From: a virus
DNA: 45,488 nucleotides
Virus record (IMG/VR): IMGVR_UViG_3300046462_000393
Span: 1-45,488 of that record
Strand: one strand, 5' to 3'
Below the pieces are notes generated by a model that saw only the letters and a list, made by a program, of their open reading frames with translations, did no database searches and was not told the DNA's origin. This document shows positions 1-45,488 of the stretch, one piece after another. The first letter of the stretch is position 1, and each line of letters begins with the position of its first letter. The translations under genes were made by a program, and so were the position numbers.

Positions 1-19
1 ATTTTGTCATCAAGGATGC
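1..19. repeat. Terminal direct repeat, left copy
   Basis: The first 19 bases are identical to the last 19 (45470-45488). A gene reads in frame across the join, so this is most simply the overlap of a circular or circularly permuted assembly. A 19-base overlap is too short to suggest long physical terminal repeats. Confidence 0.9.
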
Positions 20-116
20 CGAGGCGCAATTGCGTCGGATACCACCGATCAAGCTCAAGCCGCGGACCGTCGATCTGGACGGCAAGCCGATCGCAAAACC
101 GGAAGGCAAGGCATGA
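1..116 (+). CDS. Small hypothetical protein, 3' part (gene continues from 45448)
   Basis: This is the C-terminal part of a 45-residue protein whose start lies at 45448. After joining the ends, the frame runs without a stop from MAAKPVFDF to the TGA at 114-116. The product is basic and proline-rich (IPPIKLKPR, GKPIAKPEGKA), with no recognised domain. It follows a replication-type gene with an ATGA overlap, so it belongs to the rightward early transcript. Function unknown. Confidence 0.6.
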   Translation, partial: FVIKDAEAQLRRIPPIKLKPRTVDLDGKPIAKPEGKA

Positions 117-128
117 TCGGAAAATGCC

Positions 129-329
129 GTGAAGATCTACAATCCGACCTATCGCAAGCGCGGCTCATATCGCGGCAAATGGGCTGAGAATCTTGGACGG
201 GATCGTTTTATTTTTGAACAGCATGAAAAGGGCCGAAGCGTGCGAAATCTTGCCTCGCATTACGGTCTGAGCAAGATGCAGATTTACAACATTCTCAAAA
301 CGGCAAAGACACATGGCGAAGCGGATTGA
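129..329 (+). CDS. Small helix-turn-helix protein
   Basis: A 66-residue basic protein with a GTG start. Residues about 34-58 (GRSVRNLASHYGLSKMQIYN) look like a resolvase/homeodomain-type helix-turn-helix: a short helix, a glycine turn, then a recognition helix. It probably binds DNA as a small regulator. It sits 12 bases after the junction-spanning gene and overlaps the next ORF by 17 bases, so it is in the rightward early operon. The GTG is used because the ATG five bases upstream hits a stop at once. Specific target unknown. Confidence 0.65.
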   Translation: MKIYNPTYRKRGSYRGKWAENLGRDRFIFEQHEKGRSVRNLASHYGLSKMQIYNILKTAKTHGEAD

Positions 330-540
330 GCATAGCCAGCACAGCGACTACGCGGACGGCTATTGGGCCGGATTCCGCGATGCCTACAAGCTTTACTGCG
401 ATGTCGATAAGGTCATTGAGAAAGTCTTGGGGAAACCTGCCCATGAGCGAACCACGCCAGCTCGGCATAGCAACCGAATACCTGCACATGGTCGAGATCT
501 GCCGGCGGCGAATGGCCGAACGCGGCATGACGTTCGATGA
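313..540 (+). CDS. Hypothetical protein, overlaps the next gene
   Basis: A 75-residue ORF whose first about 42 residues look like real protein (DYADGYWAGFRDAYKLY, then VIEKVLGK). The tail after residue 42 is arginine-rich and overlaps the next gene by 98 bases in another frame, so it may be incidental read-through. No domain is recognised. It overlaps the end of the upstream HTH gene by 17 bases, which fits the tight packing here. No strong ribosome site is visible. Confidence 0.45.
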   Translation: MAKRIEHSQHSDYADGYWAGFRDAYKLYCDVDKVIEKVLGKPAHERTTPARHSNRIPAHGRDLPAANGRTRHDVR

Positions 541-949
541 CCTCGATCGCTGGGCCGGCGAGCCGAAGGGCTATTCCGCCAAGGTGCTCGGGCACAAGGC
601 CGGCCTGCCGTACCACCAGCATCGATTCAAGTTCAACCAGGCGAGCTTCGGCCCGATGATGGGGGCGCTCGGAATCATGTGGATTGCGGTCGAGGATCAA
701 GCGGCAATGGCGGCGGTCGACAAGCGGTCGGATCGCAAGTTGAAAACGCCGACTAGTCAGTCCCTGACCTTACAGCTCGAAAACCCAGATGTTCTCTGCA
801 TTTTCAGGCAGCTCGGAACGCTAGGTGCACGAGCGGCCAATCGCAGGATTTCCAAGGAGCGCAAACGGCTTTACGGGCAGATGGGCGCGCGGGCGATGTG
901 GCGCAAGCGCAAATGGTGGGTGCCGCGGCAGGAAAGGGCCGACCGATGA
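443..949 (+). CDS. XRE-like regulatory protein (degenerate HTH)
   Basis: A 168-residue protein starting at MSEPRQLG; a longer frame begins at 326, but its extra N-terminus has shadow-like composition. The segment RMAERGMTFDDLDRWAGEPKGYSAKVLG followed by FGPMMGALGIMWIAVEDQ matches the layout of a small alphaproteobacterial XRE-like family, in which an HTH is followed by a conserved FGP-xx-xALG segment. The C-terminus is very basic (RRISKERKRLYG, MWRKRKWW), consistent with nucleic-acid contact. Its stop overlaps the next start (ATGA), so the two are translationally coupled. Probable transcription regulator; targets unknown. Confidence 0.65.
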   Translation: MSEPRQLGIATEYLHMVEICRRRMAERGMTFDDLDRWAGEPKGYSAKVLGHKAGLPYHQHRFKFNQASFGPMMGALGIMWIAVEDQAAMAAVDKRSDRKLKTPTSQSLTLQLENPDVLCIFRQLGTLGARAANRRISKERKRLYGQMGARAMWRKRKWWVPRQERADR

Positions 950-1143
950 CGATGCGCGATGACTGGCGAACTGACATTGAGAACGCGCCGAAAGACGGGA
1001 GCGACGTTCTATTTCCAATTGAGTTTGTTGGCCGTGCCTATTGGTGTAGCGATCTGAAACGGTGGGTTTTGAATTACCCGCTACACATGGAATTTGTAAA
1101 CCATCCAACGCGATTTCAATTGCCGCGACATGCTGCGGATTAA
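946..1143 (+). CDS. Small DUF551-like hypothetical protein
   Basis: A 65-residue protein starting at the ATG that overlaps the previous stop. The N-terminal pattern W-x4-IENAPKDGSDVLF resembles the 'W-IETAPKDG-xVLL' opening of small DUF551-type phage proteins. A relative with the same opening lies at 35867-36115 on the other strand. No enzymatic motif is visible. It overlaps the next gene by 14 bases. Function unknown. Confidence 0.6.
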   Translation: MTMRDDWRTDIENAPKDGSDVLFPIEFVGRAYWCSDLKRWVLNYPLHMEFVNHPTRFQLPRHAAD

Positions 1144-1870
1144 CTATCCCCACCTGTTCGATCGGGCGCGGACCATGGCGCCGATATTCGCGGCCATGAA
1201 GCCGTTCCCGTATTGGGTATTCGACGGGCTATTCGATGCGGCGGCATATCGGCTTATCAGCGCGGCATTTCCGGAGCCGGATAGCCAGATATGGAAGCAG
1301 CCCGACAATGCCCATACCCAAGGCAAACGGGTGACCAAACGCGGCCCGGAAGGGGTCAAGGAATTGCTCTATGACCAATACCAGCGGCAAATCGTGCACG
1401 AGCTCAACAGTGGGGCGTTTGTGCATTTCCTCCGCACGCTTAGTGGTATTCCCGGTCTTGTTCCTGATCCTGATTTGGCTGAATCTGGTTTTCATCTTTC
1501 CGGCAATGGTGGTTTTCTCGATATCCATGCTGATTTCAGCCATCACGACACCACGGGGCTCGAAAGGCGCCTCAACCTGATTTATTTCGTCAACGATGAC
1601 TGGAAACCGGAATGGGGTGGGGAATTGAAGCTTTACGACCGGGATCTGTCGCCGGCCGTTGCCATCGCCCCGACCGGCAATCGAGCCGTGGTGTTCGAAA
1701 CCGGCCCGGACAGCTATCATGGGCACCCGGAGCGATTAAACGCACCAGCGGGCATTTTTAGGCGATCCATCGCGATGTATTATTATACTGTTCCGCGACC
1801 GAATCGGGAACGGCGTGGGGCGCTATTCCCAACGGACCCGGATTTCAAGCACCAGGCAAGCCGAATTTGA
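1130..1870 (+). CDS. 2OG-Fe(II) oxygenase, prolyl-hydroxylase-like
   Basis: A 246-residue non-haem iron, 2-oxoglutarate-dependent oxygenase. The iron triad is visible as H133-x-D135 (in LDIHADFSHHD) and a distal histidine in SYHGHPE (H197 or H199). R212 in FRRSIAMYYY is placed to bind the 2-oxoglutarate carboxylate. The order matches the P4Hc/2OG-FeII_Oxy_3 superfamily, whose members hydroxylate proteins, sugars or bases; the substrate here cannot be told. It is the last gene of the rightward early run and converges with a minus-strand HTH gene, overlapping its end by 26 bases. Met16 is an alternative start. Confidence 0.85.
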   Translation: MLRINYPHLFDRARTMAPIFAAMKPFPYWVFDGLFDAAAYRLISAAFPEPDSQIWKQPDNAHTQGKRVTKRGPEGVKELLYDQYQRQIVHELNSGAFVHFLRTLSGIPGLVPDPDLAESGFHLSGNGGFLDIHADFSHHDTTGLERRLNLIYFVNDDWKPEWGGELKLYDRDLSPAVAIAPTGNRAVVFETGPDSYHGHPERLNAPAGIFRRSIAMYYYTVPRPNRERRGALFPTDPDFKHQASRI

Positions 1871-2027
1871 GGTACATCTGCAGCAGCAGCACGATGGTCG
1901 GATTGACCGGCGAATCGCCGCTGGCGTAGCGGTGGGATTGCCGACGCGAAATGCCCAAGTGCAAAGCCGCGGTGTAGGGTGTAAGCTGCAGTCGATCGAG
2001 GGCTGTGAGGTAATCTTGCGAATTCAT
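1845..2027 (-). CDS. Small XRE-like HTH protein
   Basis: A 60-residue protein starting at MNSQDYL. It carries a compact helix-turn-helix (LTPYTAALHLGISRRQSHRY followed by NPTIVLLLQMYL), similar to one-domain XRE regulators of alphaproteobacteria. It is the last gene of a leftward cluster and lies beyond a 9-bp hairpin, so it may be transcribed separately or by read-through. An upstream in-frame Met at 2072 is possible, but it would place the hairpin directly before the start. Confidence 0.65.
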   Translation of the reverse strand: MNSQDYLTALDRLQLTPYTAALHLGISRRQSHRYASGDSPVNPTIVLLLQMYLKFGLPGA

Positions 2028-2072
2028 TGTGTTGCCCGGTTCTTTGTCTCGGTGGGAATCGGCGTGTGACAT

Positions 2073-2103
2073 GGTGAAAGGGGGAGGGCGCCAACCCTCC
2101 CCC
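2073..2103 (-). terminator. Possible intrinsic terminator or attenuator hairpin
   Basis: A perfect 9-bp stem (2080-2088 with 2095-2103, GGGGGAGGG/CCCTCCCCC) closes a six-base loop. Read leftward it is followed by only three U residues, so it is a weak or partial terminator. It lies between two leftward genes and could limit read-through into the HTH gene. Confidence 0.4.
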
Positions 2104-2110
2104 GACCATT

Positions 2111-2344
2111 TCAATGGTGCCAGCTCAATGGCGATCGCCAACGGCCGTCAATGAAAATGCGATTATTCCAATCAATCGCGCAGTCACGTTTGCCGTCGAC
2201 GGCGTAAACTAGGCACGTTCCCATTTCGCCGGGATTGCCGCGAAAACTATAGATTTGATATAGCCATTGGCCCTTCCTGCCATCGCTGTAAATCTCGCGA
2301 AATTGCAGAAATCCGCTTTTCGTTTGGCGTTTCTCAAAGCTCAT
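2111..2344 (-). CDS. Hypothetical protein
   Basis: A 77-residue protein with a strong GGAGGA ribosome site eight bases before its ATG. It is rich in aromatic residues (QWLYQIYSFRG, IDGRWRSPLSWHH), has two cysteines, and no recognised motif. Its start overlaps the upstream gene's stop (ATGA), so it belongs to the leftward cluster 3085-2111. Function unknown. Confidence 0.65.
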   Translation of the reverse strand: MSFEKRQTKSGFLQFREIYSDGRKGQWLYQIYSFRGNPGEMGTCLVYAVDGKRDCAIDWNNRIFIDGRWRSPLSWHH

Positions 2345-2520
2345 AGCAGATCCTCCAAATCAACCTGTTTAGCTTGGTCGCTGAATAGCCCATGATCGCA
2401 GGGCTTTTGGGCAACCTCCCCGCGCAATGGGGAGGCTATCTTGTGCTTGGCGAGCTCGGCCGGCCGTTCCTCGGTTTGCGGCAGATCGAGCTGGCCGGGG
2501 AGGTTAGATCGCTGGGTCAT
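2341..2520 (-). CDS. Small hypothetical protein with clamp-binding-like motifs
   Basis: A 59-residue protein starting at MTQRSN, placed so that it overlaps both neighbours by four bases. It contains QLDLP near the N-terminus and QVDLEDLL at the C-terminus. These resemble the QL[SD]LF peptide that binds the DNA polymerase sliding clamp, though the final phenylalanine is absent in both. No folded domain is recognisable. Any link to replication is speculation. Confidence 0.55.
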   Translation of the reverse strand: MTQRSNLPGQLDLPQTEERPAELAKHKIASPLRGEVAQKPCDHGLFSDQAKQVDLEDLL

Positions 2521-2738
2521 GGCCGCACCATTGCTTTGTGATAAGCGCGGCAAGCCTCTAGCAATCCGATGAACCTGCCCCGTTCTTCATCATCAAGATC
2601 GCAATTCCACGGCAGCTTGAAATCCTCCCCAACATTGGCAAAAGCCATTGCCGCATCTGACAAAGCTTCCGCTTCGTCGTTTGTAATAGGCTCATGGTCA
2701 TTCGGTGAGCCAACCGATAAATCGGGTTCGCCAATCAT
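2517..2738 (-). CDS. Hypothetical acidic protein
   Basis: A 73-residue acidic protein (ITNDEAEALSDAAMAFANVGEDF, CDLDDEERGRFIGLL) predicted to be mostly helical. No family recognised. It overlaps the downstream gene by ATGA and sits in the leftward operon. No clear ribosome site precedes the ATG at 2738. Confidence 0.6.
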   Translation of the reverse strand: MIGEPDLSVGSPNDHEPITNDEAEALSDAAMAFANVGEDFKLPWNCDLDDEERGRFIGLLEACRAYHKAMVRP

Positions 2739-2776
2739 GGTTCACACTCGGTTGTCCCCCGCCATGCGGGAGGGGG

Positions 2777-3085
2777 TTAGGAGTTGAATGCCTCGCGGCG
2801 GGCTTGCATGTGTTCCTCGTGGCTTGCGAACTCGCGACCGCAATCGAGGCAGGTTAGGACCGCTTTGCCGGGCGGCCCTTGCATCCAGCCATGAGTGCAG
2901 ATGCCACGAGCCTTAAGCGCGTCAATCTTGCGCCCTGCCCGTTCCAGCTTGGCTTGCGCCGCGTCGGGATACAATTCAGCGTATTTCAGGAATGACATTG
3001 CCATTTGAGCCTCGGTTGTTGCGATAGCAGCCATTGCCATCTGACACAGTGACACTACGTCACTAGCGTCATGCTGTCTAATCAC
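2777..3085 (-). CDS. Hypothetical zinc-finger-like protein
   Basis: A 102-residue protein with a GTG start. The C-terminal half contains C-x-H (CTHGW), CLDC and H-x3-H spacing (ASHEEHMQ), consistent with one zinc-binding unit. The N-terminal half is helical and alanine/methionine-rich. It is the first gene of the leftward cluster, directly beside the CtrA-like site at 3113-3127. The start is uncertain because no ribosome site is visible; Met16 at 3040 is an alternative. Confidence 0.55.
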   Translation of the reverse strand: MIRQHDASDVVSLCQMAMAAIATTEAQMAMSFLKYAELYPDAAQAKLERAGRKIDALKARGICTHGWMQGPPGKAVLTCLDCGREFASHEEHMQARREAFNS

Positions 3086-3112
3086 GATTTCGTGAACAAC
3101 GATATCAATGGC

Positions 3113-3127
3113 TTAACGGAGTTTTAA
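3113..3127. promoter_or_regulatory. CtrA-like binding site between divergent genes
   Basis: An exact TTAA-N7-TTAA lies between the leftward gene starting at 3085 and the rightward small gene at 3172. TTAA-N7-TTAAC is the established binding consensus of CtrA, the alphaproteobacterial cell-cycle response regulator. The motif is nearly symmetric, so it could serve either direction. Confidence 0.6.
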
Positions 3128-3171
3128 GGATTGCCTGGCATGGTGATGGCTCAACCGCGAGGGAGCCAACC

Positions 3172-3264
3172 ATGATCCGAATGTTATCCGACATTGCCGC
3201 ACTATCGCTGTTCATCATGACGCTATTGCTCTGGGTGGCGATTGCTCAATTCATGTGGAATTAA
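3172..3264 (+). CDS. 30-residue single-pass membrane peptide
   Basis: A short ORF (MIRMLSDIAALSLFIMTLLL...WN) with GGGAG six bases before the ATG. Nearly the whole peptide is one hydrophobic helix (residues about 8-28), so it should insert in the inner membrane. Short peptides beginning 'MxRxLxDIAALxSLF' are, to my knowledge, frequent in rhizobial genomes. It lies 45 bases downstream of a CtrA-like site and before the 3290 gene. Function unknown. Confidence 0.5.
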   Translation: MIRMLSDIAALSLFIMTLLLWVAIAQFMWN

Positions 3265-3289
3265 AAGCAATTAGGCTGCATAATGGGGC

Positions 3290-3799
3290 GTGACGAAGCA
3301 GCGCCCATCACCGGCCATCGTCAAAGCCAAACTGGCAGAGGTTAAACGGCGCTATCGTCGCCGGCGCCGTACGCCAGCACAATTAGCCTCACTCCGGTTG
3401 CGGGATCTATCGCGGGTCTATCGAGCTCGATACGGCGAGACATTGCCCGACGATGATGCTGGCCGAGAGGATGCTCAAATAGCCTTGGATCATCTCGCAT
3501 CACTGGCCGCCGCGCGTGGCCGCATGACCGCATGGATTACGTTGTGGGCGCCTTGGTTATCCACCGGCGAAGCCAAGATCATGATCGACGCCAGCCTCAC
3601 CGGACAACGCTACTGGAAAGCCGATCGTCTCGCCTGGCGCTTGCGTCTCACTGCCGCCGATCGCTCAACACTCGGAATCACAACAATAGGTGCAATCGAC
3701 TTGCCCAAAACAGCACGCGAGGAAGCCCGCAAACGCAAAGCACGTGAACGCGCCAAGGCATGGCGCCAACGCAAGCGAACAACACCGTACGCACCATAA
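3290..3799 (+). CDS. Basic hypothetical protein, probably DNA-binding
   Basis: A 169-residue highly basic protein with a GTG start preceded by GGGG. The N-terminus is arginine-rich (VKRRYRRRRRTPAQL), the middle has an SLAAARGRMTAW segment, and the C-terminus ends in a long Lys/Arg helix (EEARKRKARERAKAWRQRKR). The segment WRLRLTAADRSTLGITTIGAID resembles a family of unknown function seen in bradyrhizobial mobile regions. It lies just upstream of the non-coding region before the terminase. Function not known; nucleic-acid binding is inferred from charge. Confidence 0.65.
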   Translation: MTKQRPSPAIVKAKLAEVKRRYRRRRRTPAQLASLRLRDLSRVYRARYGETLPDDDAGREDAQIALDHLASLAAARGRMTAWITLWAPWLSTGEAKIMIDASLTGQRYWKADRLAWRLRLTAADRSTLGITTIGAIDLPKTAREEARKRKARERAKAWRQRKRTTPYAP

Positions 3800-4089
3800 G
3801 AGACTTACATATGCTGCGTACGCGTATCGCAGCTTGATGGATCGAAGCGCAGCAATAGGCGTGGGTAAGAGCTCAATCGCAGCAATCATCGCGTAACGCT
3901 ATATCCAGCCGGATATAACGCACTGCATCATTGCATGAACACGGCACGCGAGCATCAGTCTACCTAACTGAGGGTCTGCATTGCTCAACGCATTGATCGC
4001 ACTCAGCTATTGCCGTATTGCACGGCACTCGATCCGATGCTGGGAAGCACATGGGAAGCGATATGCAGGCATCGACCCTCCGAATGACC

Positions 4090-4111
4090 GGGGGAGGTGG
4101 GTGGGTGGGGG
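4090..4111 (+). other. G-quadruplex motif
   Basis: Four G runs (5, 3, 3 and 5 G) are separated by loops of 4, 1 and 1 bases. Single-base T loops are typical of very stable parallel quadruplexes. It lies on the plus strand, 147 bases before the terminase small-subunit start. Confidence 0.6.
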
Positions 4112-4213
4112 AAAAACGATGGCCCGGCCCACAACCGACCTCTCCATCCTTTTTCGCGCCCAAGTTTCTGAAATCCCTAGGATTTTCTACCTGCCTATTT
4201 TTTGGGCAATTTA

Positions 4214-4241
4214 TTGTGATTTGCATTGATTTCGTTAACAT
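4214..4241 (+). promoter_or_regulatory. Possible sigma-70-like promoter for packaging genes
   Basis: TTGTGA (4214-4219) and TAACAT (4236-4241) are 16 bases apart in an unusually AT-rich stretch, each matching four of six consensus positions. Transcription would begin just before the Met at 4258. The match is weak. Confidence 0.25.
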
Positions 4242-4257
4242 GGTTACTCTTTCACGC

Positions 4258-4833
4258 ATGGCACAGCAGGATTATCCGGTACTTCCGCCGTTGGAGCATC
4301 TTCCGGAGGCGGTTCAGCAGCTCAGGAATGACCGGGAGCGGCTGTTTTGCTGGCATTACATGTGGAGTGGTGGGGAGGGGGCGAAGGCGGCGCGGGCGGC
4401 CGGGTACCCGAGCACGACTTCGGCGGCGCGGGTTGCGGCGCATCGGCTGCTGCAGCGCACCGATGTACTCAATGCGATCCGTGAATTGGGCATGCGGTAT
4501 CTGTATAGCCTGCAGCCCAAGGCGTTGATCCGGCAGGGCAAGTTGCTGGACAGCGAGGACGAGAAGGTGGCGCAGCGGGCGATCGATAGCGTGCTGGCGA
4601 GGACCGGGATTGGCGAGCGGACGGCGGTGGATGTCAATGTCAGCGGCTCGGTGCAGGTGGTCGATCACACCCAGGCGGCGGTGGCCGACTTGAAGCGGCT
4701 GCTGGAACTTGGGGTGCCACGGGAGAAGCTGGTCGAGGTCTTTGGTTTCTCGGGGCTTTTCAAGTACGAGAGGCTGCTGGCGGGAGAGCAGGCCAAGTTG
4801 ATCGAGGCCGTGGTGGTTGAGGATAGCAAATGA
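4258..4833 (+). CDS. terS: Terminase small subunit
   Basis: A 191-residue protein that recognises phage DNA for packaging. An N-terminal HTH-type region (GAKAARAAGYPSTTSAARVAAHRLL) and a following helical segment (QAAVADLKRLLELG) fit terminase small subunits. It lies directly upstream of a zinc-ribbon gene and 650 bases before the large subunit. The frame is open far upstream to 4018, but that part is low-quality sequence (G-rich, unlike protein). Starts at 4240 or 4258 are equally possible; neither has a clear ribosome site. Confidence 0.8.
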   Translation: MAQQDYPVLPPLEHLPEAVQQLRNDRERLFCWHYMWSGGEGAKAARAAGYPSTTSAARVAAHRLLQRTDVLNAIRELGMRYLYSLQPKALIRQGKLLDSEDEKVAQRAIDSVLARTGIGERTAVDVNVSGSVQVVDHTQAAVADLKRLLELGVPREKLVEVFGFSGLFKYERLLAGEQAKLIEAVVVEDSK

Positions 4834-5054
4834 GGACTTGGCGATGTGGCCGTTGTGGCGAGGACAAGGAACCTGATGCGTTCCATGCCAATGGCGATGT
4901 GCTGACGCGGGATAATCGGCCGGTCGCCTATACCTGCCGTGCTTGTCAGAAAACCTACATAGCACTTCGAGCGGCGCAGATTAGAACCGGAACGTGGCAC
5001 GGCTCGACTGTCGCGGAATGGCGCAAGCCGACCAAGAGATTGCAGAAATCATGA
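4830..5054 (+). CDS. Small zinc-ribbon protein
   Basis: A 74-residue protein with two CxxC pairs (CGRC near residue 6 and CRAC near residue 36), a classic zinc-ribbon layout. The C-terminus is basic (EWRKPTKRLQKS). It overlaps the terminase small subunit by ATGA and the next small membrane gene the same way. The zinc-ribbon fold suggests a nucleic-acid-binding accessory to packaging, but this is inferred from context. Confidence 0.65.
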   Translation: MRTWRCGRCGEDKEPDAFHANGDVLTRDNRPVAYTCRACQKTYIALRAAQIRTGTWHGSTVAEWRKPTKRLQKS

Positions 5055-5137
5055 TCTACCTCGCCGCCGGCCTGCTCGGCTTCTGCATCGGCTTCTTCGC
5101 CTCGCGGCTGTATGACGAATGGAAGGCCTGGCGATGA
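5051..5137 (+). CDS. 28-residue membrane peptide
   Basis: A short ORF beginning MIYLAAGLLGFCIGFFASRL, with a hydrophobic helix (residues 2-18) and a charged tail (YDEWKAWR). Its start overlaps the previous stop and its stop overlaps the next start (both ATGA), strong evidence of translation in a coupled series. Inner-membrane location is predicted. Function unknown. Confidence 0.5.
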   Translation: MIYLAAGLLGFCIGFFASRLYDEWKAWR

Positions 5138-5274
5138 AGCCGTGGGTCTTTCCACGTCACCCGGAGCTGGACGATTTGATCCGGGACCATGAAAGGCTTG
5201 ACCGATTGGCGGCGCTGGACAGGTTGCCTTGGCATGTCCGGTTGCGGCTTTGGTTGCGAGGGTTGCTGCGATGA
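5134..5274 (+). CDS. 46-residue hypothetical protein
   Basis: A small basic protein (MKPWVFPRHPELDDLIRDHE...) rich in Leu/Arg, ending WLRGLLR. It is linked by four-base overlaps to the genes on both sides. An amphipathic C-terminal helix is likely. No family recognised. Confidence 0.5.
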   Translation: MKPWVFPRHPELDDLIRDHERLDRLAALDRLPWHVRLRLWLRGLLR

Positions 5275-5492
5275 ACTATGGCATCGGCCTGATGGTCGGG
5301 TTTATGTTTGTCATGCTCGCCGTGGCGATGACGGTAAAGGCATCGGACTTCAGCATCCCCGACAAGTTCGCCAAGGTGGCGGCTGGCCTTGACGGCAATG
5401 GCGTGGCTCACATGCTCCGGGTCGATGCCACCGGCCGCGTGGTCTGCGCGCCCCGCGCCGTGCTCGAGCCCACCGAGCCACCCCCGCCATGA
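5271..5492 (+). CDS. Hypothetical membrane-anchored protein
   Basis: A 73-residue protein with an N-terminal hydrophobic segment (residues 2-22, YGIGLMVGFMFVMLAVAMTV) and a short soluble tail ending in prolines. It may be anchored in the inner membrane with the tail in the periplasm. Start chosen at the ATGA overlap (5271), although the frame is open further upstream. It overlaps the terminase large subunit by four bases. Function unknown. Confidence 0.6.
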   Translation: MNYGIGLMVGFMFVMLAVAMTVKASDFSIPDKFAKVAAGLDGNGVAHMLRVDATGRVVCAPRAVLEPTEPPPP

Positions 5493-7057
5493 CCGTGATC
5501 GAGGCCGAACGCCCGATCGAGACCGAGGATGGGCCAGATCCCAACGGCATCCGCCGTCATGCCAAGAAGATGCTGACCGAGTTCGAGTACCGGCGGAACT
5601 ACCGCCGCATCGATTTCTACAAGCCGAACGACAAGCAGCGCGAGTTCCACAACACCTTGGTGCCCGAGGTGATGCTGCGGGCCGGCAACCAGCTCGGCAA
5701 GACCCACGCCGCCGGCGCCCAGATGACCATGGATGCGCTGGCCATGTATCCCGGCTGGTACGAGGGTAGGCGCTTCTTGGTGCCGCCGAAGATCGAGCGC
5801 CCGATCGATTTCATGGGCTGGGCCGCCTGCACCACCGCGGAAAAGACCCGCGACGGCGCGCAACTCAAGCTCTTGGGCCCGGTCCGCGAGCAAGGAATGC
5901 TCGGCACCGGATTGATCCCGTTGGACAACATCGGCCGCATCACCATGTCGCGCGGCGTCTCCGATTGCGTCGACACCGTTTCGCTGACCCGGGACAACGG
6001 CGGCAAGGCCATGATCCGGTTCAAGTCCTACGCCGAGGGCCGCGAGGTATTCCAGGGCGAGCCGGTCGACGTGCCGTGGCTCGACGAGGATGTCAGCCGC
6101 GACGATTCGTCGATCTATGACGAAGTGCTGGCCCGCCTCACCACCACCCGCGGCCGCATCATCTGCTCGCTCACTCCCCTGCTCGGCCTCTCTCCCCTGC
6201 GGAAGCGCTTCAAGCAGCGGGTCGGCACCGGCGAGTGTGTCGAGATCCTGATGACGATCTACGACTGCGCGGTGTCGAAGGGCGGCCACATTCCCGACGA
6301 GGAAATCCCCGCCATCATCGCCCGCTATGGCGACAAGGCCGACACAAGGGCGTTCGGCGCCGACAGCCAGGGCGAGGGCGCGGTGTTCTCCACCCCCCGC
6401 GCCCGCATCACCCACGACCTCGATCCGGCCGCGGTGCCGCCGTACTGGCCGTGGCTCTGGGGCGTCGACTTCCGCCATTCCGGCTCGATCAACACCGGCC
6501 ACCCGTTCGCTGCGGTGTTGTGCTGTTGGGACCGCGATGCCGACTGCATCTACGTCATGCACGCCATCCGGATGCTCGGCCTTGCCGCCAACCACGTCGC
6601 GGCGATGAAGCAGCACCCGCGCTGGCAGGCCCCGGTGGCCTGGCCGCACGACGGCGGCAAGGGCGGCAGCATCATCAGCGGCGACAGCATCGCCAAGACC
6701 TATGCCAAGCTTGGCCTCAACATGCGGCCGACCCACGCCACCTTCCCGACCGGCGGCTTCCAGTTCGAGAACGGCATCGACGAGATGCAGAACCGCTTCG
6801 CCGGCGAACGGCTCAAGGTTGCCGGCCACTTGTCCAACGTGTTCGACGAATACCTCGGCTATCACCGCATCGACGGCCTGGTGAACAAGGTCGACGACGA
6901 CTTGCTTTCGGCGATCCGGCAGGTCGTCATGGACATCCGCTTTGCCAAGGCCCCGGCCGACTTCCGGGCCTTGGCCCGCCCCGGCAACCATAATTTTGCC
7001 CAGGGCACCCTCGGCCATCCCAACGGCAGCTTCGACATCTTCACCGGAGCGGCATGA
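5489..7057 (+). CDS. terL: Terminase large subunit
   Basis: A 522-residue packaging motor. The ATPase domain has Walker A RAGNQLGKT (64-72) and Walker B VPWLDE (D199, E200). A coupling motif may lie at CSLTPLLG (about 226-233). The nuclease domain begins at WGVDFRHSGS (D327), with later acidic candidates at D388 (WPHDGG) and D469-D471 (KVDDDLL). Length and order fit T7 gp19/Terminase_6-type proteins. It cuts and drives DNA into the prohead through the portal encoded downstream. Confidence 0.93.
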   Translation: MTVIEAERPIETEDGPDPNGIRRHAKKMLTEFEYRRNYRRIDFYKPNDKQREFHNTLVPEVMLRAGNQLGKTHAAGAQMTMDALAMYPGWYEGRRFLVPPKIERPIDFMGWAACTTAEKTRDGAQLKLLGPVREQGMLGTGLIPLDNIGRITMSRGVSDCVDTVSLTRDNGGKAMIRFKSYAEGREVFQGEPVDVPWLDEDVSRDDSSIYDEVLARLTTTRGRIICSLTPLLGLSPLRKRFKQRVGTGECVEILMTIYDCAVSKGGHIPDEEIPAIIARYGDKADTRAFGADSQGEGAVFSTPRARITHDLDPAAVPPYWPWLWGVDFRHSGSINTGHPFAAVLCCWDRDADCIYVMHAIRMLGLAANHVAAMKQHPRWQAPVAWPHDGGKGGSIISGDSIAKTYAKLGLNMRPTHATFPTGGFQFENGIDEMQNRFAGERLKVAGHLSNVFDEYLGYHRIDGLVNKVDDDLLSAIRQVVMDIRFAKAPADFRALARPGNHNFAQGTLGHPNGSFDIFTGAA

Positions 7058-7058
7058 T

Positions 7059-7068
7059 TTGTGCGTTG
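7059..7068 (+). promoter_or_regulatory. Intergenic motif TTGTGCGTTG, copy 1
   Basis: This ten-base motif starts one base after the terminase stop and recurs at 21203 and 31307 (there TTGTGCGTCG), each time just after a stop codon in a true gap before a structural gene. It is a candidate phage promoter element or RNA processing site. No convincing -10 hexamer is visible. Confidence 0.4.
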
Positions 7069-7193
7069 GCTAAACGTCCCGCCGAGCCGACTTTGCCGCG
7101 TCCATGCTGAAGTGCCATAAGCCCAGGCACGGTGGCGGGAGAGGTTCTTGCTTCTTCCAGCTTCTTCCGCCACACCCCATCAAAGGAGCCTGA

Positions 7194-7505
7194 ATGGTCA
7201 CCAAGACGCCGATGGAATTAGCCGAGATGCAGGATCTGATCGACAAGGGCGAGCTGCCCAAGAGCGCGATCAAGGATCACTTCGAGGCCGAAGCCAGAAA
7301 CGTGTTCGGCGCCGACGCCAAGAAGAAGGGCAAGATGTATATCGAACAGGGCATCGGCTCCCCGGGCAACCAGACCCGCAACTCGATCGAGGCCTATCGC
7401 AAGCACGGCAAGGGCGAGGCGGACTACGAAGCCAATCTCGCCCGCATGGAGCAGGAATTGAAAGACTCCAACGACGAGCGGCGCCGGAAGCTGGACGCGG
7501 CCTAA
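7194..7505 (+). CDS. Hypothetical virion-region protein
   Basis: A 103-residue, charged, helical protein with a strong AAAGGAG site seven bases before ATG. The C-terminal part (EANLARMEQELKDSNDERRRKL) looks like a coiled coil. It lies between terminase and portal, where podoviruses often carry small head-assembly proteins. No family recognised. Confidence 0.7.
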   Translation: MVTKTPMELAEMQDLIDKGELPKSAIKDHFEAEARNVFGADAKKKGKMYIEQGIGSPGNQTRNSIEAYRKHGKGEADYEANLARMEQELKDSNDERRRKLDAA

Positions 7506-7724
7506 ATGGCTATCCCCCGAATAGGCATGTCGGTTCCCGGCGCCACACGCCCCGGCGCTTCGGCCTTGATGGACGGCGCAGCGCCGAGCCTCAGCGATCA
7601 GGTCGCCGGCGAGACCGAGGAGCAGCGCAAGAAAAGACTGCAGGCCATGCAGGCGTCCCGGCAATTGCCGGTCGGCATGTCGTCTCTGGCTGACGGATAC
7701 GGCTCGGCACTGTCGGCGGTGTGA
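7506..7724 (+). CDS. Small hypothetical protein before portal
   Basis: A 72-residue protein starting immediately after the previous stop (TAA-ATG). It has a low-complexity N-terminus and a charged helix (AGETEEQRKKRLQAMQASRQ). Its stop overlaps the portal GTG start, so the two are coupled. Function unknown. Confidence 0.65.
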   Translation: MAIPRIGMSVPGATRPGASALMDGAAPSLSDQVAGETEEQRKKRLQAMQASRQLPVGMSSLADGYGSALSAV

Positions 7725-9478
7725 CCGCCATGGCGCTCGCCATCTACCGCGATCTCCCGATCAACGGCCCGCGCCTGATCTCCGATCGCGAGCATCAGAT
7801 CGTCCAGTTCATCAACAAATTATTCTCCGAGCTCACCACCTATCGCAACGTGTTCGCCGGCCAATGGGAGGAAGCCGCCGCGCTGATCCTGCCGACCTCG
7901 CGCAACACCTTCTTTGTCGGCAGCTACAATTTCCCCGGCGTCAAGAAAACCCAGCAGCAGGTCGACGCCACCGGCGCGCTCGCGCTGCATCAGTTCTGCG
8001 CCATCGCCGACTCGCTGATTACGCCGAAGAACCGGATGTGGCACGGCCTCGAGGCCGACGAATACGTCATGAAGGACCGCGCCACCCGGCAGTGGTTCGA
8101 CGACGTTCGCACCATTCTCTTTCGCTACAGAAGCCGGGCGTCGGCCAACTTCTACGGCCAGAACTTCTCCAACTGGCAATCGCTCGGCGCCTTCGGCAAC
8201 AGCGTGATGTTCACCGACGAGATCGATCGGCGCTGGACCGGCGGCCAGCCCGGACTTCGCTACCGCGCCGTGCCATTGGGCGAATGCTTCTTTGCCGAGA
8301 ACCATCAGGGCATGGTCACGACACTCGTGCGCTGGTTCCGCCTCACCGCGGCACAAGCCGAGGAAAAGTTCGGCGAGGAATGGCTGCCGCCGCAACTCAT
8401 GCCGGCATTGCAGCAGAACCTGCAGACGCCGTATCAGTTTCTGCACTGCGTCTATCCGCGCCACCAAGACGACTACGATCCGGAACGGCTCGATCACCGC
8501 GGCATGCCGTTCGTCTCCTATTACATGTCGATCGAGGGCCAGTGCCTTTGTGCCGAGGAAGGTGGCTTCCGCACCTTCCCCTACGCGGTGTCGCGCTACG
8601 ATCAAACCCCGGGCGAGCAATACGGCCGCGGACCGGCGCAGATCGCCTTGCCCGGATTGAAAACCTTGAACGCGGAAAAGACCGTGTTTCTGAAGCAAGG
8701 CCACCGCGCTTCCGATCCGGTGTACCTGTTGCCCGACGACGGCATCATCGACTTCAACTCGATCCCCGGCGCGCAGAATGCCGGCGGCGTCAACGCCGAC
8801 GGCAGGCCACTGGTGCACACGCTTCCTGTGGGCGACATCGGCATCTCCGAGAAGATGATGCTCGAGGAACGCGGCATCATCGAAAACATCTTCCTAACGC
8901 CGCTGTTCAAGACCTTGATGCAGAATCCGAACATGACGGCGACGCAAGTCACCGAGCTCATCAACGAGCGGGCCATGCTGGTCGCGCCCACATTGGGCCG
9001 CCAACACTCCGAGTTCGTCGGCAACGGCCTCGTCCCCCGGGAACTTAGTTTGCTCGCCCGCATGAACCTCTTGCCACCGATGCCGCCACGCTTGCGCGAG
9101 GCCGGCGGCAATTACGAAGTCACCGACACATCGCCGCTGGCCCTGCAAGCCCGCGCCTCGCAAGCTGCCGGTGGTCTCCGCACCCTCGACGTGGCGCATC
9201 AGATCGCCATCAACACTGGCGACTCATCGGTCTACGATCACTTCAACCTCGATACCATGATCCCGGCGATCGGCGAGATGAATGAGATGCCGACGGCATG
9301 GACCGCAACGCCGCAAGAGTTGAAGATGAAGCGGCAGAACCGCGCCCAAGCCGCGCAGCGCGAACAGCAGATCCAGGCGCTGCCGGCGCAAGCGGCGATG
9401 ATAAAAGCACAGGCCGCGATCGCGAAAGCGCCGGGCGTGGCAGGCCAGCAGCCGCAGCAGCAGCCGGTGCCGGCATGA
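7721..9478 (+). CDS. Portal (head-to-tail connecting) protein
   Basis: A 585-residue protein of the Head-tail_con family (T7 gp8-like), the dodecameric portal through which DNA enters and leaves the head. Typical features are the N-terminal region WEEAAALILPTSRNTF, the segment DSLITPKNRMWHGL, and the region around YGRGPAQIALPGLKTLN near residue 310. The C-terminus is Gln/Ala-rich (after residue 530), as is common for this family. It begins at GTG overlapping the upstream stop; the ATG at 7730 is an alternative. Confidence 0.9.
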   Translation: MTAMALAIYRDLPINGPRLISDREHQIVQFINKLFSELTTYRNVFAGQWEEAAALILPTSRNTFFVGSYNFPGVKKTQQQVDATGALALHQFCAIADSLITPKNRMWHGLEADEYVMKDRATRQWFDDVRTILFRYRSRASANFYGQNFSNWQSLGAFGNSVMFTDEIDRRWTGGQPGLRYRAVPLGECFFAENHQGMVTTLVRWFRLTAAQAEEKFGEEWLPPQLMPALQQNLQTPYQFLHCVYPRHQDDYDPERLDHRGMPFVSYYMSIEGQCLCAEEGGFRTFPYAVSRYDQTPGEQYGRGPAQIALPGLKTLNAEKTVFLKQGHRASDPVYLLPDDGIIDFNSIPGAQNAGGVNADGRPLVHTLPVGDIGISEKMMLEERGIIENIFLTPLFKTLMQNPNMTATQVTELINERAMLVAPTLGRQHSEFVGNGLVPRELSLLARMNLLPPMPPRLREAGGNYEVTDTSPLALQARASQAAGGLRTLDVAHQIAINTGDSSVYDHFNLDTMIPAIGEMNEMPTAWTATPQELKMKRQNRAQAAQREQQIQALPAQAAMIKAQAAIAKAPGVAGQQPQQQPVPA

Positions 9479-9903
9479 ATCCCTTCGCCGGAAAGATAGT
9501 AGCCGAGATCCGCGAGATGTGGCAGGCGCGGGCGTTGCGCGAATCGCACGGCCGGCTGCAACGAGCGTTGCTGGTGGTGTTTGCCAAGGAGTATGCGGCG
9601 GCCCTGCCGGTATTGCTTCGGGTCGCCGTTCCTGGCTTCGAGGACATCAAGCGGCCGTTTCTCTCAGGCTATGCCACCATCATGCAATCCGGCCGGGTGG
9701 TTTGCGACATGACCTGCGACGACGGCGTGGTGCGAAAGACCGCCGTTTACGACGCCATCTCGGAGTTTATCCACGAGATGCGGGCGTTCGCCGACCAGCT
9801 CAAGCTTGACGACACTGATAGAAAAGAGATGTTTGCCTTGCTGCAGCGTTGGGTGGTGGCAGATCTGCGCATCGATCCGATCGGACGGAAACTCGCCTCG
9901 TGA
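9475..9903 (+). CDS. Hypothetical protein downstream of portal
   Basis: A 142-residue, mostly helical protein (EIREMWQARALRESHGRLQRALL; AISEFIHEMRAFADQLKL). It overlaps the portal by ATGA and the next gene by GTGA. The frame stays open upstream inside portal, but that part is a shadow. Position suggests a head-assembly or connector accessory. No family recognised. Confidence 0.7.
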   Translation: MNPFAGKIVAEIREMWQARALRESHGRLQRALLVVFAKEYAAALPVLLRVAVPGFEDIKRPFLSGYATIMQSGRVVCDMTCDDGVVRKTAVYDAISEFIHEMRAFADQLKLDDTDRKEMFALLQRWVVADLRIDPIGRKLAS

Positions 9904-10208
9904 GCGATTTCTATAATGCCGCACTGCAAAAGCTTGGCATAAGGCAGAAGGCCTATCAGACCGCGTTCGGCCGCGAGGGCTCGGCGGGCTTCCACGTTCT
10001 GGTTGATCTGGCCGACTACGCCCACGCCTTCGCCGCCGACCCGGAGAACTTGACCGAGCGGCAGCTTTGGGAGATGCACGGCAGGCGGCAGATGTTCTTT
10101 CGCATCTTCAAGCACATCAAGCTTACGCCGCAAGAACTAGAGAACGTCGCCCGGAGCGCACTGCAGCACGCCGCCATGCGCCTCGCCAGCAAAGGAGCCG
10201 ACCAATGA
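9900..10208 (+). CDS. Bbp19-like phage protein
   Basis: A 102-residue protein with a GTG start overlapping the previous stop. The pattern YQTAFGREGSAGFHVLVDLADY followed by EMHGRRQMFFRIFKHIKLTPQEL matches the Bbp19-like domain found beside portal and scaffold genes in podoviruses such as Bordetella phage BPP-1. Members are small structural or assembly proteins of unclear role. It overlaps the scaffold start by four bases. Confidence 0.65.
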   Translation: MSDFYNAALQKLGIRQKAYQTAFGREGSAGFHVLVDLADYAHAFAADPENLTERQLWEMHGRRQMFFRIFKHIKLTPQELENVARSALQHAAMRLASKGADQ

Positions 10209-11137
10209 CCGATACCACCGCAGGAACTACTACAACGGCTGCCGCGACCACGACAGCAGCAACTACAGGCGCTGCCGCGACGACTGGCACGACAACTGCC
10301 GCAGCAACCGCGCCATGGTTCGGCGACAAGATCGACGCCACCACTATCGGCTTCTGGCAGAACAAGGGCATCGATCCGAACGATCCGATTGTGGTCGCGA
10401 GCAAGCTCACTGACTTCTATCGCAATGCCGAGAAGATGATCGGAGCGCCGGCCGACGAGATGGTCCGCATCCCGCGACCCAACGCCGCCGAGGCCGACAT
10501 CAAGAACTATCTCGGCAAGCTTGGCGTGCCTGCCGAGCCCAAGGACTACGACCTGTCGGGCGTCAAGTTCGCTGACGGCAAGGAATTGGAATTGAGTTTC
10601 GCTGACACGCTCCGCGCCGCCTTGCATGATGGCCGGGTGCCGAAGGATCGCGCCGCCACCGTCGCCGCGCGTCTCATCAAACACATGGAATCCAACGACG
10701 CGGCCGAGCTGGCGGAAAAGACCGCAGCGATCAATGCCGAGCGTGCCGCTCTGAAACAAAGCTGGGGCGCCAACGAGCCGGTCAACAAGGTGATCGCCAC
10801 CAAGGCGCTGGAAAGTCTTGCCGCAGCAGCCGGCATCTCGGCCGAGAAGGCGCAGCAGGCCATGGATCTGCTCTCGACCGTCGGCGGCATCGGCGCCGCA
10901 TCGGTCTGGGAAATGCTCCGCGTCGCCGGCACCAAGATGGGCGAGGCCCCCTACATCGGCAGCCAGCCGGGCAACAGCGGCAGTACCGTCATGTCACGCG
11001 ACCAGGCCGCGGCCGAGATCGATTCGCTGAAGCGCGACAAGGAGTTCGGCGCACGCCTGCTCGCCGGCGACCGCGAGTCGCGTCGCAAGTGGGATGACCT
11101 GCATCGCGTTGCCTATCCCCGGCCATCCGCAGCATAA
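10205..11137 (+). CDS. Capsid scaffolding protein
   Basis: A 310-residue, helical, charged protein placed after portal, as the T7 gp9-type scaffold is. The first about 40 residues are a low-complexity Thr/Ala linker. The middle is helix-rich (AELAEKTAAINAERAALKQSWG), and the basic C-terminus (DRESRRKWDDLHR) fits the coat-binding end of scaffolds. Start at the ATGA overlap. The call rests on position and composition rather than a sequence signature. Confidence 0.65.
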   Translation: MTDTTAGTTTTAAATTTAATTGAAATTGTTTAAATAPWFGDKIDATTIGFWQNKGIDPNDPIVVASKLTDFYRNAEKMIGAPADEMVRIPRPNAAEADIKNYLGKLGVPAEPKDYDLSGVKFADGKELELSFADTLRAALHDGRVPKDRAATVAARLIKHMESNDAAELAEKTAAINAERAALKQSWGANEPVNKVIATKALESLAAAAGISAEKAQQAMDLLSTVGGIGAASVWEMLRVAGTKMGEAPYIGSQPGNSGSTVMSRDQAAAEIDSLKRDKEFGARLLAGDRESRRKWDDLHRVAYPRPSAA

Positions 11138-11148
11138 GGAGCGGCTGA

Positions 11149-11769
11149 TTGCCGAACTTCAAGGACGATGGCTTTCGCGCCTTCCGCATTCCGCAAGCCA
11201 CCGCGGATCGGCTGGCCGCGTTCTGCTCGAACAAATACCAGCGGCCGTTCGCCAATGACGATTGCATCGCCGGCTACTCGCACACCAAGCTCGATGTTGC
11301 CGCCGTCGCCCGTCTCAACTGGAATGCACATTATTTCGGCCCGGTCGACGACGCCGACGCCAAGGTGCTGATCGATTATCTCGAAGGCATCGCCGACGAC
11401 ATCGAACAGGAGCTCGGCTATCCATGGAAGATCGGCAACGTCCGGGCATGGCAAGTGGTGGTGCGCGACCAGTTCGGCCCAACCGAATGGCACACCGACG
11501 AATTGCCGCCGACGGCCATCAAGCTGATGCTCTATCTGGGACCGATGGACCCAGGACGCGGCACGCTGGAATTGATCAACAGACACGGCAAGGAGATAAC
11601 ATTCTTTGCCGATGGGCCAGCCTGTCTGCTGTTCGACAACAATGCGTTGAAGCATCGTGGCGTCAGTGGGCTCGGTGGACGGATGGCGATCGAAGTCCTG
11701 ACCCTGCCGTCGAAGATCACGATCCTCGATTATCTCTATGCCGGCCAGAACGCCCGCGTGCCGGAATGA
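11149..11769 (+). CDS. 2OG-Fe(II) oxygenase-like protein
   Basis: A 206-residue protein with a TTG start behind AAGGAG. The iron-binding pattern is H115-x-D117 (EWHTDE) and H169 (ALKHRGVSG), followed by R178 (GGRMAIE) as the likely 2-oxoglutarate contact. The double-stranded beta-helix core is suggested by IKLMLYLGP and ACLLFDNNALKH. It shares little with the first oxygenase at 1130, so they are not recent duplicates. It opens a block of modification genes inserted between scaffold and capsid. Substrate unknown. Confidence 0.75.
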   Translation: MPNFKDDGFRAFRIPQATADRLAAFCSNKYQRPFANDDCIAGYSHTKLDVAAVARLNWNAHYFGPVDDADAKVLIDYLEGIADDIEQELGYPWKIGNVRAWQVVVRDQFGPTEWHTDELPPTAIKLMLYLGPMDPGRGTLELINRHGKEITFFADGPACLLFDNNALKHRGVSGLGGRMAIEVLTLPSKITILDYLYAGQNARVPE

Positions 11770-12482
11770 AGCTCAATATCGGCGGCGGCAAGAACTTCAA
11801 CCACAGCGGCTGGATCAACCTCGACGCGGTGACCGGCTTCAACTTCACGCCGTCATGCCGATTCGATCTTCCTGACGCTTCGGTCGATCTGGTCTATTCC
11901 TCGCATTGCCTGGAACATCTCGATGACGAAACGGTGGCGCAGGTGCTGGCCGAATCGCGCCGGGTCATCGCTCGGCATGGCCGCCTGGTCATCGTGCTGC
12001 CGAACTTCGACGACGCGCTGCATCAGTATCGCAGTGGCAATCAGGCGTATTTCGATCAGCCGCTCTGGGGTTTCGATTCGGTGGCGTGGACCTGGCCGCG
12101 CAAGAACGTGCCAGACAGCATCGCCACCCGTTGCAGCATGATCTTCTGCGGCTTCTGGAATAAGGCATGGGGCGATCATTTCGGAGGCAGTGCTCGTGGG
12201 GGAGGCAATGCCTATCACGGCCCTGCGCCGGTGGTCGGCAACGCCTTGGAAAGCCTGCTCGACCTGCATTCGCCGCACGACATTGCCGATACGCTTTCAT
12301 CGATCGTCCGCTTCAAGGAGACCGATTACACGTTCAACCATCAGAATGCGTGGAGCGATTTCGAGTTCATGGCCTTGGTCGAGGGCATGGGTTTCAAGAT
12401 GTCAGGGTCAACCGATGCGTCAATTCCCGGCATGTTCGACATGATGCCGATCAGCAGCTATTACGAGGCAGTCCCGATCTAG
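11766..12482 (+). CDS. SAM-dependent methyltransferase, class I
   Basis: A 238-residue enzyme. The SAM-binding loop is at the very N-terminus (KLNIGGGKNF) with INLDA after it; DLVYSSHCLEHLDDE and GRLVIVLPNF follow the Methyltransf_11 order. Such enzymes next to glycosyltransferases commonly methylate sugars or small molecules. It overlaps the oxygenase (ATGA), suggesting they work together. The substrate cannot be read from sequence. Confidence 0.8.
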   Translation: MKLNIGGGKNFNHSGWINLDAVTGFNFTPSCRFDLPDASVDLVYSSHCLEHLDDETVAQVLAESRRVIARHGRLVIVLPNFDDALHQYRSGNQAYFDQPLWGFDSVAWTWPRKNVPDSIATRCSMIFCGFWNKAWGDHFGGSARGGGNAYHGPAPVVGNALESLLDLHSPHDIADTLSSIVRFKETDYTFNHQNAWSDFEFMALVEGMGFKMSGSTDASIPGMFDMMPISSYYEAVPI

Positions 12483-12491
12483 GAGGCGATC

Positions 12492-12674
12492 ATGCCATGG
12501 TCAGCAAAGTCGTTCGCATCGCGGCACAACAAGAAGCTGCACGGTGCCGCCGCCAGCAAGGCCGCATCAATGGCAAATGCCATGATCCGCTCGGGCACAC
12601 CGGAGGGCGTCGCAATAGCCACCGCCAACAAGCACGCCAACAAGATGCAGAGCAAACACGCAAAGAAGAAGTGA
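12492..12674 (+). CDS. Small basic protein, common phage family
   Basis: A 60-residue Lys/Ala-rich protein (MPWSAKSFASRHNKKL, then AASMANAMIRSGTPEGVAIATA). The pattern 'W-KxFxxxHNKKL...A..AN..L..G..EG.AI..A' is recurrent in small phage and host proteins of unknown function. AGGAGG lies before the ATG. It is probably a small helical nucleic-acid-associated protein, inferred from charge. Confidence 0.65.
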   Translation: MPWSAKSFASRHNKKLHGAAASKAASMANAMIRSGTPEGVAIATANKHANKMQSKHAKKK

Positions 12675-12675
12675 C

Positions 12676-14046
12676 ATGCACCAAAGCGAATTGATGTTCG
12701 ATACCGCGGTGATGCTGCTGCGGGCGAACAAGAGAGACGACGCCAGCGCGGCCTGCTGGGAGATCGTGCGACGAAACCCCAAGCACGCCGACGCCTGGGC
12801 GCTGCGGGCGCGGATCGAGGCCGAGGCTGGTCGGCACGCCAACGCGGTGCTGCATTACCAGTTTGCCATCAAGGCCGCGCCGGAACGGTTTGATCTCTGG
12901 TGCAACTGCGGCATCGATGCCATGGCGGCAAGGATGTACGAGGAAGCCGAGCAGGCGCTTCGCAAGTCACTGGCGCTGCAGAATAGTTTCGAAGGGCATT
13001 ACCATCTCGGCCATCTGCTCACCGCCACCATGCGGATCGAGGAAGCGGCCGAGCATTACGCCATCGCGGTTAGCATGAGCCCCGGCAATCCGGAGGCCAA
13101 GGTCAATCTCGGCCATTGCACCATGACGCTCGGCCGCTGGCGCGAAGGATTCAATCTCAGCCGCAACCGCTTCAATTCGCCTGGTTTTCCACCGGCGCCG
13201 CGGATGAACTACGAGCAATGGCGGGGCGAGCCGCTGGACGGCAAGACCATCCTGTTGTTTGTCGAGCAGGGCTTTGGCGACGAGATCATGTCGTTCCGCT
13301 TCGCCGAATCAATAAAAAAGCTAGGTTGCCGCATCATCGTCTCGGCCCGCCCGCCGGTCTATCGCCTCGCCCGCACCATACCATGGGCCGATGCCGTGAT
13401 CCTGCATTACGACCCGCCGCCGTGGGTGCCTGATTACCAATGCGCCCTGTTGGACGTTCCGGCCTTCATCGACCACGATCCATTGATGCTGCCGGGCAAA
13501 GGTCAATATCTGGTCCCGCCAAATCGTGGCTTCCAACTGACGTTCCCAGAAGGCATCAACGTCGGTCTCTGCTGGGCCGCCGGCAAGCGCGAGCTGCAGC
13601 CTGACGTGATCGAGATCGCCAGCGCCAAGAGCCTGTCGTTCCGCACCTTGGCCGAGAAACTGGTCGGGCCCGGCGTCAATCTCGTGTCATTGCAGCAGCA
13701 TCACAACGAGGCTTTGGCTCTGAAAGAGCTGGGCGTCCGCGACCTGATGCCGAGCGTGATCGACTTCGCCGACACCGCCTGGATCATCGACCAGCTCGAT
13801 TTGGTCATCACCGTTGACACATCGGTCGCCCACTTGGCCGGCGCGCTCGGCAAGCCGGTGTGGAATCTGGTCCGCCACGATGCGATCTGGCCGTGGATGC
13901 AGGAAACCCGGGAGACCTGCTGGTACGATTCGATGATATTATACCGCCAGCAGCGGCCGTTCGATTGGTCGGAGCCGCTGAAACGGCTGCAATCCGACTT
14001 CGAGCGGTTCAAGATGGATTGTGAATTGGCTCGGGTGGCAGCATGA
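12676..14046 (+). CDS. TPR-glycosyltransferase
   Basis: A 456-residue two-part enzyme. Residues about 5-150 form tetratricopeptide repeats (DAWALRARIEAEAGRHANAVLHY; EEAAEHYAIAVSMSPGNPEA). The rest resembles the GT-B fold of GT9/GT41-type enzymes, with LFVEQGFGDEIMSFRF and the nucleotide-sugar segment DLVITVDTSVAHLAGALGKP near residue 375. Such proteins transfer sugars to proteins or surface glycans. With the adjacent methyltransferase and oxygenase it forms a plausible glycan-modification set. Acceptor unknown. Confidence 0.85.
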   Translation: MHQSELMFDTAVMLLRANKRDDASAACWEIVRRNPKHADAWALRARIEAEAGRHANAVLHYQFAIKAAPERFDLWCNCGIDAMAARMYEEAEQALRKSLALQNSFEGHYHLGHLLTATMRIEEAAEHYAIAVSMSPGNPEAKVNLGHCTMTLGRWREGFNLSRNRFNSPGFPPAPRMNYEQWRGEPLDGKTILLFVEQGFGDEIMSFRFAESIKKLGCRIIVSARPPVYRLARTIPWADAVILHYDPPPWVPDYQCALLDVPAFIDHDPLMLPGKGQYLVPPNRGFQLTFPEGINVGLCWAAGKRELQPDVIEIASAKSLSFRTLAEKLVGPGVNLVSLQQHHNEALALKELGVRDLMPSVIDFADTAWIIDQLDLVITVDTSVAHLAGALGKPVWNLVRHDAIWPWMQETRETCWYDSMILYRQQRPFDWSEPLKRLQSDFERFKMDCELARVAA

Positions 14047-14516
14047 TCGATCATAAGGAATTATTGCAGCATTTTCGTTACGATCCCGATACCGGGGAAT
14101 TTCATTATCGCAAAGGCAATAAAGCAGGAAAAACTACTGGTCATGATTGTCATGGATATTGTCGTATTCATTTCAAAGGTAAATTTTATATTAGATCGCG
14201 GTTGGCCTTTTTCTATATGACCGGGCGTTTTCCAACCGAGCAGATCGATCATCGCGACAGGAATAGAAGCAACGATCGATGGGATAATCTTCGCGAATGC
14301 GACAACGCCCATAACAATGCCAACAGGCCAGCCTTCAAAAACAACAAAAGCGGCATCAAGGGCGTCTCTTTCGATAGAGGAATGCAGCAATGGCGGGCAA
14401 GCATATCAGTCAAAAGCAAAAGCTATTATCTTGGATGTTTTGATACTGTCGAGGCGGCACAATTGGCTTATCTGAAGGCTGCAACCGAGCATTTCGGAGA
14501 GTTTGCGAGCACTTGA
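14043..14516 (+). CDS. HNH homing endonuclease with AP2 domain
   Basis: A 157-residue free-standing endonuclease. The HNH core is QIDHRDRNRSNDRWDNLREC (D69-H70, N82) followed by HNNANR. Residues about 103-152 (SGIKGVSF...WRASISV...YYLGCFDTVEAAQLAYLKAA) form an AP2-type DNA-binding domain. Codon use is clearly more AT-rich than the neighbours, indicating recent arrival. It overlaps the glycosyltransferase by four bases and lies directly before the capsid gene. Such genes spread by cutting phages that lack them. Confidence 0.9.
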   Translation: MIDHKELLQHFRYDPDTGEFHYRKGNKAGKTTGHDCHGYCRIHFKGKFYIRSRLAFFYMTGRFPTEQIDHRDRNRSNDRWDNLRECDNAHNNANRPAFKNNKSGIKGVSFDRGMQQWRASISVKSKSYYLGCFDTVEAAQLAYLKAATEHFGEFAST

Positions 14517-14711
14517 AAATTAGACGTTGGCCTGCGCGACCGCAGCCGCCTAATCCTGCGTGCATGGTGGAACGGCCCCATTCAGGGCAAGCCGCGAAGC
14601 CCACGACGGCCCCGTAGCTGGACAAGCCGCTCTTGACGACCAGACGGCCCCGGCCTGCACCGGACAAGCTCATAGGTCAACGCTGCAACCCTTATTGCAT
14701 CGGGGAAACCT
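14517..14711 (+). other. Leader region before major capsid gene with three imperfect repeats
   Basis: No gene is seen in these 195 bases. ACGGCCCC occurs three times (14572, 14606, 14644), each followed after a short gap by GG[GA]CAAGC, giving imperfect direct repeats of 34-38 bases. This may be a structured capsid mRNA leader or a promoter region displaced by the endonuclease insertion. Confidence 0.4.
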
Positions 14712-15650
14712 ATGACGATCCCGTATCCGACCGCTAACTACGGCCTTTATCCTGATTTCACTGCACAGTATTCGAGCAATCTCGAATTGCTCCTGCAGCA
14801 GATGCAATCGGTGCTGCGGCCGCATGTGACCGAACAAGGCGGCCTCGTCGGCAAGATGGCCTCGCCGGTCACGCAATACTCATCCGTGGTGATGAAGCAA
14901 CCGCCGGGCCGTTTTGCTCCGGTCGCCCACACCAATCCCTATTCGATCCGGCCTTGGATGTTCCCGCAACCGGGCGAGCTGGTCGAGCTGATCGACGACT
15001 ATGATCGGCTGCAGACCATCGTCGATCCGACTTCGGGCTATGTCAAAGCCGCCGCTGCCGCGACCGGCCGCTATTGGGATGACGGCATTATCGCTGCAGC
15101 AACCGGCAGCCGGCAGATTGGCACCGACATTGGCAATCTGACCACCGACACGTTCTCGACCACGCTGTTTCAGGTGGCCTCGACGTTCGGTTCGTCATCG
15201 GCTTCCGGCCTTACCGTGGCCAAGCTGATCGAAGCCCGGCGTATCCTGCGCCACTATCACAACGACCTCGACATGGACCCGCCCTGCATCGTCATCGGGT
15301 CGCAGCAAGAGGCCGATCTGCTCAACCAGACCCAGGTGGTTTCCACCGAGTTCAACGACAAGCCGGTGCTGGTCGACGGCAGGCTGCGCCGCTTCCTCGG
15401 CTACGACATCGCGGTCTCGGAGCGGCTTTCGACGGCTTCGAACGTCCGTACCGCCATCGTGTTCGTCCGATCCGGCATCACGCTCGGGCTCTGGAAGGAC
15501 ATGGAAAACTTCATTGACCAGCGTATCGACCTCAGTGGTCGGCCCTGGCAGCTCACCACGCGGACGATGTTTGGTCCGGTTCGCACCCAGAACGGCAAGG
15601 TTATTTCGATCTTGTGCTCGGATACGAGCGGTTCTGACATCACCCCGTAA
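14712..15650 (+). CDS. Major capsid protein
   Basis: A 312-residue shell protein. Supporting segments are ELLLQQMQSVLRPHV, YDRLQTIVDPTSGYVKAAAAATGRYWDD and the C-terminal GRPWQLTTRTMFGPVRTQNGKVISI, a pattern of podovirus-type capsid proteins with an HK97-like fold. Order (portal, scaffold, capsid, decoration) supports it. It should be highly expressed; GGGGA precedes the ATG. The exact capsid family is not certain from sequence alone. Confidence 0.8.
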   Translation: MTIPYPTANYGLYPDFTAQYSSNLELLLQQMQSVLRPHVTEQGGLVGKMASPVTQYSSVVMKQPPGRFAPVAHTNPYSIRPWMFPQPGELVELIDDYDRLQTIVDPTSGYVKAAAAATGRYWDDGIIAAATGSRQIGTDIGNLTTDTFSTTLFQVASTFGSSSASGLTVAKLIEARRILRHYHNDLDMDPPCIVIGSQQEADLLNQTQVVSTEFNDKPVLVDGRLRRFLGYDIAVSERLSTASNVRTAIVFVRSGITLGLWKDMENFIDQRIDLSGRPWQLTTRTMFGPVRTQNGKVISILCSDTSGSDITP

Positions 15651-15659
15651 GGAGCGCAC

Positions 15660-16298
15660 ATGGCTAACGACGCAGTAAAATCCGCATCGATCACCAACCT
15701 CGATACGGTTCCGATCATCAACAACAACGCCGGCGCCGGTGGCTCCTACCGCCGTGTCGCCGTCGACGACTATGTGACGGTCACGGCAGCGGGCGTGAAC
15801 TCGTCGACCTCGTACTACAAGATCGTCCGCATCCCGACCGGCGCCATCGTCGAAAGCGTCACGCTGGCAACCGACGCGGCGCTTGACGGTGCTTCGAACA
15901 AGACCCTTGAGTTCGACGTGGGCTGGATCTTCTCGGACTCCGCGCTCGACGGTACGCCTGTCTGGTTGCAGGGCCTGATCCCGCAATCCGGCAACAGCGG
16001 CACCACCACCACCATCGCCGGCTATACCTCGCCGAACCGGATGTACGGCAGGGTGATCGAGACATCGAACACCGCGGCCTATGGACCGACCGACATCGTG
16101 TTCAACGGCCTCGGCTCCAACTATGCCTTTACCAGCGGCTTCATGAACAAGCCGTTGTACGAGCTGTTCGGCTTCACCGATGGTCGCGGCAAGATCTCCG
16201 ATCCCGGCGGCTACTTCGACCTGTTCCTGTTCGTCGCGACTGCTGCGACCACAGGCGCGGCCGGCAATATCTACGCCCGCGTGGCCTACAAGATCTGA
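15660..16298 (+). CDS. Putative head decoration or minor structural protein
   Basis: A 212-residue, beta-rich, low-charge protein beginning after AAGGAG, nine bases past the capsid stop. Segments such as YYKIVRIPTGAIVESVTLATDAALD are typical of phage structural proteins encoded just after the capsid. It could be a decoration protein on the shell. No enzymatic motif. Confidence 0.65.
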   Translation: MANDAVKSASITNLDTVPIINNNAGAGGSYRRVAVDDYVTVTAAGVNSSTSYYKIVRIPTGAIVESVTLATDAALDGASNKTLEFDVGWIFSDSALDGTPVWLQGLIPQSGNSGTTTTIAGYTSPNRMYGRVIETSNTAAYGPTDIVFNGLGSNYAFTSGFMNKPLYELFGFTDGRGKISDPGGYFDLFLFVATAATTGAAGNIYARVAYKI

Positions 16299-16306
16299 GG
16301 TAGCTC

Positions 16307-16561
16307 ATGGCATCGATCTCGCTCTCGATCGAGCACGGCATGACCGGGACCAAGATCTCGGACTTCACCGTCGGCACGCAAACGCCGGCCGCCGGCGACT
16401 TCGAAATCCGGTTCAACACCACCGATACCAACGGCAAGAACATTTCTCGGCATGAGATGTTTCTGGCGCTGGAAGCCTTTGAACGCGCGTTGCAGCAGGG
16501 CGGCGCCACGATCGACGTTCTGCTGCTGTCGGGCGGCGCTGCGCCACCGCCGTTGGTCTAG
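16307..16561 (+). CDS. Small hypothetical structural-region protein
   Basis: An 84-residue protein (SISLSIEHGMTGTKISDFTVG; RHEMFLALEAFERALQQGG), preceded by GAGG and eight bases after the previous gene. It is the last gene before an intrinsic terminator, so it closes the capsid transcript. No recognised family. Confidence 0.65.
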   Translation: MASISLSIEHGMTGTKISDFTVGTQTPAAGDFEIRFNTTDTNGKNISRHEMFLALEAFERALQQGGATIDVLLLSGGAAPPPLV

Positions 16562-16583
16562 CATCGGCGGCAACAATGAACCT

Positions 16584-16620
16584 GGGCGGGCATGGCTCTG
16601 GTCTGCCCGCCCTTTTAATT
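16584..16620 (+). terminator. Intrinsic terminator after capsid genes
   Basis: A perfect 9-bp GC-rich stem (GGGCGGGCA at 16584-16592 with TGCCCGCCC at 16604-16612) has an 11-base loop and is followed by TTTTAATTT. This is a textbook rho-independent terminator for the capsid transcript. Confidence 0.9.
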
Positions 16621-16633
16621 TGAGGCGACGGCA

Positions 16634-17668
16634 ATGTTGAAACGGCTTCTCGCAGCATCAATCCTTCTGATCGGCATGAACGTGGCTTCTCATGCCGCGC
16701 CGCTGTCATCGCCCTGCACGCAAGACACACCAACTTCTTCACGGTGCGATCCGGTCAACTCGGGCAATCCGTTGCCGGTTTCGGCTTCGGTGTCGGCCTC
16801 GATCTCTGGATTTGCTCCGGGTGCTGCTTACGCCACCGTCACCGCAACGGCTTCCTCGGCCGACGTGGCATTGCCGACCGGCGCGGTGGTTGCAGCCTTT
16901 AACACCGGCACCACCGCGGTCTCCTGCATCCTCGCCGTCGGCGCCGGCACCGCGACTGCCAGCAAGAACATCATTCAGGCCGGGAGCTGGTTTGCCTTCA
17001 CGGTCGGATCGAATACCCATATCGCCTGCATCAATCAGGCTGGCGATTCAGCATCGAACGTGGTGGTGCTGTCGGGTGGCACCGGCTTACCAACTGGCGC
17101 GGGCGGTGGCGGTGGTGGCAGCAGCTCGATCACGACTTGGGCATCCGGCACGCTCGGCGCGATGGCGAACTATGGCACGTCTCCCGGCGCGGTGCTGGTC
17201 CCAGGTGTCAATGCGTTCGTCACCAATGCCAATTCCAACGGTCAGGCGACGATGGCGAATAGTGCGCCAGTGGTACTTCCTAGCAATATGCCAGACCCAT
17301 GCAGTCTAGCGGCAAAAACCAATGTCGCCATCAGTATGACTGGCACGACAACTATTAAGCTTGTGTCATTGCAGGCATCGCAGAAAATCTATATTTGCTC
17401 TTTGTCTCTCGTTGCATCTGCGGCGACTGTGTTCTCCATTGCGGATGGAACGAAGGTCACAAACGAATGCGATACAGCGGCAGAGGCAGTTATTGGTGCG
17501 ACGACTGCGACGCACGGTCTTTCTCTTGCAGCAAACGGCGGCATGACTTTCGGAAGCGGCATAGCAACGGCAGCGTTGACCAACACTGCCGCGCATGACC
17601 TTTGTTTATTCCAGTCTGGTTCTGGCGATATTTCGGGAAATCTAACTTACGTTCAGCGTGTGCCGTAA
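16634..17668 (+). CDS. Exported or virion surface protein with signal peptide
   Basis: A 344-residue protein with a clear signal peptide (MLKRLLAASILLIGMNVASHAA, cleavage after about residue 22). The rest is Gly/Ser/Thr/Ala-rich and beta-like, with a poly-glycine linker near residue 155-162 and six or more cysteines. It starts the spike region after the terminator. It may be a virion fibre or a secreted host-surface protein. No family recognised. Confidence 0.65.
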   Translation: MLKRLLAASILLIGMNVASHAAPLSSPCTQDTPTSSRCDPVNSGNPLPVSASVSASISGFAPGAAYATVTATASSADVALPTGAVVAAFNTGTTAVSCILAVGAGTATASKNIIQAGSWFAFTVGSNTHIACINQAGDSASNVVVLSGGTGLPTGAGGGGGGSSSITTWASGTLGAMANYGTSPGAVLVPGVNAFVTNANSNGQATMANSAPVVLPSNMPDPCSLAAKTNVAISMTGTTTIKLVSLQASQKIYICSLSLVASAATVFSIADGTKVTNECDTAAEAVIGATTATHGLSLAANGGMTFGSGIATAALTNTAAHDLCLFQSGSGDISGNLTYVQRVP

Positions 17669-17841
17669 TGCGCCCCGCAATCGCCTTCGCGCTGCTGTTG
17701 GCGCTGATGGGCGCGGCAGGAGCAATCGGTCTCACATCGTTCGTGAACAACACCGTCCCGGCTGGCGGCCTGCTGCTCGATCTATCGTCGGCCAAGCTCT
17801 ACCAGAATGCCGATGGCACCGGGTTTTTACTCGCGAGGTAG
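17668..17841 (+). CDS. Small exported protein
   Basis: A 57-residue protein (MRPAIAFALLLALMGAAGAIG) with a signal-type hydrophobic N-terminus and a short beta-like remainder (VPAGGLLLDLSSAKLYQ). The ATG shares one base with the previous TAA. The frame is open upstream to 17602, but the stop-start junction supports this start. Function unknown. Confidence 0.55.
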   Translation: MRPAIAFALLLALMGAAGAIGLTSFVNNTVPAGGLLLDLSSAKLYQNADGTGFLLAR

Positions 17842-17842
17842 A

Positions 17843-18499
17843 ATGAAACTCCGCGCTTATCTCGCTGTATCGCTTGCGCTGCTGATGGCGGGGATGCTGT
17901 GTCTTCTGCCTGCGCGCTCGCAAGTCATGCTGATGACTGGCGCTGGAAAAGGTTCCCCAGGTTCGTCGTTCTCGCTGTGTTCGGGAACGACGCTGCATCT
18001 TACATCGCCAAACGATCCCACGACCGGGCCCCCTTGGCGCGCACCAGTAAACGAGACGCTGGCGACCGGCATTCTTGATCCAACCGGGGGATCGGGAGCG
18101 TGGAAAGGAACTGCCTCGCCCACGAATTATGCCTTTGTCGATCAGGATTTGAGCATTTCTGCAAGTACGACTTATGCCATTGAGGGCTGGGTCAAAACTC
18201 TTGCTAACAGCGCGACTGCATATTTTTGGGTGATGGGTGACAATGCAGCAGCGAGCTACATGGGGGTATATGTTGACTTAAATGCAGGGACGATCAGCGC
18301 ATCTGCAGCGGGGACGGGCAGCACGTCCTGCCAGCAAATAGAGAGTGCGGGCAATGGATACTGGCATATTTCATTCGCTGGCGTAGCGACGACTGCTGCG
18401 CCTAGTGGACCGCGCATGAGGTTTTGGCTAGCTGATACGGGCGGTGCGCTGCCGTCAACGGTGGCCGATCAGGTGGCGTATTACAATGTTGGTTTGTAA
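17843..18499 (+). CDS. Putative spike/fibre protein with concanavalin-like domain
   Basis: A 218-residue protein preceded by GAGG. Residues 1-26 form a signal peptide (MKLRAYLAVSLALLMAG...ARS). The remainder resembles the carbohydrate-binding jelly-roll of phage head-spike/fibre proteins (STTYAIEGWVKTLANSATAYFW; VYVDLNAGTISASAAG; YWHISFAGVATT). It probably contributes to receptor binding beside the tailspike gene. The domain call is by pattern, not by search. Confidence 0.6.
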   Translation: MKLRAYLAVSLALLMAGMLCLLPARSQVMLMTGAGKGSPGSSFSLCSGTTLHLTSPNDPTTGPPWRAPVNETLATGILDPTGGSGAWKGTASPTNYAFVDQDLSISASTTYAIEGWVKTLANSATAYFWVMGDNAAASYMGVYVDLNAGTISASAAGTGSTSCQQIESAGNGYWHISFAGVATTAAPSGPRMRFWLADTGGALPSTVADQVAYYNVGL

Positions 18500-18500
18500 C

Positions 18501-20078
18501 ATGCTGAAACGCTGGATCATCGCAGCGATTGTCGTTGCGTCTCTACAGCCGCTCGCGGCGTCAGCCGATACGGCTTTTACTATCTTTGCGTTTCCAGCTA
18601 CGGGTCCATCTGCTCCGAACATTGCCAACCGCACCATGCCGGATCGGATTGCCGATGTTCGCAACGTCAAGGACTTCGGCGCGGTTGGCGATAACTCGCA
18701 TGATGACACAAACAACATTCAGGCGGCTATCACCGCCGCTTGCAATAGTGGTGCTGTAGCGAATGGATCGAGTGCGGGTAGTGTGGTTTATCTTCCGGCA
18801 GGAGTTTATAAGACCACCGCATCGTTGACGATGTGTGCGGGCAATGCCTCGATTGGCATCGTCGGCGCGGGCCGCTTCAATACGCAGATCAATGGAAATT
18901 ATGCGGGCTATGTTCTCGACAAGCCAGACAACGGTTTGCAGAACATTGAACTGATTTCCGATCTTTACATAATCAATTCACGGCAGAACGCCGATGCTGG
19001 GGCGATCCGGTTTGATGCAGCACAGGGCGGCATCATCAGGAATTGCTATATTCAAGGCTTCGTCGGCGTCGATATGGCGTCGAATAGCTACGGTGCCGCG
19101 ATCTATAATTCTGCCATTACCAATGTTGCCGCGGCTGGCACGCCTGGATCAGTCGGCGTTTATATGGGACAGGCGGGCGTCTATCAGACCCGCATCACTG
19201 GCTACGACATTGGCATCCAGGCGCACAATCTCGGTGTTGTGATTACCGGCAGTTCTTTTGAGGTCAGCAATACCGCGATCCTTCTCGGCAAGGACAGGTC
19301 GGGAGCTAACGACGCGGCCACCGGCTTCATGGTGACGGGCAACACCACAGAGCAGGTGAACACTGCGTTGCTTCTATACATAGGATTGGATGGTATCGTT
19401 GCTGGCAACGCCTTTACAGGCATCATTGGCGTACCAATTTCGGCAACCGCATCGTGGGCGGGCGGCACCGCAACATTGACGACCTCTTATGCTCACGGCC
19501 TCAGCGGATCACACACTTGCACCGTCGCGGGCATGACGCCGAGTGGTTACAACGTCAGCAACGCATCGTGTACCTACAGCAGCACCAACACCGTAACTTA
19601 TACGGTTGCAAATCCAGGCGGCACCGGCACAGGCGGCACCGTTGCGCCGCTGCCGCAATACGGTATTCAGGTCAAGGGTAGCACCTCAGTCACGTTCACT
19701 GGCAATGGTGTTACCGGATCAGCAGAAAAAGCTGGCATTGATTTGCTTGGAGATTCCGATACTTCCGGCTCGCGAACCTCATTCATCTCAAACACTGGCT
19801 CATCTTGGCTGATGCCAGCGAGCAACCAGAAGGCCGGATTTTATTTTGCCAACAATGACAACCCGGCGTTCACGTTGGCATTTGCCGACTTGCCGGGGCA
19901 GGCTGGCGTTTCGGTGGGAACGCCGATCACTGGAATGGAATACACAATTACTGATGCTCTAGCTGGCAATTGTTCTGACAGCGCCTGCGCCTGGGGCGCA
20001 AATGTCACTGGCGGCGGTGGTGCGTTGCAGCGGCTTATTCGATACAACGGAACTAACTGGACGGTGGCCGGGAAATAG
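18501..20078 (+). CDS. Tailspike, pectate-lyase-type beta-helix
   Basis: A 525-residue protein with an N-terminal signal-like segment (MLKRWIIAAIVVASLQPLAASA). The line VKDFGAVGDNSHDDTNNIQAAI is the hallmark opening of Pectate_lyase_3 right-handed beta-helices of phage spikes that bind or cut surface polysaccharide. Repeated short strands (IIRNCYIQGF, VVITGSSFEVSNTAI) continue the helix. A Thr/Ser/Gly-rich insertion lies around residues 320-395. It is the likely receptor-recognition depolymerase. Catalytic acids cannot be assigned. Confidence 0.85.
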   Translation: MLKRWIIAAIVVASLQPLAASADTAFTIFAFPATGPSAPNIANRTMPDRIADVRNVKDFGAVGDNSHDDTNNIQAAITAACNSGAVANGSSAGSVVYLPAGVYKTTASLTMCAGNASIGIVGAGRFNTQINGNYAGYVLDKPDNGLQNIELISDLYIINSRQNADAGAIRFDAAQGGIIRNCYIQGFVGVDMASNSYGAAIYNSAITNVAAAGTPGSVGVYMGQAGVYQTRITGYDIGIQAHNLGVVITGSSFEVSNTAILLGKDRSGANDAATGFMVTGNTTEQVNTALLLYIGLDGIVAGNAFTGIIGVPISATASWAGGTATLTTSYAHGLSGSHTCTVAGMTPSGYNVSNASCTYSSTNTVTYTVANPGGTGTGGTVAPLPQYGIQVKGSTSVTFTGNGVTGSAEKAGIDLLGDSDTSGSRTSFISNTGSSWLMPASNQKAGFYFANNDNPAFTLAFADLPGQAGVSVGTPITGMEYTITDALAGNCSDSACAWGANVTGGGGALQRLIRYNGTNWTVAGK

Positions 20079-20096
20079 CAATCACGAGGTTGATTT

Positions 20097-20153
20097 TTGG
20101 CAAAAGACGCACTCTCCCCAGAACAAGAAAAAGCGGTGATTGCCAGAATATAA
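20097..20153 (+). CDS. Possible 18-residue peptide
   Basis: A tiny ORF from TTG (MAKDALSPEQEKAVIARI) has GAGG seven bases upstream and a protein-like sequence. It could equally be a remnant of a larger gene. There is no other support. Confidence 0.2.
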   Translation: MAKDALSPEQEKAVIARI

Positions 20154-20177
20154 AACTTAATATATCCACTGAATCGC

Positions 20178-21197
20178 ATGACAAGCCTATTGTTGACCGG
20201 AATCGGCGGCAGTATCGGTTGCCACACGCTTGCTCACGTCATGCACAACACCGACTGGAATATCGTCGGTATCGATTCATTCAGGCACAAAGGGCTTACC
20301 GATCGCGTCGAACAAATGCTATGCGCTCATCCGGAATGGCGCAGCCGTGTTCGCATCCTTGTCCACGACCTGACAGCTCCGATCTCGCCTATCCTGGCCC
20401 ACAAGATCGGGCCGATTGATTACCTCATCAATATGGCCTCGCTGTCCGACGTGCAGGCAGCCATCGACGATCCAGGGCCATTCATTGCCAACAACGTGAT
20501 GCTGGCCGTCAACGTGCTGGACTACGCCCGCAACTTCTGTCTCAACCTCAAAGCCTTCATCCAGATCAGCACCGACGAGGTTTATGGGCCGTGTGGCGAG
20601 ACCACCACCGGCCATGCCGAATGGTCGCCGATCCTGCCGTCCAATCCGTATGCCGCCTCAAAGGCCGCACAGGAGGCCATCGCCATTTCCTATTGGCGGT
20701 CCTACGGCATACCGCTGATTATCACCAACACCATGAACAACTTCGGCGAGATGCAGCAGCCGCAGAAATTTCCGGCGATGGTCCAGCGCAAGGTGATTGC
20801 CGGACAAAAGGTCACGATCCATGGCAACAGGCAAACCATCGGCTCACGGTACTATCTACACTCCCGCAATCACGCCGACGCCCTGCTTTTCATATTGCGG
20901 AATACAAATCCCTACCGGCACCGGGATGGCTATATCGACAAACCGGATCGCTACAACATCGTCGGCGATCGGCGTGTCAACAATCTGGAATTGGCCCAAA
21001 CCATCGCCGGGTTGCTTGGAAAGCCACTGGACTACGAGTTGGTTGATTTCCACTCGGCGCGGCCGGGGCATGATCGGCACTACGGACTGGACGGTGCGAA
21101 GCTGGCCGCGCTGGGCTGGCGGTCGCCATTAAGCTTCGAGAGATCGCTGCAGAATACCCTCGTCTGGACAAGCAAAAACCCTGAGTTTTCAGGCTGA
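20178..21197 (+). CDS. NAD-dependent sugar epimerase/dehydratase
   Basis: A 339-residue short-chain dehydrogenase of the extended (NDP-sugar) type. It shows the NAD loop TGIGGSIG (G8, G11, G14), the catalytic Ser/Thr segment STDEVYG near residue 130-136, and Y-x3-K in YAASK (about 158-162). STDEVYG plus the overall length fit dTDP-glucose 4,6-dehydratase-like enzymes. It could supply a sugar for the phage's glycosyltransferases or alter host surface glycans. It sits between spike and tail tube genes, outside any sugar operon. Confidence 0.88.
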   Translation: MTSLLLTGIGGSIGCHTLAHVMHNTDWNIVGIDSFRHKGLTDRVEQMLCAHPEWRSRVRILVHDLTAPISPILAHKIGPIDYLINMASLSDVQAAIDDPGPFIANNVMLAVNVLDYARNFCLNLKAFIQISTDEVYGPCGETTTGHAEWSPILPSNPYAASKAAQEAIAISYWRSYGIPLIITNTMNNFGEMQQPQKFPAMVQRKVIAGQKVTIHGNRQTIGSRYYLHSRNHADALLFILRNTNPYRHRDGYIDKPDRYNIVGDRRVNNLELAQTIAGLLGKPLDYELVDFHSARPGHDRHYGLDGAKLAALGWRSPLSFERSLQNTLVWTSKNPEFSG

Positions 21198-21202
21198 TTT
21201 GA

Positions 21203-21212
21203 TTGTGCGTTG
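21203..21212 (+). promoter_or_regulatory. Intergenic motif TTGTGCGTTG, copy 2
   Basis: This copy matches copy 1 at 7059 exactly. It starts six bases after the dehydratase stop and 43 bases before the tail tubular gene, the same distance as copy 3 to its gene. Candidate late promoter or RNA signal. Confidence 0.45.
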
Positions 21213-21245
21213 CCGGAACGATGGCCTCAGCCGCATTAGCCCATC

Positions 21246-22871
21246 ATGCCGGAATTTAACACTCCGATCGACGTAGCAAACCGCGCCCTGCAACACGTCG
21301 GCTCTGGGCGCATTTCCAGCTTTACCGAGAACAATCGTCGCGCCGCCGAGACCGGCGCCTGCTATGGCAAGCTGCGGCAGGCCGAGCTCCGCGAGAACGT
21401 ATGGCAATTCGCCACCAAGCGGACCTGCATCCGGGCGATCGACACCAACACCTTCAATCTGGAAGCCACGCTTTGGTCGGCCAGCGGCACCTATTTCGCC
21501 GGCTCGATCGTCTCCGACGCCAGCGGTACGCTCTGGATCTCGCGCACCCAGAACAACATCAACAACGAGCCCGGCGTGGCCGATTCCTGGGAGCCTTATT
21601 TCGGGCAGATGACGGTGCAGCTCTACGATTCCGGCACGTCGTACTTCGCCGGCGAGCTGGTCTATACCATCACCGGCAATGGCAGCTATAACGTCTATTC
21701 CTCGAAGCTCAACGGCAATAATGTCCATCCGGCGCTGCCAAACCAGTGGTCGATCAGTACCACCTACAACACCAGCGATGTGGTGCAGGAGTTTCCGGCT
21801 TGGGCCATCGGCACGAGCTACAGCAAGGGCCAAGGCGTCACGTCGGGCGGCAACATCTATGTCTCGCTGACCAACAGCAATCTCGGCAACACGCCACCGT
21901 CGGCAGCCAATTGGGCGCTGATGCCGGCGCTGACCTTGGCGAACATCTCGACGACCAGCGGGCCACCGTCGACCACGCCGATCGCCGAATGGAATCAGAC
22001 TACCGCCTATTCGCAGGGCACATTCGTGGTGTTCAACGGCGTGGTCTATCTGTCGCTGTCCAACACCAACACCGGCAATTTCCCGAACGCTGCTGGCTCG
22101 ACCTCATGGGTGCTGGTCACCAACGGCACGCTCTACATGAGCCTGTTCGATCTCAATGTCGGCAATGATCCGGCTCTTGCCCCGGCGCTGTGGGCCGTCG
22201 GCACCACCTATTCGATCGGCAACATGGTCGGCGGCTCGGATGGTAGGATCTACACATCATTGACCAACGGCAATATCGCCAATGATCCGACACTCGATTC
22301 CGGTGTCAACTGGACAAGCGCAGGCTTGCTCAATCCGTGGACGACGGTGTTCACGCAAGGCGGCGGTAATTCACTGTGGACCCAGATCGGCGGCGCATCG
22401 TTCCCGTTCGGTGTCGGCATCTCCAAACTCAACCTCAACTGGCCGATCAACTGCGGGCCGGTATCGCAAGCCTTGACCCGCAATGTCTATCGGTTGCCTG
22501 CAGGCTTCTTGCGAAAGGCACCACAAGACCCGTCAGCCGGTACGATGTCGTGGCTCGGCGCTCCCGGCAATCTGGCCTATGAGGATTGGACCTACTTCGG
22601 CAACTATCTCGTGTCGATGGATTCCTTTCCGATCCTGTTGCGCTTCGTTGCCGACGTGCAGGATGTCTCGACATTTGATCCGATGTTCTGCGAAGGCTTG
22701 GCCTATCGCATCGGCCTCGAAGTCTGCGAACCGTTGACGCAATCGAACACCAAGCAGCAGACGATTGCCCAAGCGTACAAGGAGTTCATGAGCCGGGCCA
22801 AGCGGACCAACGCCATCAACATGGGCTCGACCGAAGCGCCCTTGGACGACTTCATAGCTTGCAGGATCTAG
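21246..22871 (+). CDS. Tail tubular protein A with inserted carbohydrate-binding-like repeats
   Basis: A 541-residue protein. The N-terminus (VANRALQHVGSGRISSF...AAETGACYGKLRQAELREN) and C-terminus (about 430-541; DPMFCEGLAYRIGLEVCEPLTQS) match T7 gp11-type tail tubular A, the gatekeeper ring below the portal. Between them, residues about 77-358 hold five repeats of pattern W-x3-T-x-Y-x2-G-x-V...Y-x-S...N-x2-N-x-P...W, like CBM5/12 chitin-binding modules. Normal tail tubular A proteins are about 200 residues, so roughly 300 residues are inserted. Confidence 0.8.
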   Translation: MPEFNTPIDVANRALQHVGSGRISSFTENNRRAAETGACYGKLRQAELRENVWQFATKRTCIRAIDTNTFNLEATLWSASGTYFAGSIVSDASGTLWISRTQNNINNEPGVADSWEPYFGQMTVQLYDSGTSYFAGELVYTITGNGSYNVYSSKLNGNNVHPALPNQWSISTTYNTSDVVQEFPAWAIGTSYSKGQGVTSGGNIYVSLTNSNLGNTPPSAANWALMPALTLANISTTSGPPSTTPIAEWNQTTAYSQGTFVVFNGVVYLSLSNTNTGNFPNAAGSTSWVLVTNGTLYMSLFDLNVGNDPALAPALWAVGTTYSIGNMVGGSDGRIYTSLTNGNIANDPTLDSGVNWTSAGLLNPWTTVFTQGGGNSLWTQIGGASFPFGVGISKLNLNWPINCGPVSQALTRNVYRLPAGFLRKAPQDPSAGTMSWLGAPGNLAYEDWTYFGNYLVSMDSFPILLRFVADVQDVSTFDPMFCEGLAYRIGLEVCEPLTQSNTKQQTIAQAYKEFMSRAKRTNAINMGSTEAPLDDFIACRI

Positions 22872-22875
22872 GGCT

Positions 22876-25800
22876 ATGCCCAGTGCAACCTATGTCCAGT
22901 CGTCATTCACGGGCGGTGAGATTTCAAAAACCGCTCAAGGCCGCTATCATGATCCTAAATATCGCACTGCGCTGAATGTCTGTCTCAACGGCTTGCCGGT
23001 CGAGGATGAATCGTGGCGACGGCGGCCTGGCTTCAGCTTCGCTGGCACGACCCGTAGCGGTGCCCCTGGCCGCGTGGTCAAGTTCGATTTCCAGCAGCAA
23101 GCGCCCTACACGATGGAGTTCACCGACTCGCATCTGCGCTTCTGGTCGGGCCTATCGTTAGTCGGCACCAATGACGATGCCACGGTCATCGCTATCTCGA
23201 CGGCCAATCCTGCAGTGGTGCAATTCTCGGCTGCGGTGACATGGGCAACCAACGATCAGGCATTCTTCATCGGCGATGGCACGCCGACGCTGCTGCAGAA
23301 CCGCGTGTTCACGCTGACCAAATCCGACACCACGCATTTCTCGCTGGCCGATGCCGTGACCGGAACCGCGATCGATGGCTCGACATTGAATGCGCTCGGC
23401 GCGACTTGCACGATGCGCCGCGCGCTCGACATCGCCACGCCCTACGTCGGCGGCCAATGGCAAGGGCTTCGTTCGGTGCAGACGGAGACGACGGCATTCC
23501 TGTTGCATGGCGATACTCAGCCCTATGCGGTCACGGTGGCGAGTGAGCCGACCGCAACAGCGTTTGGGACATTCAATTTCACCCAAGCCGATTTCCACGA
23601 TGGCCCCTATCTCGATCCGTTCACCAATGGCGTGTTGGCAACGCCAAGCGCAGTCAGCGGCACCGTCACCATCACGCTGTCGTTCGCCACTTGGAGCGCA
23701 ACGCTTGCCTATGCGAAGGGATCGTTCGTCACTTACAGCTCGGTGGTTTATGAATCGATTCTCGACGACAATGTAAATCATCAGCCCGATATCAGCCCGA
23801 CCGCATGGACTGCTGTTAGCGCGCAGACCGCCATCAGTCCGAGCGGCTTCGTCACCACCGACATCGGACGACAGTTGCGGTTCTTCTCGGAGCCGCCGCT
23901 ATGGGTCATCGGCACGGTCTATTCGGCAGGCAATGTCGTGTCGTATGTCGATAATACTGGCGCCACGGCCTATTATACCTGCGTCACCGGCCATACCGCT
24001 TCAGCAATTCTTGCGCCCGGCATCAGTCTCGATTGGGCAATCAACGGGGCAGCCATCGTCTGGACTTGGGGCAAGATCACCGCGCTGTTGAACAACATCA
24101 GCGGCACGCTCGCTGGATCGACCAACATCGGCCTGCTCACGGCCGGCGGTGGCCTGACGGCATTGTTTGACGGCACGCTATCGAAGAACGCGGCGGCTGC
24201 AGCGAGCTACACCTACCCGCTGCTTTCGCTGCCTGCCGTGGCCTATGCCGGCAAGAACTATTCTGGCGCTTCGGCACAGAAAATCTATTCGGCGACTTGG
24301 TATCCGGCAAATGACAAGGGCTATTTCCAGACTCTTGCGACGATCCTGCCGTTCGGTCTCGGCGCCGACATCACGGCTTATTGCAAGGGCACGTTCTACA
24401 TCTACGCCAGCCATTCACCACCGGCCAATGCGACCGACGGAACGATCATCGGCCAAGATGGTCCCTTCGCCAACCAAGTTGGTGCGCTGACCATTCTGTC
24501 GACCGATACGACGACGGCTTGGGAATATGTCTGGGTGACGATCAGCGTGCAGTTCTACGGGCCTGGACCGACGTTCATCAGTCCACAGACCGCGTTCTAT
24601 GGCGGCCAGCTCGTATTCTCAAACCCGGTTGGCACCGGAACCAGCGGTAACGGCGTCACCGTCTCGATCCTCGGGCCGCCACTGCTCTATACCACGGCGA
24701 TCCGCACCTGGCGCATTGGCGTCTATAGCAACACGACTGGTTGGCCGACTTGCGGCACCTATTCGGATGGGCGGATTTGGCTATCTGGCGTGGTAGCGAA
24801 CCGGATCGATGCCTGCGTATCGAATGGCATCATCGGCACCAACATGAACTTTGCGCCGACCGACCAGAACGGCAACGTGCTGGCGTCAAGCGGCATCACT
24901 TATACATTCAACGCTCCGGACGCCAACCCGCTATTCTGGATGACGCCGGATCTACAGGGCATCATCTGCGGCACGCTGGCCGGCGAATGGCTGGTCACCG
25001 CTCCGACAACTGGCGGCATCTCGCCGTTCAACATCTCGGCCCGCCGGGTCACTCAGATTGGCTGTGCCAACATCGAACCGCGCCGCACCGAGCATACCAC
25101 CGTGTTCGTGCAGAAGTTCGGCCGCAAGATCATGGAATACTTTGCCGACGTGTTCTCGGGCAAGTTCACGGCGCCGAACCTCGCCTGGCTCGCCAAGCAT
25201 CTGACGCTCGGCAATATCCAAGAGCTGGCCTATCAGCAGGAGTTGGTGCCAACGATCTGGTCAAGGGTCGCTGGCGCGCTCCGCGGCATTACCTATCGCC
25301 GCGATACTCTGATGACATCGCAAGGGCCGACCATGGTTGGCTGGCACAAGCATACGCTCGGCTCAGGCCGCAGCATTGAATATATGTCGGTCGGCCCATC
25401 GGTTGGCGGCACGGTCGACGCCTTGACCGTCGTGACCAACGACACCACGACCAACATCCGGCATGTCGAGATCCTTGACGATCTGCTCGACGAAGCCGCG
25501 ACTTTGGCCGAAGCGAGCTATCTCGACGACGCTGTGACGGCAACATCATTCAGTGATACCGGCACTGGATTGCTGCTCAACGGCCTTTGGCATCTCAATG
25601 GCAAGACCGTGACCGCGTGGCTCTGCGGCCTCGACTGCGGCGACTATCTGGTGACCAACGGCTCGATCACGGTGCCTTATGGCGATGGCATCAGCGCCGG
25701 CACCGGCAACGGCCTATTCACCCATGCGCTGGTGGTGTCGTTCGGCTCTAGCGTGCCGTTGCGGATTGGCTTCACCTTTACCTCGCGCGGCCAGCTTGTG

Positions 25801-26121
25801 CGGCCAAACTCGCCAGCGGAAAGCGGCGCCCGCGACGGTCCGGCATTCGGCAAATTGCGCCGCAACAACTACGTCATGGCGCAGCTCGAAGGCACGCAGG
25901 GCGTATCGTTTGGCACCACGTTCGATGATCTTGAACCGGCTGACTTCAAACAGGCCGACAACTTCACCTCGCTCAAGGTCAACGAGCAATTCGACGGCAT
26001 CTTCCGTGACCAGATTGACGACACCGATACATTCGACGGCATGATATGCTGGGAAATCACCCGGCCGTATATCTGCAACATCGCAGCCATTGGCTCGGCG
26101 CTTGAAACGAGGGATGTGTGA
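22876..26121 (+). CDS. Tail tubular protein B (nozzle)
   Basis: A 1081-residue protein whose start (VQSSFTGGEISKTAQGRYH followed by CLNGLPVEDESWRRRPGF) is characteristic of T7 gp12-type nozzle proteins. The middle region contains further W-x3-Y-x2-G repeats (about residues 272-312 and 343-395). The segment IRTWRIGVYSNTTGWPTCGTY is typical of the family. It forms the tail nozzle with tail tubular A. Length is somewhat above the usual 800, in part because of the inserts. Confidence 0.85.
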   Translation: MPSATYVQSSFTGGEISKTAQGRYHDPKYRTALNVCLNGLPVEDESWRRRPGFSFAGTTRSGAPGRVVKFDFQQQAPYTMEFTDSHLRFWSGLSLVGTNDDATVIAISTANPAVVQFSAAVTWATNDQAFFIGDGTPTLLQNRVFTLTKSDTTHFSLADAVTGTAIDGSTLNALGATCTMRRALDIATPYVGGQWQGLRSVQTETTAFLLHGDTQPYAVTVASEPTATAFGTFNFTQADFHDGPYLDPFTNGVLATPSAVSGTVTITLSFATWSATLAYAKGSFVTYSSVVYESILDDNVNHQPDISPTAWTAVSAQTAISPSGFVTTDIGRQLRFFSEPPLWVIGTVYSAGNVVSYVDNTGATAYYTCVTGHTASAILAPGISLDWAINGAAIVWTWGKITALLNNISGTLAGSTNIGLLTAGGGLTALFDGTLSKNAAAAASYTYPLLSLPAVAYAGKNYSGASAQKIYSATWYPANDKGYFQTLATILPFGLGADITAYCKGTFYIYASHSPPANATDGTIIGQDGPFANQVGALTILSTDTTTAWEYVWVTISVQFYGPGPTFISPQTAFYGGQLVFSNPVGTGTSGNGVTVSILGPPLLYTTAIRTWRIGVYSNTTGWPTCGTYSDGRIWLSGVVANRIDACVSNGIIGTNMNFAPTDQNGNVLASSGITYTFNAPDANPLFWMTPDLQGIICGTLAGEWLVTAPTTGGISPFNISARRVTQIGCANIEPRRTEHTTVFVQKFGRKIMEYFADVFSGKFTAPNLAWLAKHLTLGNIQELAYQQELVPTIWSRVAGALRGITYRRDTLMTSQGPTMVGWHKHTLGSGRSIEYMSVGPSVGGTVDALTVVTNDTTTNIRHVEILDDLLDEAATLAEASYLDDAVTATSFSDTGTGLLLNGLWHLNGKTVTAWLCGLDCGDYLVTNGSITVPYGDGISAGTGNGLFTHALVVSFGSSVPLRIGFTFTSRGQLVRPNSPAESGARDGPAFGKLRRNNYVMAQLEGTQGVSFGTTFDDLEPADFKQADNFTSLKVNEQFDGIFRDQIDDTDTFDGMICWEITRPYICNIAAIGSALETRDV

Positions 26122-26618
26122 TGGCTGTCGGTCAAGCCACATTCTCTGACATTGGCGGCGCGGCTGGTGACATCTTTGCCGGCTTCGCCCAGAAATACAA
26201 AATCCAGGGCGCGGAGATCGAGAAGGCCAGTTACAAGAAGGCAGAAGAATTTGCTTATCAGGAATCGGCCTATACCGCGCAATCGACCGCCATCAAGGAA
26301 GCGCAGGCCGACCGTGAGCTTTACAAGGCGTTAGGCCAGACCAAAGAGGAAGTGGCGGCGGCTGGGTTCGCCGAAAGCGGCAGCGCCTTGGACATCCTTC
26401 GCGAGAGCGCGCAGCAGGGCGCATTAAGCAAAGCGGTACTCGGGCAGCAGGGCCTCATCACCGAAGCTGGCTACCAGCAAGAGGCGCAAAGCTATCACAG
26501 CATGATTCAGGCGGCCGACGTGGCAATCCAGGCCGATAAAGCAGCACAAACGGCAGACTTCATCTCGGGCGCAATTAAAGGTGTAGCAGCAATCGCTACG
26601 ATTGCAGCGGGAGCCTAA
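26121..26618 (+). CDS. Internal virion (ejection) protein, gp14-like
   Basis: A 165-residue helical Ala/Gln-rich protein with a small hydrophobic stretch at the C-terminus (ISGAIKGVAAIATIAAGA) and at the N-terminus (IGGAAGDIFAGFA). This matches the small ejection protein that lines the host outer membrane channel in T7-like phages. Its start shares one base with the previous stop; a GTG at 26118 is also possible. Confidence 0.7.
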   Translation: MAVGQATFSDIGGAAGDIFAGFAQKYKIQGAEIEKASYKKAEEFAYQESAYTAQSTAIKEAQADRELYKALGQTKEEVAAAGFAESGSALDILRESAQQGALSKAVLGQQGLITEAGYQQEAQSYHSMIQAADVAIQADKAAQTADFISGAIKGVAAIATIAAGA

Positions 26619-28289
26619 ATGCCCAACATCAAAGAGTTCGACGCTCCAAGTCTTGGCCTGCAGCCATCAGACCGCGGAGCTGCGGCGTTCGCTGCAACCG
26701 GGCGCCGGGCTGGCGCGTTCTACAGTCAGGCGGCGCAATCCATCGCGACAGCCGGTACTCGACTTGGTTCTGCGGTGGCCTCTGCTGGCGATGCTGCAGT
26801 AAACTATCTCGATCATCGTGAGATCAGCCGCGGCACATTGGGCAGCGCCAAGCTTCTCTATGATTCGACGGAGAGCTGGAACACCACGGCGAAGAACGCC
26901 GATCCAAATGATCCGAGTGTTGCCAAGAAGTGGCTCGAAGAAGAACTAGAGCCGAAGCTGCAGCAGTTCCAAGATAGCTTCTCGACCGAGAAATCGCAGG
27001 CTTGGGCATTGCATCGCGCCGATCAAATTCGCGAGCATATGTTCAACAAGACCTCAGCCGACATGACCACGCTGGCTGGCGTTGCCGTCACCAACAACAT
27101 CCGCAATACATCGAACATCTATTCCAACACGGCGATGACAGATCCGTCATCGGTTCCATCGATGCTCGGTCATGTCGATCACGATATTGAAGGCATCGTC
27201 TCATCAAGTCCGAATCTCAAAGGCGCCGATGCAGCGCGTGTTCGCTCGGAAGTCTCGCAAAAGACCAAGGAGTCGATCGTCAAAGCTGGCGCATTCGGTG
27301 CAATCCAGAAGTCAGCCGATCCGGTGGCAACGGCCGACGAATGGACCCGTAAATACTCGCAATACATCAACGGCGCGGAAGCCAAGACTCTGGGCAAGGC
27401 TGCTGAGACGCAGGCTCGCGTCAATGCCAATGTCGAGAAGCAAGGCAAGCTACTCGATAAGCAAAACGCCGAATTGCAAGTGCATACCGAGACAAACAAA
27501 GCCTTCACTGACAATGTGAAGATTGATCCTGTGACCGGCCGGTTCATGGTCAACAAGAATTTCGAGCAGGCCATTCTCGATATTGCTTCGCGGAACGGTA
27601 ATGCGCCGAACGCTGCATCAGTTGCTCATACCTATCTGAATTGGGCGGAAGCACAGCGCGACCGCAAAGAGGCAATTGTTACCAATCCTGAGACCTACAC
27701 CAATCTGCTCGAAGGTATGATGAAGCCGGAAGATGCCACGACCGATGTGGATATTCTGAAGGCTGCCGCGAATCCGGATCACAGCAAACGGCTCGATGAC
27801 CATGACACGCGAACACTGAGGGAGCTGCGGAAGGCAATCGATGATGCTGGCCTCAAAGGGCCATTGATGAAAACCAAGCTGGACGCGGTGAAGGAACGGC
27901 TCGGAGTCGGCGTCGTCTCTGATGGACACTCGCGATACGCCAATTTCATGGACGTGTTCCTTCCGCAATACATCGCTCTGAAAAAGTCCGGAGCCCAACT
28001 GCAGCGTGACCCGCTCAACCTTAATGATCCCGAGTCACTGATTTCCAAGGCTCTGAAAGATTTCGAGCCGGATCAAAATCAGCGGATGATGGGTCACATC
28101 ATGAAGAACCTTGGCGTTGGCGTTAATCCGAGTGAGATGACATTCCCGCCGCCGCCGACCTCAGCTCCTGGGACCACTAAGATCCCGACATCCGGGCCGC
28201 TCACCGTCACGACACAAGAGCAATTCGACAAGCTTAGTAAGGGCGCTCAATACATCGGCAAAGACGGCAAGCTTTATAGGAAGCCGTGA
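26619..28289 (+). CDS. Internal virion protein, gp15-like
   Basis: A 556-residue, largely helical protein preceded by GGGAG. Long charged helices (ETQARVNANVEKQGKLLDKQ) and the C-terminal tag TVTTQEQFDKLSKGAQYIG, followed by DGKLYRKP, are typical of phage ejection proteins. It lies between the small and large internal proteins, the same order as T7 genes 14-15-16. It is ejected ahead of DNA to form a periplasmic tunnel. Confidence 0.75.
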   Translation: MPNIKEFDAPSLGLQPSDRGAAAFAATGRRAGAFYSQAAQSIATAGTRLGSAVASAGDAAVNYLDHREISRGTLGSAKLLYDSTESWNTTAKNADPNDPSVAKKWLEEELEPKLQQFQDSFSTEKSQAWALHRADQIREHMFNKTSADMTTLAGVAVTNNIRNTSNIYSNTAMTDPSSVPSMLGHVDHDIEGIVSSSPNLKGADAARVRSEVSQKTKESIVKAGAFGAIQKSADPVATADEWTRKYSQYINGAEAKTLGKAAETQARVNANVEKQGKLLDKQNAELQVHTETNKAFTDNVKIDPVTGRFMVNKNFEQAILDIASRNGNAPNAASVAHTYLNWAEAQRDRKEAIVTNPETYTNLLEGMMKPEDATTDVDILKAAANPDHSKRLDDHDTRTLRELRKAIDDAGLKGPLMKTKLDAVKERLGVGVVSDGHSRYANFMDVFLPQYIALKKSGAQLQRDPLNLNDPESLISKALKDFEPDQNQRMMGHIMKNLGVGVNPSEMTFPPPPTSAPGTTKIPTSGPLTVTTQEQFDKLSKGAQYIGKDGKLYRKP

Positions 28290-31200
28290 TGCCTGACGAA
28301 TTTGGCGGCATCCCTGTCGAGACCGCGCCGAAAACTGACGAGTTCGGCGGCATTGCCGTGCCGACCGAGCAGCCGTTAACCAAGTCGGATATTCCGGTCG
28401 CGCGATCATTCTACGAGCCGGTACTTGAAGCATTCGGGCAAGGCTTCCGCGAAGGCTTTGGTCCCGATCGCATGGGCCTGCCTGCGGAGGATGTGAAGGC
28501 GCTATCGAAGCTCGGCATCTTCGCCCCGGAAGGCGCGACCAGCTACAGCAATCCGCTTCACGCGGCCAATGAACTGCTGCTCGATACGATATGGCGGGCT
28601 GGCGAGATTGCAGTGCGTGGCGGCACAGGCGTCTTTCGTGGGTTGCAGGCGGCAGGCGTTGAAGCCGGATTGCCGCGTGATGTCGTCGCATTACCGGAAG
28701 CCTTTCTTGGTTCGCCACATCCGATGGGCATTCCCAAGACGCTGCCGGAAGTCCCGGTTGCCGAAGGCGCGGAAGTCACACGGCCAACGCCAGAGATGCA
28801 AACGGCTGCAGGTGGTCCAGCGGAGCGCCCACTACCGCAGGCGCAAAACGATCTGATCCAAGCGCGCGAACTTGGCGTCATCGGGCCAGAGCCGTTGCCT
28901 GTCAAGGAACAATTGGCCGAACGTGCCAAGACCATGGCGGCGCGGCAGCGTGATGAAACCGTGCAGGGGCCACAGCCGAGTGCCGATCCATGGCGCGAAC
29001 GCTTCGAGAAGTTCGTCGGCAAGCTTGAGACCGGCGAGCAAGTCAAAGACCTGATCCTGAAGTCAGCCGACGAGAACGGCGAGTTCAATGCGGCGCGGCA
29101 GGGCGACATACCGCTATCGCAAATCGGCCAACTCTCGGAAGTGACCGGGGTTGCTCCGGAGGAATTGCAACTCAACCAGCGCGGCATCGGTCGTCTATTG
29201 AAGAACGATGGCGAAGTCCGCTCGGCCATGCAGTTGATGATAAAGGCTGGCGAGGATGTGCAAGATGCGATGCGCGAGGTTGCGGCGAAGGGCGGCCAGA
29301 ATGATTTCGCCGAGCTGACCAAGCTGCAGGAAACGATCATGCGGCGCGATCTTGCGGTCGAGCAGATCGTCGGCTTGCGTGCTGAATGGGGCCGTACCGG
29401 CAATGTGTTTCAGGAGTTTCAGGAATCGGTCAAGGATGCTCAGAGTCTTGGCCGGTGGCTGAAGGACAAGAAGGGCCGCGGCGTCGATGATTTGCGTGAC
29501 CTTGCCAATGCTGGCCGCGAACTCAATGATCCGGAGAAATTGCAACGGTTCCTGCACGATCAGCGCGAGCCGACGTTTCAGGACATGGCGCGGTTTTATT
29601 GGATCAATGCGCTGATCTCTGGACCGATCACCCACGCCAAATATGTCCTAGCGAATAGCGCATACGCCGCTTATGAGGGCTCGGTTGTCACACCGCTGGC
29701 CGCCATGATCGGCGAGACAAGGCGCATGGTTGGCCTCGCTGGCGATGATCGCGTGTTGCATGGCGAAGCGGCGGCGCGGATGTATGGTCTGGTGCGCGCG
29801 GTTCCAGAAGCATTCAAGGCGGCTGTCTCAGCGGCAAAGACCGGAATGCAGACGCCACTCCCCGGCGAACTGGCGCAGAACATCATCCCGCGGCAGAACA
29901 AGAACATCATGTTCCAGCAGACACCGATCCCTGGAACGATCGGCAAGATCCTCGGAGCACCATCGCGCGGCGCATCAGCAATCCATTCGTTCTTCAACTT
30001 CCTCGGCTATCGCGCATCAGTGCATCAGCAGGCTTACGCTGCAGCGGTCAAAGAAGGTTTAAGCCCGAGCGACGCATTCTGGAAACGCAGCCATCAGATT
30101 GCCGACCGTCCGACGCCTGAGATGATGAACAAAGGCATCGAGGAAGGCTATCGGCTCACCTTCATCAATGACCTCAACCCAGCTTTGAAGTCGGTGCAGC
30201 AGGCGCTCAACAAGATTCCCGGCGCGTGGATGATTATGCCGTTCGTCCATATTCCGTTCCAGATTTTGAGCCGCGCCACTGAAAGCACCGTGCTTGCCGG
30301 TATGAGCAAAGCGGTGCGCGAGGATTTGCGTGGCACCAATGGCGCTCGCGCCCAGGACATGGCTGCTGCCAGAATCATTGCCGGTTCGGCATTCGGCGCC
30401 TGGATGATAACCAAGGTGCTGAATGATGACGCAACCGGCTATGGCCCATCCGATCCGAAAGAGCGGGCACTATGGATGCTGACGCATCAACCCTACTCGC
30501 TGCGGATTGGTGATGAATGGGTCAGCTACAATCGCTTTGGTCCGATCGGCACATTGCTCGGACTGCACGCCAACGTCGCCGAAGCCTCGCCGCACTTCAA
30601 ATGGGACGGCGAGGAAATGGTCACGGCAGCGTCGATGCTCGTGCATGACACCGGCCGCTTGATGGAAGATGAAGTCGGCATGCAGGGCTTGGCGAGCGTG
30701 ATGGAATTGATCGATGATCCGAAGCGATACGGCCCGCGCGTCATTCCGAACTTTGTCGGAAGCTGGATGCCGTTCTCATCGCTGCAGCGGCAGACCGCAT
30801 CGGTCATGGACCCGCACATGCGGGAGACCAAGACATTCATCGATGGCCTGAAATACCAAGTGCCGAAGTTGCGCGAGAGCCTTTACCCGAAGCGGGATTG
30901 GACAGGCTCGCCGGTCGAGAACCCTGGCTATCATTCATTGCTGCGAACCGGCACGGTCAACACTGATCCGGTCGATCTGGAATTGCAGCGGCTCAACATC
31001 AAGCCGACGCCACCGGAGAACCGAATCAGCGGCGTGCAGCTCACGCCCAAACTCTACGACGAATATCAATCGACGGCTGGCCCGATCACCCGGCAGACAT
31101 TGGAATCAATGGTTCGGCAACCGAATTGGCAAGAGATTCCGGCCTATCTGCGAGAAGGTCTTATCAGGTCTACGATCAAATCGACCAGGGCAACCGGAAC

Positions 31201-31306
31201 CGCGATCATGCAGGTTCGCCATTCCGAGATCATCATGCAGGGCCTGCAGGACCGCAAAGACGAGATTAACGGAGTCAAACCGAAGAAGAAGCTGGTGGAA
31301 CAATGA
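28289..31306 (+). CDS. Large internal virion protein, gp16-like
   Basis: A 1005-residue protein, third of the ejection set. The N-terminus has two copies of DEFGGI (residues about 3-22), a short tag seen in phage internal proteins. The central region is helical (FYWINALISGPITHAKYVLAN; FFNFLGYRASVHQQAYAAAVKEG). I see no lytic transglycosylase motif such as T7 gp16 carries at its N-terminus; that function may be absent or supplied elsewhere. Start GTG/ATG at 28286/28289; the ATG is used. Confidence 0.75.
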   Translation: MPDEFGGIPVETAPKTDEFGGIAVPTEQPLTKSDIPVARSFYEPVLEAFGQGFREGFGPDRMGLPAEDVKALSKLGIFAPEGATSYSNPLHAANELLLDTIWRAGEIAVRGGTGVFRGLQAAGVEAGLPRDVVALPEAFLGSPHPMGIPKTLPEVPVAEGAEVTRPTPEMQTAAGGPAERPLPQAQNDLIQARELGVIGPEPLPVKEQLAERAKTMAARQRDETVQGPQPSADPWRERFEKFVGKLETGEQVKDLILKSADENGEFNAARQGDIPLSQIGQLSEVTGVAPEELQLNQRGIGRLLKNDGEVRSAMQLMIKAGEDVQDAMREVAAKGGQNDFAELTKLQETIMRRDLAVEQIVGLRAEWGRTGNVFQEFQESVKDAQSLGRWLKDKKGRGVDDLRDLANAGRELNDPEKLQRFLHDQREPTFQDMARFYWINALISGPITHAKYVLANSAYAAYEGSVVTPLAAMIGETRRMVGLAGDDRVLHGEAAARMYGLVRAVPEAFKAAVSAAKTGMQTPLPGELAQNIIPRQNKNIMFQQTPIPGTIGKILGAPSRGASAIHSFFNFLGYRASVHQQAYAAAVKEGLSPSDAFWKRSHQIADRPTPEMMNKGIEEGYRLTFINDLNPALKSVQQALNKIPGAWMIMPFVHIPFQILSRATESTVLAGMSKAVREDLRGTNGARAQDMAAARIIAGSAFGAWMITKVLNDDATGYGPSDPKERALWMLTHQPYSLRIGDEWVSYNRFGPIGTLLGLHANVAEASPHFKWDGEEMVTAASMLVHDTGRLMEDEVGMQGLASVMELIDDPKRYGPRVIPNFVGSWMPFSSLQRQTASVMDPHMRETKTFIDGLKYQVPKLRESLYPKRDWTGSPVENPGYHSLLRTGTVNTDPVDLELQRLNIKPTPPENRISGVQLTPKLYDEYQSTAGPITRQTLESMVRQPNWQEIPAYLREGLIRSTIKSTRATGTAIMQVRHSEIIMQGLQDRKDEINGVKPKKKLVEQ

Positions 31307-31316
31307 TTGTGCGTCG
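31307..31316 (+). promoter_or_regulatory. Intergenic motif TTGTGCGTCG, copy 3
   Basis: This copy starts directly after the stop of the large internal protein and 43 bases before the fibre ATG. It differs from the other two copies at one base (C for T at position 9). Candidate promoter or RNA signal. Confidence 0.45.
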
Positions 31317-31349
31317 GAAGCCCTATCATAACGCTGTATCGGAGACGGC

Positions 31350-33014
31350 ATGAAATACGCCCTTCGCGCCTTAGCTGCCGTGGCGTTGCTCACGGCCCCG
31401 GCTGGGGCTCAGACACTCAGTCAGAACTTGCCTGCCAATACCGTGGTCGGGCGGCTCGGGGCGGGCACGTCAGGGCCAGCGCAGGCCATCCCGCTTGCCA
31501 ACCTCGGCGCGGCGCTAGGACTGACTTCCTCGCTGAATACGCTCGGCATCGGCAATGTCGCCTATCAGATGACGGTCAATGACCGCATCCTCTATGGCAC
31601 CACGGCCTTCACCGCACCGCGGACGTGGACGCTGCCGGCCGCAAGCGGTGTAGCCAAGGGCACCATCATCCGGATCATCGATTGGAATAGCGTGGTCTCG
31701 TCGACCAACACATTGACGATTGCCCCGGCTGGGACCGACACCATCAATGGCGGATCGTCGATCGTCATCCCGAGTCCGCTCTCCGATACGTCATTGGTAT
31801 CCGATGGCGTCAGCAATTGGGGTCGTGGCGTGCTGGCGGTCATCTCTGGCGGCACCGGCATCGCTACCGGGACCAGCGGTGGCATTCCCTATTTCTCGGC
31901 AGCCACCACCATCGCCTCATCGACGGCATTGACGGCCAATCGCATGGTGCTCGGCGGCGGGGCAGGAGCTGCACCATCAACGCCGGTCACGCTCGGCACC
32001 ACGACAACCGTGCTGCATGGCAACGCGGCTGGCGCCCCGACTTGGGGGCAAGTCACTCTGACAACGGATGTCACTGGCACTCTGCCGGTCGGCAATCTGC
32101 CAATCTCGACGCAGGCTAATAACGAGGCCGCGATCAGCACCGCGACCGTGCCGACGCCGCAAGGCGTGATGCAGACCGCGTTGACCAACACCATCGCCTA
32201 TGGCCGCAACCTGATTCGGCGGAACGGCGGCATGGAAGTCTGGCAGCGCGGCGCCGGATCGTCATCGAACATCGCGGTGACCGCTTCGACCTTGGCCTAC
32301 ACCGTCGATGGCTGGTATCTGCAGACCGGGGCGAACGAAGCCTTCCATGTCTCGGCCCAGACCGGACTCGGAGCCACCGGCCGTTCATTGTTGGCAGCTC
32401 GGGTGCAGCGCGACAGCGGCCAGACCGGCACCACGGCCATCCGCTTTGGCTTCCCGCTCGACTCCGACGAAAGCGCCCGCACGCGATCGCAATGTCTGGC
32501 GCTGAGTTTCGATACATCGACCGGCGCCAATTGGTCGCCTGCCAGTGGCACGCTGACCTACAACGTCTATTTCGGCACTGGCGCGGTGGCGAAGCGCAAT
32601 GCCACGCCCTACACCAACGAGACCAATCCGATCACCGGCTCGGTCAATCTGGCAACTGGCGCATCATCGGCAACCACGATCTCGGCGATCTCGACAACCG
32701 CCGCCGCGACCACGGTGCAGGCCGAGGTGCAATTCAGTTTCACGCCGGTCGGCACGGCCAGCACCAATGATTGGGTGCAGATCGATAATGTGCAGCTCGA
32801 GGGCGTGCCATGTTCGACCGCGGCGTTCACACCGCAGTTTGAGCATATCGGCATGGAAACCTTGATGGCGCTCAATCAGCGCCACTTCGCCAAAACCTTT
32901 GCCTATGCGACTGCGCCGGCCCAATCCGTGACGGTCGGTGCGCTGGCATGGTGTCGCAGGTCACGTCTATCGTCACGACGGTCAACTGGCAATTCCCGCA
33001 CATCATGCGGATAG
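31350..33014 (+). CDS. Tail fibre protein, main part (frameshifted near 3' end)
   Basis: A 554-residue fibre with an N-terminal signal-like segment (MKYALRALAAVALLTAPAGA). The body has Gly/Thr/Ser-rich fibre repeats, a collagen-free shaft, then a jelly-roll-type domain (NLIRRNGGMEVWQRG...VDGWYL) that often marks receptor-binding fibres. After VTVGALA near 32946 the frame turns to arginine-rich nonsense, whereas the -1 frame continues the expected C-terminal domain to 33205. Either the gene is broken or there is a base error or a slip there. Confidence 0.8.
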   Translation: MKYALRALAAVALLTAPAGAQTLSQNLPANTVVGRLGAGTSGPAQAIPLANLGAALGLTSSLNTLGIGNVAYQMTVNDRILYGTTAFTAPRTWTLPAASGVAKGTIIRIIDWNSVVSSTNTLTIAPAGTDTINGGSSIVIPSPLSDTSLVSDGVSNWGRGVLAVISGGTGIATGTSGGIPYFSAATTIASSTALTANRMVLGGGAGAAPSTPVTLGTTTTVLHGNAAGAPTWGQVTLTTDVTGTLPVGNLPISTQANNEAAISTATVPTPQGVMQTALTNTIAYGRNLIRRNGGMEVWQRGAGSSSNIAVTASTLAYTVDGWYLQTGANEAFHVSAQTGLGATGRSLLAARVQRDSGQTGTTAIRFGFPLDSDESARTRSQCLALSFDTSTGANWSPASGTLTYNVYFGTGAVAKRNATPYTNETNPITGSVNLATGASSATTISAISTTAAATTVQAEVQFSFTPVGTASTNDWVQIDNVQLEGVPCSTAAFTPQFEHIGMETLMALNQRHFAKTFAYATAPAQSVTVGALAWCRRSRLSSRRSTGNSRTSCG

Positions 33015-39028: not shown

Positions 39029-39552
39029 GGGCCATACGCCAGCGTCGGCGGTCCCTTGTGTTTCCAATCCCAGATGAACCAAGCGTGGTTGAAGCTAGGA
39101 CTACCCTTGCTACCTTCAAACCAGCGAATCCGCTTTGTCAGAACAACTTTCTTTGCAAATGCTGGCTGCCATTTAAAAAGATTCCTGCGAGTATTGGCGC
39201 TATCAAAATCTACTCGCAATAACATCGCGACCATTCCCTCATCAGGAGCAATTAAATTGATGGCGTGCGCGACAAACTTTTCGGCAAATCTATAAGGCGG
39301 ATTTGTTATGATTGCGTCTGAGCTGTGTGCATGAGATTCATTCAAGAAATTGACGCCGTGATCTATGTCTGATGCCACCACTTCAAATTGAGCCATAACA
39401 AGAGCGTTACCCATTTTGCCTCCACCGCAGGCCGGCTCCCAAATACGTTTAGGACGCCAAGGCAAGTGTGGTAATAGCGCCCAAGTCACCCAAGTAGGAG
39501 TTTCGTATAGATCGCGCTCCTTGCGCTCATATCCGGAATCGCGCTGGCTCAT
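39025..39552 (-). CDS. DNA methyltransferase, adenine-type (NPPY)
   Basis: A 175-residue enzyme. The SAM site is IWEPACGGGKMGNAL and the catalytic motif is NPPY in AIITNPPYRFAEKFV, typical of N6-adenine DNA methyltransferases; aromatic residues at DWKHKG follow late. It lacks a large recognition domain and its motif order differs from CcrM, so it should not be called CcrM. It may protect phage DNA from restriction or alter regulatory sites. Start at MSQRDSGYER with ATGA overlap. Confidence 0.8.
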   Translation of the reverse strand: MSQRDSGYERKERDLYETPTWVTWALLPHLPWRPKRIWEPACGGGKMGNALVMAQFEVVASDIDHGVNFLNESHAHSSDAIITNPPYRFAEKFVAHAINLIAPDEGMVAMLLRVDFDSANTRRNLFKWQPAFAKKVVLTKRIRWFEGSKGSPSFNHAWFIWDWKHKGPPTLAYGP

Positions 39553-40265
39553 ACGGCTACCGCCCCGCATTGGCTGCCGAGATGCTGGCCTAGCTTCACC
39601 GCGATCGCATAGTCATTGCTGCGCTTGATCGAGTCCGGACACATATACAGCCGCTCGGCCAGTTCCTCGCGCTTCATCACATAGGGAAAATTGCGAAGGC
39701 AGTGGAAACCGAAGTGCTTGCCAGCATCGACCGGGCCGGTGCATTCGAATGAGAACCGCAACGCCATGTCATCAGGCGGCCAGCGAAAGCCTTTAGTTTC
39801 AAGTCCATGCCGGTACATCCGGCAGAGCCAATCATCCTCGGGGTGATGGATCGGATAGGCCAGCTTGTTGCCGGCGAGGAATCGGGCCAGCCTGGTCGAC
39901 CGCAGCGAGAAGCCGCCGTTGCCGATATTGTAATGCGGATAACCCCATGGCGCTCCAATGTAGTCATAGGCCAAAAACTCATTGAACCATTGCTGCGGAT
40001 TGATGATCCACGAGTCCCATTGCATCACGAGGAAATGGCTGGTCTTTACGACTTGCGGCACGGTGTACCACAGCACCCGCATGGCATCGTCCAGGCTGTT
40101 GATGCGACACATCATGTTCGCCGCTTCACGCAAGATGGGCCGATCCGAGAATGTCATGACATCGCCAAACGTCGCGTGCTTGAGGCAAGTCTGCATCGCC
40201 AATGCCGATAGATCGTGGTAGGCACCATCGATGCAGACCAGCGTTACGTCAGGAAGCGTGAGCAT
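39549..40265 (-). CDS. DUF5672-like glycosyltransferase-type protein
   Basis: A 238-residue protein. FLVMQWDSWIINPQQW, YDYIGAPWGY and NIGNGGFSLRS match the DUF5672 pattern, a family often found with glycosyltransferases and predicted to bind a nucleotide sugar. With the GT9-like and methyltransferase genes downstream it forms a coupled three-gene set. Start at ATG 40265, overlapping the previous stop. The reaction is not established. Confidence 0.75.
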   Translation of the reverse strand: MLTLPDVTLVCIDGAYHDLSALAMQTCLKHATFGDVMTFSDRPILREAANMMCRINSLDDAMRVLWYTVPQVVKTSHFLVMQWDSWIINPQQWFNEFLAYDYIGAPWGYPHYNIGNGGFSLRSTRLARFLAGNKLAYPIHHPEDDWLCRMYRHGLETKGFRWPPDDMALRFSFECTGPVDAGKHFGFHCLRNFPYVMKREELAERLYMCPDSIKRSNDYAIAVKLGQHLGSQCGAVAV

Positions 40266-40543
40266 CAACTTAGGAGCAGAGTTTTAACGCCACCCTGCTT
40301 TTGCGCGCCATACTTGTGCTTCAACTCATGCACTTTCAGCACGTTACGCATGTTGGCGCAGATCGAATTGCCGACGCTCGCCGTGATTGCGCCTGATACT
40401 AAGTCGCCGGCGACAGCGATGCTTGCTTCCGCAAATTCAATGTCAGTATGGATTCCTCGATCGAAGTGAGCGGCACTCCGCGGTCTAGTTTTCTCGCTAT
40501 ACGACTCACCGTTCTTAGCAACGCTGCGTTCTTTCTTAGCCAT
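40265..40543 (-). CDS. Hypothetical early protein
   Basis: A 92-residue protein with AGAGG before the ATG. The N-terminus is Lys/Ser-rich, and the core (AEASIAVAGDLVSGAITASVGNSICANMRNVLKVHELKHKYG) resembles a small helical phage family with 'GxIxxxVANxxCxxxxxxLK...YG'. It shares about 145 bases with the ORF upstream in another frame. Function unknown. Confidence 0.6.
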   Translation of the reverse strand: MAKKERSVAKNGESYSEKTRPRSAAHFDRGIHTDIEFAEASIAVAGDLVSGAITASVGNSICANMRNVLKVHELKHKYGAQKQGGVKTLLLS

Positions 40544-40821
40544 TGCAGTTTACCTCTCGGGTTGATTGGTCCTAAAGTTCGATACCTTTTGTTGTATTCC
40601 TTTGCATCTGCGAGATATTTTTTTCGATTCCTTCTTCTCCATTCACGACGATAAGTGCGATATTCCTCAATATGATTGCGTCTATGCTTACGCCTACTAT
40701 CGCGAATTTTTTTTCGATTCCTTTTTCTATATTCACGGTTATAAGCGAGAATTTTATCTCTGTTCTTGAGATAAGATTTGCGTTTACAAGCAAGACGTTT
40801 GCTGCGATCAGCGTACACCAT
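40399..40821 (-). CDS. Basic repeat protein, possibly endonuclease-associated
   Basis: A 140-residue, Arg/Lys/Tyr-rich protein with repeats such as NREYRKRNRKKIRD, EYRTYRREWRRRNRKK and EYNKRYRTL. Repeats of this type often precede HNH-type nuclease domains, but no HNH core follows. DNA is strongly AT-rich compared with the neighbours, suggesting transfer. The 3' third overlaps the next gene in another frame, so it may be a truncated mobile gene. Confidence 0.5.
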   Translation of the reverse strand: MVYADRSKRLACKRKSYLKNRDKILAYNREYRKRNRKKIRDSRRKHRRNHIEEYRTYRREWRRRNRKKYLADAKEYNKRYRTLGPINPRGKLQWLRKNAALLRTVSRIARKLDRGVPLTSIEESILTLNLRKQASLSPAT

Positions 40822-40826
40822 TGTTT

Positions 40827-41543
40827 CTAGTAAGCTTCAGCATCTTCAACCGGGAATAGCTTTTCCAGCTCGGCCTTCATCCCGCGCAATGTCGCCTTCT
40901 CGGCAGCATTGCGGGATTTGTAGAACACATCGAACACACCACGGCCACGCTCGGCGGCAGAACGGGCCATCAATTTCAATGCTTCGGGATCGAGTTCTGA
41001 GACTTCGCCGGTCTCTGGATCATGCGGCGGCAGCATTACGTTGGGCGCAGGCGGCGCCGGTCGTTTGGCTCGCGCTGGAATATCCTCGACCTCGGTTTCA
41101 TCAAGCCAGCCGAGCCCGCAGATTGATAGCGTTGCGCGCCGCTTCGCCTTGGTCACAGCCTTCAACTCGGCATTGGCTCGCGCCTCGCCCTTCAATGTGC
41201 TGGGAAAGTTGACAGCGCCCAAATCCTCGTCGCAGCGGCCATCCGGCAGCTTGGCTCGGACATGCACCGTCAGAATGTCGTCGGCGATCTCGCGCGATAC
41301 GATCTCCAATGACACGCCGTTGATCTTGCGGAGCTGGTCGGCGCAAGTACGCGTGGCGTAAAGTGTCAGCTTTCCGTTGAGCGTGATGTACGAAAAAGGT
41401 TGCGTCAGCGGGTTGAGTCCCATGCTGCGGCAGACTTCGTTGTAATACCGAACCCGTTCATCGGGCTCTAGCTTGGCGAGATCACCTTTGGCGATGACGC
41501 CTTCCATGATGTCGCCGGGTGATTGTTTCACAGGAACAGTCAT
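40827..41543 (-). CDS. RecT-like single-strand annealing protein
   Basis: A 238-residue protein starting at MTVPVKQSPGD. Segments SMGLNPLTQPFSYITLNGKLTLYA, DGRCDEDLGAV and ANAELKAVTKAKRRATLSICGLGWLDETE fit a phage annealing-protein family (RecT/Bet-like) that pairs complementary strands. Its place right after a YqaJ-like exonuclease supports a two-gene recombination system. The exact family is inferred by pattern. It overlaps the exonuclease by ATGA. Confidence 0.65.
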   Translation of the reverse strand: MTVPVKQSPGDIMEGVIAKGDLAKLEPDERVRYYNEVCRSMGLNPLTQPFSYITLNGKLTLYATRTCADQLRKINGVSLEIVSREIADDILTVHVRAKLPDGRCDEDLGAVNFPSTLKGEARANAELKAVTKAKRRATLSICGLGWLDETEVEDIPARAKRPAPPAPNVMLPPHDPETGEVSELDPEALKLMARSAAERGRGVFDVFYKSRNAAEKATLRGMKAELEKLFPVEDAEAY

Positions 41544-42325
41544 TGCTTTGCCTCTCGGAGTGACAAGCGACCAGCCCGGTCGCGGGTGATTTGAATGTCG
41601 TGGCCGTGGCACTTCTTGGCATCCTCGGGCACGAGTGATTTTAGGATCTTCTCGGCATCCTTGCAGATGTCTGCCGCCGGTTTGCTACTCAGCCAATCGA
41701 CAGCCGATGTTGCCCACTGATTATTGCCAGCCATATCGTAAATCTTGGTGGCATCGATCGGCGCAGCGATGGCAGGCAACACCACAGGCTCGATCCGTTG
41801 TTTGACGCAGGAAATAAACTGCAGCCCACGCTTCACCATCTCGGCGGCATAGTCAGCATCGCGTTCGATGAACTCCACGATCGGCGGGCTTGCTCCCATG
41901 ATGACCGATAGCCCACATTCCGTTGCGCCAGTGCATTCCATCTGCCATTGCATCTGCGGCTGATAGCGTTCGATGATGACCTCCAATGGCTCGCGGCCAC
42001 CGACATGCTTGGTCTCTATCGGGCAACCAAGTCTGTCATCCCAGCCGTCAAGCGTTGCTGCAGCCCAATCATATTTGGGATGTGTCACAACCTCGCCGCG
42101 CCGTGATAGCGGGCCATTCTGCGCTTCGTACCAATCGAGATTGAGTTGTTCGGTGGCCTCGCCTAGCCGCACCGGCCAGACATGCGACAAATCCTCGGGC
42201 GCTTCCTGATTGGTCAGCTCGCGATAGAGCCGCATGATCTCGGCAGCATCGCCCTTCATCAGACAGGCAACACGCGATGCCGTCAGCTTGCCTTCGCGCG
42301 CTTTCAGTTGAGCCGCAGTGAGCAT
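41540..42325 (-). CDS. YqaJ-like recombination exonuclease
   Basis: A 261-residue nuclease. The order G-LTASRVACLM, LGEATEQL, HPKYDWAAATLDG (D93), IETK (E104, K106) and YQPQMQWQM fits lambda-exonuclease/YqaJ enzymes that chew one strand of double-stranded DNA using the D-ExK metal site. It works with the annealing protein encoded next. The start shares two bases with the upstream TAA (TAATG). Confidence 0.85.
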   Translation of the reverse strand: MLTAAQLKAREGKLTASRVACLMKGDAAEIMRLYRELTNQEAPEDLSHVWPVRLGEATEQLNLDWYEAQNGPLSRRGEVVTHPKYDWAAATLDGWDDRLGCPIETKHVGGREPLEVIIERYQPQMQWQMECTGATECGLSVIMGASPPIVEFIERDADYAAEMVKRGLQFISCVKQRIEPVVLPAIAAPIDATKIYDMAGNNQWATSAVDWLSSKPAADICKDAEKILKSLVPEDAKKCHGHDIQITRDRAGRLSLREAKQ

Positions 42326-42528
42326 TAAGCCAGTCTCCTAGTTCGATAAATCGGCTCGTTCTTACCAGCCTGCCTGATCTTCTCGACGTAGCAATAAACT
42401 GCCGCCCTGCTCAGTCGATTGCTGGCCGTCTGCCGTCCGATGCCCAGAATCTCGCTCACCTGTTTTGCGGTGAGGCCATTCGGGTATCTAATTAACGTCG
42501 CTACGATGTCCGCTAACGCTACGCTCAT
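42325..42528 (-). CDS. Small winged-HTH protein
   Basis: A 67-residue protein. YPNGLTAKQVSEILGIGRQTASNRLSR is a clear helix-turn-helix of the winged type. It is probably a regulator within the early operon. GGAGAG precedes the ATG. It overlaps the upstream gene by 41 bases. Target unknown. Confidence 0.7.
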   Translation of the reverse strand: MSVALADIVATLIRYPNGLTAKQVSEILGIGRQTASNRLSRAAVYCYVEKIRQAGKNEPIYRTRRLA

Positions 42529-42685
42529 CGGTACTCTCCACTGCTATCCACTCTCGATCATGCACAGCCGCGCGCTTCTCGACTTCCTCCAAGCTGTCCT
42601 TGATCGTGAACCATCCGCATGAGCATCGGATCTTGAACAATCCGTTGCTGACGTTTCGCAAAGGCTTCTCGACTTTGTGGATCAT
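42488..42685 (-). CDS. Small CSCGW protein, first leftward early gene
   Basis: A 65-residue protein starting at MIHKVEKP behind CAGGAG. Contains RCSCGWFTIKDS...EKRAAVHDREW, a small metal-binding-like pattern shared with the 36391-36630 gene. A longer frame to 42733 would cover the promoter, so the shorter start is preferred. Function unknown. Confidence 0.65.
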   Translation of the reverse strand: MIHKVEKPLRNVSNGLFKIRCSCGWFTIKDSLEEVEKRAAVHDREWIAVESTDERSVSGHRSDVN

Positions 42686-42706
42686 GTGATTTGCTCCTGC
42701 AGAATA

Positions 42707-42733
42707 TTTCCTACAGAAATAATTCGTTGTCAA
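42707..42733 (-). promoter_or_regulatory. Leftward early promoter and operator
   Basis: Leftward-read TTGACA (42728-42733), eight bases, then TTTCTGTAGGAAA (42719-42707). The operator-like TTTC-N5-GAAA dyad would cover the spacer and -10 region. The arrangement is the same as in the rightward unit. Confidence 0.65.
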
Positions 42734-42749
42734 TGCAATTCACAGAGAC

Positions 42750-42776
42750 TTGACAAAATACTGTTTCTGTCGGAAA
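42750..42776 (+). promoter_or_regulatory. Rightward promoter and operator
   Basis: TTGACA (42750-42755), eight bases, then TTTCTGTCGGAAA (42764-42776). It differs from the leftward operator at one base. It lies eight bases before the HTH repressor ATG, so that gene may regulate itself and the leftward operon. Confidence 0.65.
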
Positions 42777-42783
42777 CAAAATC

Positions 42784-42990
42784 ATGGCTTACGATCATCC
42801 CATGGCGCGCTGGGCCGAGAAAAAGAACATCAGCATCGCTGACCTAGCCAAGATTACCGATTGCTCCGAAGCGCATTTGCGGAATATCTTTGCGAGGCGT
42901 AAGGAGCCATCCTTGCCTCTTGCCAAGATGCTGTCCGATCTGTCCAAAGGCAAAGTGCCGATGCACGCCTTTCTGCGGGAGCGCGCATGA
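42784..42990 (+). CDS. Cro/CI-like XRE repressor
   Basis: A 68-residue single-domain HTH protein (ISIADLAKITDCSEAHLRNIFARRKEPS), typical of Cro/XRE regulators. It directly follows the divergent operators, its likely binding sites. With no peptidase domain, it is not a SOS-cleaved CI. It is the first gene of the rightward early transcript and overlaps the next by ATGA. Confidence 0.8.
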   Translation: MAYDHPMARWAEKKNISIADLAKITDCSEAHLRNIFARRKEPSLPLAKMLSDLSKGKVPMHAFLRERA

Positions 42991-43190
42991 AACGCACACT
43001 GCAGCGCAACAGGCGCGTCATCGTGCTGCGCGAACTCGGCTTTTCGTATTCCGAGATCGCCTATCAGGCATCGATCAGCTACGGCGCCGTCGCCGGTATC
43101 CTGTACCGGCAGCGCAATCCCAGGACCGGCAAGCCCGGTCGGCCACGGCTCATCAAGGCAGCAGGCACAGAGCGAGAAGCATCGGTCTAG
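42987..43190 (+). CDS. Small HTH protein with AT-hook-like tail
   Basis: A 67-residue basic protein. LRELGFSYSEIAYQASISYGAVAGILYR is a helix-turn-helix of the resolvase/GcrA-like type. GKPGRPR near the end resembles an AT-hook. Probable DNA-binding regulator, coupled to the repressor by ATGA. Confidence 0.65.
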   Translation: MKRTLQRNRRVIVLRELGFSYSEIAYQASISYGAVAGILYRQRNPRTGKPGRPRLIKAAGTEREASV

Positions 43191-43198
43191 GAGCACCC

Positions 43199-43603
43199 AT
43201 GGCGTTGCGATTTGCCAATTTTGATCCGCCATTCGCCTGTCCTCCCGATATTGTCCTCAACCTGCCAGTGCCACCGTCGATCAACCGGACTCGGCGGATC
43301 GACTGGAAGCATCAGAAACGCTTGCGGGAATGGAAGAAGCTGGCTGACGGCTTCGTCATGCTCGACAAGCGGCGCGGGCTTAACCCGCCGCAATCCGAGC
43401 CGATCGAGCGGTTTGAGCTGCGGATCGAGATCAACGAAGCCATCACCAACGTCGATTTAGACAACACAATCAAGCACTTGATCGACTACCTGCGGCGCAT
43501 CGAAGTGATCGCCAACGATGCCCCGAAGAACATGCGGAAAATCACCGTGGAATGGGGCTCGCCGATCCGCGGCGTGCGGGTGACGATTGTGAGGCTGGCA
43601 TGA
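43199..43603 (+). CDS. RusA-like Holliday junction resolvase
   Basis: A 134-residue nuclease starting at MALRFAN behind GGAG. PPSINRTRRIDWKHQKRLREW, then DLDNTIKHLIDYL (D86, D88, N89) and IANDAPKN (D107) show the acidic cluster of RusA enzymes. It cuts four-way junctions made during phage recombination and replication. Overlaps the next gene by ATGA. Confidence 0.8.
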   Translation: MALRFANFDPPFACPPDIVLNLPVPPSINRTRRIDWKHQKRLREWKKLADGFVMLDKRRGLNPPQSEPIERFELRIEINEAITNVDLDNTIKHLIDYLRRIEVIANDAPKNMRKITVEWGSPIRGVRVTIVRLA

Positions 43604-43788
43604 CCGTATCGCTCAAATCTCAAATCGCTGAAGTCGAATACGAGCTGAAAATGCGGCGGCGCGTCTATCCGCATCAGGTTGCCATCCGCAAAATGAAGCA
43701 GGGCGAGGCCGACATGCGGATTGCACACATGACCGCCGTGCTCGAAACGCTGCGGAAAATGGAAGAGGAAGAAAGGCTGCTGGCATGA
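43600..43788 (+). CDS. Small coiled-coil protein
   Basis: A 62-residue charged helical protein (MTVSLKSQIAEVEYELKMRRRVYP...KMEEEERLLA), a pattern repeatedly seen in phage early regions. It is coupled by ATGA to both neighbours. Function unknown. Confidence 0.65.
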   Translation: MTVSLKSQIAEVEYELKMRRRVYPHQVAIRKMKQGEADMRIAHMTAVLETLRKMEEEERLLA

Positions 43789-44255
43789 CAACCAAGGCAG
43801 AACGATCGATCTGGCGGCAGGACATTCAGGCTATCCCAACGCTCCGAGATCTGTTCGCCTTGGGTCTATCGGCCGCCGAGATCGCCCGGCGGATGAATGA
43901 GAAATTCCGCATTCATCTGACCCGCAATGCCATCATCGGCAAGATCCAACGGGAAGGGCTGGAACGGCCGAAGCGGGAGCCGAGACCCAAGCCAGAGCCC
44001 AAGCCGAAGAAGATCAAAATTGTTTCACGTGAAACATTACCGCCCATTTCTCTATTAGAAGCCCTCCCATGCGTTTCGGCGACCGAGCTGCCTCCTGACC
44101 AGTCCGAGTGCGCCGTTTCGTTTCAGCGGCTACGGGACAGGCACTGCCGATGGCCGATCGAGCGACCTGGGGAGCCGATGATGTATTGCGGGGCGCAGAA
44201 GATCACCGGGTTTTATTGCCTGCGGCACGCTCGAATCCTGAGGCGCGGCAAATGA
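43785..44255 (+). CDS. gcrA: GcrA-like cell-cycle regulator
   Basis: A 156-residue protein. Residues 20-59 (LRDLFALGLSAAEIARRM...LTRNAIIGKIQREGL) match the GcrA HTH, including the RNAIIGK helix. The C-terminus (HCRWPI..., YCGAQ..., YCLRHAR; about 119-150) matches GcrA's CxWP/YCG/HAR region, which in the host contacts sigma-70. Host GcrA activates genes carrying CcrM-methylated GANTC sites. The linker is Pro/Lys-rich. A perfect parS lies in the codons for residues 79-84. Coupled to both neighbours by ATGA. Confidence 0.85.
   Translation: MTTKAERSIWRQDIQAIPTLRDLFALGLSAAEIARRMNEKFRIHLTRNAIIGKIQREGLERPKREPRPKPEPKPKKIKIVSRETLPPISLLEALPCVSATELPPDQSECAVSFQRLRDRHCRWPIERPGEPMMYCGAQKITGFYCLRHARILRRGK
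44021..44036. promoter_or_regulatory. parS: Chromosomal-type parS site
   Basis: TGTTTCACGTGAAACA is a perfect 16-bp palindrome and an exact match to the consensus site loaded by chromosomal ParB. It lies in the linker-coding part of the GcrA-like gene (residues I-V-S-R-E-T). No ParB or ParA gene is present in the window, so host ParB is the likely partner. Confidence 0.85.
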
Positions 44256-44443
44256 GACCATCACTGTGGACCGAGCAGCAGGCTTACGAGCACTTGCTTG
44301 AGACGTTCAACATCAACTGCCGGATGTTTCCCGACATCATGGACCGCTATGTGGCGCAGCTCGAAGCGGACGATCGAAAGACAAACATCGAAGTCATGCG
44401 CCGGGCTCTACGGGAAACGCTCAAAGCACGATGGCCGAGCTGA
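44252..44443 (+). CDS. Small hypothetical early protein
   Basis: A 63-residue helical protein (MRPSLWTEQQAYEHLLETFNINCRMF...) starting at the ATGA overlap with the GcrA-like gene. No family recognised. It closes the coupled run that starts with the repressor. Confidence 0.6.
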   Translation: MRPSLWTEQQAYEHLLETFNINCRMFPDIMDRYVAQLEADDRKTNIEVMRRALRETLKARWPS

Positions 44444-44852
44444 AGGGCTTGCGTGATGAAACAAATCAGAGTTAGAAAAGAGTTGCCCCGCTCTGGTGGT
44501 AAGCCAGGCGGGGCGCGATCGGACGAGGTGCTGACTAAATCCGACCGAAGACGCCTAGGTATATGCTTTACGCATCCTCAGTCGTCAACCCTCCGTCAGC
44601 CAAGGCCGCCAGAAGGCTATCCGATAAGGATGGCTCGCGTAGGCAGGGCGGATAGCGCAGGGTGTAGGGGATTAAGTTCTCCCAGCTTGGATGCGCTCCT
44701 ACGGATAATGCCGAGCATGGTCGGCGGTCCCATTCCGGCTCCAACGGACAGGATCGTGCCATTCCTCCCTTGCCTTCCATGAGCATTCTCATGGGGGTAA
44801 GGGGGGTGTGGCCGACAGAACCCTTCCTCACCAACGGACAGAGGGGGTAGAG
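44444..44852 (+). other. Structured non-coding region with hairpins
   Basis: No convincing gene is found; ORFs on both strands have random composition. The region holds a hairpin (GCCCCGC at 44485 with GCGGGGC at 44508, plus inner CTGG/CCAG), a long imperfect hairpin at 44764-44806 around CATGAG-CATT-CTCATG, and CCAACGGACAG twice (44741 and 44832). It may be a non-coding RNA, attenuator or replication origin. Confidence 0.5.
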
Positions 44853-45020
44853 ATGCAGAAAGAGAAGTTAAGAGAAGCACTTACTGAATGTGAATTGGCT
44901 TATCGTTTCTCTCCAAATTCTTACACCGCGAGCGCGTTTTCGGCAGTCATCAGCGCGCTTGATGAAACCATCACGATCGATTGGAAGTTAGAATACCTCG
45001 ATTGGATCGCATCATGTTGA
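44853..45020 (+). CDS. Small hypothetical protein
   Basis: A 55-residue protein starting at MQKEKLREAL behind AGAGGGGG. It is helical and acidic (ALTECELAYRFSPNSYTASAF...). It overlaps the next gene by seven bases. The frame extends upstream into the structured region, but this start has the ribosome site. Function unknown. Confidence 0.6.
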   Translation: MQKEKLREALTECELAYRFSPNSYTASAFSAVISALDETITIDWKLEYLDWIASC

Positions 45021-45448
45021 GCCTGTTCGATGATTGGCCGCATGACTGCGATGAGCTATTTTGGCGCGCGTATCCGAGAAAAGTCGCCAAATTCGAGGCC
45101 ATGAAATCGCTCGCGAAAATTCGCGCCAAGGGCAATGTCAGGTTCACCGACCTGATGGCGGCGCTTGAGCGATACAAGGCATGGCTCGGGGAGGCCAATC
45201 CGCCGAAGGTCTGGCGCCCGGAACCAAAGCACGCCGCGACGTGGCTCAACTCGGGGAGCTGGAACGACGAGTTGCCCACAGCAAAACGCAGCATCACGGT
45301 GCGAAGCTTCGACGATGCGCGGCTTAAGCAGCAATTCGAGGAACGCGCGGCCTTCGAGGCCGAGCAGGCGGCACGCAAGAACCGGCCGACCTACGATGAA
45401 ATGCGCCGCAAGTACGATGTGAATGGCAAGAAGTGGGGGATCGGCTGA
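45014..45448 (+). CDS. Putative replication protein (organiser C-terminal type)
   Basis: A 144-residue protein starting at MLSLFDDWPHD. The pattern FWRAYPRKVAKFEAMKSL followed by ALERYKAWL and KHAATWLNSGSWNDEL is typical of the C-terminal part of phage replication-initiation/helicase-loader proteins. The N-terminal origin-binding domain of longer members is missing. Overlaps the junction gene by ATGA. Role inferred. Confidence 0.65.
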   Translation: MLSLFDDWPHDCDELFWRAYPRKVAKFEAMKSLAKIRAKGNVRFTDLMAALERYKAWLGEANPPKVWRPEPKHAATWLNSGSWNDELPTAKRSITVRSFDDARLKQQFEERAAFEAEQAARKNRPTYDEMRRKYDVNGKKWGIG

Positions 45449-45488
45449 TGGCGGCCAAACCAGTGTTTGATTTTGTCATCAAGGATGC
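45448..45488 (+). CDS. Small hypothetical protein, 5' part (continues at position 1)
   Basis: The start (MAAKPVFDFVIKDA) of the 45-residue protein completed at 1-116. ATG overlaps the previous stop. Truncated only because the circular map is opened here. Confidence 0.6.
   Translation, partial: MAAKPVFDFVIKD
45470..45488. repeat. Terminal direct repeat, right copy
   Basis: Identical to bases 1-19; see the left copy. It marks the circular join. Confidence 0.9.

Follow-up and report, generated by a model that had tools for sequence, protein, structure and literature searches.

A chromosomal-type parS site within the gcrA-like gene of a phage carrying CtrA boxes, and its possible use of the host ParB

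The stretch of DNA analysed here, referred to as the window, is the entire IMG/VR virus record IMGVR_UViG_3300046462_000393 (45,488 nt). Near its end lies a plus-strand block of early-type genes (Table 1), one of which encodes a protein of the GcrA family, scoring 72.8 bits with the corresponding Pfam profile against a cut-off of 26.9. Within this reading frame, the sequence TGTTTCACGTGAAACA at 44021-44036 is a perfect chromosomal-type parS, as had been proposed in the first-pass annotation: it matches the 16-bp consensus (PMC7022226; core GTTTCACGTGAAAC) exactly on both strands. It is also the sole site of its kind, as no second match with up to 3 mismatches is found on either strand of the window, where shuffled sequence gives a mean of 0.14 such matches. 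Furthermore, when the half-site TGTTTCAC was permuted to generate 840 palindromes, only parS scored above 14/16 in the window. By simple arithmetic, an exact 16-mer is expected approximately 1e-5 times per 45 kb. The predicted single-strand structure around the site consists of the hairpin of the palindrome alone (z -1.1).

Table 1. Coordinates of parS, the CtrA boxes and selected genes in the window.
Feature	Position	Strand	Evidence
parS (ParB loading site) TGTTTCACGTGAAACA	44021-44036		exact consensus match
GcrA-like cell-cycle regulator gene, 156 aa, parS in variable linker	43785-44255	+	Pfam PF07750 E 5e-20; alignment
Small Cro/C1-type HTH protein, head of + strand early-type block	42784-42990	+	Pfam HTH_3 E 7.5e-5; PHROG repressor E 7e-4
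RusA-like Holliday junction resolvase	43199-43603	+	PHROG 34 E 2e-7
62-aa ORF, overlaps gcrA start	43600-43788	+	ORF reading
63-aa ORF, overlaps gcrA stop	44252-44443	+	ORF reading
Replication-initiation-like protein, close downstream of parS/gcrA	44981-45448	+	PHROG 270 E 1.3e-12
Portal/head-tail connector gene, query for relatives	7721-9478	+	PHROG 332 E 3e-101
CtrA box TTAA-N7-TTAA, 23 bp upstream of minus-strand ORF 35001-35324	35347-35361		motif scan
CtrA box TTAA-N7-TTAA, 19 bp upstream of minus-strand ORF 35347-35544	35563-35577		motif scan
CtrA box TTAA-N7-TTAA, 17 bp upstream of minus-strand ORF 35546-35839	35856-35870		motif scan
CtrA box TTAA-N7-TTAA, 16 bp upstream of minus-strand ORF 36161-36364	36380-36394		motif scan
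CtrA box TTAA-N7-TTAA, 21 bp upstream of minus-strand ORF 36762-37031	37052-37066		motif scan
Sixth exact CtrA box, no identified gene start attached	3113-3127		motif scan

The parS site is translated in the register V-S-R-E-T. In an alignment of phage GcrA proteins, a helix-turn-helix at the N-terminus and the CRWP/C..H part at the C-terminus are shared, and the linker that holds parS differs or is missing, so that the earlier placement of the site in a low-constraint part of the gene is upheld; VSRET was not found in the aligned relatives. The codons that spell the site, ATT GTT TCA CGT GAA ACA, are little used by this GC3-rich phage. The joint synonymous probability of the five VSRET codons is approximately 6e-5, and the six-codon window falls in the lowest 0.4% of 5,519 windows from ten long genes, a rarity that is equalled by 10 other six-codon windows of the gcrA ORF. 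Since VSRET is not conserved and its codons are rare, the palindrome is explained neither by protein constraint nor by codon habit. No close relatives of this GcrA protein were found in viral contigs or phage records, and the parS locus has no DNA relatives among phages.

Relatives of the phage were defined by the portal protein, which found 25 virus records with 52-81% identity in the best segment. None of the 25 carries an exact parS. In one record, G005, the complete 14-bp core nevertheless occurs twice, each time in the VSRET register: once in the C-terminal tail of the small terminase gene and once in a different early-type gene; two-mismatch sites are present in G003 and G015. The reversed palindrome, serving as a control, has no site in any of these records. 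Over 447 kb of relatives, parS occurs twice with at most 1 mismatch and four times with at most 2, which ranks it first of the 840 permuted palindromes (means of 0.006 and 0.05, respectively). The nearest complete relatives, G001, G008 and G024, have no parS within 2 mismatches, and the site is therefore optional in this group of phages. The occurrence of parS-type sites in differing, weakly constrained parts of proteins argues for selection on the DNA. It had been suggested that a DNA function would be contradicted by relatives in which the peptide is conserved and the palindrome is not; the opposite was found, as the GcrA relatives lack VSRET and G005 has parS-core sites elsewhere. Judged from these comparisons, the site is selected as DNA and not as protein sequence.

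A wider portal search of 84,980 genomes returned no match with the single sequence and, with an alignment, two MAG contigs that were uninformative about the host. The portal relatives in plasmids are distant, at 20.8-27.4% identity among the 15 matches listed. Sequences resembling parS also occur in the C-terminal tails of the small terminases of relatives, where they read KVSRETKV, KVSHETKV and AVPHETIE (L191, at 9251 and 13779; L150, at 1501; L135, at 7388).

The tie of parS to gcrA itself appears to be incidental, because 11 other GcrA-encoding phage records lack parS, and a general association between the two was rejected on this basis. In an unrelated phage record, L058, a parS site at 894-909 lies approximately 600 bp from a GcrA gene (1447-2043).

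Phage-plasmids of the P1 and mycobacteriophage RedRock type encode their own parABS and are inherited extrachromosomally through ParB-parS. Unlike these, the present record shows no match to the ParB_N domain (PF02195) at E <= 1 anywhere in its length, and its site has the chromosomal consensus; a ParA domain is likewise absent among the approximately 27 window ORFs scanned with Pfam. The initial impression that no phage parA or parB is visible thus holds for ParB_N over the whole record and for ParA among the scanned ORFs. By the PF02195 search, the phage is like elements that borrow ParB from another replicon in that it carries parS with no ParB of its own. In addition, there is no match to the tyrosine integrase domain (PF00589) at E <= 1 in the record, which by this search sets it apart from integrating temperate phages and fits a non-integrating phage. 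The record ends have 19 bp in common, and a short ORF from 45449 (starting MAAKPVFDFVIKDAEAQLRR) continues over them, with 45449-45488 joined to 20 onwards; the genome is therefore circularly closed or permuted. Elsewhere in the window, a minus-strand block at 38189-40268 contains sugar-transferase-like genes, one with a DUF5672 match (E 1e-18), and a weak match to a Dam-like methylase at 39028-39570.

A second feature of the window concerns the host cell cycle. Six exact CtrA boxes, TTAA-N7-TTAA, are present where 0.10 would be expected, and all other spacings between 0 and 20 give none in the window. Five of them are clustered at 35.3-37.1 kb, 16-23 bp upstream of the starts of consecutive small minus-strand ORFs, where box and preceding gene often have the stop codon in common, with a Shine-Dalgarno sequence following. 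CtrA has been found to bind such sites in unrelated alphaproteobacterial phages, for which a deferment of lysis was proposed, and phiCbK is noted to encode GcrA (PMC9437464). The present phage resembles them both in the clustering of TTAA-N7-TTAA at gene starts and in its homologue of a cell-cycle regulator. A promoter repeat of the phage itself would be an alternative identity for the boxes, but their invariable spacing of 7 speaks in favour of CtrA. Furthermore, GANTC, the methylation target of CcrM, is depleted over the whole window (88 occurrences against 214 expected from shuffles). Together with GcrA and the CtrA boxes, this depletion suggests that the host is probably an alphaproteobacterium, and the boxes and the GcrA gene indicate a phage that is wired into the cell cycle of its host.

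The CtrA boxes are absent from the ten relatives tested and therefore appear to be particular to this phage; the region that contains them has no DNA relatives among phages. The CtrA-controlled phage vB_BsubS-Delta, unlike the present one, has no parS. A general association between parS and CtrA boxes was rejected, as parS phages taken as a set show no excess of CtrA boxes, and Delta and the parts of DSS3P8 compared also spoke against it.

The parS site recurs widely among other phages. In viral contigs, the exact site was found in at least 120 stretches, compared with 1 for the reversed palindrome and 9 for one other permutation, both matched in composition; several of the IMG/VR contigs contain three to five sites and may be host origin regions. 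Among phage records, the exact site is present in 286 of 50,697, a count that includes redundant isolates and some contigs named 'Listeria phage LM 4-...', which lack annotation and are possibly host contamination, whereas the same two control palindromes gave 0 and 0 at an equal threshold. None of 50 parS-bearing virus records reaches the cut-off of the ParB family model TIGR00180, and 45 of the 50 have no match to it at all, albeit that fragmentary records may miss a ParB gene. Host contamination, as judged by co-carriage of ParB, was thus mostly rejected as the source of viral parS, with some contaminated deposits and fragments remaining.

The phages concerned are diverse. Exact sites are present in each of the phi29-like Bacillus phages B103 (within morphogenesis gene 15), Goe1 and BSP11, in Listeria P100, in Microbacterium Quhwah and in the Spiroplasma microvirus SpV4, as well as between two genes in Arthrobacter Joann and between the portal and protease genes of Butyrivibrio phage Bo-Finn. 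Gordonia Woes has two sites. The T5-like Vibrio phi 3 (KP280063.1) has an exact and a one-mismatch site (821 and 2934) in its terminal repeat, adjoining the A1/A2 genes, and Roseobacter phage DSS3P8 (KT870145.1) has three exact sites (841, 141133 and 143177) in a span of approximately 6 kb over the genome start. Inoviruses are an episomal kind of phage, and in the 5.9-kb inovirus bajarodino virus 6 (PQ006149.1) there are six exact sites, at 635, 662, 1414, 2857, 4096 and 5628, which lie in gaps between annotated genes apart from one at a gene start. Exact sites are thus far commoner than chance would give, in numerous phages unrelated to one another, and it appears that the chromosome-sorting machinery of the host is borrowed by phages. 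However, many parS-bearing phages, such as Listeria P100, the Arthrobacter phages and the phi29-like phages, are regarded as virulent, and long-term partition therefore cannot be the general purpose of phage parS.

ParB is established to nucleate at parS, to close as a CTP-dependent clamp and to slide onto neighbouring DNA. In the reading that we favour, with little more than even confidence, the phage would have acquired a host-type parS that selection on the DNA maintains; host ParB would nucleate there, close and slide over the neighbouring early region; and the coated genome would be handled by the ParA/SMC segregation machinery of the host. A non-integrated phage genome could thereby be kept in the cell, positioned there and inherited by the daughter cells, possibly with lysis deferred: to judge from the CtrA boxes and the GcrA homologue, the host cell cycle would gate phage genes, and parS would serve retention during the deferred infection. 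The steps of this reading differ in strength. The proposal in the first-pass annotation that host ParB could load here is partly substantiated, in that the site appears to be a genuine, selected one of chromosomal type, the phage lacks a ParB_N domain of its own, and the evident candidate to bind the site is host ParB; by its sequence, the site is likely to be bound by host ParB. A role in partition is suggested by analogy with phi29 and SGI1, and lysis may be deferred in this phage. Counting against a partition function is the presence of a single parS site.

Both analogues are instructive. In phi29, as described in PMC9437464 with reference to Meijer et al. 2005, Spo0A sites suspend lysis and the host Spo0J (ParB) captures the genome. 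The present phage would likewise be a non-integrating one that combines sites for a host master regulator with the use of host ParB, a likeness that we infer from sequence. It differs in that CtrA boxes and ParB would make up the pair, that the phage encodes GcrA and presumably infects an alphaproteobacterium, and that no spores are involved. The genomic island SGI1, in turn, relies for its stability on parS sites stolen from IncC plasmids (PMC10954446). Like SGI1, the phage is a mobile element without ParB that carries the parS of another replicon, whose ParAB in the case of SGI1 provides stability; the sites of SGI1 are borrowed from a helper plasmid, whereas that of the phage is chromosomal.

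The best surviving alternative, although an unlikely one, is that parS has no role in inheritance and acts as a bait, drawing ParB, with SMC or ParA, so as to upset host segregation or the cell cycle, or that it folds or positions phage DNA for replication or packaging. The virulent, never-segregating phages that carry parS (Listeria P100, Arthrobacter Joann and the phi29-like B103) are consistent with such a function, as are the near-parS sequence in the small terminase subunit gene of relatives and the observation that the borrowed sites of SGI1 also expel the helper plasmid (PMC10954446). Before phage replication, however, a single site would titrate few ParB clamps relative to the sites of the host itself.

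Also unlikely, and ranking just behind, is the possibility that ParB spreading from parS lowers expression of the early operon (HTH, rusA, gcrA and the replication gene), with the phage either tolerating a silencing by its host or itself using the effect to delay lysis. The location of parS inside the early/replication block would suit this effect, as would the clustering of the DSS3P8 sites in the genome-end region and the terminal-repeat location in Vibrio phi 3. Spreading of Caulobacter ParB is documented (PMC8367383), and excess ParB is reported to repress promoters adjacent to parS3/parS4 (PMC5521831). Yet a purely harmful parS should vanish, since one synonymous change breaks the palindrome, and phages show enrichment of the site and not depletion. 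Moreover, the sites of other phages also lie in structural regions, as in Bo-Finn and B103.

That the palindrome arose in the linker-coding sequence by coincidence is very improbable. Some of the closest complete relatives lack the site, it occurs as a single copy in coding sequence, and its codons are no rarer than those of the ten other windows of the gene; all of this would accord with coincidence. However, the expectation per 45 kb is minute, sites with the parS core appear at new places in a relative, and enrichment in unrelated phages contrasts with counts of 0, 0, 1 and 9 for matched control palindromes. A chance origin was rejected on these controls, and the earlier judgement that a random match is most improbable stands. 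Least credible of all is an operator for a phage regulator or a non-ParB host factor that merely resembles parS: small HTH proteins are indeed encoded close by, but the identical 16-mer is found in phages of Firmicutes, Actinobacteria, Vibrio and roseobacters, in microviruses and in an inovirus, which have no such regulator in common.

That host ParB segregates or retains the non-integrated genome thus remains the preferred reading, and it may be extended, more tentatively and with rather less than even confidence, in two directions. Borrowed chromosomal centromeres might be a widespread and convergent trait, which large tailed phages would share with microviruses and 6-kb inoviruses; and in the present phage, parS might form a two-part module with the CtrA boxes and the GcrA homologue, in which CtrA restrains lysis and host ParB segregates the waiting genome, as an alphaproteobacterial counterpart of Spo0A and Spo0J in phi29. 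That a mobile element can borrow the ParB of another replicon is already known; the surprise lies in how broadly parS is spread over phages and in its pairing, in this one, with CtrA boxes. Among the open-access papers searched, none surveyed phages for chromosomal parS sites.

The study on lytic deferment states explicitly that the upkeep of non-integrating phage DNA in hosts that divide slowly or not at all has yet to be explained (PMC9437464). It left open how the phage genome survives while lysis is deferred and reported that such phages have no plasmid-associated genes; parS is one candidate for the missing means. A borrowed centromere of 16 bp costs a phage almost nothing, and because it needs no genes it is missed by annotation pipelines. 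The presence of parS in 286 phage records, against none for the controls, suggests that ParB, and perhaps SMC, forms a common and testable interface between phages and their hosts, for which parS provides a simple genomic marker.
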